DNA of 64,000 nucleotides from Flammulina velutipes (taxonomy: Eukaryota > Basidiomycota > Agaricomycetes > Agaricales > Physalacriaceae): assembly GCA_011800155.1 (NCBI GenBank), contig CM022369.1:372001-436000 (forward strand), written 5' to 3'. Positions 1-64,000 of the stretch are shown here, in pieces (positions within the stretch are counted from its first letter, which is position 1; every line of letters begins with the position of its first letter). Both the position numbers and the translations under genes were made by a program. The notes beneath the pieces are model-generated. The model saw only the letters and a program-made list of their open reading frames with translations, did not search any database and had not been told where the DNA came from.

Positions 1-441
1 ATGCTGTCCACCAAGAACCGCCGAGCCGAATACAAGCGAGCAGGAAAGAAACGCACAGCAAAGTTCATGCCCCGGAACGACGGTCCCTACACCGTCGTCA
101 AGGCTTTCCCAGAAAAATTCGAATACACCCTCCAACTCCCCGGCCATCGTCGCACATTCCCTGGATTCCACGCTTCCCTCCTCAAACCATACCACCCCAA
201 CGATCCTGCCCTGTTCCCCGAACGAGAACTGCCTAAGCCTGGTCCTGTCGTCACTGAAGATGGGATTGAGGAATGGTCGGTTGAGAAGATTCTAGACTCA
301 AAGCGCGCTGGCCGTGGAATGCGCTATCTTGTTCGCTGGGCCGGGTATGGAGTTGAACATGACTCATGGGAACCTGGATCAGCACTCAAAGACTCTATCG
401 CACTGGACGCTTGGGAAGCTGAGCAAACTGCACAGCAATGA
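1..441 (+). CDS. Ty3/Gypsy retrotransposon polyprotein, C-terminal end with chromodomain (5'-partial)
   Basis: The frame is open from the window edge to a TGA at 439-441 (146 residues visible). The first ~80 residues match the C-terminal integrase region of chromoviruses (a GPY-type segment with 'DGPYTVVKAF', then 'FPGFHASLLKPY'). Residues ~92-140 are a chromodomain: 'EWSVEKILDSK', then 'YLVRWAGYG' and 'DSWEPGS', with the aromatic residues expected of the fold. In this family the chromodomain steers integration to marked chromatin. Gag, protease, reverse transcriptase and most of integrase lie outside the window. A probable 3' LTR follows. The retrotransposon identity is clear; whether the element is intact cannot be judged here. 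Confidence 0.9.
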   Translation: MLSTKNRRAEYKRAGKKRTAKFMPRNDGPYTVVKAFPEKFEYTLQLPGHRRTFPGFHASLLKPYHPNDPALFPERELPKPGPVVTEDGIEEWSVEKILDSKRAGRGMRYLVRWAGYGVEHDSWEPGSALKDSIALDAWEAEQTAQQ

Positions 442-715
442 TGTCATTTCCAAATCTGGACTCACACAGCCACCCAGTTTGGATGGGTTCAGTTCGAACA
501 TGGTCAAACTTCACCCTAACCCTAGACGCAAACCAAATCTGGCCGAACACAAAATTTTGATCATCGTGGTACTGAAGCAAGAGCAGTCTGTGACGTGACC
601 CCGTTACATACCACTTTTGGATTTGGACTCAGGCGTTCAATTCTCACTGGAGCCGATTCTTTTTTTGCACGTACTCTTTTATTTTTTTAACGGAATGTTT
701 CAGAGGGGGGAGGGG
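442..715 (+). other. Gypsy 3' non-coding region with polypurine tract
   Basis: No gene is visible between the chromodomain stop and the presumed LTR. The stretch ends in a purine run at about 701-715 (GAGGGGGGAGGGG core), placed immediately before a TGTAAG start. That is the expected position for the primer of plus-strand DNA synthesis. Confidence 0.55.
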
Positions 716-945
716 TGTAAGCCTGGTCCCCCAGTTTACTACATACACACACTTTCCCACACTGCCACCGAACCACTATTTATCCATCAATTCCCCTTCG
801 TCGCTCTTTACTCTGTATTGCACGCAACGAAGGTACATAACTTATCTCTCTCTTGTATTACTAGCTGACTCTGTATTGCACGCAACGAAGATTCTTTTGT
901 CCTGTCTGTCTTGCCCGTTTAGTGTTGGTTGTCGTTTACGCGACA
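716..945 (+). repeat. Probable 3' LTR of the Gypsy element
   Basis: The 230-bp segment starts TGTAAGCC just after the purine tract and ends GCGACA, giving the TG...CA (TGT...ACA) ends typical of LTRs. It contains a 23-bp direct repeat (810-832 and 868-890, ACTCTGTATTGCACGCAAC core, period 58). The coding frame of the neighbouring Tnp2 gene starts right after it. The 5' LTR is outside the window, so the boundaries are inferred from structure, not from a matching copy. Confidence 0.55.
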
Positions 946-3900
946 CCCTTCCACTGGGGCTACCAATGCCGATATCTTGGATGACTCGGACTCGATGTCT
1001 GATCAGAGCACAAGTAGATCGGATGACTTCGATATGATGGTGAGTTCAAATCAACGCGTCTCTGGAGCTTGCGCTGTGCTTATGTGCACGAATGTAGAAC
1101 TTAGGTCAGGATAGTAATGGTCCTACAAACACGAGAATCGGAGACGGAACGACCGGGGCAGCAAGGACAAATCCTAGGCGTACTCCCGATTCTGATTCTG
1201 ATCATGAGGATCCAGGAGTGGATGGGGGTGCAGGTGCGGACAAGGACAAGGATGAGGAAGAGGAAGAGGAAGAGGAAGAGGAAGAGGAAGAGGAAGAGGA
1301 AGAGGAAGAGGAAGAGGAAGAGGAAGAGGACGAGGACGAGGACGAGGACGAGGACATGGACGAAGACAGACCAGATCCTGGCTGCGCTCGTCATATGGAA
1401 CACGACGAACAAGATACCTCATCACCTCCATCTAATCCCCCTACTCCCGAATATCATATCAATGCTATAAAAATATCCCGCCAATTCATTCAAGAACTCG
1501 AAAACGCGTCCGTTTCGAAGCTTCCCCCATCCATCCAGAACCAGGTCAAGCAACCCAAGCGGTGTCTCCTCACTCTGAGTGACTCAGAACGACTCTCTGT
1601 CGATGTCTTCCTTGCTGTTAGTAACACCTCTCAAGGTGTCTATAATGCTGTCCGGGATAGCATCCATCGTCGCTACCCAGATGCTGGCATGATGTCTTAT
1701 CATGAGGTGGAGAAGTTTGTCCAAAGAGTAACAGGAATCGTCACTGTCGAGCACGACATGTGCATAAACTCCTGTATAGGGTATACCGGTCCATTTTCCG
1801 AGTTGACACATTGTCCGTACTGTGGCGAACGACGATACATTCGGCTGGGTGGGAAGAAAGCACGAAAGCTTTTCCACACTATTCCTATCGGTCCTCAACT
1901 CCAGGCTATGTGGAGGAGCCGGGAAGGCGCAGAAGGGATGGAATATAGGCGAACATACACGACAAAAGTTTTCGCTGACCTTACGGAATCGCCGAATGGT
2001 CAGAAAAGCCAACCATATGGAGACCTCTTCGACGGTGGCGACTACCTAGACGCTGTCATTGATGGCTGGATCTCAGACTCAGATATGGTGCTGATGTTTT
2101 CCATCGACGGGGCCCAGCTGTATCGTATGAAGAGCTCGGACTGTTGGATATATATTTGGATCATAATGGATCTTGCTCCTGACCAACGCTACAAGAAGAA
2201 ACGAGTTCTTCCTGGAGGATTCGTACCTGGTCCGGGAAAGCCCAAAAACCTCGATAGCTTTCTTTTCCCCGGCTTGTTTCACCTTGCCGCCATTCAAAAG
2301 GATGGTTTGGCTGTCTGGAGTGCCAAAACGGGAGAGGTCTTCACATCCTATCCTTTCCTCGCTCTCGTTACCGCAGATGCTCCTGCTATGGCTACCATTA
2401 GTGGTATGGTTGGACATCATGGCAAGTACGCGTGCCGACTTTACTGTCCATTACCCGGCCGTCACCCAGTCGGAGGAAGTCACTATTATCCAGTGCGCTT
2501 TAAACCTCTTGGCTATACGGTTGATGGTTGTGATCATGGGGATATCTCTCTCCCCTACTCAAGGAGTTCACATCTGCGAGTGCACGCACCAGATATGAAG
2601 CAAATCTAGCTCTTGTCGAGTCGTCATCGGGACCTACGATATTCAATCACAATCGTCTTGAAACAGGAATCGTTCGCCCAAGTATCTTTCTTGGTCTTCC
2701 TGCTCGCCACCGATTTCCTGTTCCGTCCCTCTTTCCTGGGGATAACATGCACCTTCCCGCTTTGAATATAACCGACTTATTCTTCCCTCTATGGCGTGGA
2801 ACTATGGAATGTGAGAAGACGGACAACAAGGCAGACTGGACCTGGATGGTACTTCGAGGAGACGTGTGGAAGAATCACGGGAAACAAGTCGCGGCCGCCA
2901 CACCATGGTACCCAGGATCATTTGACAGACCACCACGCAATCCCGCAGAGAAGATCTCAAGTGGATACAAGGCTTGGGAGTTTCTCCTTTATTTCTATGG
3001 CATTGGGCCAGCCCTATTGCATGGCATACTTCCAGATGAGTTCTGGCGCCACTATTGCAAGGTGGTTCATGCAGTTCGCATTACACTGCAAGCAGAAATC
3101 TCATCGGACGAATTACAAGAGGCCGACAAGCTCTTCACCGAGTTCTCAGATGAGTACGAACAGCTTTATGTTCAGAGACGTGCAGACCGCATGCACTTTG
3201 TTCGGCAGAGCATACACACTCCATCACATTCACCGCACGAAGTTGTTCGTCTCGGTCCGGGAGGCATCTACTCTCAATGGACTATTGAAAGGACTATTGG
3301 CAACTTAGGTGAAGAGGTTAAATAACATTCCAACGCCTTTGCCAACTTCGAACAACGAGGTATCCTTCGATGCACAACAAATGCTCTCAAGGCTGCCTTG
3401 CCTGATTTAGATCCAGATGCGGACAGACTACCTAGAGGTGCTGTGGATCTTGGGCGTAGATATGTTCTACTTCCAGCTGTTGACAATTGTCCTCGACCAA
3501 TCCGTAGCGTGGAAGCGAACGTCATTCGAGCATATCTCGTGCGGGAGGGTGATCCAGATGCAGCATCCTGGACACCTAAAGTCATTCGATGGGCACGGTT
3601 GAATTTGCCATCTGGGCAAACGGCACGAACCGAATGGAAGGAAGGGCAAAAGGATATCAACGAGGTTCGTTGTTCACGGCACGTAAAAGTATGTATTCTT
3701 GCTGCTGGTATTTTTTTGATTCATCTCATATCTGTTATCAAGATCATCCAACCAGATCTTGCTATCTACTTCGCTGAGGTTCTCTTCTTTATGATGCATA
3801 CTATTGCAGGCACCAAGCACCATATTGCAGTTGTGCATCCGTTCGGAAATCCCGTCGCTACACTGCTTCAAGCATCCTCAAAGACGTACTGGACTGCACA

Positions 3901-4081
3901 GAAACTCGAGGACTCGCATGTATGTGCAATAAAGGTTGAGACTATTGATTCAGTAGTAATGATAGCTCCCAACGAAAATTATACTACTGAGAGTGGCGTA
4001 GATCATTGGTATATGACTGAACGTCCCGGACTCAAGCTCGCTACATTTATGGGGTATTCAGAAGGTGGTGACAATGATTAG
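946..4081 (+). pseudogene. Tnp2-family (CACTA-type) transposase, disabled
   Basis: Recognisable Tnp2 landmarks in order: an N-terminal Cys cluster ('CINSCIGYTGPF', 'CPYCGERRY'), then 'FSIDGAQLYRMKSSDCW', 'PGGFVPGPGKPKNLDSF', 'YTVDGCDHGD', 'RYEANLALVES' and 'TIERTIGNLGEE'. Probable introns are 1040-1109 and 3689-3742. A run of acidic codons from a GAGGAA microsatellite (about 1254-1331) lies near the N-terminus. The gene is broken three ways. Its 5' end is missing at the LTR edge. One base is lost in the C-run at 2552-2555, and the homologous frame resumes one frame over. An in-frame TAA at 3323-3325 stands where family members continue; CAA to TAA is the simplest change. The transposase would therefore be non-functional unless the sequence itself has errors. 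Confidence 0.85.
1254..1331 (+). repeat. GAGGAA microsatellite
   Basis: About thirteen perfect tandem GAGGAA hexamers followed by GAGGAC units. Within the Tnp2 frame they encode a poly-Glu then Glu-Asp run. The hexamer period keeps the frame whatever the copy number. Confidence 0.9.
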
Positions 4082-4204
4082 GAGTTAATAGTATCAGTTA
4101 TATACAAAGATCAATGAACATTGAGTCTAATATATTTCGAACTTCGCGCTAATATATTGAACAGGGTCTGGCCATATGTTTCACTTTGTGTCGCTCATAC
4201 CACC

Positions 4205-4459
4205 ATGGACGACTTTTCCTCCCAGCCTATGGCTAGCCCCAACATCTCTGACTCCATGTACTTGAGCGACGAAGACGTCGACATGGATATGACCTACCAT
4301 GGACAGGCTTCCCAGATCTCCGAATTCCGTCCTTCTCGACTTCCGACTCCAAACACGGCGGATTTGTTCAACGAGGACCCGACAAGGATGTGGCTGCCTA
4401 GCCAGCACTCTTCATCTTCGATACATTCTCCATCACCTTCTCTGATGCCCGAAACACAT
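4205..4459 (+). pseudogene. 5' part of a gene split by the Plavaka insertion
   Basis: An ATG at 4205 opens an 85-codon frame rich in Ser, Pro and acidic residues ('MDDFSSQPMASPN' start). It runs into the left inverted repeat of the element at 4460. Joining 4459 to 13830 keeps the same frame without a stop and leads into the segment at 13830-16123, so the two parts are one gene. It starts 120 bp after the Tnp2 stop on the same strand. It may therefore be the second gene of the same CACTA-type element, which is an inference. It has no recognised domain. Confidence 0.65.
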
Positions 4460-4476
4460 CAGGAAACAGCTATGGA
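4457..4476 (+). repeat. Left terminal inverted repeat of the Plavaka element
   Basis: CATCAGGAAACAGCTATGGA here is the exact reverse complement of 13811-13830. The outer CAT/ATG includes the AT target duplication, so the true repeat probably begins at C4460. Confidence 0.85.
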
Positions 4477-4735
4477 TGTTAAGTCACTGTAAGTTACATT
4501 TTATTTTACATGTAACTTAAGCACCTAGAGTTAACTCAAAGCCATCAAGTTAACTCAAGTTAGTGCAGGATGCCTGCATATCTCTCCTCAACCTATGTTG
4601 TACTTAGATATCTTTAGTTGCACAGAGTGTCTTTTAGCTTCTTCATATAGTACAAATATCTCCAGGTGTGTTAAGTAGAAGAACACTTTACAAATATCTT
4701 AATCCAACTGAAATTGCATCAAGGTAACGTAAAGA
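4477..4735 (+). repeat. Left subterminal repeat region
   Basis: AT-rich, non-coding, with repeated AGTTAACT, TAACTTA and AAGTTA words (for example around 4488-4495, 4510-4516, 4528-4536 and 4546-4560). In CACTA-type elements such arrays bind the element's own proteins. Here that role is inferred only from position and repetition. Confidence 0.6.
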
Positions 4736-7700
4736 CTACACTTTATAGATCGTCTTGTAAGTATATAGACTCAGCCAGTTATTGACTAGAAAGTGCTCTA
4801 CAGAATCTAGCACATCCCCTCTAGTATCCCAGACCTCGTTGTTTACATACTTACTGTAATGTGGGAATAACATGCAGCTTTGACGAATATTGGATAAAGG
4901 TATAATTGACCATGCACGTGTGCCGTCTGAAAGATACGCCTTGGAGACGGCAGGCATATTATGAGTACGCTGAGCACGGGTAGAAAGAGTGACAGGCTTG
5001 AACCATTCGACATAGGCCAAAGGCTCCTTTGGCCAATGAGTCGGAGTCGCATACGTTGTTCCCGAAAGCTTAATGCCAGAAGGCACCTTGAAGATGACAC
5101 GAATTCTTGCAATGCGAGTTCCTTTGAGAACATAAGTAGACGTCAGAAAGGAATAGAAGACATACCATCTAGTCCCGTGCTCTCCGCGTCCTCCCCAGTC
5201 ATGACAACCACAGTATCAAATCGGGATCCCTCCAAGGGTGATGCTTTTACTAGATCGTGCTCCTCTATACCGTCATCCAGACCTTCGAGAGTAAATTTGA
5301 ATGAGTAATAGACATCTATGCGGGAAAAGGGAAGTGAGTCATAATGAATCGGAGACTTGAGCTTTTCCTTTCCCAGAGCGTTCAGGTAATGCCGGAGCTG
5401 CGATGAAAAAGAAGGAACCCGGTGCTGCTTCTCTATCAGGGAGAGCAGCTTGTGAGGTGCTGTTGGCGCGTGGGGAAGAAGAATAGATTGCGAGCCCAAC
5501 TTCAAAAGCTTCTTGGAAGAGGAAGTGTCCTTTGGATGTGAGCCTAAGGAAAATCGATCAGAAAAGATCAGATTTAGACGTTCGCGTGTGATTTACCTTG
5601 CTTTGGGGGGACCGCTGGTGCCTTGGGTAGAAGAATAGGTTGCGAACCCAGCTTCAAAGGCTTCTCGGAAGAGGAAGCGTCCACTGAACGCGAGCCTAAG
5701 GAAAATAACTCAAAAAAAGGCAGATTTGGCTGTTAAGATGTGCTTTACCTGGCTTTGAGGGTTTCCGTTGAAGATAACGTTCAAAAGAACGTACGTTCTC
5801 CTGCCTGAGGATCCACTTCGTCATCTGAGGGAACTCGTCTCGTTTATTAGAGGCGCGCCAGCCTTTTTTAGCGAAGTCGATGTGAAGACGTTCAAACATC
5901 TCCGTGTTGAAGTTATTGGTCGTGCCCAGAAAACGAATGGAGTCGACATAGTGCGAAAGAGAATGGAACTTTGGAATGTCGAGATTTTCCCGGACCCCCA
6001 CGGTAATGAAGTACTGCGCGTTCTCTTGCCACGTCTTCAATACGTCGTCCATATACCCTAGAGTGACGTCGTCGTGGGTGGAATACTGGGCAAGATAAAT
6101 GAAATCGAGCAGAGCACGACAGGCCGTCAATCCCTGGTCAGACATCCGTGTCCCGACCAAACAGCCTAGCAAAATTTTGGCCATGTTTTTCCTTTCTGAA
6201 CCGCTGACTTGGGAGAGGGCGCTGATGCCGTTCTTGAAGGCCTTGAGTCCTAAGGCACGGGGAAGGTTGCGGATGCGCCGATCAAGCTCTTCTTTGCTGA
6301 GGAGAGTCTGGCACCAGGCAATTAGGTGCTTGAGAACACCTTGATAAAGTTGATGGAGAACGTCGGGGGTGATGCAAAGATGGATATCCGAGAAGGGCAG
6401 GTCCTCCCAGAATGGTCGAGAAACATATCCCGAGACCTCCTCAGCCATGCAGTGTTTAAAATATTTGTCGAAGGAACCCGTCGTCATCTCGGCGTTCTGC
6501 ATGACTGATAGCGTGTGGGCCTGAGTGCGGGGAGGAAATGAGGAGGAAGAGTGGAGATCTTCAGCGGAGACCTGGCATTTCGGGCAGGTTCCATATTTTG
6601 CGCAGCATACCATGCACTGCTCCGGGTAATCAGCGACGTAGCTGGCCAGGATAGGATGAACCATCCGGACTGCCCCATCCCCGCTGACCATCTCTACACC
6701 GTCGTTGCCAGCTGCCACGAGTGGCTCCATGAGATGTTTCATGGCAGCGTGGAAGAGTCGCTGGTGTCGCGCAGATGCCTCCGTCTTTGACAATCGGCCC
6801 TTGTAGATTTTGTCGGCGGGAAGATAGGCGATAAGGATAGCAGCCTGCTCTGAGGGCTTACGACGTAGGTGGTTCGGTATATTTCCCAGCGTAAGGTAGA
6901 CAGGATAGGCTTGGCGACTGCCGGAAAATTGGGTGAGTTGTGTCTTGTCGGTGGAGATGATGACGGGCGCGATACAATCCTCGCCATCTATTCGTTTCTG
7001 TTGAGCTGTGAGAAGAAGCCTTCAGGATCCCAAAGGACACAAACCTGGATATAATTCCACCATTCGCCAGTCCACATCTCTCCATAAACGCGACTCTTCT
7101 TTTGAGCATTGGAAAACACTCTTCGAGGGCGGTAAACGAGCTGTTCCGTGAGCGAAGGATCACCCCATAAGCTTTGAATGGACTGCAGGATGTCACGATG
7201 TCGGAGTATGAACTTGTCGTCAGGTCGGTCTGGAAAGCTGAATCGTTTTGTACGCCATTGGCCGGCCCGGCTTGGAAGAGCGTCCAGCTTGCTATGTAAA
7301 GAACGAGTATTAGAGAATGAGAGCCCTAGTCTCTCCTTGACCTAAAAGCTGTCAGTGAGAAGGCGTCACCTTTTTGCAGGACTTACCCCAGGAATGTTGA
7401 GGAAGCGGTCAAAAGAGTTGTGGCCAATTCCGTCCTCGACCATCCACTTGGCCACCTTCCAATCTAATTCCGAAGCGAACGGAAAGTACTCTGGGTCCTC
7501 GCTGGCCTCTTGCTCCGCACTACCCATATGGACGTCTCCGTCCGAGTCCTGAGAGGAAGCAAACATCTTTGCCCAACGCTTATGCAGGCTGGGATCCATC
7601 CTCAGCACTTTCCCTGCCGTCGGGTGTTCCACCTCTACTCTCTCGTCGTCTTCATCATCCAGGATGCGTCGCTTGGCTCCAAGCATCTTGTCCATGCGAA

Positions 7701-8118
7701 GGCGTTCCGCAGACGTCGACGGCCCCGGTCCTGCTTCTCCCAGCTTTGGAAAACGAGGAATCTCCTCAAACTGGAAGAGTTCTCCTTCCTCCAACAACTC
7801 CCGGAAGATTTCGCCAGGATCTTCCTCATCGTCTTCCTCCTCCTCCTCCTCCCCCTCCCCTTCGGGCTCTTCATCATCTTCGTTGTCTGGATTAGAGTCG
7901 TCGGAAGCTATTCGAGTGTTAATTGGGACATCCATATCGTCCGCCTCTCCGGATTCAACGATCGCAGTGGAAGGGGTTCCTTCGGGTAACTTTCCAGCTG
8001 CGAGATACCAGGAACAGGATTTGGCCTGGCGCAAATGACTCTTCATTCCCTTTAACGAGGTAAAAGTCCGCGTACAGTCGGGGTTTTGGCAGGGAAAGAC
8101 GACCTGGGGCTGTGACAT
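4736..8118 (-). CDS. Plavaka transposase, intact spliced gene
   Basis: Six exons join in phase: 8118-7387, 7341-7045, 6997-5749, 5695-5597, 5543-5166 and 5121-4736, giving 1046 residues and no internal stop. The start chosen is the ATG just before a C2H2-like finger ('PCQNPDCTRTFTSLKGMKSH'). Further Plavaka landmarks are an acidic linker, 'KLDALPSRAGQW', 'GEMWTGEWW' and 'IISTDKTQLTQF' (first catalytic Asp of the RNase H-fold core). They are followed by 'YPVYLTLGNIPNHLRRKPS', 'CMVCCAKYGTCPKC', 'TPDVLHQLYQGVLKH' (second Asp) and 'FNTEMFERLHIDFAK' (probable acidic third residue). The C-terminus has 'SIIPLSNIRQSCMLFP'. Exons 4 and 5 start with a 152-bp tandem duplication. All key segments are present, so the enzyme is probably functional. 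Confidence 0.88.
5459..5762 (-). repeat. 152-bp tandem duplication inside the transposase gene
   Basis: The splice acceptor, exon start and donor of exon 4 (acceptor at 5697-5696, donor at 5596-5595's counterpart 5748-5747) recur exactly 152 bp further on at exon 5. Both exons begin with Gly-Ser and contain 'LKLGSQ.ILLP' and 'AP'. The copies have diverged at many positions, so the duplication is not recent. The outer limits are approximate. Confidence 0.75.
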
Positions 8119-8248
8119 GATGAAGACGGGGATTTGATTGCTCATGGAGTAGGTACTTGAGGTATTAAATAGCTGCAGCGGAGTCAATAGATGAATGGAG
8201 CGAATAGAAGGATACGCACTGACTTAGGAACAACAATAGCCCTGCCCG

Positions 8249-8790
8249 CTAAGCATCAAGCATTGCGATAGCGAGGGCAACGGCACACTGCTTTGCTTGC
8301 GGCAGTATCCTGGGCGACTGTGGGTGTAACTTCTTGAGGAGATGTTCGCCTGCTGGAATGAAAAGACCGTTTGCGAGACCTGTCGACCAGCCGAAGGAAA
8401 GGGATTTGCTATCAGTTGCCCTTGTATCTCCCGTAGGACTAGAAATCATTGTCAACGGCGTCGCATCCACTATGAATGGAAACGCACCTGAGCCCTTCCC
8501 GTTAACCTCACAAGCAACGATAGCAACAAATGCCTAATACTCCGGTCACCGGCTTGAATTAACACTGCAATATCCACGTTAGCGGTGTTGAAGTCGGGTT
8601 GTAGGAGGGGAACGCACCTCTATCCCAACGTTGAGCGTTCCAAAATAGCTCCAAATGCCTGCTGTATTTTTCGTTGTCCAAGGGTGAACTAGAGCAAGTG
8701 TTGAACAAGATAAACGAACACAAGATCGCTCGGACGTACCTTGGACGTGAACGTTGCCAGTCCTGGCTCCATCACGTGTCTTGCATGACA
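8249..8790 (-). pseudogene. Degenerate gene-like remnant, unrecognised
   Basis: On the minus strand there are exon-like blocks separated by GT...AG stretches: a start-like ATG at about 8773, donors such as GTACGT and GTGCGT, and acceptors CTAG/GCAG. A protein-like tail reads 'SLSFGWSTGLANGLFIPAG'. I could not splice the blocks into one long frame. The 'FGWSTGLANG' segment recalls the membrane segment before the first NPA box of aquaglyceroporins, but no NPA motif is visible, so this is only a guess. It sits between the transposase promoter and the dioxygenase gene, as decayed cargo or captured host DNA would. Confidence 0.3.
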
Positions 8791-9196
8791 GCCCTTCTAC
8801 ACGCGTTGAAGAGGTGACAGTGGGCGGTCAGAGGTCGGTGAAACGATGATTGGGCTAATTTGACGCGACATGGAGGAAAGCAAACAAGAGATCAATCAAT
8901 TACTTCGGGCCGCTTGAAGATGATCATCTTCAACGTTCATTATCCCAGCCGACAATGGTATGTCCTGCTGCTTTACATGAGTTATGTCGTTGACCATTGT
9001 TCTGTAGCCTCACTTGGACAAAGACATACTCTCATTGTTTACCTCCGGCTGTATATATACTCAAGTCTTCGAGCCAGCAATGTCTCCTCCCTCGCACGAT
9101 CCGACATCTCCAATTGTGAGTCCATTCCTCCAATCCTATCGCAAGGGTGCTTCTTGAAACGCTGGACATCTGCATGCCTACATCCAGCGTCTGTCA

Positions 9197-9286
9197 GTAC
9201 ACGGTCCGACATTGGACATTGTGGAACTCGTTGTTTGTAGTGCTTCTGGGTTAGTACGTGGTCCGACGTTGGACATCGCGGAACCC
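9197..9286 (+). repeat. Two imperfect 57-bp direct repeats upstream of the TET/JBP gene
   Basis: GTACACGGTCCGACATTGGA and GTACGTGGTCCGACGTTGGA start at 9197 and 9254, and each is followed by CAT.G.GGAAC. A shorter related word (GATCCGACATC) lies at about 9100. The pair lies 120-210 bp before the start codon, so it could be a regulatory array; no binding factor is known to me. Confidence 0.55.
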
Positions 9287-9406
9287 CAGATGCCAGCGTG
9301 TTAGCTCTCCCAAGCTGTTTCGGATGGCAGCTTTTGCGACGGGTCGTCAACCTGGCATGTATCTTTTTCTACAGGAGTTCATGCTGACGAAGTTACAGAA
9401 CAAAAG

Positions 9407-11198
9407 ATGGATAATCCCGCATACGCTTCAACAATCCAGCTCCCTTTCAACATCACGCCTCTCATTCTCCTTGCGAAATCCCGCTATGACGCAAGTATGT
9501 CCCAGGAAGAAGAGGAGGTAGAGGTCGACCCGTTCACTTCACTCCGACGCCAACTCCATGCCCCTCTCAATGAACTCTCTGATCTATCCGATGATTCAGA
9601 CCAGGACGATGCGGGAAAGAATGGCACAGGACTAAACCCCGCCCAGCACCAGAAGAGGAAGAATCCCGAGCAGTCCCTCTCTCCCTTGCAACGGCAATTA
9701 CATGCTCCTCTTGAGGAACTCTCCGACCTTTCCGACATTTCAGACTTCGAGGATCCGAGGAAAACACCCAAGGGAAGAAGCCCTGCTGGTCGCAAGACAC
9801 GTCCCCTGCGGTTTCTGCCCAGGATACCTCCATCACGCAAAGCCGTTATCAAGGACGTCTCTTGCAGAGCCCCTGTCCTTAGCGAGAACATCAGCCCCAA
9901 TACAGCCCTCCCTCCAAACACATCAGGAGAAGGACCACTTCCCATCTCTATCCCTCAGAAGAGGAAAAAACCGCGACGGCGCAAGACAGGCGCCCAAGTT
10001 CAGGAACGGAACAAGCGGAAACGACTGAGCAGACAGGAGGCTCGCGTAGCTTTTCAAGAGGCGAACGGAGGCTTGAAAGCTGTCTGCTTCAAGCGCCTTG
10101 CCCAAGCTCAGCCTCGAATGCTCCTCGACGTCAATGTTCTGTCGCTGCCTGCTGCGAAGGGAGCTTGGGTTGGAAAACACCGGAGGTTCGAGGCGATCTC
10201 TCGGTCTTTGGAAGACGTCCGTTCGGCCAACTTGAAGATCATCCAATGGGACGGGAAGACTACTCACCCAGTGCTGGACCAGGACTCCCGCATGTTCATT
10301 TTGATGGACGGGACAGCTCGGGGAGATGAATGGGAGCAGCTCAATGCCCGAATGGCGCAGAGGGTCGACGCTGCACGGGCCCGCTGCCGTTTCGTCAAAA
10401 AGAAGAATACAGAGATCAGAGGGGTATTTGCCGCCCTAGCAGAGGGTGTTTCGCACGGGGGAGGAACCACGGTATGCGCTCTTTCCAAATTATTCCCAAT
10501 CATCGTCCCAACTCTGAGAACGTCTAGGGCCCGGGAAACATAGCTATCTCTGAGAAGAACCGGCAGGTCTTGCAGGACTTGTTTCAAGATCCCGACTTTA
10601 TACGGGACGCTGGCCATGCCAATCGTACGTCGTTTACTCTGTCTTATTTCAAGGCTGACAAATTTTTAAAGGTGTCTTCCAACTGTACAATCCAGCTCTT
10701 CACCGCCTCTATTGCGACGTTCATGAGAGTTTGGACATGCAATTCGAGGAGGAAGAACTCCATTGGCCCTTTCCCAACAGCCCGTTTGCCGCTACTACGG
10801 TCAACTTTGGCCCTCAAACAGCAACCTACGACCACGTCGACGCGCATAACTTGCCCTTTGGATGGTGCCGTATCAAGGCGTTGGGAAACTACGACTACAA
10901 GCGAGGAGGCCATTTGGTTCTTTGGGATCTGGGGATCGCCATCGAATTCCCTCCAGGCGCTTCTATTTTCATTCCGTCTGCAATTCTCGTACATTCAAAC
11001 GTGGCCATTCAGCAAGGCGAAACCAGGTTTTCTGTTACATCCTATTCCGCAGGCGGACTCTTTCGCTGGGTCTACAATGGAGGCCAGACTGATAAAGATT
11101 TTCAGGAGGAACTCACAGAGGAAGAATGGGAGGAGGAGCTGAAGAAGAGGGACCGACGTTGGCGAGAATGCATCCGATTCTTCCCCGTCTGGAGTTAA
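9407..11198 (+). CDS. TET/JBP-family 2-oxoglutarate/Fe(II) dioxygenase (transposon cargo)
   Basis: Exons 9407-10471, 10528-10624 and 10672-11198 give 562 residues. The N-terminal third is acidic and low-complexity, with a repeated 'LHAPL.ELSDLSD' motif (residues ~48 and ~105). A basic stretch around residues 185-215 is a likely nuclear localisation signal. The C-terminal half has the fungal TET/JBP core: 'GPGNIAISEKNR', 'TVNFGPQTATYDHVDAHN' (HxD, iron ligands), 'GGHLVLWDLGIAIEFPPG' and 'IPSAILVHSN' (distal His ligand). It ends with 'GETRFSVTSYSAGGLFRW', where the Arg should bind 2-oxoglutarate. All catalytic residues are present, so oxidation of 5-methylcytosine or a related base in nuclear DNA is likely. 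A later Met at 9497 is an alternative start. It lies between the transposase and the DUF6532-like gene. Confidence 0.88.
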
Positions 11199-11345
11199 TG
11201 CAGTTTAAGCCCGCATTGTATTATTGAAACACGTTGCTGTTTTGCTTGACTGAAACCCTCCGCTTAGAACATGTTACGTAGAAGGTGAGCGCAAGGCGGG
11301 CATCGAGGCTCGCTTAAGAGTGACTGATTGTGCCGCCCGTCACGA

Positions 11346-11352
11346 TATAAAT
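11346..11352 (+). promoter_or_regulatory. TATA box of the DUF6532-like gene
   Basis: TATAAAT lies 86 bp before the ATG at 11438, in the short gap after the TET/JBP stop. CT-rich sequence follows up to the start codon, a common fungal promoter layout. Confidence 0.5.
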
Positions 11353-11437
11353 GTAAGCACCCTCTCTCTCTCGCACCATCACCTCTTTCTTACCCTCGAC
11401 CTCTTGCTAGCTCCCTTTCGCACGTCTCTCTTTCGCA

Positions 11438-13209
11438 ATGGCCCGCACCAAGAACAACTCCAAGGCTTCTCCTCGCAAGAACTCCACTGGCAAGAAGGCC
11501 ACCGTCAAGGCATCCGCTTTGGCCGCCGACGTGGCTGGACGCCTCAAGCTCTTGAAGAAGCAGAAGGCAGCAGAGCTTGCTGCCAAGGAGGAGGGCAAGT
11601 CTCTCTCTGCTTTTGACCGTATGCTCAGCTCTAACGACTTCTTAGCTATTCGAAAGAAGGCTGAGGCGATTTTGGCAGCTCAAGAAGGTAGCTCTGAGGA
11701 AGAGGATGAGGACTCGGGAGCTCCTCACGCTCTGGATACGTTCTTTGGGCCTTCTATTCCTTCACCGTCAGCCAAATCCGACGGTGAGGAGGATGAGGAC
11801 GACAGAGCTGCCTCTTCTGGAAACGAGGCAGAGGAAGGGTCTGAGGATGAGATTTTCGACGTGGTATGTACCAGAGTCTCTTTATCTTGTGCTGCGCTCA
11901 CAGAGCACATCCAGTCTGGCACTTATCCTGGGCAGACAAGCCCTGCACCAGTGACCCCCACCAAGAGGAAGGAGGCTCCTCTCTTGCTCAGCCCCGGCAC
12001 CGACTCCCCTCTCCTCAAGAAGCGTCGTACTACTGCTAATCTTCCCCGCCACTCTGTCGCTAAGACTTTCAAGAAGTACAAAGTGACGAGAGATGAGTTT
12101 ACTCCCCGGACCACTCGTTTCGCAGAGGCCTCCAAGAAGGAGCTTCGTCGCCGTGTCGCTCTGGTGGATGCCTACCCCGGTAACAAGGAGATGTTCATTA
12201 AGGAGACAATTCAAGCCACCGCGGAGGACCATGAGAAGCCAGAGTTCAAGGATGCTTTGGAACGTCTTCTAGCCAACCCGGAGATGCAGCAACGGTTTGG
12301 GCTCTACGTACGTCCAGCTCTTCTACCTCTGTGCTGTCACTTACCCCCCCATGCAGGTTAGTTATGCCCGGAACGGCGTACTCCACGGGATGTACAAGAA
12401 GGCTCACTCATTCACCGCCACCATGGGCCTCCCGGGACATCGCAAGGGAAAGGAGATTCAGCTCTTTGTCCAATGGCTGCTTCAAAAGGATACTTTCAAG
12501 TACGGAGGTCTAGATTCTGAGGCAAGTCTATTGTCCTCTCTATTATCTCTTCTCTCTACTGATAGCTTCTAGGCCATGACCGTCGACCTCAAGAAGCCCT
12601 GGGGTGCTACCTTCTTCGACGCCATTCCTCGGGCTCAACTTTTCACGGGACGTGGCACCGCTGATACACTGGTGACACAGCAACTTGTCATCAACCAAAC
12701 CCTACCAGGAGAGTTGATGGCGTTGAGCGCTACTGCCGTACGTCAATTTTCTTTCTTTCTTCTTTCTCTATATCCTTTGACTCATACTTGTTCAGATGGA
12801 ACACGCTATCAAGGAATGGGCTGAGGGTTCTCAGAAATCTCTAGATTTCACGGATGCCCTTGCCTCTCGGTCCGTACTTTCTTTGCACACTGTGGCCTAT
12901 CTAATGTTCTTTCTAGCTATGTCTATCATCTCAAATCGTGGCAGTTCTTTGAGGACAAGTGCCCTACTTATGCCCGACGTCTTCGCAATGACCTGTTTCA
13001 TCAAATTCTGTACGTTTCTTGTTCCTTTACTTCTTCTCTCTAACTGATTGTCTATCAGCTGTCATTCCAACAAGACATTCCTCATTGAGGCTACTGGCAT
13101 CATCGAGATGGATGGAGTAGATCTTAATGCTTTGGAGGAATCTGCAATGACTGCAGACCGCCTTGACGCTGCTCAGGCAGATTCGTCTCTTCCTCTTACC
13201 TATCCTTAG
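11438..13209 (+). CDS. DUF6532-like protein (transposon cargo)
   Basis: Seven exons join in phase: 11438-11863, 11915-12307, 12357-12521, 12573-12737, 12796-12869, 12917-13009 and 13059-13209, giving 488 residues. The first acceptor could instead be 11935. The N-terminus is Lys/Ser/Ala-rich, then comes an acidic Ser/Glu stretch and basic 'SPLLKKRRTT', suggesting a nuclear protein. From residue ~240 the sequence resembles DUF6532, a domain common in mushroom genomes: 'FIKETIQATAEDHEKPEFK', 'IQLFVQWLLQKDTFKYGG', 'LPGELMALSATAMEHAIKEW'. Intron 3 uses a GC donor (GCAAGT). The biochemical role of DUF6532 is unknown. Its place in an intact element suggests a job in transposition or silencing escape, which is inference. 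Confidence 0.7.
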
Positions 13210-13810
13210 ATATCTTTAATCATCTATGAGCCATAGCATTCAACTGCTTCATTCATTCATTATACTAGCTATATGTCGTCGTCACTAGCCTGAAATTAAT
13301 CAATATGCTTTTTTTATATTCTTTGAACTTTAAACTAAGTTGACCTCATAGGGTTATCAGCTGTCTTATAACTCAGTGTATTCTAGAGCTTCTTTAAGTT
13401 GTTTAATAGACATCTTTATAATAGTTCCTAACTAACTTCAATGCACCTCCCGTCAAATCTACATTCATGACACTGTTCAAAGCTAACTCTTGTTCAACCA
13501 CAAGTTGACATAGACTAATGAAGAATATAACACTAACAAAGGCTAACTTCGAGCTCTCTACAGGCTAACCTCAAATTACCTTGACACATTATTAATTGTA
13601 ACTTTGCATTGAAGTAATCTTGAAGTTAACAAAGGATGTAGTGTATATTCCAAATGCTTTATTACAACCTATGACACTCTGAAGTTACCTGAAGTTAGAA
13701 AATACTAACTTAGTATTTTCTACAATTATAACCATAGCCCTTGGCAACTTTACTGACTATTGTCTTCGGGGGTGTAAAGATAACTTCAGTCACATAGAGA
13801 TAACTTAGTC
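13210..13810 (+). repeat. Right subterminal repeat region
   Basis: About 600 bp of AT-rich non-coding DNA with many copies of GCTAACTT, GAAGTTA, TAACTTC and AAGTTAAC in both orientations, densest between 13430 and 13810. The word content mirrors the left end (4477-4735), as expected for the two ends of one element. Confidence 0.65.
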
Positions 13811-13830
13811 TCCATAGCTGTTTCCTGATG
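13811..13830 (-). repeat. Right terminal inverted repeat of the Plavaka element
   Basis: TCCATAGCTGTTTCCTGATG is an exact 20-base inverted match to 4457-4476. The last G of the element is probably 13827, followed by the AT duplication. Confidence 0.85.
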
Positions 13831-16123
13831 CAGGGTATGGTCGACGTTCAGGCAGCTACATGGTACACCACAGGAATGCAAGTGTCCCATTGGGCCTAGG
13901 CGCGATGCAGAGAGTGGCATCACCGTTAGCAGGAGTGCCTACATCGTACGCATTGCAGAGTCAGCTAACGGCGGCGCTCGAGAAAATTGAAGAGCTCAAA
14001 CTTCTCCTTCGGGACAAGTCAGTGGAGAACAGTGCACTACAGTGAGTGTGCTTACCTGTTGCGATAAATCCGCTAAATTCTGGGCAGTGACGCCTACAAT
14101 AAGCTTCTTGAGGCTGTTCGATCTGGCATGTCAGGACACTCACAGGATATCGACGGGAAGCCAGCTCCAGTACAGTCAAGAAGGGTCCATACTTTCCAGC
14201 CACCAGAGCTTGCTCTCGTCAAGTTCTGGACTCGCGAAGATTACAAGAAAAGACCACGCCACGGCCAAGGTACAGGACAAGGAGCAAATGAGCACGCCAT
14301 GTCCTTTATTACGGGCAAGGATGGTGTCCCAATCACAGAGCTCTATGCAAAGGATATACGAAGTGGAATACGGCTCCATTGGCAAGACTGGATCATTAGC
14401 GGAAAGCCAGTCCCCGCGTCATGGATGCAAGTGGGCGCTGTTGCGATGGGCAAGTACTATGACTTTGCAGCAGAAACCTATCCTCCCGTGGGCCTGTGTG
14501 CAAATAATTGGAAGGCGCACAAGATTGGGTTGACGTACTATCCCGCTTGGATCCAAGCGAACGCTGCAAAGATCAAGACAGCTGCGGAGAAAAGTCGACA
14601 AAGCGAGATCGAGCAAGGTGCATTGGCGTTGCAGATATCATCAGGTGGTACGGCATTGGACTTGAAGCGACCAAGGAGAACAGATGAGAGTGCTAGTACA
14701 CGAAAGCGAGTGAAGAAGGAAGTCAAAGAGGAGAATTCTAAATCGGTATGATATTCCCACCATCGTCTTTCCTCTAATCAAACCATCATAGACACAGTCT
14801 CTTGTTGCCGACAATGCTCCACTTGTACCTCCAATGCCAGATGCCAGCGAAGTCCCGACGCCAAAGGACTGTGAAGTCCCGACAGCTGCCACACCATCTC
14901 CAGATCTGGCGTCGGCTCCAGCCATAGCAGAAACTCTCCCAGTACCAACACTGGCTATGCAAGTAGCAGCTCCAACTCCAACACTTGTGATGACTCCAAC
15001 GTTGCCAACAACGCCAACAACCACAACGCCAATGATCCCAATACCAACGAACCCAACGACGTCGGCACCAACGACCCCAACACCAACGACCCCAACACTA
15101 ACGACCCCAACACCAACGACCCCATTACCAGCTGTACCCGTAACAATCTCGATGCCGACCACCCCAGTCATGAACCAGTCATCTACCATACAGGAGCCAA
15201 CACCGATGCCAACACTGTCACCAATCGTTCCAGCGACGCCTATCCCTGTAGCAGCCCCAATATCTGTCGCTCAAGACTTCGAGGTGACTCCACCAACAGC
15301 GCCATTGGAAGACAATGTACAGATCCCTAATCATCAAGAAGCTACCCAGCCGCTCCCTCTGGCGCCATTCATGCAGGACAAGGGATTTGACGAACCTGGT
15401 AGTGATACTATAGGTGCGCAACACAAACACGCTATATTCTTTTGTCTAACAATATTCTTATCAGTAATAGAGCCTACTCCTCTTACAGAAAACAGCCAGG
15501 CAACATTTGACCTGCCTCACGAAGAAATGGACGATCCATTGACAAATAAATACGCCAAGTTCAGTCAATTTTGGGTCTGTTTCTTTCCTTTTTTATTGTT
15601 GGCGTTATTCTCATCCCTCCACAGAGCAAGAACCCGTTGCTCAATGACAAATCATATGTTAACTCTGCCCCTCTCGACCTGACACTACCGTCGTCGTCTT
15701 CTCAAGGTACACCTCTACGATCATTTTCCGCTCATATATTCACACCGCTATGCAGCTGATTCAGGCGAAAACCCGGAGAAGAAAAAGAAAGCTGTAGCAG
15801 GCAAGATGACAGCAACGAAGAGCACTACTCCGCGGTTCGTTTCTTACCTTTTCGGACTGTACCGCCCTAATCGAGACATTCCCTAGCAATCTTTGTGCAA
15901 TTCAGTGGATCAGCAAAGTGAAAGGCACTCGAGAACAGTTCGCAACGTATTGGAGCAGTCTCTCTGCGGAGGAGATAAAGGTATGTCATTTGATTCTCTA
16001 CTACTCGCAGTATCTCAATTCACTGTCTTTTACCAGACTTGGACAGAGAAATCAAACCAGGCGAAGGCGGCTGGAAAGGAGGCGGCCACAGGAAAGGAAG
16101 CTACGATGGCGGCAGCTAGTTGA
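13830..16123 (+). pseudogene. 3' part of the gene split by the Plavaka insertion
   Basis: Continues the frame left at 4459. Residues then include a leucine-rich coiled-coil segment ('LTAALEKIEELKLLLRDK') and, after an intron (14042-14087), a compact region with 'FWTREDYKKRPRHGQG', 'ELYAKDIRSGIRLHWQDW' and 'YPPVGLCANNWKAHKIG'. Next come basic 'KRVKKEVKEE', a long Thr/Pro-rich repeat (about 15045-15130), further short exons, and a basic tail ending at TGA 16121-16123. I recognise no domain. Without the insertion it would encode roughly 650 residues. Coiled coil and basic patches suggest DNA or protein binding, perhaps a CACTA accessory protein; that is inference. Confidence 0.6.
15060..15125 (+). 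repeat. 15-bp minisatellite encoding Thr-Pro repeats
   Basis: Tandem near-identical CCAACGACCCCAACA units, giving a TTPTP pattern in the split gene. The 15-bp period keeps the frame. Confidence 0.75.
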
Positions 16124-17721
16124 TTTATGTGTGCTTGATGCAACACACTCAGAATAGTTATGCGTAGTCTTCCACCTATCAATAAATTGATTTGCCTATA
16201 TTTCAACTCTGGTACAAGTGAGATATACATGGTTATGCATATATGGGCCAAGACGGTAAATATGGAGAGCTATCTACATATAGTGTGTCTCGCATTTGAC
16301 GTGCGGTCAGGATACTCGATGAGCCGTGTTTTCCATATCTTTTCCATCAAAATTCAATCTAGGATGTTGCAACTGTGCGAGGAATTGCTAGGTACGTCCA
16401 GGAAATTTTCTGAACTAGATCAAACTATTTCTAACTCGACCAACATAGGTGGCTTTTTCACTGGGACTCAAGTCCTGATATGAATGACACGCATAATTTT
16501 TGACTTTTATCAATCAGTGCGAAGAGAGTCGAACGTAATCAAACACGTAGGAGCGGCATTAATTTTCCTACCCGATCTCACAGTACAAGAAAGTTAGATG
16601 ACCTTGGGTTAGCATCTATCAGTATCATCAAGCGCGTCAAAGCTCATCTTGTCGAAGGTTCACATGGATCAGTCAACCTTGACTTTACATGAGTTGAACG
16701 GTTATCGCTGACTGGTTGGATTCAAATTCTACTTCTTGCCTTACTCTTGCCACGCCTGATAAGTATGAGATATACATTATAGATCTCGACAACGACCCAC
16801 AGTACCAGATTCGTTTGCGCGCAAAGAATCAAGTCATCCCACAGTGCGAGCTGGAAATTCAGGTTGATTGATGCTAACAACAGTTAGTACCCTGCCATTG
16901 ACCGACTCTGGGCTGGCGCTTCAGATACTTGTCATTGTAGTAGTTCGACATCACAGGATAGCCACACGATAGATTTACGCGAGCTGGCGATGGGGATGTC
17001 GATGAACATTGAACAGCGGGAAGAAGAACAAGGAACGAACAATCCGCTCTCCATATCAGCTAGAGCGACAATCCTAACGTTCGTGGTCAAAGCGAACCGA
17101 TGCGGAACCCTTTTAAGAAAGGAAAAAGTTGGGCTACACTGAGACTCAGAGTGATGCGTGCGATACCACAAGATCGATCTACGCGCTGATCAGGATTCGC
17201 CTAGGCTCGTCCCTCGTCGATGACCAGGCGGCGTGGCGTAACGTTAACACATGAGGGTGGTACACAGGTACGTCCAATCAAGGTTTCATTCAAGTTAGCA
17301 TCTACCTGTGCCACAAATTAGATTGATCCTTGAACGGGATCATGATGAGGACTGGTCACTGTATGCAACTGGAGCATAAGAACTGTATTGAATCTACGCG
17401 TTCAAGTTGATTTGGATTGGCCCTGGACAAGAACCCGCGGAGAAATCAAAGGAAGAGTGTAATATCGCCCAGACGACGCCTATTGGCGAATATCTGCAGA
17501 AAACAGAGGCCGGAGGAACTCTGAGCGGAAAAGAAACAAGTAATTTACCAAATCCGGAAGGCTAGCATTCAACCACGCGACCTATATGGAAGATTTCTAT
17601 TTGGTATCCCTCTCTAAGCCAGGTCGCTTCTAAACCTAGAATCTGTCCTTTCCTGTTCATTTCCTTTCATTCCCGAACCGCCACCATCTACAGAGACGAC
17701 ATTGACGACGACGCCCTTCCC
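16124..17721. other. Intergenic region between the mobile-element nest and the G-alpha gene
   Basis: No coding frame with family resemblance is visible on either strand. The right terminus of the outer CACTA-type element should lie here if the split gene belongs to it, but I found no clear CACTA-type terminal repeat. The last ~120 bp before 17722 is CT-rich, like a promoter or 5' UTR. Confidence 0.5.
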
Positions 17722-20104
17722 ATGGCAAGACAAACCAATAATATATCCCCAAGCCGCCGTCGCTCTCTCTCCGACCCACTTGCAGTCGTACTGTTGCCGC
17801 CACCAAATGAATCGCCAATCGAGCGAGAGGAACGGATGAAGAGAGAGCTCGAAGCAAAGCAAGTCAGTGACAGGATAGACGAGCTCATTCGGGAGGATCG
17901 TAGCCGTCGCAAGAAGACGCGCCCAGAGGTCAACGTTCTGCTCTTGGGACAGTCGGAGTCGGGGAAAAGTACGACATTGAAACGTGAGTCTCCGTTCGAC
18001 CCAGCGATAAATCTCCTGCACAATGCTTCCGCGCGTTGTGCTAACAACGTCACCGCCTGCGGGGCTTCGGCGGGGACTATAGTGTGAGTTAAATCAACTA
18101 TCCGCCTGCTGGCATTACTGAGTTAGCTATAGGCGACTCGGAATATTCATCTACCAGTTGCGCGGCTTTGTTGAAGCACGCCTTTGCCTTTCCATCATAT
18201 CCTCCTCTATTCTTCCAACGCCTCCGGATCATCTGCTAACTGCTTCGTTCAATAGAATTCCAACTCCTCCATAGTCCCGCTGCCTTCCATGCGGAACGTA
18301 TAGCCTGGCGCGCCGTCATATACCTCAATCTTGTTCGTTCCGTTAGAAGGTATTCTTCGCATCGCCTCTACTTGCGCCCAAACTAACGCCCTGATAGAAT
18401 ATTGGAGGCGCTGTCTCCGGAGAGTGACAACGCCGACGAGCACGATGAAAACGACTCATTCGAAACTGCCTCCGTCATTATTTCGTCCAATGGTCGGCCT
18501 CCCTCAGCCATCTCGGGAACCAAGATACCTAATTACGAAAACTATCGGAGTCGTCTCGAACCTTTAGTCGAACTCGAAGAACGCCTAACTCGACTTCTTT
18601 CTACCCCGGAAGAGGATGAAGCTACTCATTTAGATTGGGACGCCCAGAAGGCGTCGCCCCCCATGCCCGTTGACGCTAATGGCCGGCCCGCGCCAACTAT
18701 TGACATTCCTCAAATCAAGCAGCCTCACTCTTCGCCTGTCTCCCCCGTTGACAGCAACAACACTCTGAACACGTCGGGAAAAGTCGCCAAGAGAAAGGAA
18801 GTGTCGGTTCATACTTCTATTAACTGGAAGAAGGCGTTCGCTCTGGGTGGAAAGTCTAAGAGCCCGAAGAGCGCACATTCTGGGGAGATCGAAGGATGGT
18901 GGGAGGATCCCGACGACCCAGTCCATGCGCTCAATGCATGTGCACCTGTGATGCAAGAACTCTGGCAAGATCCTAACGTTCGAAGACGACTACAAGAGAA
19001 GCGTCTCCGACTGGAAGAAAGTAGTGGCTTGTACATTCTTTTCTCTTCGTCATCCGATTTCGGTCTCACATACTTTCTTCCATAGTTATCTCGACGAGAT
19101 TCCAAGGATAACGGCCAAGAAGTATATCCCCACAGATGGTAAGCCTTATCTGTCATGTCACCAGGTAGCCATATGCTCAATACTCTGCGCCTCAGCGGAC
19201 GTTCTGAAAGCCCGACTGAAAACGATAGGCGTCGTGGAACACACGTTTCTCATTCAATCGGGCAACAACCGTGGCGTTGAATGGCGAATATACGATGTCG
19301 GCGGAGCACGAAACCAACGACAGGCCTGGGCTCCTTATTTCGAGGATGGTATGTGTTAGCCTCATTAGACGCGGTGTGGGCTCATGATTTCCTTTAAAGT
19401 GAACGCCATTATATTCCTAGCGCCAATCTCGGCTTTTGACCAGGTTTTGACAGAGGTAATAAATCCTTCGGAGAGATATCGGGACTCGCTAAGTGTTTTT
19501 ATCACACCAGGATACCCGTGTCAATAGGTTAGAGGACTCGTTACTCCTGTGGCAGTCTATGGCGTCCAACAAGCTATTGGCTAAAGTTAGCATCGTACTG
19601 TTTTTGAACAAGTGTGATCTATTACAGGTACGTGATTACCATCCATCTTCCGGGTACAGATACTGATGGTACAGCCAGGCTAAGCTTGACGCTGGTGTCA
19701 GACTGAACCAGCATATGACATCGTACGGCGACCGACCCAACGATTATGATTCAGTATCGAAATGTAAGGCTTCACCCCCGTGATATAGCGGTTCTGATCA
19801 TCCTTGTAGATTTCCGCAACAAATTCGGCGCCATACACCATTCAGCGACGCCCAACAAGGAACGTGAGTTGTACAGTAAGTCTCAACACCGTATCAGCTA
19901 CAAGGCCCTGACCTCTCTTCTTTTGCAGTACACTTCACCGCCGTAACAGATACACGCCGAACGGCCACCATCATATCTTCCGGTGAGTATTCTTGCGACG
20001 CCACTTGCAGCGCCTTTTCAACTTCCAACTGTCATAAACTGACACGATCTACAGTCAGAGATATCATCATCAAGGGAAATCTCAGGAACCTCAAACTGGT
20101 TTAG
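17722..20104 (+). CDS. Atypical long heterotrimeric G-protein alpha subunit
   Basis: Eleven exons join in phase (17722-17983, 18256-18349, 18398-19030, 19086-19138, 19196-19348, 19400-19455, 19511-19627, 19679-19763, 19810-19875, 19929-19982, 20055-20104), giving 540 residues against ~350 in classical G-alpha. G1 is 'GQSESGKST'. G2 is 'DVLKARLKTIG', with the switch-I Arg kept. G3 is 'YDVGGARNQRQAW', where Ala replaces the Gln that activates the hydrolytic water. G4 is 'FLNKCDLL' and G5 'TAVTDT'. A ~210-residue polar insert after 'LNLVRSVRRILEALS' enlarges the helical domain. There is no MG myristoylation start and no C-terminal CGLF-like receptor tail. The same features recur in a mushroom G-alpha subgroup I know. 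Nucleotide binding is likely; GTP hydrolysis and receptor coupling are probably altered. Confidence 0.88.
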
Positions 20105-20864
20105 AAAGCTCGGGACTTTCCATGCTTCCTTTACACCCAACGCGTTTACCTGCGGTTCACCGCCGACGACACCCTTCACGCATCTCTGCATGCTTCGCTT
20201 TCATGACCTCATTGCTCTAATATGTGAACCTTCATCTCCTCTACCTATTGTTTCTTTCGGGCTTGATGTCTTTAATTGTGTATAGTTATAAATCTCTCTC
20301 TCAACCTTCATCTGTCGCTGCTGTTCTGTTTAAATCCACCATGTCTACTCGTACATCGTCCATGCCATCCCTGCATACCCTAATAATGCCTCCGTACCAT
20401 ATACACTGTTCTCCCTAGTTCATCTCTACATAGCTCATCTGATTCTGCAATGTGATAGCACCGAAATTAGGACGGAATCTTCCTGCCTGCCTGCTCAAAA
20501 ATAGTAGCGACCCCCGGGCCCGTTCATTACCGTTCCCAGTCATACGGATTCTGGAATATGAGCTGGAGGATAGAAGCTTGAAATGACGACGAGCTCAAGC
20601 CTAACGTGATGTGGCGTGGAAGACAAGCCATCCAAAGCATCGCTCATCGATAGTAATATCATTGTCTTTGTGGAGAATCGTGAATACATAGGACAGTGAT
20701 GACGAGGAAAAGGGAGCGGAGAATTAAAGTAATGATATGTATCTGTATCTGTATGAAGAGTTCAAGGATGAGCCGCCTGGGATATATGTACAACTTCACG
20801 AAGCCAATTTTGATGAGCGTTCGATCAGATAGATAACACGAAAACACAAAGACAAATGGCCCGC
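20105..20864. other. Intergenic, convergent 3' ends
   Basis: Lies between the 3' ends of the G-alpha gene and the minus-strand NTF2-like gene. It holds CT-rich UTR-like sequence and AT-rich stretches (GTATCTGTATCTGTAT around 20739). No gene seen. Confidence 0.5.
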
Positions 20865-21682
20865 CTAGTCGATCCTTCTACTCGATGCGTCGTACAGACC
20901 CCCATCGCTCTCGTCGCCCGACTGGCCATCCTGCCTTGGCGAGGATTGCATGCCGGTTATACCTACGGCATGCGCCACCGTCGCACCTAAATTCGAGAGA
21001 TAGGTAGCAATAAGGAGAACAAGACTGATGACAGGGATGAAGGGCGGAAGGACAAGTGCGAATACGTGCTGTCGCAAAGCATCATTCAGCATAGAAATCA
21101 TGGGCCAACGAAAGGACTAACTTCGGGGTGGTAAAAGTCCTCTTGCAGGGATATGTAATGGAGACCACCAGATTCTTCTAGCGTGAGACGAACAATGAGC
21201 CTGGATAATTTTAAGCACCAGGCGTATCGGTCACGTTGCCGCGAATGCGCATAAAGATTTACCGTGACGGAATTGGCTTGAACGGAGACAAGCGAATGTG
21301 GAATAACTGCACGACCTCTAGGACGAGATAGTTCTCCTCTTGATTATAGACTATCGCAAGTAAATGGATTAACATTTCTGATAAACGCGTGATTCAAGGG
21401 ACGTACCAACGCTCTTGACTTCGCCAACAATCTCGGGAGACATGACGCGGTACCATCTATAAAGTTGAAGTTATTCAACCCGCCTAACATGTAATAAGCT
21501 CACTGGTAGATGCCCAAGATCTTATTCCTTGATTGCGCGCCACGATTGACTTTGCAGAGAGGATGTTGAAACCCCGCGTCAGGCTTGAAGTAGCGTTCCA
21601 CCGCTGACTTTTGTTTGTCGGTGGACGATGCCATGGTCAAAAGGGAGAATACAGAGGTGATTTCGTTGGCCGGATTCTGCAT
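20865..21682 (-). CDS. SigF-like NTF2-like domain protein
   Basis: Starts at the ATG giving 'MQNPANEITSVFSLLT'. Exons are separated by short introns, the first around 21466-21511, and the last exon ends at 20865 (about 190 residues). The sequence follows the fungal SigF-like NTF2-like family: a helical start, 'ERYFKPDAGFQHPLCKV', 'ILGIYQWYRVMSPEI' and 'LVRLTLEESGGLHYISLQEDFYHPE'. A single membrane segment near residues 140-160 ('VISLVLLIATYL') precedes a short polar tail. NTF2-like folds in this group make a small cone-shaped pocket; no reaction is known. It is probably membrane-anchored with the NTF2 domain in the cytosol. Confidence 0.72.
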
Positions 21683-21874
21683 GCTGGTCAACGGTAAAGC
21701 TTGCGCATCTTGGAGGTCGCATTAGTGACGTAGCTCGGTGAGCGGCAATCCGGCACAATTGCGGATCCTTTTGATGTTGATCCGGTTCATTCATCCTCTC
21801 CGCCAGCATGCTCCAGTACGAAATCTCCAATATCATAATAAGTACTGCAGCGGTGCTAACGTTCTTCTTTTTGA

Positions 21875-22942
21875 AGATGCCAGAGAGTTTCTTCTTTCTT
21901 CCAAATTCTCCCGAAGCTTAGATCCATCGCGTTCTTTGCCACCTGGCGTGTATGGCTCTGCGTGCCACAAAGTTTCAGGCGAATAGCCTATCTACGTGCA
22001 CAGAAATGGTGTCGTTCCGGTCTATGGAACGGATGGCGACTTCCTCTAGGCCTCGGACTCAAGTTCACTCACCAACGCGATCCTTTCATCGAAGTCTCCA
22101 ATATTCGTTTCGTTCGAAAGCATACAACAATACCTGTACCTCTTGTCCTCGATTATCTACCTCCCGTTTCTGATTCGGGCAGTTCCAAGGGCGGTCTCAT
22201 TGTCATGGAATGGATCGAAGGCGAACAGTTATCGACTTGGGTCCTCGACCGTACGACGTGGCCCGACGACTTTCACAAATACTTGGACGTCTTGCAAAAT
22301 CCCGAAGACCATCCGGGGTCCAATTTGAAGCAAACAATGACCATTCTGGATAGCTTTAGACCCACTATCGATGTTTCGGATGCTACACATTTCATGGACG
22401 ATTTGCGAAAAGCCCTTATGGAACTTCGAGCAATCCATTCTCCGGGAGATGGAAGAGTCTGCGGTATCGACGGTGGACCTCTCATATGGTCGCGCTGTCT
22501 GGGGAACCGCGAGATTCTCCCTCCTGTCGAGAGTGTGCCCGCTTTCCATCAAATACTTCTTGATAACGTGGCTTGGAGGACTCGCATGCCTCGTATCATG
22601 GAAATCGCTCGTCCTGTCCTTGACAAACCCCATCGCATCTGTTTCACTCACTCAGACCTCAACGCGAGTAATATCCTAGTCAAAGATGGTCGTCTGGCTG
22701 GCATCGTCGATTGGGAGTTCGCGGGCTGGTATCCCGAATACTGGGAATATACGATGCTCCGAATGCAAAATTTGCATCTTAAACCATTGGAGGCGTTCTG
22801 GGAGGATGTTGGAACGTTCAATGGTGAATATGAGGAAGAAATTGCCCTGGAACGAGCCTTGTGGCATAGTACAGGAGATATGTCCATCGCTCCTGGCGTT
22901 ATACAAGGTGATCCTTTGGATGAACCTATAGAGTCCAATTAG
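21875..22942 (+). CDS. APH-family kinase-like protein, copy 1
   Basis: A long frame ending at TAG 22940-22942 with the APH (aminoglycoside/choline phosphotransferase-like) landmarks: 'RFVRKHTTIPVPLVLDYLPP', 'GLIVMEWIEGEQLSTW', catalytic loop 'CFTHSDLNASNILV' (HxDxxxxN) and metal-binding 'IVDWEFAGWYPEYWEYTM'. It aligns over its whole length with the copies at 28745 and 31174, including N-terminal 'ATWRVWLCVPQSFRR'. No in-frame ATG lies between the upstream TGA (21872-21874) and Met at 22205, so the start must come from an unresolved upstream exon; an acceptor-like TTTTTGAAG ends at 21876. The substrate is unknown. In fungi this family expands greatly and few members act on aminoglycosides. Confidence 0.75.
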   Translation, partial: RCQRVSSFFQILPKLRSIAFFATWRVWLCVPQSFRRIAYLRAQKWCRSGLWNGWRLPLGLGLKFTHQRDPFIEVSNIRFVRKHTTIPVPLVLDYLPPVSDSGSSKGGLIVMEWIEGEQLSTWVLDRTTWPDDFHKYLDVLQNPEDHPGSNLKQTMTILDSFRPTIDVSDATHFMDDLRKALMELRAIHSPGDGRVCGIDGGPLIWSRCLGNREILPPVESVPAFHQILLDNVAWRTRMPRIMEIARPVLDKPHRICFTHSDLNASNILVKDGRLAGIVDWEFAGWYPEYWEYTMLRMQNLHLKPLEAFWEDVGTFNGEYEEEIALERALWHSTGDMSIAPGVIQGDPLDEPIESN

Positions 22943-23098
22943 TATCCGTCTTTCTTTCTTTCGAACCCCACAATGCACCCGGCAACTGTCAGGTTTCCTA
23001 GAGTGATAAGAAACCCACCTGGGTCTCATTAGTTCCCACTGTTGAACCTCTTCATAGGTGAGATCGTTCATTAACGACGACTTTGAGGTCAGATTGAC

Positions 23099-23650
23099 AT
23101 GACCAGCTTGTGCACGATGCAACGTAACGATGTCTACGCTGCTCTCACTCGTTCAGATGTTAGAGGCGCCTTTCACTGGATGATCTATGTGGTCAAGGTG
23201 AGCGGCTCAAAGGACTCCAGGCATTGCAAACCTAGATCTTACCCATAGAATTCAGAGATGGGACACAAGATGCACGCTACGACCAAGGCCAATACTATAC
23301 CTTGGAAGTTCGAAGTCGCAGAATGGAACGGGCTCGCGTCTGTTCTAGCAGTGGCATTCGTAAAGATCGGCCACATCTTGGATGACCTAGATCATACTGC
23401 CCTCCTACTCTATATCAAAGACATACCTATGTCCATCCCGGATAACCAGCAACCCAAAGAATCCAAATTTACCTGTCGAGTTTGGTTCAAGGAAGCCATA
23501 CGACAACTAAACCGGGCTGGCGTTTTTGTGAAATGTGATGATGTCGAGGCGCTCGAAAAGGAATTGAGCCAGAAGGCGACAGCAGCAGAGTATATGGGAC
23601 TCCAGCGACCATTCATTGCTTCCTCGAAAAATGCTGTGCGCTGGTCTTAA
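23099..23650 (+). CDS. FTCRVWFKEAIR-family small protein, copy A
   Basis: ATG at 23099 (a second Met at 23117 is possible), exon 1 to 23197, intron 23198-23248, exon 2 to the stop at 23650; ~166 residues. It shows the pattern shared by all copies here: 'NDVYAALTRSD', 'FHWMIYVVK', 'HKMHATTKAN', 'AVAFVKIGHI', 'YIKDIPMSIPDNQ', 'FTCRVWFKEAIRQL', 'GVFVKCDDVEALEKEL', 'KATAAEYMG'. Similar proteins occur across mushrooms, but I know no assigned function. There is no signal peptide or membrane segment. The conserved Cys in FTCRVW together with invariant His residues could form an active or metal site; that is speculation. It follows APH copy 1. Confidence 0.75.
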
Positions 23651-23685
23651 GAGGTATGTATCACGTTGTCTGGTACTACTAGACA

Positions 23686-24320
23686 TCAATATGACCATGC
23701 CTTTGCATATTGCGATGCACTCAGTACTAGAGGTAGGTAGTCGTACCCCAGATACTCAGCCGCAGTTGCCTTCTTGACCAACTCTCTCTCGAATCCGTCG
23801 ACATCATCACACTGCACAAACATCCCTGCATCATCCAACCTCCGTATCGCTTCCTTGAACCACACTCTGCAAGTGAAATTTGGCTCAAAAGCCGTCTGCG
23901 TCGGAGGAATGACCATCGGTATGTCCTTGACATATTCAAGGAGATGAACATGGTCGAGGTCGTCGTCGAGCCGCCCCATCTTCACAAATGCCACGGCAAG
24001 AATGTCGTCCGGACCTTCCCATTCGATACATTCAAAATGCCAAGGAGTTTCTCCTCTGTTGGTGACATGTATCTTGTACCCCATTTTGGGTTCCTGACAG
24101 TACTAGTAAGTAAGTATTAGTTCTTCGAAGGTGGGCACCAACCTTGACAACATAGATAATCCAGTGAAATTTGCCTCGAACGTCTGACCTTGTCAAAGCC
24201 GCAAATATATCACCTTTGTGGAACTGTGTATTCGGTGTAATCAAAGTCAATTGACTCCTGTCACGAGCGGTTTTAGTTTATGTTTCCGTCAATAGGACAA
24301 ACAGCGCACTTATCGCTCAT
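23686..24320 (-). CDS. FTCRVWFKEAIR-family small protein, copy B
   Basis: The start codon lies at 24318-24320. An 11-nt first exon (ATGAGCGATAA) splices through a GT...CAG intron to 24257 in phase, giving 'MSDKSQLTLITPNTQFHKGD', then 'IFAALTRSDVRGKFHWIIYVVK', and after another intron 'MGYKIHVTNRGETPWHFE' and the 'FTCRVWFKEAIRRL' core. It is convergent with copy A, with only 35 bp between the stops. The 5' splice is inferred from phase and family fit. The function is unknown. Confidence 0.68.
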
Positions 24321-24516
24321 GGACGTGATGGGAAGAGAAGAGAAGTCTTTCAAACTCATTTGTTGCTTACATGAACCTCAATCCGTGTGTCATTTTGAAT
24401 GGAATAAGCTGCTCAGATTTCTGGGAAACATACAACAAGAACGACAAGCAAGGCAATACTACGAGGGTAAAAATCAGATTCCGATCGGAGGGCAGAGGTG
24501 AAAGGATTCTTTACCT

Positions 24517-26739
24517 CTAAGGCTTGATACCCAGAAACAACAAGCCTCGCTTGGTAATCTCGACAGACGACTCCAAGTCCCTCACATCGGCTGAAGTCCA
24601 CCTCTCATCTGGACCCAATTCGTCGGTCGGCTTCCCATTCCGCATCGCATTCTCAAAAGCGTTCTTCCTAGCATTGAGGGCAGCCATGCGTCTCGGATCC
24701 GAGTGCCCAGTAAAGATGATAAGGGCAGTCCGCGGCGGTAAGGCACTATGAAGGGCTTTCAGATTGTTGTTTAGCGCCTCCATGACGGGGATAAGCTGTT
24801 CATTGGGAGGTGCTGCCGTTGACAACGACGGAGGACTTTCAGATTTCGGTGTCACCCCTACAAAAAGAAAAGTCAATTTCGCAAGCGTTAACAAGGAATC
24901 AACCAAACGCACAGCCCAAGAGGTGTGCCAACCCCATGAATCTTCCAAACACAAAGTGATGGGAAGGTAAGACTTCCAGAAGGTGGCTTAGGACCTCTGT
25001 GTCGTCTTTGCATCCAATGCTCGTCGTCGCCTTGTTCCCATGCATCACCGTTGGATTACCGTGATCCACGACAGCGGTCTTGATGCCACCTTGAGGACCA
25101 CCTGCGCGCCTCTTCGCCCTTGCCATCCTCTCGAATATAGACTCATAGTCCGTTTTGAATTCGCCAAATCCGGGACCTTCGATCATTTTCTTCTTTAGCA
25201 GGTCAACACACGCCCGAGCATCCTCCTCTGGGTCGTGTCCGCCCTCGCCCCGGGTCTGAATTTCACGTCCACACCATTTCTTAGTGAGCCAAGCCAATCC
25301 GGGCTTGAGAGGTCGGCCACGAGGGTGATGGTATATGACTGCGGTGTCGATACAGAAAGGATGAGACAGGTGGAGGGATTTGAGATCAGATTCCAATGAG
25401 TGTCCAAGGAGTATGGGGGTGGGACGCGAGGCAGAAGGGCTAAGAAGTTTGAGCAGTTCTTTTTGTACCTGCGCCAGAGTTGTGTCTACTGGCGTCAATG
25501 CTTCCGCAGTGATACCAGACCATCTACAGATGTATTAACTAAACATGTCAACAGGAGAGATTCGTTGGTACCTCGTCAAGTAATCCGTGATTGGCTTTGT
25601 AGGCTTTACCAACTGATCGTATACGACTTTCCCAGATTGAAAGTCTAGTATTGATACTCGTGTGAGTTCCTTGCCGTCCTCTGTTAAACACTATGGCGTC
25701 AACATTTAGTCAAAATGAAGGTGAAAGTGAGGATGATGTATACCATTTCACAATCCACAGCGTACAAAATGCGCTCCTGTTTAGAATCCAGAGCTGACGA
25801 CTCTTGTGGCGTTTCCAACCAACCCTCAGGCTTTTGAAAAACATCAGCCATATAGGACGGAATAGGATAGTCATTCTCGATCATCTGCTCGAGAGTCAAT
25901 AGATATTGACTTGCACCGCCACCATGGACATTTTCTGCTGATGTTCGGTCAGGAAAAGAAGAATTAAACATAAAAAGGCGATCGCACAAATTTTATGCAA
26001 GGCATCCCGTTTGACCTTTTCTGATGCACTCAGAGGAAGAGTGAAGTAAGAGTTCAAGATACTGTGCATGCGCGTCGGCTCTCCAGGTGCTCGTGTTGGA
26101 CATGCGTGACTAAACGTAGAAGCGATGAACGGGACGCCAGTCGCCGGACCAGTCTGGGATGGCATCGGGATAGGAATGGGGACGTTAGGGTTAACCAGAG
26201 GCGAAGTCGGTATGGGAGGAATCGAGAGCAACTCCGTCGTCAATCCTGGAATGAACAGAGTAACCACTTTCGGTATCGCAGACGCGTTCTGCGCAAATAA
26301 GTCGCTGGCTATAAAATAGAGGAAATACTCACCTCGATGCGCAGCCAGTTCGGTGGAGGTGCGTCGCCGATAATGTGTATAGCCAGATCGCGAATGTCCT
26401 ATATCGCCTGAGTATGGTTTACAAGTATTCTGTCAAAATCTTGCAACACACCTCGATTCCGACAGCATGGTGTCTGTTGACAATATCGGATGTTGAATAC
26501 ATAAATCTGGGCGCATTGGACTGTACAGATTAGCTTCATAATGCTACAAAACCAAAGGAACTCACCCCCGTCGGTTTCTTGGCCTTCTTTTGTTTTCTCT
26601 TCTCTACCTTCGTCCAGCCGTCTCCATCATCACCAGTGCCATCGGCAAGGCTCGCAAACGGATTGGGAGACAGCTTGGCCTTTTTTGCTTCGGGTTCGGC
26701 CTTCGAGCTCGTCGGCGAGGACAATTGAGATCTTTTCAT
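24517..26739 (-). CDS. REX1: REX1/RNH70-type 3'-5' RNA exonuclease
   Basis: The start gives 'MKRSQLSSPTSSKAEPEAKK', followed by a basic nuclear-type N-terminus ('KVEKRKQKKAKKPTG'). The central segment 'LEQMIENDYPIPSYMADVF' leads into a DEDDh exonuclease domain: 'YAVDCEMV' (Asp, Glu), 'DYLTRWSGITAE', 'LLGHSLESDLKSLHL' (Asp), 'IDTAVIYHHPRGRPLKPGL' and 'GEGGHDPEEDARACVDLL' (His and last Asp). A C-terminal helical extension ends 'KRGLLFLGIKP'. REX1-type enzymes trim 3' ends of 5S rRNA, tRNA and other nuclear RNAs. All four acidic residues and the His are present. Several short introns are needed. It is divergent from the HIT zinc-finger gene with 70 bp between start codons. Confidence 0.85.
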
Positions 26740-26809
26740 GAAAGAGAGAGCAATAAAGCGGTATTTCAAATATTGTGATGGATTATTGCTCGGATATCGG
26801 TCCGGTCAA
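26740..26809. promoter_or_regulatory. 70-bp divergent promoter between REX1 and the HIT zinc-finger gene
   Basis: The two start codons face away from each other across only 70 bp, so transcription must start within or very near this interval for both genes. No TATA box is evident. Confidence 0.5.
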
Positions 26810-27612
26810 ATGCCCCGTTCTACGAAACGACCACCATGCCAAATCTGTGAAGCCACCGAGAGTAAGTATACGTGCTCAGGATGTCTCGTTGTATAGTAAG
26901 TGATAATATAGATCCGTGATAATTTTTACAAAATTTTTAGCTGCTCTGTGGCGTGTTATAAAGACCACAAAGGTAGACAAGTTACTTGATCTCTGAATCT
27001 CGCTGACCACTTCCCAGCAAACACATGCGGTGCAACTAAATACGACGTTAGGGACGCTCCCCGCTCTTTGTTATCCGAACCTCCTCCTGGTATTTGCTAC
27101 CTCTTCCTTCCACTTAGTCCAGAACTCATGTCGCTCAGAATTGCAGGAAACACCATCGGAAGAGGTTCTTGAGGATCCAAAGCCGCTTCGCTCGCTTGCA
27201 TCTCTCAAATGGCCATACGTTCCTGAGGCTTCTGCGTATCCCGATCCTTTAGAAAGGGACGACCCAAAGCCGCTTCAATTGCACCAATATGAAGCGATTG
27301 GTAAATTTCTCTTCTCCCCACGAAGCGTACACTGACTCATGCTCAGCGACATCCAAAAAACTTAGAAAGGTGCTGGCAGAGCACCCGAATCTACCTTCGC
27401 TTCTCGCTTCCATAGACAAATTGCGTGGTCACGAACGAGATCGGGCGCTACAAAAGGCTCTGGGTGTGACGGACCCTCAAATACTGGACACCTCTCGAGC
27501 TGTACCTATACAGGAGGACGTACTTGCTCTCAGGGCGCTGGCAGAGGCAGTAGAGGAAGCGGTTAGGGGTGAGAAGAGGAACGCGCTCGGATTGGACTGG
27601 GGTGACGATTGA
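26810..27612 (+). CDS. HIT-type zinc finger protein (ZNHIT3/Hit1-like)
   Basis: Starts 'MPRSTKRPPCQICEATESKY'. After short introns it completes a zf-HIT finger: 'CQICEATE', 'YTCSGCLVVYCSVACYKDH', then a Cys in 'ANTCG'. The C-terminal half has 'PLQLHQYEAI', 'SLLASIDKLRGHERDRALQ' and ends 'NALGLDWGDD', fitting the ZNHIT3/Hit1 pattern of a short helical tail. In yeast and human this protein helps assemble box C/D snoRNPs. Pairing with an RNA exonuclease under a shared promoter fits a joint role in RNA maturation. Confidence in the zinc finger is high; the orthology is likely. Confidence 0.78.
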
Positions 27613-27881
27613 CCGACTTCGTGAAAGATACCAAAACTCCTCATGTTGTATGGGTGACAGTGTACGTTTCACATCACAAAATATCATCACACACTGCGGT
27701 TTAGTCTCGCAGCATTTCGAAAAGGATGATGATGCATTTCGGTATCGGCGCAAGCTTCTTAGTGAGCAGCATGGGGATGAGTTGACTTTCTAGAAATGGC
27801 AGACTGAAGCGGTGATCTGCCGGGAAATCCAAAAACAGTGCGTACTTCTCACGAGAAATCATCACTCTATCTAAAACTACC

Positions 27882-28495
27882 ATGTAGGTCATTCGGGTCC
27901 TGCTACTTAGAGGCTATTCATAGGGAATCTGTCAGGACGATTCTGACGAAGAACGATATTTACGCTGCTCTTACAAGGTCGCCCGCTGATGATTTTGGCC
28001 GATTCCACTGGGTGATATATGTTATCGAAGTGAGTATGTTGCTACATGCTTCTATTTTCCTTCTGGTCTTATAGGAAGCGTTGACAGGACCAGCTTAGTG
28101 GCCACAAAATGCACGCAACAAACACTGGAGTTGACGGAGGACAAACTGACTGGAGATTCGAATGCGTGCCATGGGAAGGAACAAGAGACCCGACTGCTGT
28201 GGCGTTCCTTAAAATCGGCGACATCGACCCGGATTTTGACTGGACTCTAATTGTTGAGTACGTGAAAGACATCCCGATGGACATCCCGTCTAGCCAACGC
28301 GCAAGGGAACCGAAATTCACGTGTCGGGTGTGGTTCAAAGAAGCTATACGGATGCTTAACGAGTCTGGGATGTTCGTGAAATGTCCAGATGTTGACGCTC
28401 TCCAAGAGGAGCTGAGGCAGAGAGCCATATATGCTGCTTTTAATAGGAAAGTCATCATAGAATCAGCCACCAAGGCCGTTGTCTGGACTTATTAG
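27882..28495 (+). CDS. FTCRVWFKEAIR-family small protein, copy C (start codon split by an intron)
   Basis: Exon 1 appears to contribute only AT (27882-27883) of the start codon before GTAGGT. The acceptor at 27935 supplies the G, giving 'MTILTKNDIYAALTRSPAD', then 'FHWVIYVIE', an intron, 'DQLSGHKMHATNTG' and the 'FTCRVWFKEAIRML' core, ending at 28495. No ATG is in frame further upstream in the exon. A sister remnant at 29835 shows the same AT|G arrangement, which supports the model. The function is unknown. APH copy 2 follows 250 bp downstream. Confidence 0.65.
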
Positions 28496-28744
28496 TTACC
28501 AATTGGAAGTTATAGTGTATTATTACTAGTAGAGCGGCTGCAAATGTTAGGAAAGCGTTGGTGTAGAACCTTCACATTGCGATAAGAATTTGCGAGGTGC
28601 GTTTAATGGTGGCGAATAAGTCGGCAGGTCTCGGCAGGATGATGAGGCACATGATCAACTTGCAGCTTGCATTTTCTCTACATGTACGTCGTGCTGCCTC
28701 AAGTCTCAAATCTATTGACTGTGAATGCTTCATAGAGAACAACA

Positions 28745-29776
28745 ATGACGACCTTGCTCAGTTCTATTGTCTTTACAATGTGCTGGCGTGTATGGTTGCT
28801 CGTGCCATCCGGAATCAGAAGACGCGCTTATATTCGATTGAAGAACCGATACCAGACAAGACCTTTCGAAGCTACCCGTCTCGCCTTTGGTCTACGCTTC
28901 AAATGGACTTTCTTCGATCCTCGTATTGAGGCAAACAACACGCGCTTCGTACTCGACAACACGACAATCCCAGTGCCTCGTGTACTTGACGTTCTTCCCC
29001 CTGTAAAAACCACAGACTCTCGTGGAATCATTATTATGGAATGGATAGATGGCGAGACGCTGTCGTCCTGGGCTAGCGATCGCACAAAGTGGCCAGAGGA
29101 ATATCAACACCACATCGCTCGTTTAATGGGCGACGACACCATGTCCACCTCTGAACTAGACGATCTCCAAGCTATTCTGAAACATGCTGTTCCAACTGTT
29201 GACGTATCAGATGGTCAAGGTCTTATTGACGATCTGCACAACGCCGTCTCCCAGTTGCGCACCATTCCTCCCCCTTCGTCTTCAACAGTTTCGGGACTCG
29301 ATGGTCAACCATTGATTTGGTCGCGCTGCCTCGGTACCCACCAGTTACTGCAGCCTACCAGCCTGCCAGACTTCCACCGTCTCCTGATCAACCAGGTAGG
29401 ATACCAAGTTCGAATCCCTCATGTCCTACGAGCCGCGGAGCCCGTTCTCCACCGAAAATACCGCATGTGTTTTACGCACTCCGACTTGCACACCGATAAT
29501 ATCCTCGTGAAGGACGGGAAACTCGCCGCAATCATCGATTGGGAGTGTGCCGGCTGGTATCCCGAATATTGGGAGTGTACGATGCTGAACTATCACAGCA
29601 CTTTGAGAAGGACATCCGACGTATTCTGGAAACAAGTTGACCTTTTTAGTGGGGACTACGAGGAGGAGTTATCTCTCGAGAGAATCCTGTGGCAGAGTTC
29701 CGGGGACGGAGCAGTGCGTCCCGGAGATTTACCTGGCAATCCATTGGACCAGCCAATCGATGCCGCAATTCAGTAG
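28745..29776 (+). CDS. APH-family kinase-like protein, copy 2
   Basis: A single 343-residue exon. The N-terminus is hydrophobic and aromatic ('SSIVFTMCWRVWLLVP'), then 'RFVLDNTTIPVPRVLDVLPP', 'GIIIMEWIDGETLSSW', 'QPLIWSRCLG', catalytic 'CFTHSDLHTDNILV', 'IIDWECAGWYPEYWECTM', and a C-terminal 'LPGNPLDQPI'. Catalytic Asp and Asn and the metal-binding Asp are intact. It is closest to copy 3, with which it shares most motif wording, so the pair arose by a fairly recent duplication. The substrate is unknown. Confidence 0.82.
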   Translation: MTTLLSSIVFTMCWRVWLLVPSGIRRRAYIRLKNRYQTRPFEATRLAFGLRFKWTFFDPRIEANNTRFVLDNTTIPVPRVLDVLPPVKTTDSRGIIIMEWIDGETLSSWASDRTKWPEEYQHHIARLMGDDTMSTSELDDLQAILKHAVPTVDVSDGQGLIDDLHNAVSQLRTIPPPSSSTVSGLDGQPLIWSRCLGTHQLLQPTSLPDFHRLLINQVGYQVRIPHVLRAAEPVLHRKYRMCFTHSDLHTDNILVKDGKLAAIIDWECAGWYPEYWECTMLNYHSTLRRTSDVFWKQVDLFSGDYEEELSLERILWQSSGDGAVRPGDLPGNPLDQPIDAAIQ

Positions 29777-29834
29777 CCTGTTCTTTCTTTCACGAGAGCT
29801 TCGCGGTATCTTCACTAATTTATCCGAAACTACC

Positions 29835-29982
29835 ATGTACGTGCTCGCTGCGGATTGCTAGGAATCATTCTTATAATTGTGGATTAGGTCTTTGACGAAG
29901 AACGATCTTTACACTGCTCTTAGGATGCCGCCCGCAGTCGGCAGTTCTGTCACTGGTCAATTCCATCTACGTGGTCAACGTT
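29835..29982 (+). pseudogene. Remnant E of the small-protein family
   Basis: AT at 29835-29836 | intron 29837-29887 | G at 29888 gives 'MSLTKNDLYTALRMPPAV', then 'GQFH' directly followed by 'YVVN' in another frame. A few codons of the usual 'FHW.IYVV' segment are deleted. The sequence then runs into the APH pseudogene without the family's second exon. Confidence 0.65.
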
Positions 29983-29990
29983 TCTGATGG

Positions 29991-30680
29991 GATCGTACTA
30001 AATGGCTGGAGGAATACCATCGCCATATCGCGCTTTTGACGGGGGACAAGCCCATGTCCAAGTCGGAATTAGATGCTACTCGGGCTATCCTCAAGGACGC
30101 ATTTCCCACTGTCGATATCTCAGATGGCTAGCATCTCGTTGGTGATTTACGCAGCGCCGTCTCCCAATTACGCGCTATCGCTCCTCCTCATTTCGCAAGA
30201 ATATCTAGACTTGACGGACACCCGCTCATTTGGTCACGCTGTCTGAGCAATCATCAACTACTACAGCCTATCAGCGTACCAGCCTTTCACCATCTACTCA
30301 TCAACCAAGTGGGGTGTCAAGTTCAGATCCCTCATGTAATGCGTGCGGCCAGGCCCATTCTGCAAAGAGATTATCGCATGTGCTTCACGCAGTCCGATTT
30401 ACACGCTGAAAATATTCTTGTCAAGGATGGCAGACTGGCTGGAATCATCGACTGGGAGTGCGCGGGCTGGTATCCCGAATATTGAGAGTGCACGATATTG
30501 AACTATCACAGCCTTCTAAGCAGGACAACGAACGCGTTCTGGTAACAGATTGGGCTTTTCAGTGGGCAGTACCAGGACGAGCTCACTCTCGAGAAAATAC
30601 TTTGGCAGAGCAGTGGTGCTACAGCGCTCGGTCCTGGGATTATCCCTGACAAACCGCTGGACAAACCCATCAATCCGTAC
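29991..30680 (+). pseudogene. APH-family pseudogene
   Basis: Starts abruptly in the middle of the kinase ('DRTKWLEEYHRHIALL') and keeps 'HPLIWSRCLSNHQLLQP', 'CFTQSDLHAENILV' and 'IIDWECAGWYPEY'. Stops interrupt it at 30129-30131 (TAG), 30483-30485 (TGA) and 30543-30545 (TAA). The His before the catalytic Ser-Asp has become Gln ('FTQSD'). The N-lobe start is missing. It is clearly dead and closest to copies 2 and 3. Confidence 0.8.
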
Positions 30681-30885
30681 ATGGCCAATTCCATTGGATA
30701 ATATATGTTGCTGAGGTGAGTTTGCTACATAGTCCTCAAGCATTGTTTCCTCTAATATCCGCGCTAAAAGAGTCAGGTCAATTGTCGCCCATGCTACAAA
30801 TAACACAAGACGAACAGACTGGGGTTTCGGCTGCACACCATGGGACGGCTTGTCATCTTTATTGGGTACATACGGCGCTAATGCG
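30681..30885 (+). pseudogene. Remnant F of the small-protein family
   Basis: A piece of exon 1 ('GQFHWIIYVAE' followed by GTGAGT) and, after an intron-length gap, a piece of exon 2 ('HATNNTRRTDWGFGCTPWDG') in the same order as intact copy C. The rest of the gene is absent. Confidence 0.6.
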
Positions 30886-31173
30886 CGGTCTTAGACACGT
30901 AGCGTACAGTACCAGAATACATACTTACTTGAGCAGATCTTGGTTACTGTCGCAATATGACTACATCCTAGAGATCTACAGACTGTTCGTTCATACATGC
31001 AGATTTGAACGTCCTCGGCATCAATTATCGTGGGAGTTTATGCGTGCTTGACTGGTCACTCTTGACTTCACTAACACGTTCACTCACTGAATCTTTGCCT
31101 TTGCCACGTACGTTCTTGTTGAATTCCTCCATAACACGTGTTGATAAGTCCCTCTGTTAGGATTTCGGGGACG

Positions 31174-32214
31174 ATGAAGCGAGTTTTACTCGGGCTTCGT
31201 TCCTTTGTTTTTAACACCTGCTGGCGTGCATGGCTGTTCATGCCATCCAGAATCAGAAGGCTCGCGTATATTCGAATGAAGAACCGCTACGAGAAGACTC
31301 CGTTTGTTGCCTCTCGTCTCCCCTTCGGTTTACGCTTCAAATGGACCTATTTCGATCCCTGCATCGAAGCAACCAATATGCGCTTCGTTCTCGACAACAC
31401 GACAATCCCTGTGCCCCGTGTGCTAGACGTTATCCCCCCAGACAAGGAAAATACTCTCGGAATCATTCTGATGGAATGGATTGACGGCGAGACATTGTCA
31501 TCCTGGATCGCTCAGCGCACGAAGTGGCCACAGGAATACCATCGCCATATTGCTCGGCTGACAAGTGGCGAACACATGTCGACCTCTGAGCTAGATTCTG
31601 TGCAAGCTATTCTTAAGAATGCTTACCCCGTTGTTGACCTCTCGGACGGGCAAGGTCTTATTGACGGCCTACACGACGCCGTCGCCCAATTGCGTGCAAT
31701 CTCTCCCCCTCCTTCTCCGATAATTTCAGGGCTAGGTGGACAGCCGGTCATTTGGTCTCGTTGCCTTGGTACACTCCAACTGCTACAGCCTGTCAACATC
31801 CCAGATTTCCACCGCATCTTGATAAATCAAGTAGGATACCAAATTCGAATCCCTCATATAATGCGCGCAGCGAAGCCTATACTGAATCGCGAATACCGCA
31901 TATGCTTCACGCATGCCGACCTGCATACTGATAATATCCTCGTAAAGAATGGTAGGCTAGCCGGGATCATAGATTGGGAATGCGCGGGCTGGTATCCAGA
32001 GTATTGGGAGTATACGATGGTGAAGTATCATAGCATCTTGCAGAAGCCGATGGAAGCATTCTGGGAACAGGTCAAACTTTTGAATGGACAGTACGAGAAC
32101 GAGTTGAACTTCGAGAAGATCCTTTGGCAAAGTAGCGGGGACAGAGCTCTACGTCCCGGGGTTATACCTGGTAATCCATTTGACCAAGTTATTGATGATG
32201 TGAATGATCAGTAG
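31174..32214 (+). CDS. APH-family kinase-like protein, copy 3
   Basis: A single 346-residue exon starting 'MKRVLLGLRSFVFNTCWRAW'. It shares all landmarks of copy 2: 'RFVLDNTTIPVPRVLDVIPP', 'GIILMEWIDGETLSSW', 'QPVIWSRCLG', catalytic 'CFTHADLHTDNILV' and 'IIDWECAGWYPEYWEYTM'. The catalytic Asp is kept. The Arg-rich 'PSRIRRLAYIRMKNRYEK' after a hydrophobic start might hold it to a membrane, which is inference. The substrate is unknown. Confidence 0.82.
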   Translation: MKRVLLGLRSFVFNTCWRAWLFMPSRIRRLAYIRMKNRYEKTPFVASRLPFGLRFKWTYFDPCIEATNMRFVLDNTTIPVPRVLDVIPPDKENTLGIILMEWIDGETLSSWIAQRTKWPQEYHRHIARLTSGEHMSTSELDSVQAILKNAYPVVDLSDGQGLIDGLHDAVAQLRAISPPPSPIISGLGGQPVIWSRCLGTLQLLQPVNIPDFHRILINQVGYQIRIPHIMRAAKPILNREYRICFTHADLHTDNILVKNGRLAGIIDWECAGWYPEYWEYTMVKYHSILQKPMEAFWEQVKLLNGQYENELNFEKILWQSSGDRALRPGVIPGNPFDQVIDDVNDQ

Positions 32215-32278
32215 TACCGATACGTAGTGTATGCTTATGTATCACGGGAGCATCACACTATCTCCTTCCTCGACCATC

Positions 32279-32625
32279 ATGTACTTATGTCTTCCGTTCA
32301 AAAGAGCTTCGCCAACCAAACTTACTCTATATCATGTCGGACACCATCGACAAAGAATGATGTTCTCGTGGCAACAGCACACAAAGCCGACGCCTGGTCT
32401 TGATTATGGAAAAGCAGCACCGAGAAGTAAGTCGCAATTCACATATGTAGATATCTGTATAGTACGTATAGCTGAACACAGGATATCTGTATAGTGTGTA
32501 TAGCTGAACACAGGATATATTTCTTGATAGTACTGGCCCATACATAGCGTGACTGTATATCAGTGCAACGAAGCAGAACGAAGCGATCACAAAGTGTGGC
32601 GTTCCTCAAAATGTGTCACAACAGC
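32279..32625 (+). pseudogene. Remnants of the small-protein family plus a 32-bp tandem repeat
   Basis: Around 32340-32400 one frame reads 'STKNDVLVATAHKADAW', like the first exon of the family. At 32590-32625 the DNA is nearly identical to part of copy D's second exon ('SVAFLKM' against 'SVAFFKI'). Between them lie two 32-bp tandem units (32450-32481, 32482-32513; GATATCTGTATAGT start). No intact gene. Confidence 0.5.
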
Positions 32626-32859
32626 CCAGGAGGACGATGCTTGTATTAATTTACGAAGCATATATCGTTAACCGCTTGAATAATAAACTGCGTCGCAGGT
32701 AGGTGTACATAGCACGAGCTATCAGTGCGACTCGCGAGTAACCTTGATTCCTACTTAGTCAGCAGTTTACACCTTTCTCACGTTCATTGTGCATGTCAGT
32801 AATGTAGGTGCATATCACACCATCTTTCGCAGTAATTTATCTTCAAATCAAGGATTAAA

Positions 32860-33392
32860 ATGGAGTACAACGATGTTTTCGCAGTCCTGACGAAGGCGTA
32901 CAGAGTCGGGGCGTACCACTGGATCATATATGTCGTTCAGGTTGGGAATTCAAGTTGCATTCTTCGAAATCAATAGCAATTGATCATCTATAGGACGAGA
33001 GCAAAGGCTGGAGGTTCAATGCTACAGATAACGGTGGCCGGATCCCTTGGACATACGAGCTGGTAGAGTGGCAGGGTCCCGCCGATTACGAAAGTGTGGC
33101 GTTCTTCAAAATCGGACACATAGATGATGGTCTCAGTTATGAACATCTCGCTGAATACGTTAAGGACATTCCCATGAGTGTTCCAGACGACCAAAAAGCG
33201 CGGGAGACGAGATTTACCTGTCGTGTTTGGTTCAAGGAGGCAATTCGGCAACTCCACGCAGCGGGCGTGTTCGTTAGGTGTGACGACGTAGACGCACTCG
33301 AAGCTGAGTTGGTGATGAAGGCGACGGCGACGGAATATAGGGAGGATGGGCAGGTTCTGTTCAGCTCAGCAGTTAATGCAGGAAGCTGGTGA
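32860..33392 (+). CDS. FTCRVWFKEAIR-family small protein, copy D
   Basis: ATG at 32860, exon 1 to 32940, intron 32941-32993, exon 2 to TGA at 33392; 159 residues. 'MEYNDVFAVLTKAYRVGAYH' opens, then 'WIIYVVQ', 'GWRFNATDNGGRIPW', 'SVAFFKIGHIDDGL', 'YVKDIPMSVPDDQ', 'FTCRVWFKEAIRQL', 'GVFVRCDDVDALEAEL'. The ATG sits directly on exon 1, so it lacks the start-splitting intron of copy C. The function is unknown. Confidence 0.75.
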
Positions 33393-33482
33393 GGTGCGTA
33401 TCCATCTTGGAGACGTCCATAGTTGAAGTAATGATACAATTGATGTTGTTACAATTTTGTTTTCTGTGGAAACATATGGAAC

Positions 33483-34297
33483 CTACGCTGGTACCAATGC
33501 CATCAAGCTGAAGTTGGGGTTCCCTCCCTGCTCACGCTCGATGAACTCCTTCACTAAACTCAGCCCTCCCGGACCAAACAAATCTTCTCCATCGTCGAGG
33601 ATAATACCTTTATCCACGGGACCGTTCTTGTTTCCGTCCATTTCGTAGAGGTGGCTGTCCTTCCCTTTGACGAATGCGACATAGTGATAGTCAACTTCGT
33701 CTTCTAGGGCGGGAGGCGCGGTAGATCCTTGATTGGCTGCCTTTTTGTGGGCGTCCTCGAGGGACGCGGAATTCTCTAGAGCGAGGGCGCGATTGTCCGG
33801 GTCTAAAGGAATACATTCTTGGATCACAGAGGCGAATGCTGAGCCCGACGCTGGAGGATATATTAGGATGACTTAGTAGAGGCAACGATACAGCGACTTA
33901 CGAATCTTGGAACGTGCGTCTCCGTTTGATATTGCATGCAAGATCGCGTAGAGACCACACGCGTTGTGTATCGTCTGTCTGTACCAGATGGTGCTTTCTC
34001 CGTCACCACTCCCGGTATATGGCATACCATCTGCCTTTGCTTTCCCTTCATAATTATCCCCTACGGGAAAGACGAGAACTAACGCGTAGACCGGTCGTTC
34101 GACCATGGCCATCAAGCTCTCTTCTTCGATCGAGTAGACATCCTGGAATTTGAGTTCTTTGACGCCGAGGTTGTGGATAAGGTCGGTGAAGACTTCTGGA
34201 TTGGATTCAAGTGGGACATATCGTTTCTGGCCTTGAAATATGACTCAATTGCATGCATTAGAGTAATACAACTATGAGGCGCACCTGTCTTTGACAT
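33483..34297 (-). CDS. Ubiquitin C-terminal hydrolase (peptidase C12), paralogue 1
   Basis: Starts 'MSKTG' with a first exon that splices in phase into 'QKRYVPLESNPEVF'. The UCH fold landmarks follow: 'IHNLGVKELKFQDVYSI', oxyanion Gln and catalytic Cys in 'WYRQTIHNACGLYAILHA', a second intron at about 33848-33898, then 'YHYVAFV' with the catalytic His and 'HLYEMDG' with the catalytic Asp. Length (~230 residues) fits Yuh1/UCHL3-type enzymes, which remove small adducts from the ubiquitin C-terminus in the cytosol. The full catalytic set is present. It is convergent with copy D of the small-protein family and divergent from the alpha-5 proteasome gene. Confidence 0.85.
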
Positions 34298-34412
34298 TGT
34301 CGAGAGTCAAGAAGTGCTATGACGCTCGTCTGGACGGTTTAGGCAAGACTTCCCACGGACGAACGCGCGTCAGAGCCTGCACACGCAAGCTTGCCTCTTG
34401 CCATCCTTGACT

Positions 34413-35433
34413 ATGTTTTTGACGCGTTCTGAATACGGTACGTCTTCCAAACGACAAGCACGACTCTGATTGACGCTAATTAGATCGTGGCGTGAACACC
34501 TTTTCTCCCGAGGGACGACTGTTCCAAGGTGAGTTGCAGCGTAGCATGTGATGTCCATCTACTTATCTATTTCACAGTCGAATATGCCATAGAAGCTATC
34601 AAGGTGAACACGACTGCTGAGCTATGAACCTCTATCTGACCGTCGCCAGCTCGGCTCAACTACCATTGGCGTACGCACTCCAGAAGGTGTCATCCTCGGC
34701 GTCGAACAGCGTGTCCAGTCACCCCTCCTCGAATCCTCGTCCATCGAAAAGATCATGGAAATCGATACCCATCTCGGATGCGCCATGTCCGGACTCACCG
34801 CCGATGCTCGTACCATGATTGACCACGCACGAGTAACCGCCCAGAACCACGCATTCACATACGACGAAAGGATCAAAGTCGAAAGCGTAACACAGGCAGT
34901 ATGTGATCTGGCTCTGAGGTTCGGCGAGAGTGTACACGATGAAGAGGCTATGATGAGTCGACCGTTTGGTGTTGCCTTGTTAATCGCTGGATTTGACGAG
35001 CTGGGTCCCCAACTGTGAGTATCTACTTTTTCATCCAGTATTACACGATTGACGAATGTATGTGTAGATATCACACTGATCCATCTGGAACATCTGTCAA
35101 ATACCAGGCCAAGGCCATTGGATCTGGCTCGGAAGCTGCACAGGCAGAACTGCAGGACAAGTGGCATTCGGTGCGTCTTCTTGTCTTCCCGCCCATTCGC
35201 TTCTCATACCACTTGCAGCAAATGACCGTGGCAGAAGCACAGACACTGACACTACGGGTGTTGAAGCAGGTCATGGAGGAGAAGTTGGATCACCACAACG
35301 TGCAGTTAGCTCTGGTGAGTGTTATTCCTGCTTTTACCCCGTTATTCTCAGTCCGTTTGCGCAGGTTACACCAACCACGGGCTTCAAAATATTAAATGAA
35401 GTCGAGTTAAAGGCAGCCATCGAGACCATGTAA
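34413..35433 (+). CDS. PUP2: 20S proteasome subunit alpha-5
   Basis: Seven exons (34413-34437, 34484-34528, 34578-34603, 34650-35014, 35068-35170, 35219-35314, 35365-35433) give 242 residues, the usual length. The N-terminal alpha signature '[20 protein letters not shown]' spans the first introns. '[20 protein letters not shown]' and '[20 protein letters not shown]' follow. '[20 protein letters not shown]' and '[14 protein letters not shown]' are typical of alpha-5. Alpha subunits form the outer gated rings of the 20S core and carry no catalytic Thr. It lies between two ubiquitin hydrolase genes. Confidence 0.95.
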
Positions 35434-35485
35434 CCAATCTTTTGCTGCAATTGCATTGTACATTTTATTTCACCCGTCGCCGAGT

Positions 35486-36143
35486 CTACTTCAAGCTAGA
35501 TGCAATCGTCAGTGTGGGTCCACCGATGGTTGTGATTTGGGCAGACCTGGCAATGCACTCTATCTCGACAAGGACGTCTTTGGGGAGCCTGCTAACCTCA
35601 ACGCACGACCGCGCAGGTTTGTGGTCACCGAACGTAGCCTCGTATAAGGCATTGATAGCGACGAAGTCGTTCATATCTTTGATAAAGACCTGTATGATAA
35701 CATCAGAACGTTCCAGGAGGATTCATATGTCTGTACGGACAGTACACTTGATGACTTTCCCCAGCTCAGATCCACCAGCCTGGACGACCTCAGTCAGGTT
35801 TTTCAGAACCTGTTTAGTTTGTTCCTGAACTCCTCCTTCGACAATTTGCATGGTAGCTGGGTCAAGAGGGATGCATCCTGAGAGAAAGAGAAGGTCTCCA
35901 GCCTTGACAGCCTGCGAGTAAGGTCCAATAGCCAGAGGTGCGGCTGATGATCAAGTCGAGTCACTGTTAGATTGAAGATGTTGTAATCATAGAAGACGCA
36001 CTGGCAGTGGATACAGGCGTAAGTGACGCGTGGGTGGAGATTGACATGATGCTTGGAAGTGTATGGCGTCGAAAAGAGGTCGATATTGGACGGAATGTGC
36101 GAGGAAATGAACGGAATGTCGCTGCGGCCAAAATGGACGCCAT
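35486..36143 (-). CDS. RidA/YjgF/UK114 family protein, probably mitochondrial
   Basis: Exon 1 (36143-36002) encodes '[20 protein letters not shown]', an Arg/Ser/Phe-rich start that looks like a mitochondrial presequence. A second Met ('MSISTHASL') could start a cytosolic form. The domain follows: '[12 protein letters not shown]', '[12 protein letters not shown]', '[20 protein letters not shown]', '[18 protein letters not shown]', '[20 protein letters not shown]' (substrate-binding Arg) and 'VLVEIECIA'. RidA proteins hydrolyse reactive enamine/imine intermediates of amino-acid metabolism; yeast Mmf1 acts in mitochondria. It is divergent from UCH paralogue 2, with 63 bp between starts. Confidence 0.88.
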
Positions 36144-36206
36144 CGTTGGATCGCGAGGGTGTTTGTATCTGTTTGATTCCAAGTATTCGCCGAAAAGCCG
36201 ACGATC

Positions 36207-37082
36207 ATGACGCGTCGCGTCTCCTCAGTCCGAAACCACCATGCAGACAGGTGTGTACGCTTCGACGTGTGCAGTGTATGAACCAATCATCGGCTGTGTT
36301 AGAAAATACAAGGCCTACGAAAACTTTTATCCCTCTCGAATGTAATCCAGAAGTCTTCACAGAGCTTATCCAGAATCTTGGTGTACCAGGATTGAAATTC
36401 CAGGACGTCCTCTCTGTGACAGAGCCAGATCTCATCGCTATGGTTGAACGTCCGGTGTACTCGCTTGTTTTCATATACCCCGGAGACAGTAAGGCTGAAC
36501 TCCAGAGAAAATATCTTGCTCAAGGGGGAGATGTGAAGTACAATGCGTGTGGAGACGAAGAACAGGCAATGTGGTACCGACAGACTATACGCGATGCATG
36601 CGGGCTGCACGCGATTTTGCACGCGCTTTCGAATGGCCCCGCTAGGGAAATCATCCGTAGGCTCTCCGCTTACCTATTATCTACTTATCACTCAGGTTAT
36701 TGTCTACACAGCGAGCTCCTCCCCCTTCGCCGCTTTCCTCGAGGATTGCGCTCCTTTACGGGTAGAGGACCGTGCTGTCGCTCTGGAATCTTCGCTTCTC
36801 CTTGAATCAGCGCACTCGACAGCCGCTCTCAAGGGTGATACTCAAGCCCCCAATCTCGGCGACGCTTCTCCCCCACATCACTTCGTGGCTTTCGTACGTG
36901 GCAAAGACAATCACCTTTACGAGATGAATGGAGCTCTGAATGGTCCTCTGGACCTTGGGGTAGAGCTGAAGGAAGGTGATGACCTGTTTGTGGATGAAGT
37001 GTTAGCTGTGGTCAAAAGGTTTATTGACCTGGCAGAAGGAAAAAACCCGTATTTTCATTTGATGGCACTGGTTCCAGCTTGA
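36207..37082 (+). CDS. Ubiquitin C-terminal hydrolase (peptidase C12), paralogue 2 with Asp-to-Asn change
   Basis: Exons 36207-36250, 36313-36656 and 36712-37082 join in phase (252 residues); the start is less certain than the rest. The layout and second intron position match paralogue 1. 'WYRQTIRDACGLHAILHA' has the Gln and catalytic Cys and 'HHFVAFV' the His, but the third residue of the triad is changed: 'HLYEMNG' where paralogue 1 and the family have 'LYE.DG'. The triad would therefore be Cys-His-Asn, which may lower activity. The tail 'YFHLMALVPA' is shared with paralogue 1. Confidence 0.82.
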
Positions 37083-37562
37083 CTAAATTTCCATGTACGT
37101 TTTCTTGCTAGCTTGGGGTGTAGTTTGTTGAATTACGATTATATTCCACGCAAAGGCTTCAGCCTGAAATTCTGTACTCCTATGCTTCGTATCTCGAGAG
37201 AGGACACAGAAACGCCACTGCTTTATGACATAACGTCGGGAATGAGTGGGTCGGATGAGTGGTGCTCTGCGGTCATCCAAAAATAGAAGTTCCTTCTTTC
37301 TTCTGTTCCTCATGATTGCATCAATGGGCAGTTGGGCGAACACAGTCCTCTGTTGGGAATGTGTACAAAAAGATTGCCAGACTTGATATGTTACCGCATC
37401 TTCTGTCTCCTCGACTGATACGTCTTTCTGCTAACGCTTTTGCATGTGGCCCATGTCGCTTCTCTGATGCATGATGCTCCCATATAAAGTCCTAGCCTCG
37501 CCGCTACTTTCTAATCATCTTCCACGTCTACTGTTTACTTGTATTCAAGCCTACTGCTCAAC
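37083..37562 (+). other. Intergenic, promoter of the GMC oxidoreductase
   Basis: No gene is seen. A TATAAA at 37483-37488 lies 75-80 bp before the GMC start codon at 37563, with CT-rich sequence between, so this is a good core promoter candidate. Confidence 0.5.
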
Positions 37563-40002
<2,440 letters not shown>

Positions 40003-40519
40003 ATCTAAAGCAATCATCTGTAACAATAACCTGGAAGTCATTCAGTTCGGAATACATTGACGGTTCTTTTATATTGGGTTCTCGGGGTTTCCAGTACGCT
40101 GTACGGTTTATTACCATTTTTTTTCGCAACCACTAGCAGCTTCTCCGAACCCGCTCTCCGTCCAATGAAAGTCATGTTGTCGGTCACTGGAGCTCAAACA
40201 TCGACCGGCAGATAGACTATCATCCTTCCAAATATGCGGAGAAATACTTTATTGTTCCTTCCCAAATGCCTCTGGGATGGACAATAACTTGCCAGACAAT
40301 AAACAACCTCTGAAATGTTAAATCGAACGCGTGACATCATAGTCACGCCTCTTGCTCTTCACCACCACCGTCTGCCTCCTTCTGCCCAGCGGCACCGCTT
40401 CGCGCTCTTTTGAGAGTGCGTTATAGTCTTACTTGCTAAAGGTATCAAACTCATCGTCTTTGTGTAGCAATAGAAGGATAGAATCATACAGATCATCAAC
40501 GGCTCCGACGGTGGCAGAC

Positions 40520-42046
40520 ATGGCACCTTCTTGCGCTTGCTGTGGTGCCCAATCCAACATCCCACTCAACCTGACGCCCAGAAATGCACGAACTGCCGAT
40601 TTGCTCAACTCTAACGCATGCCCACTCCATGTCGAGGAACTGTCGTTCCGCGCCGAGATCCCTGCACGCAAAAAACGCATTGTTCGACTGGATCGTGCTA
40701 TTGCCGATGCTCGACGTGCAGTGCAGGATTTAATACAACAACGCCAGCAGGAGGTCCGCGATTTGAACGACATCGAGACCGTGATGCATCCCATCCGACG
40801 TTTGCCAGCAGATGTGCTTCGCGAAATCTTTTTGATATGTCTCGACGACCAAGATCCGCGTGCAGACTCGATTGACACGAACGGAATGCCTTGGGTGCTG
40901 GTTCAAGTTTGCAGCCAGTGGCGGACGACGGGAGTGTCCTTCGCGCGCTTGTGGTCCCGTGTCCACGTTAGCTTTGATACGCTGGCACTTCATCCGCACC
41001 CAGAACGTCTTGTACACGTCCTGTGGCTTCAGCTTTCGCGCTCAAAGCAATACCGCCTTGACTTGGAATTGTCAAGTTATACCCATGTATCCGACATGCA
41101 TCCTATCCTTCCCCAGCTCTGGAGCTCCTCAAATCGCTGGCGCACGCTGACTATCGATGTTACGGATGCATCTGTGCGCAACATCCTTGCACCCACTTAT
41201 GGGAAGCTTCACGCCCTTGAGCTTGTCTCGATCAAAACCTCCGACCTCCACCACGACGCACACCCAGATTTCGATGTTCTGAGCGACATCTCAACCACTC
41301 CCCTCCTTCGTTCACTGCATGTCAATCAAACCCCCTTGTCCTTAGTCATTCCTTGGGAACGATTAGAGGAGTATGTGTGCTACCAACCTCATTTCGGGAC
41401 TCCGCGATCGTGGTTTGAAGACCCAGTCAACATACTTGACAAGAATTTGGCGGTGTTGAGTAAGCTCACCAACGTCCAGACGTTCAAGACTCGCTTTAGC
41501 GCCTTCTCTCCTCCTTCACCTATGGAACAGCCACTCAATCACCATTGTCTTACCTCCTTGTGGCTCGAGTCGCCTGTACTCCCCGCGGAGATTGGTGTAT
41601 CCGAATTTCTCAAGGTGCTGGTCCTTCCATCTCTCCAGACTCTAGGGTGGCTGCGGTGGTCAGACGTCGCCGCTGCGCAAGCGCTTGTGGAACGGAGCAA
41701 GTGCACCCTCCTGACTCTCGGAATCAAACCAGATACCCATTCACCAAGCCTTCGGGATCTGATGCGGGACTCTCCTTCGGTGGAGACGTTAGTACTGAAG
41801 GACCAGGTAGATCCTGCGTTCTTCGCCATCCTTGGTGGAGTTCTCCCGGAGCTTATCAATTTGGATATGTCAGAGGTAATTCCAGCGTATGCACCGGAAG
41901 ACAAAGTTTGGCGAATAGTCACGACGAGGAAGAGGAAGCTGAAGGATGTCCGGTTACCACCCGGATACGAGTCTGCAGTGCCAGTTGAGGAGCAGTTTGC
42001 GTCATTCATTCAGGATGGACTCAATATTGGAATCTATTACGCGTAG
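40520..42046 (+). CDS. F-box protein of the mushroom type
   Basis: A single exon of 508 residues. Cys and His residues at the N-terminus ('CACCGAQSN', 'CPLH') are followed by a coiled coil ('LDRAIADARRAVQDLIQQRQ') and an F-box ('PIRRLPADVLREIFLICLDD ... PWVLVQVCSQWR ... FARLWS'). A leucine-rich C-terminal half ('TPLLRSLHVNQTPLSL', 'LKVLVLPSLQTLGWL') follows. This layout is that of the large Agaricomycete F-box family, in which the F-box docks on Skp1 of SCF ubiquitin ligases and the rest recruits targets. The target is unknown. ATG 40520 is the first Met in the frame. Confidence 0.85.
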   Translation: MAPSCACCGAQSNIPLNLTPRNARTADLLNSNACPLHVEELSFRAEIPARKKRIVRLDRAIADARRAVQDLIQQRQQEVRDLNDIETVMHPIRRLPADVLREIFLICLDDQDPRADSIDTNGMPWVLVQVCSQWRTTGVSFARLWSRVHVSFDTLALHPHPERLVHVLWLQLSRSKQYRLDLELSSYTHVSDMHPILPQLWSSSNRWRTLTIDVTDASVRNILAPTYGKLHALELVSIKTSDLHHDAHPDFDVLSDISTTPLLRSLHVNQTPLSLVIPWERLEEYVCYQPHFGTPRSWFEDPVNILDKNLAVLSKLTNVQTFKTRFSAFSPPSPMEQPLNHHCLTSLWLESPVLPAEIGVSEFLKVLVLPSLQTLGWLRWSDVAAAQALVERSKCTLLTLGIKPDTHSPSLRDLMRDSPSVETLVLKDQVDPAFFAILGGVLPELINLDMSEVIPAYAPEDKVWRIVTTRKRKLKDVRLPPGYESAVPVEEQFASFIQDGLNIGIYYA

Positions 42047-44558
42047 GTATTTGGTACCGATGCTATGGTACGTGCTTGCTCTTCATTTGTTACGTTCCTG
42101 CTCACGGAACTTGCAGATAACTTGTATCATTTTTTGGGGAAATGTATTAATTCTTGCTATCTTGTCAATTACTAGACTTCTGGTCTTCGTATAAGCGCCT
42201 TCTGAGTGCTGATCGTGAGGGTGGCCCATTTACCATGAGGCTGACATGGAGCTCGGGGTGCCGCAAAGTCTTTCGTACTATGACTCTTCGCAGGTAGGCC
42301 CCCCTCATGTGGCTCTGACCTCAGCTTTATCACGCTTTACCACGATGCCAGTCACATCTGGTCAGCCTCCGCAAATACTGGCTTCCGACTGGCTTCCTTG
42401 CAGGTGGCGCCAAAATGGATGAATATTGCTCAGCTGGACGCCTGCATCGGACACAGTATGCATTCCAAACTCAGCACATCGGCCTCAATAAACGTGTGTG
42501 TATCCGACGCTCTTTCCTCTGACTTTGCAAGCCGAATGCATTATCATGCTCCCTGCGCCGAATTTGTTTCAACATTCAGTAGGCTCGTTCATCGTTCATC
42601 GTTCAAGGTAACGGTTCAGCCAGCTATGCGATCGGCCAAACTCGTGGTGACACGTCAAATTGGGATGCGTGTATGGCAGCAATCATTCCATTGTTTTACA
42701 AAGCCTGGCCTGTTTGTTCTCGTATGTTAGTTCCTGTGGCAGGCTTCCTGTTTCAAGTTTCTCATCGATAGATTCGCAGGTTTTCCTTGAGCTGATAACG
42801 TTCTTCATCGGTCCGGACATAGCTCCGCCAAGAGCTGGGACGATTCATGGACGTGGTAGCTTCTGACTGTCCTTTGTCTCAATGGTTCCTTCCATTCCTT
42901 CACCCTTCGACTTGATCCCGTTGAATTCTCCCGGCCGAACCTGTAGATTAACGCCTTTTCGCACAGGGAGCAAGAACTGAATGCGTCTTTGCTTAGATTT
43001 TCATTTGTCCTAGTGTCGGAATCAGCTGCACGTTGCATTGTCTTCCAAATGAAGAAACCTCAAAGGGTTAATGTTTTGCCTTGTGTGAGTGGTTGGCTAT
43101 GTTGGTGTACTCGCGACCGCGTTGGTCATTCCATCTGATTTTGTTCCCCTTCGCGATCGCAAACAATGGGACATTATGCTGCGACAATCGATAATGTTTG
43201 TGCTGGTCGCTTACCGTGGGGTAGGGATGACGCCACTGCACAATGCGGAGCACCGATGCATGACTGAATAGTATTCAATACTCTCTCAGTGTCTAATGTA
43301 AGAACACCCGGGCACAGTGGATGTGACGAAGGGAATTGATTCGTGCGCTCATAGCAGTCAATTAAGCTTCAGATAGAGTATCCGCAATGATAACTTACGC
43401 ATGTATATCACTGTAGGTCCGGGGGTTTTACGCCTACGACTTCGCCCAAACACGCCGAAACGCACTTTGGCACGCCCCTCATGCTTTCCCTCGGATGCAA
43501 TGGAGATAATTCGAAGCCACTGTAAACGTTCGTTTACCATTCGGAGCGTTGTATCCCGATGGGGGATTATTTGGCGTTGTACACCAGAAAAGGAGGTGGG
43601 GTTACTTTACCTGGTATCGGCGTCTCGCCTGCGGGTGTTTTATGGGTAACTTTCGGGTGGATCTGTAACAGAATGTGTCCCCCTACGGATCCGCAAGTAA
43701 AGGCCAATGAGGATGATGCAATCGGCTCCTGTATTTTCGGTATATAAGGGCCAGTAGTCGAATTTTAAAGGACAATCCCCTCTCACCCTCTCCATTCCTA
43801 GTCGTCGAGTAATCGTGCCTCCTCCGAGCCTATTAGCTATGCTCGGGAATTTATTTTGTGGTCGCGCCTTTTGGCGCGCTACAGAGAAGTACCCGATTCA
43901 TAGCCAAAATAGGCTCTGGAGGTGCCACTGTTTTATTCGACCTCAGGCTTGGTAGAATTTACGCGTGTCTAGCAATTCTCTTTCGCTTCTCCCACTCTCT
44001 CTTCCTGCTGTACAACAATTTGTCAAAATGTGTTGTGCGCCACATTCATCGATAGTGTTGTTTTGAGGGAGTTTATCTATTGGGGTAACACGGGAGCTGT
44101 ATTCACAATGTATATATGTATCGTCTCCTTTATCTTGCTTTACGGCTGATTTCGTCTCTATGATATTCACTTGTGGCGTAGTTTGACCCATCGATTGCCA
44201 ATCAAGCCTCGGAAGACTACCGACGTCTATGTAAATAGTAGATAATATGCATCAACCCGAACAGCTGCAACGTAACGAGTTACATGTATATTACCGCGAT
44301 ACGCAGCGGTCTTTGAACTGATAAAAAGTCCGGATATGCGAGAACAGGATATAAGCCTAGATGGGGTAAAGATGGTTTTCACTCAGTTCCCCTAAGTTGC
44401 CGCTATCTGGTTGGTTGATTGGGTTACATGCAGAAGCATCGAGAGCATTCAAGACGAAGGCAGTCTCGTGGAGAACAAAAAAGTTTCCAGAATGTTCAGT
44501 GATTCATGATTATACCCGACGTTCGTTGGAACCGTCCTGCCACGATATAATACATCAT
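42047..44558. other. 2.5-kb gene-poor region
   Basis: I see no coding frame with protein-like composition on either strand, no LTR pair and no RNA gene. Short items only: a TATATAAGG at 43739-43747 followed by CT-rich DNA, and a small hairpin GCGCCTTTTGGCGC at 43864-43877. It could hold a non-coding transcript or decayed transposon DNA. Confidence 0.5.
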
Positions 44559-47283
44559 CTAAAACATGCCATCATGCGTAGGGACAGCTACGGGTGGAGG
44601 CCTATTGCTGACAGAGCTCCCGGGCCGATTCACAGATCGCGGTGGAGGTGCAGGACTTGCCCTCGTTGACCTTGGTGGTCGTTCTCTAGTACTCCCACTC
44701 GTCCCTGGCCTCATTGGCGATGCACTCGGTGGCGGAGACCGCGTTCGTCGTGGAACGGGAGAAGCTAACGCGACATTGCGTGTAGCGGGGGCCGACATTG
44801 GTGGCGTTTGGTTTGCAGATGTTGGCGTCCGTGACCGAGGCATCGGCGGTACCGGTGGTGTACTCGACATAGGTGTTAGCTCGTAAACGGACGCCGATGA
44901 AAGCCCACCCGTAGCGACTGCTGAAGAGGCAGAAGTTGGTGTGGGAGAGCGACGGCTGAAGGTGGTGGTGAGGTTTGGCGAAGAAAGCTTTGTTGACAAT
45001 TTTGGGAGCCGTGGTTTCAGTTGAATATCTTGCATAGTGAGGCGAGCAGGAGCAAGACGGGGCTCAGGGTACTTTGTGCCTTCGACGAGCAGTTCATCGA
45101 GTAAGAAACGAAAGTCAAGGCCGTACTCCTCGAGAAGCTGAGGTAAGGTAAGTTAATGAATTGTTGAAGTAAAATGAAAGTATTTGCCTTTCTACTTTGA
45201 GCATATGTAATCTTCATCGCTTCCTCAACAACTTTGGCATCAACATCGGAGCTGTAAACTTGCTTGCGGAATATATCCGCGTAGTTCTCTATCTGGAGTT
45301 TTGCCCACTCGATGAAAGCTGAGGGAAAGGTCAGGATAGATAAATTCACGCAAAAGAGTTTTAACGTACTACTCGCAGCTTCGTTCTCTTTGAAGCTAGC
45401 TAAGAACCAGTCCGCAGTATGCTTGATGGCAGTAAAGACCACGATGGCAAGATCACCAATGTAAGCACCGATATGTCCCTCGAAGCGAATTTTTCGTATC
45501 AGATTCTTGATCACCTGAGAACGCATCTTCAAAAAAGTGATCTTGGCAGCTGCACCAGAATTCAGCCGTAATAGCAGACTGATGAGCATCGTCACGGAAG
45601 ATTTCTTGTTCGATGGCATTGACAAAGAAGAGAGTAATGCGGCAGTCAGCTGCGCGCTCAGAGCCGGGAGTTTCGCCGCCAATGGGGTTATAGCAGCCAA
45701 CTTTAATCTTCCTAGAATAAGAAGGCTTTGAGTTCACTAATGCCGGACAGAAACGACATCGTACCTTCCTCCACCAATTTAGTCGCTTTTGTCCATTCAC
45801 GGAGAGCTATAGCAACTGTCAACTCGTCCGCCCATTCACTAGCCCATCGGGCGTCGTGTTCCGTCTTCTCCTTCATACTTGAGTCGGAGGATTCCCCAGA
45901 CTTCTTCGCAAGGTCTGCCATCCACTCAGTGTTGTATGCTGACATCCGCTGTATGGACGAATAAGCCGCGTAGTCTCTGAGCGAGCAAGGGGAAACAAAC
46001 GTCTATAGCACCGCCGCCACCACCTTGCCACATGCTCTTTCTGCGTTCGTGTTCTCCTTCACGCTCCTTCCGCTTCTTCGCCGCAAGCTCTTCGGCAACA
46101 TGACGCAGCTGTGATAATAATGCTTTCTTGTCGGGTGGAGCTTGTGTGCGATAGACGTGAGTTTCCTTGCCATGTTTGATCTTGAAAACGTTGGTCATGC
46201 CTACACCACATTGAGCTTGATCATCCTGAACAATGATAGGACACATACTTGGAGAATCCTTGGTGTCTAAGACTAGCATTTCATTGAGAGGCCAGCATTT
46301 GTCGGCAACAAGCTTTCCTTCATTGGCGCCTTCACCTCGTCCTCGACCGCTTTCTCCATGCCGTCGTCGTCGCTTGGCTACAAGAACCATGTCGTCAAGA
46401 ACTACAAACTTGACTTTCCCCATGACTTTGTACGTGGCTGCGTTCAAGGATAGGACACCGTCAACCTCCCCAACGACGTGTCTTCCTGGAGTGGTGGGTG
46501 CAAATTTGGCTGAACCTTCAATCTGCGCATGGAGAGCCTGCATTTGGTTGAAATACATGACACGTAGATCGGCAACGGAGGAGCGGCGGAAAGCCGACAT
46601 ATTGGATGAGGATGCGGTTGTAGGGTCGGGGATATGAAGGAGGGACGGCATGGCTTTGTATTCTGAGAGTGATTCCTTCAGTTCGAGCATTTCGTTCTCA
46701 AGCGTGGATATTTCCTTGGATATCAGTACGAACTCTGCATAGCTATACGTCTATCAGTTCGATATATATCTAGAGAAATAGAGAAAAACGTACTTCTTGA
46801 ACACGCTCTTCTGTAAGTCCATAGCGAGATCCTCCTTTGCGCCACGGAGTGATGATTGCAACGTCTTCACCTCAGCTTCAGTCGAGTTCGCCATCTTCAA
46901 TCTCAAGTCTATGTAGAGTGGCAATTAGACGAAACCAGATGGCTGGATTGTAACTCACAAGCCTCGGGATCGAATTCATCCTGATCCAAAAGCTTCTTGT
47001 CGTCCTCCGTCGCTCTTACCTCCTCCCGGGTAGCCTTCGCCGTATATACAGCATCCTCAGCTTCACCTCCGCCCGCCTGGAAGGTCGGCATCGGAGGCAT
47101 TGGAGGCACATCTACTGGTCCAGAAATGTCTGCATATCGCATAGACATGCGTTTCTTAATCCTGTCATCGACGCGAGACTTGCGGGTGTCGCTACGAGAG
47201 CCAGGCTCCTTGGCAAGTTTCGTGCCGGTGCGCTGTGGTTTACGCGACGGCGCCTGCGAGCGACGTGTTCGAAGGGACTGCAT
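44559..47283 (-). CDS. EXO84: Exocyst complex subunit EXO84
   Basis: Starts 'MQSLRTRRSQAPSRK', then 'SRVDDRIKKRMSMRYADIS' as in fungal Exo84. A Vps51/Exo84-type coiled-coil region has 'NYAEFVLISKEISTLENEML' and 'MPSLLHIPDP'. The PH domain contains 'TTPGRHVVGEVDGVLSLNAA', 'FVVLDDMVLVAKRRRR' and 'NVFKIKHGKETHVYRT'. The C-terminal helical bundle has 'LRKIRFEGHIGAYIGDLAIV' (with I for L at one site), 'IKHTADWFLASFKENEA', 'FRKQVYSSDVDAKVVEEAMK'. A long Pro/Ser/Thr/Arg tail (about 44559-45010) ends the protein. EXO84 tethers secretory vesicles at growth sites. Several short introns; no damage seen. Confidence 0.9.
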
Positions 47284-47343
47284 TGCGACGCAGTTGATGG
47301 ACGGAAAGAGAGCTGATATTGCCGGCGGCACTGCTGTACCATT

Positions 47344-48363
47344 TCACTTCAATATTCTAACAAGCGTGTCTAAAGCCATGTCCCAAGAAAACCCGTCGAA
47401 CGCTCCTCGCCTTCTGGCCTTGTTCAAGTTCATTTCTAGCGCCACTCCTCCCTGCCTCACCAGCTCAGCGTCGTGCAATCTAAAGTGTCCAAATGTTACA
47501 TCACATCTTTCAATATACAAGTCCATGATTATTAGGGGATCTTCAAAGAATTTTGGTAGGAACTCGAGGAAGAAATGGCGGGTTTGGTATGGGAGCCTGG
47601 AGGTAACGGTAAGCAACGGAGCATCCAAGCTCTGGATTCGAACGAAATTGGGGAGATTGACTGACTGGTTCCAACCTTCTTTGAACGGGTTAGACGGAAT
47701 CATATTCCACTCGCAGTGCTCGGCGAGTAGAGAAAGGACGCCGTAATCCGTCTCCCAGTTCCGATGCATGACTGCGTTTATCTGTCCAAAGATATACATG
47801 CGGCGATTGAACGGGTTGTGGATGTACCACTGCTTGGAGTGTTTGGCGACACGAGTGTGGCCTTGTTCATCCTTGAACGTCACCGTCGTTTTGAAATAGT
47901 CCAGGCGCACAGTTGTCCCGTTGAGAATGGTAAAGATGCAAGTCCGCCGAAGTTCTTCGAGCCATGCGGGACTCTTTTCTGACGAACGAATGTATGTTCG
48001 GAACTCTCCGAGCTTCACAGAACCAAACGATTTGCCGCCCAGAAGACGAAGGGGGTGAGGAAAGATGTGGAAGATCACGTCAATGCGAGAGATGGAAACT
48101 TCGCATTCATTATCGATGTAAGCGTAGTCCAGCGCAGTAAGAACGAGATGCGGCCATGAGACCGCCAGCCGAGCCTCTGCAAGGGATATTTCTATTCCGT
48201 AAATCCATCTAAAGACATGAAGTGTCTGGCGTTTAGATTGTGTGGCGCTTACCCATAGAGAATGAACACAATCCGGGTCAGGAAAGTGAGGGGAAAGAAC
48301 ATGCAGATAACTCAAGTGCGAGGTGCAATGGCAAAGAATCGTGCTGGTGGAAGGCAAGTTCAA
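47344..48363 (-). CDS. Unrecognised protein, 5' end unresolved
   Basis: A long minus-strand frame ending at 47344 with protein-like composition: 'ARLAVSWPHLVLTALDYAYI', 'DVIFHIFPHPLRLLGGKSFG', 'QINAVMHRNWETDYGVLSLL', 'FFLEFLPKFFEDPLIIMDLY'. The frame has no ATG start and probably includes an intron near 48193-48240. Upstream exons likely extend to about 48985, where 'SLCNYIWYLDTEHFGLERLS' is visible, but I could not join them with confidence. It has no known domain, signal peptide or membrane segment. Its 3' end lies 60 bp beyond the EXO84 start on the same strand. Confidence 0.5.
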   Translation of the reverse strand: MNLPSTSTILCHCTSHLSYLHVLSPHFPDPDCVHSLWVSATQSKRQTLHVFRWIYGIEISLAEARLAVSWPHLVLTALDYAYIDNECEVSISRIDVIFHIFPHPLRLLGGKSFGSVKLGEFRTYIRSSEKSPAWLEELRRTCIFTILNGTTVRLDYFKTTVTFKDEQGHTRVAKHSKQWYIHNPFNRRMYIFGQINAVMHRNWETDYGVLSLLAEHCEWNMIPSNPFKEGWNQSVNLPNFVRIQSLDAPLLTVTSRLPYQTRHFFLEFLPKFFEDPLIIMDLYIERCDVTFGHFRLHDAELVRQGGVALEMNLNKARRRGAFDGFSWDMALDTLVRILK

Positions 48364-49414
48364 GTTGTGTTGTGTACGTCATTCCAGACGCTTCAAACTG
48401 TGCTCGATCGATCAGTGGCGTGTGTGGCGCACCAACCACAGCACTCCACATCTTTGAACACGACCTCAAAGTATAATCACGAACCGATATTAAAAGTAGG
48501 GTGGGTAAATTAATCGGTCTAATGCGGCATTTCTTACTACGTCTTTCATACTTGTCTAATACTTTGCTGATGGAAGGTATCGTACTAGTAATTCCGGTCA
48601 TACACTGATACGCAACTTGCTGAGTGAGCTTTCGTGCGCCGCAGATATGAAGAATCGAGTAACGGCGGCTTCCCTTTCCTTGAAGCTTAGACCAAATGCC
48701 GCTGTACATACCACGGTCAATTGAACACAGCGAAGTTGATCGCTTGGCCTATACAATTGTGGTGTCAGCGCTAGTAAAGCCAAAGAGACTTTGATGTTGT
48801 CCGATGAATACAGACCACAGAAATAGTAAGCGTCTGGAGACCGACCGGAATGAAAGGCTTAGATGCTTACGGCGGGAAACTTGACAAGCGCTCGAGCCCG
48901 AAGTGCTCAGTATCCAGGTACCAGATATAGTTGCAAAGCGAGCCAGAAGCGAGCGAAAGCCGGCAATAGACACTGGACACTGCACAGTTTTGAATCATGA
49001 AGCGACAATCGGCTTCATTGAACCATTCTTCCTGTAAGCAGCCCGTATGTATGGCAACAATGCTGTTACGTACGTACCAGTGCGTAGTCGTACTGGTACC
49101 GCGCTCACTGATTTCCCGATGGTCGGCCAGTTTTCACCATACATAGAATTAACAACCTGTGCAGAGCGGCGATCCCAAGACCTCGAATGGCTGCTGATAT
49201 GCAGAGTTGATGCGGCAGGATGGGAGACGCGAAAGACAGACTTCCGTCGTACCGTGATGACCAGTTACAAGATGCGCAGTTGATCCTTCTTGTCGGGTCC
49301 CATCCATCCCAAGGCACGCCAATCGACGCCTGGATTCCAAGTCAGGAAGCAGTGATGAAACCAGTATAAAACGAATGGACGCAACACGAACCTGTATACA
49401 CCAAACCTTCCATA
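48364..49414. other. Unresolved upstream exons and intergenic DNA
   Basis: The left part probably holds 5' exons of the minus-strand gene ending at 47344. The right part, from about 49000, should contain the promoter of the GDSL-like gene at 49415. Nothing else is recognised. Confidence 0.4.
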
Positions 49415-50615
49415 ATGTTGTCCGTTCTTTCCGTTCTTACACTCGCTTCCGTCGGTCGAGGGGCCTTACTGGCTTTTGAGCCCAACTGCGGGTCGATCTC
49501 TAGCGAAACGGTCGTGGACGTTAATGCAGGCATCGATTTAAGTTCTATTACGACTATCGTCGCGTTCGGGGTGAGTCTTTTCCACAATGGCTGATGCCAG
49601 ACTGAAGTTGGTTTCGATAGGATGGATATACAGACGGTGGAAAGCAGGACGGGACTGAGCTCGATCCCGCCGTCCAGGTTCTCCCGGACCCCAAGGCCGG
49701 GGGACGTTTGTCGAACGGTCAACTCTGGATAGAATACTTGGCCGATAGCATCAACGCGACGCTACGAGATTTCGCGGTAATACCTATCCTGCAAAGCGGT
49801 GAACAATCGATTCTAATACAGTATATTTGCAGGTTACCAACTCCGTTGTCAGCAACGACGTTTACCCAAACGGTCAAGAGATGGAGGCGAAAGACTTCGT
49901 AGTGCAAAGTCAGTTCTCCGTTGTGCCCAGAGAAATAATGCTAACTTCCGATTCTAGGTAATACTCTTCTCTCTCAAACCGACAAGCCAGCCGGCGACTC
50001 TACGCTCTACGTCGTCTATCATGGGATGGAGTAAGTTTTTGGAAGGCGATATATGGGAATGGAAGCTTACTGTCTTTTAGAGACTTCCGCATTTCCCAGG
50101 GTGGTGCGTTCAAAGCATAGAGAGGTCAATGGAAATAGACTGACGAGCGCGTTAGATTTGACTGCCGTCAGCGACAACATAGTTTTCCAGATACTCAAGC
50201 TCTCTTCGTCCCCGTTGTTCGGCAAGAACTTCCTAGTGGTGGACAGTTACGGACGTGGCAATACAACTGAAGCAGGTGATGCCTTCAAGCAGCAAGTCTT
50301 CAGCGGGATGGTATCTGCCAGGAATGTTGATGGGTTGAATGTTGCGTTCGCGGATCTGGGTAATCTGTTGACGGCCATGGTAAGCGACCCAGTGGCGTTC
50401 GAATTCGAAGACATCGGTCCTTGCACGGTGGACGAAACGACGACCGAGGGGCAATGCTCTAACCCCAACGCCACGATCTTTTACATTGAGGAGTGAGTGC
50501 ATGATTTTCTCGAGGGTTCTTCGTACTCATCAGCCATTCCAGTTACCCATCTACCACCACTCACCAGCTGATGGCGGATTATGTCGACTTGGTCCTGGAA
50601 ACATGCGTTGAGTGA
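49415..50615 (+). CDS. Secreted GDSL/CE16-like protein lacking catalytic residues
   Basis: Seven exons in phase (49415-49570, 49621-49776, 49833-49908, 49958-50030, 50081-50100, 50156-50492, 50543-50615) give 296 residues. A signal peptide (MLSVLSVLTLASVGRGALLA) leads. GDSL block I reads 'VAFGDGYTDGG': Gly stands where the nucleophilic Ser of FGDSYTD should be. 'GGRLSNGQLWIEYLADSINA' is the usual next stretch. Block III is 'VVYHGMEDF', so the oxyanion Asn is also lost. The C-terminal DxxHPST block reads 'IEDYPSTTTH', with the catalytic His absent. The frame is clean and spliced, so this looks like a maintained secreted pseudoenzyme, perhaps a carbohydrate binder, rather than a decayed gene. 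Confidence 0.75.
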
Positions 50616-50958
50616 GAGTGCCTAAAGTTTAGCTGGATCTACCAGCTGTACAAATTGAAATAAACGATAACAATTTTAATACCAATCCTTTGATTACGCG
50701 CTTGTTCTTGAACGTTGATTCGGTTGAGCATTGACATTGACCATGGCATGTGGTTAGTAGAAGAGAAGTTCTGATTACATCATCAACTCACTCCAGTTGT
50801 GGACCACCATTAGGACTGTCTCTGGTCAACAGCTTCAATTCCGCTAAGCCTACTTCCTACTATCACGAAATAACGTATATCTGTCGCCCAATCGCGCGTC
50901 TGCGATACATCTACGATCTTGCCGAAATCTGTCGCGTTTGACGCGTCGATAACTCTCT

Positions 50959-52818
50959 ATGCCCGACAGCCGCCCATCTATCAGGCCAAACCCTCCAGAA
51001 TGGAAGCCCAGTCCTGATCCTGCCTCTATTGTGGTACCAGGCCTTGATACGACGGCGTCCGTGAATGACCAAATCAACCAAATTGATCAACTCATCACCT
51101 TGAAGCTGCAGGCGCGTTTATACCTGGATTCCGGGCCTTTTTACTTACTGGCACCTGTAGAACATAGATGAAACCTTTTCAAAAATCAACACAGTCCTAT
51201 CGAACCGCATTTTACCGGCAGTGAAGAGATACGGGGTGGCCACAGAACCCGTTAGGAATGCGGCTCAGGCAAGCTCCCACCTTCTGCCAACCACGAGTTT
51301 CCTAATACCGGACAGTTCTGGACGTCATTTTACGAACAAGCAGCTCAAATACGCATCCCCACCAACGATGATTACTCTACGGTCAACGGTCAAACGACCG
51401 AAGAGACGGAGACGAATCAGTCACACCAATCAAGGGCATCCCAAGACGCAGACGCCCCGGAGCAGCATTATGAGCAAAGTATCTCGTCTAACGAGAGCTC
51501 GTTCATGCCTGGCAATGCAGCTGTGTCGTCTACTCCCGCCGCTCAGAGGACTATGCACACCATGGATCATACACCGGCTGATTCTGAAGCATCGTGGGCA
51601 GAGTCACCGCTTGTCAGACTCGACAGAGATATCAAGAACTTCACCATTGACGACGACGTCGAGGATTCCCTAGCTTCACACGCTCCTCAGTCTCATCCAT
51701 TTGCTCCACCCGATGAGTTCAACCGGACTCTGAAGGGCAAAGGGAAGGAACAGCCGGACCCCCTCTTGCGCAGCGTTCTGCAGAAGAGTGTGTACATGGA
51801 CGATACAGTTACCCAAGAATCTCCTGCCAAACCTCGGAAAGCCAAAACCCCCATACATCCTTCTCTGAACCCTTATCGCCCGAAAAACATTCCGCCAACT
51901 CAATGGAACGGTATTGTCGACCTCCGCGATCCCAATGTTATAACTCCTCGCCACGGCTACAGAAGTACGCGTAGAGTCGTGACGCCTCCTCGAGACGATG
52001 AAGACGAAGACGATGATTTGTTCGCCCTTCCAGCTGGCATGTCCCCGCCTCGGCTCTATTCCCCCGCGGTACTGAGATCTGCGCGAAAACCGGTCCTAGG
52101 GCGCACACCGAACAAAGACTTCTCCGCTCGCATCACCAAGGATCTCGTCAGTGGGTTCCATGACAGGCACTACGCGACGGAATCGAGCATGAGCACCATG
52201 CGCACCCCTCCATCTGTGAGCAGATATGCGCGGGGATCCGATACGAGTAGCAGTGTGGTAGGCGACACGAGTATGGAGAGCATAATGCGCCGCGTCGGGC
52301 TGACCACGACGCCGGCTTTGAAGCTCAAGCCGAGGGGAAGGACGCCCCAACATCCAGCAGAGCATCCGCAGATTGGATTTGCCACTGACACTTATGGCGA
52401 GCCTGTGTTAGTCCCTTACAGGGCTTCAGGCGCACAAGCTATGGACGATGACGACGACGACGATTCGTTTGATCAGGGAATTCCTAACCAGGCGTTTAAT
52501 GTGCTGCTCTCCGCGTCGCGTGGTAGTGGGGATGATTCATTTGACTCTAACAATTCTATGGACTCCATGGATGGCCCGCCATTTCCCGGATTTGTGATGA
52601 AGGAGTTTGAGGACTCGATGGATGACGATTCGTTTGGTGATATGCGAGAAGAAGACTCGCAGGAAGAGACTCTTTTTGGCGTTCCAGCGTCACAAAGGGG
52701 GCAGCGTGGAGGGGGCAACAATATGGTTCTGCATGGAGAACAGGTGTTCGGTGACGTGGGTCTTACGGAACAGTTAGACAACGTGGCGGAGAGCCCTACA
52801 CCTTGGCCCAGACGATGA
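50959..52818 (+). CDS. ASK1: DASH complex subunit ASK1
   Basis: Exons 50959-51111, 51161-51268 and 51316-52818 give 587 residues. The conserved N-terminal domain is clear: 'WKPSPDPASIVVPGLDTTAS', 'DQINQIDQLITLKLQNIDE', 'FSKINTVLSNRILPAVKRYG' and 'FWTSFYEQAAQIRIPT'. The rest is disordered, Ser/Asp-rich, with repeated 'DDSFD' and 'SMDSMD' motifs and several Ser/Thr-Pro sites that suit cell-cycle kinase control. ASK1 is part of the DASH/Dam1 ring that couples kinetochores to microtubules. Both introns appear to have GC donors (GCGCGT, GCAAGC), since no GT donor fits the phase. Confidence 0.88.
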
Positions 52819-53043
52819 ATTGACACGATTGATATAGCGATTAGAGGTGATACACCGATTGACAATGTCACGCTGCGCCACACAACTGGTCACAAGACGG
52901 TGATGACTTAAAATTTCTCGGCAGCGCTATTACGCATCAACGTCAGCTCTTACGGTCATTATTGGAATGTATGGAAATTGTACGCTATAGCTTCTCGAAT
53001 TTGAACTGGTGTCAACGCTAAAGCTGTTTGTCAGAAGCCGAGT

Positions 53044-54354
53044 ATGAATCAGACTAATGTTCAGGAAGACGATCTCTACGACACACTGGGAAAAATCAAG
53101 ACCTTGAATATTGCCGAAGATTATGAACGCTTATACGTTGGCGACGTCCACTTGCCAGAAGGTTCGAACTTTGACTACCTTGGACTCAATACTGATGCGA
53201 ATACTTTCCACAGAAGAGGAACCATTGCTTAGGCCATCAACGAGACGCTTTATTCTATTTCCTATACAGTACCCCGACGTACGCCCGTTATCTGGACGTT
53301 TCGTCGATCTAACCACTGGTCACAGATATGGAGAATGTACAAAAAAGCCGAAGCCTCCTTTTGGACCGCCGAAGAGATAGATCTGCAGGTTGATCTCTAC
53401 GACTGGAAGAATCGCCTCAACGACAGCGAAAAATACTTCATATCACACGTTCTTGCTTTCTTCGCCGCCTCTGACGGTATCGTCAACGAAAACCTCGTCG
53501 AACGATTCTCTAACGAAGTACAAGTGGCGGAGGCGCGATGCTTCTACGGTTTCCAAATCATGATGGAGAATGTCCACTCCGAGACGTATTCACTGCTAAT
53601 AGACACCTACATTAAAGACGGCAAACAACGCGAACATCTACTTGATGCCATCGAGACGATTCCGTGCGTCAAGAAGAAGGCGGACTGGGCCCTCCGGTGG
53701 ATTTCCGACAAACACTCGACCTTTGGAGAACGTCTGGTGGCTTTTGCGGCTGTGGAGGGAATCTTCTTCTCCGGCTCTTTCGCGTCGATATTCTGGTTGA
53801 AGAAGAGGGGACTCATGCCGGGGCTTGCATTTTCGAACGAGCTTATTAGTCGGGACGAGGGGATGCACACGGATTTTGCGTGCCTGCTTTTCATGCACCT
53901 TAGACGGCGTCCACACCCTGATGTTGTGCGACGAATCGTCTCTGAAGCGGTGGTGATTGAACAGGAATTCCTGACAGGTGCGCGTTGTCATATACTCTTC
54001 TTGCAGACAGTTTTGCTGATGCCTGGAAAGATGCTCTGCCTGTAGGGCTGATTGGCATGAACGCTGCTTTGATGTGTCAATATATCGAGTTCGTTGCGGA
54101 CCATCTCCTCGTTGCTTTAGGGAACGACAAGCTCTTTGGTTCGACCAACCCCTTTGACTTTATGGATATGATATCGCTGCAAGGGAAGACCAACTTCTTC
54201 GAACGACGTGTATCCGACTATTCCAAAGCCAACATGTCAGTCAATGCAACTGGAAAGACAGAACAACCACATACAAGAGTTTTGTGCGTGAATTTCTTCC
54301 TATCCTAACTAGGCATTGACGAATGTGTTCAGTTCATTGGAGGAAGAGTTCTAA
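53044..54354 (+). CDS. RNR2: Ribonucleotide reductase small subunit (class Ia R2)
   Basis: Exons 53044-53161, 53214-53278, 53326-53977, 54007-54283 and 54333-54354 give 377 residues. Motifs: '[20 protein letters not shown]', '[17 protein letters not shown]', '[18 protein letters not shown]' (first metal ligand region), '[19 protein letters not shown]' (Glu and His ligands, radical Tyr), '[20 protein letters not shown]', '[17 protein letters not shown]' (Glu and His ligands). The C-terminal 'LEEEF' should dock on the large subunit. It makes dNTPs together with RNR1. All metal ligands and the radical Tyr are present. Confidence 0.95.
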
Positions 54355-55031
54355 GTCAACCATGTTATTTCTTCTACTTAGCTCAGCCTTATCTTACCAT
54401 GGCTCATTCTAATCAGTGTAGCATAAATCATTACTGTAGTTTCTTGCATCCCACCTTACAAGCATAATATGACACCAATCAATATGAAGAAAGACAGTTC
54501 ATTCGGGAAAATACAATGGCTTAGTTAACTACGGCGCGCCACATATGCGCTGGGGTTAGGGTTAGGACCGCGCACGGGCCAAAAAAAAATAGGCCCACCC
54601 AGCCAGAGTGGCCAAAGTGGGACAGGAAAATATTGAGACGGTGCATAAGCCGAAGCCTATACAAACTGCAGACGCCCTCTGTATGGACAAGGTCGCCGTG
54701 CTATGGAGGACTTCCACGGCCCACAAATCCGGGACTTGAAGGGACTTGTGCCATCAAGGTAAGTATGAGGTGTTATGATGTTGGATGCTGACATTTATAG
54801 GTGGGAAGATTTGCGCACGGACCAGGTGCGCTTTCCTACCTTTTTGGGTAAACCATGCAGCAAGTCTGGGGTCTGTACAGTCGAGTCAACGTTTCAGCCA
54901 TGCTAAAAAAAGCCACTGGTGTCGACAAAATTACTGCTTATCGTATGCAATGGCTTACATGAACTATTATTGTTCTGTGCATGAGTAATCCGTCTTAGAA
55001 ATCTGTGATTGCGCCTTCGTTACACGCTCCC
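54355..55031. other. Intergenic, with a short telomere-like word
   Basis: No gene seen. GGGGTTAGGGTTAGG at about 54552-54566 equals two telomeric TTAGGG units, probably by chance or as a repair scar. Poly-A (AAAAAAAAA at ~54580) and GC-rich stretches follow. Confidence 0.5.
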
Positions 55032-56468
55032 ATGCTCCCACTGCCACTTCGGACTTTCTCTCGTATATCTACGCTCAGACTCAGCCAGTTAACTCGCCGT
55101 CTTACTTTGGTATCGGGCTTTCGCAGGTTCACAAACATGTCTATTCCTTCTACTGCTGATGCTATTACGATCGCCAAGGTAAGACAATATATGGTGCCCT
55201 CGTATCATCATCTTCATCGCAGATAAATAGACTGGTGACTTTGATGTCGTCGAGAAAACAACTATTCCACTCAAGGTCGAGTCTAATCACCTTGTCATAA
55301 AGGTTAGAACCTCATCTCTATCACGGAACGTTATTGACCCCAGAGTAGACCGAGTACTTGGGCGTCAATTTCATCGATACATATTTCCGGTATGTCGCAA
55401 CTGAGAACCTTGAAGAAGACCCATCTAACCGACATGTACAGCAAAGGTCTCTACCCAATCAAAGAATTCCCTGCCGTTATTGGAACGGAGGCATCTGGGA
55501 CTATTCTCGCACTTCCGACCGACGAAAGCATCTTGAATAATCCTGACTACAAGAGGAGAAACTTCAAAGTCGGGGGAAAGGTTGCTGCGGTACGTGAATA
55601 TTCGATAACCATTGTGGTCACCTATTAATCGCGCATGCAGACTGGATTGGGAGCACACGCATCCTACATATCGATTCCGTGGAACAAAGCCTATCCTGTT
55701 CCTGATACAGTCTCTACGAAGCTTGCTGCCGCTGGAAGTATTCAAGCCTTGACTTGCAATACCTTCCTGACTGAAGCGTACAACGTGTCGAAGGGAGACA
55801 CTATCCTCATTCATACCGTTGCTGGTGGGTTGGGCCTCATCATGTGTCAATACGCCAAGAACCGCGGTGCAACTGTTATCGGAACGACTTCGACAGAAGA
55901 AAAGGCTGCATTTGCCCAAGCACACGGAGCTGATCATGTTATCTTGTACACCAAAGAGAATACGGTCGAGAGGGTCTTGGAGTTGACGAACGGTAAGGGA
56001 GTCAATGCGATATTTGATGGCGTTGGAAAGGATACGTGAGTGTGCTCTTCCCTAGCGCGCGTTATTGTCATCCTATAACTTTCTACAGGTTTGAAGACGA
56101 TCTCAAGACGATCGCGCGCAAGGGTACTATTGTCAGCATCGGCAACGCCTCTGGCGCGGTTCCGCCCTTCCCGCCATTGAGGCTAGTAGAGAAAAACGTA
56201 AAGCTGTTGCGCCCAACGTACGTTCTAAGTGTTCCCCTCTTTACTACTGTCTGACTGTGTCTTGCAAAGCGTCCATAATTATCTAGTGACCGCCGATGAG
56301 GTCGAACACTACGTGACCGAAGTATACGATTTGATTGCCAAGGGGGTTATCAAGATCAACATATACAAGGAGTACCCGTTCACTGCAGAGGGCGTGCAGC
56401 AGGCTCAGAAGGACTTGGTCGGAGGGAAAAGCACTGGGAAATTGATAATCGACGTCAACTCGGTATAG
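55032..56468 (+). CDS. ZTA1: NADPH:quinone oxidoreductase (zeta-crystallin type)
   Basis: The N-terminus 'MLPLPLRTFSRISTLRLSQL', rich in Arg/Ser/Leu, looks like a mitochondrial presequence; Met at 55137 ('MSIPSTADAI') would give a cytosolic form. The medium-chain dehydrogenase fold follows: 'TEYLGVNFIDTYFRKGLYP', 'FPAVIGTEASGTIL', 'GLGAHASYISIP', nucleotide-binding 'IHTVAGGLGLIMCQYAKNRG' and 'ANAIFDGVGKDT'-like segment (here 'NAIFDGVGKDT'), 'YPFTAEGVQQAQKDL', 'STGKLIIDV'. There are no zinc-binding Cys residues, as expected for the QOR branch. It reduces quinones and reactive enones with NADPH. Several short introns. Confidence 0.85.
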
Positions 56469-57107
56469 GATATTGTATCTATCTACGTATCAAAAGACAT
56501 GGGAAATTCTAAGCTGACATTGGCCCGATCGCGAAGACAGACAAAACGGCCTCGTTACCGAGCTTATGCGCCACACTGGTGGCATCAACAAGTGTCGCTC
56601 GAGCATGCGAGGCTGCAATTACACGAGAATAGATAGTAGAACATGTCTCTATGTTAGAATCGGAGTGCCATGCCGAGATTGCAGAGAATCAAGATGGGCT
56701 GGTCAGTGGCAATGGTGCACCGCAGTGATCACGCTTGGTGTAGCAGTTGTACTGCATCGCATGGTCGGAAGGCTCGGGAGTCGGAATGAATCACAACGGA
56801 TGCCGGGATGCGGGAGAGAATAAACCATAGTGTTGACACTGAACTCCCTACAAGGGCAACGAAATATTGGTGTTCGACCAAGAACATTACTACATGGGAG
56901 AACACTATACTTAGAACAGCGACAAACGGGACTCCGATGTAAGTGCGAATAAACCAGTCAACCACGGCTCAAATGGCTTAGGTTTCAGTTCCGTGGCCAA
57001 GGGTAACTGCTAGTAATAATCAAAGATAATGAGAGCGAATGGTATAGTGTCATTGATACATGAAAGAACGGTATAGTGAGCGATACAAGTGAGGGTACAT
57101 TTGTGAT
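56469..57107. other. Intergenic, convergent 3' ends
   Basis: Lies between the 3' ends of the quinone oxidoreductase and the minus-strand metalloprotease. No gene or repeat of note is visible. Confidence 0.5.
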
Positions 57108-58239
57108 TTAGATGGTAATGCCACGGTAGGTGCGGATTTGGTCTTGAAGACGGGTCGTTTGGCCGGGAGTGAACTCAGTTAGGCATGCATCGTACGAGTA
57201 GTCCATATAGTTATCTATAGAGCCAAAATGTAAGCAATCGGGACAAAAATGAAAGTTGTCGGTTACATACGGATGGGGTCAACACCAGTGGCAGCGCAAG
57301 AGTCGCGCGAGGCTGGGCAGCCGCTCGCTAATGATGTTGTCAGCTCATGGAATTCCACTCTAAAGACTGTACGTACTGGGAGATGACTGGGCTGGCGTAT
57401 CGGCGACCTCGTCGCCAACGCCAGAGCAACCACCCTGGAAAGTGTGGTAAAGGCCGACCCAATGACCAACCTCGTGCGTGAGTGTTTGGCCTTCGTCGTA
57501 GTTCGGAGTAGCACCTCCGGGAAGAGAAGAGAAGAGGATCACGACTCCGTCATCCAATGGGGCGCTCTCGTATGTCTCGGGAAATGTGGCGTATCCCAAA
57601 AGACCTTCGCCGCTGCCGGATTCGAACCCAACAGTGTAAACATTGAGGGCAGATGCGTCGCCTTTCCGGAGTTGCTCCTTCATCTCTGTTTGAAGAATGC
57701 TACGAGGAAGGATACGAGGTGAGACCGGGGAAACCGGGGAGTGATAGGGACTCGGACGTACTCTTCAGGACCAGCTTCAGAGAACCAAGTAGCGTTCTCG
57801 ACATATTCGGTCTCAGCTAGCGTGAAAGAGAGACCGGCGTCGCTGTAGGCAGCATTGAGGACGTCAATTTGGTCGGTAATCTGCTGTTCGCTGTATGATG
57901 GATCATGAGATCAGTGGTTGCAAAGAAGAAATGGGTACGTACGGAACGTAACCACCCTCCTCAGTCTCTGTGGAGTATATGACATGAAAATACACGTCAA
58001 GCGCTGCAGCTTTAGCGGTAAAGCTTGTTGCATTACTCGTCACTTTGTTGGACTGGAAGTGACTTTCGGCAGCAGCGAGTCTCTCGTCGCTGATGAAGGT
58101 ACCACAACGCCTGCAAATCTCGTCAGTATCCAGACAGCGGAGGGAGGAGAGAAGCTCACGTCACTGTCTTCCGGGGTGTAAGGGGTTTGGCGATCACAGA
58201 GGACCCGGCAAGGAGAGTGAGAGCAATTGCGGAGAACAT
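57108..58239 (-). CDS. Secreted M43 (pappalysin-type) metalloprotease
   Basis: The signal peptide '[20 protein letters not shown]' leads into '[15 protein letters not shown]', an '[11 protein letters not shown]' strand, and '[20 protein letters not shown]'. The zinc site is '[15 protein letters not shown]' (HEXXHxxGxxH), and the Met-turn is in '[11 protein letters not shown]'. This fits the fungal extracellular metalloprotease MEP1-like family (~285 residues). Joining the exons around 57690-57780 requires a weak donor (GTCCTG) to keep the phase. All zinc ligands are present. A likely role is secreted protein breakdown for nutrition. Confidence 0.85.
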
Positions 58240-58303
58240 GACGAGAAACTGAGGAGATGAAGGCCGAGGGAACGGTTGGGTATTCTTGTCGTCAATGAGG
58301 AAG

Positions 58304-58311
58304 CTTTTATA
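58304..58311 (-). promoter_or_regulatory. TATA box of the metalloprotease gene
   Basis: On the minus strand this reads TATAAAAG, 65-72 bp before the ATG, with CT-rich sequence between. Confidence 0.55.
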
Positions 58312-58931
58312 GTTCTCGTCGCGATAGTATGTAAGCCATCGAAGCACAGTTGTTATCGGCATGTCGACAAATAGTTTCTGGGTATCCACACGCGGGTGCT
58401 CCATGGACGCACGGAGATCTCGAATAGAGAGGCGGTTCACATGATGCGAGACAGACGACCGAGGCAAGAACTCGCGTCTATCCCTGCGTCTAACGCTGCA
58501 GTGTGGAGACTCGCCATTTGGTCGTAACAATCGCCACTCGAAGAACAAGGGTCCATAATGAAATTTGATGTCCCACGCAAAGAGGCTCTGCGAGTCCATA
58601 TGCGCGTTTCATAAATAGACAGCTCAAAGTCGGAAATGCGGCGTAGGCTCGTAGAGTTTCCCATTGTAGATGTGTATGGCGAGGTGATGGTCAATTGACA
58701 AGGATCAATAATCTTCCATCAACAGCGCTCATCAGAAACCCTTCAAACTGGTTCAATGTGTCTTCAACGACGACGTCGACGACAAGAATACCGATGAAGC
58801 ACCCTCACATTCGCCAGGAGTCGGGATTTCTGTCCATAAGCGCTGACAGTGAATTACCGGTACTTCCGTTGATCCAAGAAATATCACAGAGATTGACGCC
58901 CAAATGATAGGAAACTGCTAGCTCCTTCCAG

Positions 58932-60821
58932 CTCGACACATCCGGGAGACGGTCACAGACTTGGGACGAAAAGTCTCTCTATCGGTCGAATAGCCTCAGC
59001 GATGCTGCCAAAGCCCGCCAGAGCTCCTTTTACGCAGACCCGGACCAGGTGAGCTCTCAGCCGACTACAGTAAGTCCATCCACGACGTTTCTCGATTAGC
59101 GCTAACTTGGCTCAACAAGGTAGCACCAGAAATATGGGGTCCGGATGAACCGCCACATTATACGATTCCAAAGACAGTTGATCCGTGGAAGAAATGTCGC
59201 GTACGGCAAGATAGCCACGATCGCGAACTCTGCCGCGGCTGGGCTGATGACATCGACACCCTGCTTGTTTTCGTCAGTAACCTTCCCGTTCATCAATAGA
59301 ACATAGCTGACCTATCTCAGTCTGGCTTGTTCTCTGCCATTGTAACAGCATTTGCCGTCGAATCGTTCCAGTGGCTGGAGGAAGATGGTGGAGACGCAAC
59401 TGTGCGTATGCTCGAACGGATCTCCTTCCAACTAAGCAACAATGGCACAGCACCCGAAGCTGAAGAGCCCGAAGACTTCACTCCCGATGCCACTATCGTC
59501 CGCGTCAATACCTTCTGGTTCCTCAGTCTTTCTTTCAGTCTCATCGCAGCCCTCCTCGGCATACTGTGCAAACAATGGGTGTATGAGTTTCGCCGCGATG
59601 CAGGCCTGTCCAACCAGAAGACGCTTGCCATGAGACAGATGCGTATGATCAGTCTCGAAAAATGGCGCGTACCCAGCATTATCGCCTCCCTTCCATTGCT
59701 TCTCCAGCTCAGCCTCATCCTGTTTTTCGTTGGTCTCATCGATCTTCTCTGGTCTATGGAGGTCATCGTCGCCGCCTTTACTTCAGTCGTCATTGGCATC
59801 AGCCTCCTATTCGTCCTCACCACCTCCATCCTACCTGGAATTGTCGAAGTCTGGTTTCCCAAGGCTATCCCCTGCGCCTACAAGTCTTCCCAAGCATGGG
59901 CATTTTACCGTGCTCTCCAATGGTCCACCCAGGAGCACTACGCAGCTACGGCTGACTGGCATGCTCTGGAAATTCCCCACGTCGTCAAGAACGTGAATAA
60001 CTATCTTGCCAGTGCGCTCATCTGGATCGACATCAAATTTTGTCAGAAGATGAGCATGATCAAACATCTCTTCCATTGTCTGCAGGATATCGAACCGGAA
60101 GTCGCCGCACAATGTGTGCCCAACTCACCAGAGCTGGAGAGGGATGGTTCCATTGAACGGATCCTGTTGGAATTCCTTAGGAATCACCCCCTCGATGAGA
60201 ATGCGAGGAACTACTTCATCGAGAACCTTCTTCGGGACGTCAACAAGTCTGCTTCGTTCGTCGACATCTCTCCAGAGTTGTTGTCGCTACTCAAAGAGCA
60301 ACTCCCTCAAAGCAGGAGCGCGTGGTCATCTTTTCCCGATGGCAAGTATCAATCATATCGAAACATCGCGAAGATCTGTACTCAACTCCCAATCAGACCT
60401 CTCCTTCCAAATCATCGACTCCCTTCGCTCTTGCGTCTTGACGGAGAGACTCTCACCTTCCACGCTGCGCTCCGTCTGGCAGATCAACGATGGGTTCATC
60501 AAACACGGTTCAAACAAGCTTCAACAACGGGCGCTTCTCCTCCTCAACGAACTCGAGAAGTGGCTGGACAGGTCCCCAAATGACGATGAGCGCGTCGCAC
60601 GGGCCCTTGCATGTGTAGAAGTCCTGCTATCACGCAAGTCAACAAACCTTACCCCCGACACTGCACGAGCGTTTGCGCTCTTTGTCGAAGCGTTAGATGG
60701 GCACTTGACGGCGACGGGTATTAGACTTCAGGAATGGCTATCGTCAGGCTGGAGAGAGTTGAAGATGTTGATTTCCCTGGCGGAACAGCCACACGATGCG
60801 AGGAGGTGGTCTATAGGGTAG
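58932..60821 (+). CDS. DUF6535 membrane protein, 5' end unresolved
   Basis: The frame is open from about 58911. Exons then run from 'TWDEKSLYRSNSLSDAAKAR' through 'VAPEIWGPDEPPHYTIP' and 'RELCRGWADDIDTLLVF|SGL' into 'FSAIVTAFAVESFQWLEEDG', the DUF6535 start with the first membrane segment. Three further membrane segments follow ('FWFLSLSFSLIAALLGILC', 'SIIASLPLLLQLSLILFFVG', 'VIVAAFTSVVIGISLLFVLT'), then a long helical C-terminal half. An intron at 60342-60396 with a GC donor (GCAAGT) joins 'WSSFPD' to 'DLSFQIIDSLRSCVL' in phase. DUF6535 proteins form large families in mushrooms; the function is unknown. The first exon and start codon could not be fixed. Confidence 0.75.
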
Positions 60822-61385
60822 TGTATATACTTTGGTGTGCACGAAGTTTAGGAGTTTCATCGGTTTTATCTGATAACTTCGGGCACCTACAGGTGTGTTG
60901 AGTCAACCGACACAGTAAACTCGATCTACGATGAAATATAGAGTAAGGTGCATCACATTCAAGTAAGGAAATAAGAGGATCTTTAGGTTCCGAATGGTAC
61001 TCATATCTATGCTGTAAGAGACTGCTTATCGTTGGCTGGTGTATCAATAAATGTACTATAAGTGTTTGTTTCGAATGCTCTCGACGCGTCTCCATGTCGC
61101 GTCGAAAAAGCCTGTGACAAGTATGCTTACGTGACCACACTCAACGAGCCTCCATTCATCCAACATTGACCTACTCATTTCTTCATTCAAACTTGCTTCA
61201 CGCTGAAACTGGCGTCAGATCTCACGAAACCCAGTCACTAATCTCGATATTTATTCATTGATCGCTGGTCTGTCGATACGCGAGATCAAGCAATAGTTCG
61301 TCTTCCTTTGCTTCATGAAAGCGTTCTCTATCCACGATCCGAATGTTGATAGTCTTCAAGGCAAACAATCCCTGAGGTCGTCACG
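60822..61385. other. Intergenic
   Basis: No gene seen. The last 150 bp before the ATG at 61386 is the presumed promoter and 5' UTR of the next gene. Confidence 0.5.
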
Positions 61386-64000
61386 ATGGATGACAAGGCC
61401 GAACAGAAATCGCGCCGACCGCTACCAAATCCCGCCTCGCCGCCTGTCCAACGACCCAATACGCCTGTGCCATTGCCTCCAGAGGGCATTTCGCCACTTT
61501 CGTTCTACGGCGCCCGACCAGCAAAGCGCACTATCTCCCCGTCCAATCAGCTATCGTACGCAGCAGCGACCACGGAAACGTACCAGGCGACAGCACCGCC
61601 TCTTCCCTCTCGTCCGCGTGGATTAGGCTCTAGTCACACCACGATACTCAGTCCTGACCCTCCGCTCTACTCATCTTATCGAGAACCGGAGCTGGTGACG
61701 GATGATATCGCAGTCGATGACGAGATTCCGCCATTGCAGGATTCGTATGATGACTGGAACAACAACACTTGGGGGGATACACCCGCCGCATCCTGGGGCT
61801 TGGATACTATCAAATCAAATGTCCCCATAGAGCGAAGCGCGCTGGAGGAAACCAAGTGGTGGGATGGCAAGACCTTCGATCGGCCAGGCCCAGGCTATCT
61901 TCCTCCAACGGTGGAAACACTTTTGCACGACCAGGACCACACCATCTTCTCCGTCACAGCATCTACCCCTCAAGCCAGTCGCGAGCCACCCTCTGTCGCC
62001 ACTCCAGGCAATAAATCATATATCCCACCCACCGAGCAAGAAGTCCGAACCGCAATCCCCCATGCCAATGCCTACTACTGTCCAAAAGACAACGGTTGGA
62101 ACATCATTAGCTGGAAACACTTTTCACACACTCCGCCTCTATCCAAGGAAGGCGCAAAACGCCACAAACTTCCAGATAGCTTTCGTCGTATGAGGGCATC
62201 ATGTCTGGAGGATGCTCAACATTCGAACAAAACACATCATTTCCACAAGTACGACAAAGCCATAGACTCCTCGCGCCTAACTCCTGCCTATACACCACTC
62301 GAGGACGTGCCACTGGCTAAACAAAGGAACAGGACTACGTCGATCATTGACGCAGAAATAGATGTCGCGAAGATGCTGGTGGACGAGATCGATGATATCG
62401 TCGAGGAAACTGGCTTCACTTTGGATGTATATGTCTGTTGCCAGTGCTTGACATATTGTTCGGCGTCTCCTCTGATACCCGGCATTATCTCAAACGACGT
62501 CTGGACCAGATATACAGAGGACAGGCGGGCTAATCCCGCACCTGGTAGGACTGGTCAAGTATCTGTGTATGCCTCTGTAGAGAAAATTCTTAGGTACGTT
62601 GGTTTGTCCTTCCATTTGACATGAAGGGCTCATTTTAGAACAGTATCGTAGAGGCGTTGCTTTGGCAATCCCAGACCCGAAGCCTGAAGATCAGCAATTC
62701 ATTCTTGTCTTCGATTGGCTTCAATGATGACGTGTAAGGTATCGCTACATAGCTCAAATGCCATGTTAACCTTCTTGTTCAGCCAGTCTATCTTTGAAGC
62801 ACTTGGCTTCACTCTGGCTCAGGGAGCTGATTTTAAACTCTTAAATCCCCCAACAGTCGATTCGTCGCCTGCAGGAAAACTGACACGTGCGAAATTGCTA
62901 CGTGCTTGGGTAGAGATAGGCGCCTGGCTCGTCGATTTCAAGCGCAAAAATGGTATTCTTTACTGCCTATCATTATGAACAGAAATCTAAAGAATTCTTG
63001 TCAGCTTCTGCATTGAAGGAACAGGCGATAGCAGTGACTCCTTCAGTCATTTTGACCAATGCTAGGGAGATGTGTCAGACCGGTATTGGCTCTCATCCAG
63101 ACCAAAGTGAGCTCAAATGATTTTTTGAGTAGTGCTCTTGTTGACGTTGATCTCCTAAAGTTCCTCGTGAGGAACACAACGAATTGGCGCGCTCGGCGCT
63201 CTCCAAAATCGACCCCACATTCTGGGAAGAAATGGGACTTACAATGACCACAGCAAGTGCTGGTACGCTCGTCCACATTTTTCCTACTTGGTGTTGACGA
63301 ACTCGGAACAGAAATGATCGAGTTTGCCTACTATGCACAATGTCGTTGTGATCCAACCAACACGCCAAAATACTTCACGCACCTCACTAACATCGTTCAA
63401 GCTCTTGCACCAGGAGGCTGTCCGCCTGCGCTAGAAGAGTTGCTCCTCACTGAACGATCCCGCGATAGGTTCACTCTTGACGACGTCAAAGCCGCAGCTA
63501 AAGTCCTTGGTTTCCCCGAAGTCATCGGCGTTGAATATAAACGTGAAGAAACAACGGACGACTTTGTGGAGAGTGCTTGGAAGCACTGCGTGAAGGAATC
63601 ATGGAAGACGTCGAATGATTCCGCGCAGAAAGCGGCGGACGATGCATTCAAAGTGCTTGCGCAGGAAAGAGGAAGCTCGTACCTCCTGGAGAAATGGCAG
63701 CATGCTAAGAACTTTGTGGTCAACCCAGAGCGGGCATATCAGCTCATGGAGGTGTCCGCAGACGTGGAAGAAGGAATGTTGGCAGTTGTCTACACTATGA
63801 GGGTAATTGTAACCCTCCTTTCATAAACCTCTCTCAACGGGTTTACAGTGTGAGGAACAACCTTCGCAAGGAGAGAAATGGAGGTCGGCCCTGTCGGCAA
63901 TCGCAGAGATTCGCAATAGCGAACGGTTGCGTCTGCTTGCGCAAAATGGATATGACCGTATGGTGTTTCGTCTTGGATGAGTCGGATGGCTGATGATATT
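61386..64000 (+). CDS. UBP2-like ubiquitin-specific protease, N-terminal part (3'-partial)
   Basis: A Pro/Ser-rich disordered start ('MDDKAEQKSRRPLPNPASPP') is followed by 'YYCPKDNGWNIISWK' and a Cys-bearing segment 'VYVCCQCLTYCSASPLIPGI'. Through short in-phase introns come 'SIVEALLWQSQTRSLK', 'KLLRAWVEIGAWLVDFKRKN', 'FAYYAQCRCDPTNTPKYFTH', 'FTLDDVKAAAKVLGF', 'ERAYQLMEVSADVEEGMLAV'. This order matches what I recall of the region before the USP domain in mushroom UBP2-like proteins. The frame near 63960 reaches GTATGG, a plausible donor, so the catalytic Cys/His domain should lie beyond the window. Identification rests on the N-terminal half only. Confidence 0.55.

Follow-up and report, generated by a model that had tools for sequence, protein, structure and literature searches.

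A Plavaka transposon with TET/JBP-like and DUF6532 genes in Flammulina velutipes and the recurrence of this gene arrangement across the genome

TET/JBP genes and KDZ transposons are reportedly the matter of a paper published in PNAS in 2014. In plants, transposons of CACTA/EnSpm type combine a transposase with a second protein (TnpD, TnpA) and carry repeats under their ends; TnpA binds these subterminal repeats and helps transposition. TET-bearing elements of the PlavakaB type are described in Agaricus bisporus and Gymnopus confluens (Kojima 2025, PMC12730594, December 2025). According to the main text of that work, PlavakaB elements are defined by CATCA..TGATG ends, a target duplication of 2 or 3 bp and DDE residues with C(2)C and H(3-4)H; transfer of TET genes between transposons is described there, escape from silencing is already proposed for TET-bearing elements, and a “third protein” is mentioned for Harbinger elements only. 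DUF6532 is not named in this main text, supplements aside, and the literature that we found for this domain (PF20149) is a comparison of Ganoderma domains also listing Plavaka (PMC8955403). Here, we describe a complete PlavakaB element in a window of 64,000 nucleotides (C2:372001-436000) from a genome of 38.1 Mb in 23 contigs. The limits of the element were drawn from its inverted repeat, a search with the terminal 17-mer and the 2-bp duplication, and its features in window coordinates are the following.

4457..13830, no strand: complete PlavakaB element, 9,374 bp
4455..4456, no strand: left copy of the target site duplication CA; the joined flanks restore a reading frame
13831..13832, no strand: right copy of the target site duplication CA, the same dinucleotide as in the left flank
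4457..4476, plus strand: left arm of the terminal inverted repeat, 20 bp, a perfect match to the right arm
13811..13830, minus strand: right arm of the terminal inverted repeat, 20 bp, a perfect match to the left arm
4736..8118, minus strand: Plavaka transposase, 1046 aa, PF18759; gene model of 6 exons (7387-8118, 7045-7341, 5749-6997, 5597-5695, 5166-5543, 4736-5121)
9407..11198, plus strand: TET/JBP-like 2OG-Fe(II) dioxygenase, 562 aa, by residues and by the fold of homologue P0001; gene model of 3 exons (9407-10471, 10528-10624, 10672-11198)
11438..13209, plus strand: DUF6532 protein, 488 aa, PF20149; manual gene model of 7 exons (11438-11863, 11915-12307, 12357-12521, 12573-12737, 12796-12869, 12917-13009, 13059-13209)
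4457..4776, no strand: left subterminal A+T-rich region, 35% G+C; AAGTTA/TAACTT 4 times, a count reached by 2 of 300 shuffles
13191..13830, no strand: right subterminal A+T-rich region, 34% G+C; AAGTTA/TAACTT 9 times (shuffle mean 1.1), a count reached by 0 of 300 shuffles

An earlier sequence-only reading had taken this locus for one intact Plavaka unit with matching inverted repeats and three open, spliced genes, and on both points it was borne out: the ends are perfect over 20 bp and flanked by duplicated CA, the transposase matches PF18759, and the spliced frames of transposase, TET-like and DUF6532 genes are all open. The 17-bp terminal repeat reported there is real but too short, 3 bp being missing at each outer end; over 28 nt (4457-4484 and 13803-13830) the arms are 89% identical. 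The element starts with CATCAGG and terminates with CCTGATG, in agreement with CATCA..TGATG, its CA duplication lies within the 2 or 3 bp expected, and by ends, duplication and transposase it fits PlavakaB. Flanks deprived of the element and one CA copy give an open frame of 154 residues spanning the insertion site, implying insertion into a coding exon; searched against the genome, the joined flanks matched only themselves and thus revealed no empty site. The exact terminal 17-mer occurs genome-wide at two sites, both at the ends of this element, and the family is therefore single copy; with up to two mismatches it was met at 12 places versus 8 for the reversed control. A nested second element holding the TET-like and DUF6532 genes between ends of its own, named in the sequence-only reading as one of two findings that would speak against it, was considered and rejected, as no additional CATCAGGAAA occurs within the element and other families have the same order of genes. 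To the left, the ORF 1218-2609 matches Transposase_21/tnp2 with 34.8 bits (cut-off 28.6), so that the neighborhood includes another transposon, and the gene interrupted by the element (4206-4456 / 13833-14751) may be part of this older, tnp2-type transposon. Elsewhere in the window, the ORFs 21962-22942, 28745-29776 and 31138-32214, similar-looking and of the same orientation, resemble a small gene family with what we take to be a phosphotransferase-like motif.

The transposase scores 363 bits against PF18759 (cut-off 26.3) and is divergent from the TET-like and DUF6532 genes, both located on the plus strand. Asp, CxxC, His and Glu motifs are conserved among seven elements in the aligned main exon, as read from a sequence alignment rather than from structure-based catalytic assignment. 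Its N-terminus is zinc-finger-like (zf-C2H2, 10.7 bits, below cut-off). An exon-plus-intron unit of 152 nt is tandemly duplicated in this gene (5448-5599 / 5600-5751, 75% identity).

HxD, distal His and 2OG Arg, claimed for the dioxygenase from its sequence, are indeed present in the window row of alignment A1 (19 of 23 public homologues plus the window exon; P0017, P0019, P0020 and P0021 left out), this Arg presumably binding 2OG by analogy. Public relatives of the protein belong to fungi such as Hymenopellis, Cylindrobasidium, Lentinula and Marasmius. The TET/JBP variant of the 2OG-Fe(II) fold was modelled not for the window protein but for its homologue P0001 (49% identity), for which TET enzymes and CMD1 are the leading structural matches, CcTET being the best with 14% identity over the structural alignment. 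Against PF12851, the window protein scores 15.5 bits, under the curated cut-off of 34.9; among relatives, the C8:958k ORF reaches 28.2 bits, also under 34.9, the C12 TET exon has no Pfam match, and the genome search with PF12851 gave three other loci among the matches listed, all sub-cut-off and the window locus absent. It is therefore by fold and residues that the protein is assigned to TET/JBP. Neither one TET ORF nor profile A1 retrieved anything beyond chance-level matches in sequence searches of the PDB, and a genome search with PF20515 gave no match for its controls either and is uninformative. The motif is HVD in the window protein and HAD or HVD in four related elements modelled, i.e., HxD is not replaced here by the HxE of the PE type. 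The position equivalent to Asp337 of CcTET, by ungapped count from HxD, is Cys in the window protein, and since this Asp is required for 5mC according to the main text of PMC12730594, the substrate of the window enzyme may differ. The dioxygenase could then act on another base (e.g., 6mA) or on RNA, leaving 5mC in place, which would also accord with the fact that CcTET was solved with both 6mA DNA and 5mC DNA; nevertheless, TET enzymes and CMD1, heading the structural matches, act on 5mC as that main text has it, and we regard another substrate as unlikely. On the reading that we prefer, the enzyme would oxidise modified bases on the element, most likely 5-methylcytosine. Matches to the C5-methylase domain above cut-off (5 at 4 loci) allow for, rather than demonstrate, DNA methylation in the host.

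The third protein matches PF20149 with 79.3 bits (cut-off 24), and this domain is also matched by 6 of 6 models in alignment A2, from which the low-scoring C3 model was excluded. Its database search gave no relatives at E ≤0.001, an outcome that low-complexity words may cause and that does not imply rarity. Gene models at other loci are approximate, the modelling script having shortened exon 3 even of the window gene (470 versus 488 aa), and the intron following this exon is of GC-AG type in our model. Exon lengths of 165, 165, 74 and 93 nt are shared by the window, C8:957k, C8:2610k and C9 models, and C12 has 168, 165 and 167 nt, where 167 equals 74 plus 93; this correspondence points to common descent.

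To see how often these genes meet, loci were collected by genome searches with the window TET (at least 34 TET-like loci), with PF20149, window DUF6532 and C9 DUF6532 (at least 20 DUF6532 loci) and with PF18759 (at least 38 Plavaka loci, weak sub-cut-off matches included), grouping being based on all 59 TET matches, 28 of 74 DUF6532 matches and 38 of 68 Plavaka matches, with further exons of the same loci making up the rest. DUF6532 lies within 2 kb of 12 TET-like loci, always 0.2-1.4 kb downstream in the same strand and order, and in all 12 pairs a divergent Plavaka is found on the TET-upstream side at a distance of 2-28 kb (2-10 kb in eight; 14-28 kb in four, for which a single shared element is thus not proven). 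In one wide pair, on C1, all three genes lie between PlavakaB-type ends at 1265389 and 1291293 and the interval contains no further such word, as in a candidate single element of 25.9 kb; candidate ends at 1248662 and 1260998 likewise bracket the trio at C1:1250-1260k in 12.3 kb. Viewed from DUF6532, 12 of at least 20 loci are within 2 kb of TET versus 0.5% expected, and 14 are within 15 kb of Plavaka versus about 3% of random points, a contrast overstated by transposon clustering; no Plavaka lies closer than 40 kb to C5:286k or C8:553k. By proximity, DUF6532 is associated with Plavaka and no detected TET at C8:849k, C15:51k, C21:126k and C22:10k. The remaining 22 of at least 34 TET-like loci have no DUF6532 within 2 kb, two of them (C5:242k and C5:2025k) adjoining a Plavaka in another arrangement. 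At these places (C5:242242-245826 and C5:2022916-2026494) a Plavaka copy whose compared exon contains one stop stands in each case beside a same-strand TET-like gene, DUF6532 being undetected. The “fixed cargo pair” proposed from the window alone recurs genome-wide in constant order, but since DUF6532 is also found in elements with no detected TET, the two are not equal cargo, and a core companion gene is the better description of DUF6532.

Both ends were identified for four further elements.

C8:2609078-2622022: complete element, three genes, TA duplication
C12:1437644-1447250: complete element, three genes, TA duplication; ends selected visually among four left-hand and two right-hand candidates as the pair sharing TA, inverted repeat imperfect
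C3:3124066-3130475: complete element, transposase and DUF6532, no TET detected, CA duplication
C10:1340465-1347203: complete element, transposase and DUF6532, no TET detected, TG duplication

One end each was identified for the C9 and C8:956-970k elements, a left end with matching duplication having been looked for in the latter and not found. Co-descent was compared over 20 Plavaka loci, wide-spaced TETs being assigned to the nearest Plavaka. Four loci (C6:2835k, C12:1444k, C6:1713k and C21:86k) combine 76-77% transposase with 55-61% TET identity to the window and seven others 61-67% with 45-49%, which gives a Spearman coefficient of 0.69 (n=11, p 0.02; related elements are not independent). 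In best matches to the window TET, the 11 non-self DUF6532-paired TETs outrank every unpaired TET among the loci listed. Elements with DUF6532 only (C3, C10 and C8:853k) have transposases 41-44% identical to that of the window, and because DUF6532 thus occurs with no detected TET in remoter Plavaka elements, it would seem the earlier partner in the group and this TET lineage a later addition. TET may also be lost: C15 and C21:120k, at 71% over 199 residues, are elements with DUF6532 and no detected TET. At 70% identity, the two C5 Plavaka elements adjoin TET.

As the window family is single copy, selection was estimated in related copies using a Nei-Gojobori script. Between C12 and its C6 copy, dN/dS is 0.094 for DUF6532 (47 synonymous and 16 non-synonymous changes) and 0.077 for the transposase; between C9 and C1:1250-1260k it is 0.069 in TET exon 3, 0.219 in TET exon 1 (its final 280 codons) and 0.021 in transposase exon 3, where dS of 2.3 is near saturation. 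These comparisons show purifying selection on TET and DUF6532 in the related copies. The idea that both are captured passengers, dispensable for the life cycle of the element, draws on the lack of detected TET in complete C3 and C10 elements and beside the C15:51k, C21:126k and C22:10k DUF6532 genes, on the 22 TET-like loci devoid of a DUF6532 neighbor and on the TET transfer described in the main text of PMC12730594; constraint on both genes, the invariant order and orientation of all 12 pairs and the presence of DUF6532 in branches of just 41-44% transposase identity all argue against it, and we consider it improbable.

Some further observations concern the same copies. Between the C9 and C1:1250-1260k elements, identity is 0.66-0.87 over the transposase and the greater part of TET and then climbs, across TET (C1:1256760-1259900 / C9:953324-956482), to 0.95-1.00 in DUF6532, a pattern suggestive of recombination or gene conversion among families of elements. 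Longer TET-containing elements carry a fourth gene between transposase and TET (C9:957473-959744, C8:2614975-2617095 and C8:956-970k), modelled as 672 and 724 aa in two elements and incompletely in the third (at C8:958k, the models of both TET and the fourth gene clearly lack parts); the two pieces scanned have no Pfam match, and the fold model, with pLDDT of 34.7, is of too low quality for use. Genome-wide, CATCAGGAAA occurs 279 times versus 58 for the reversed control, with at least 19 facing pairs 1.2-2.4 kb apart resembling short non-autonomous derivatives.

Taken together, we favor, with somewhat better than even confidence, an autonomous cut-and-paste PlavakaB transposon in which DUF6532 would be a second protein of TnpA type and TET an enzyme serving escape from silencing. 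Its transposase would cut the CATCAGG..CCTGATG ends, leaving the 2-bp duplication; DUF6532, as a second core protein, would most likely bind the subterminal repeats and aid transposition by analogy with TnpA; the TET/JBP-fold enzyme, presumably added in one Plavaka branch, would by oxidising bases on the element help it to escape from silencing. The termini have 34-35% G+C versus 51% in the interior and contain AAGTTA/TAACTT 13 times in 960 bases versus 5 times in 8,414 inner bases, the word having been selected from the same sequence on which enrichment was tested. As raw counts, the commonest subterminal words elsewhere are CATAGG (12 times in C3), CTCAAG (8 times in C12) and AGGTTA (8 times in C8:2609k), terminal repeats of C10 being weak (at most 5 per word). 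The zinc-finger-like N-terminus of the transposase, and not DUF6532, could bind the subterminal repeats. That DUF6532 and TET form one anti-silencing complex, the former bringing the latter to the element's own ends, agrees with Plavaka lying upstream of all 12 TETs with a DUF6532 neighbor in this genome and with the difference of commonest terminal words among the elements compared, but appears quite doubtful as DUF6532 with no detected TET in several elements must have another job; its extension, a self-targeted epigenetic eraser by which a family demethylates itself and not its rivals through repeat-bound DUF6532, we likewise hold for a rather remote prospect. The favored reading of DUF6532 as a TnpA-like protein gives a little-described domain a context and a role that can be tested, and the idea of silencing escape becomes testable within one genome, since related Plavaka families with and without detected TET serve as mutual natural controls.

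With respect to the known systems, the window element shares a Plavaka transposase, CATCA..TGATG ends, a 2-3 bp duplication and an internal TET/JBP gene with the PlavakaB elements in the main text of Kojima, whose TETs are, however, of PE type with HxE, whereas the window TET has HxD. Kyakuja (KDZ) elements with AG-type TET, and CcTET, have in common with it the TET/JBP fold, HxD and a gene riding on a DNA transposon, yet the transposase there is KDZ and not Plavaka. With plant CACTA/EnSpm the likeness is of layout only, i.e., a transposase, a second protein and subterminal repeats, and for TnpA and DUF6532 it likewise concerns layout, with no sequence similarity shown. As far as our search reached, closed-access papers and supplements aside, a link of DUF6532 with Plavaka is not in print. 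A TET-bearing Plavaka is not new; what is new is the pairing of TET with DUF6532 within the same genome, in constant order beside a divergent Plavaka.
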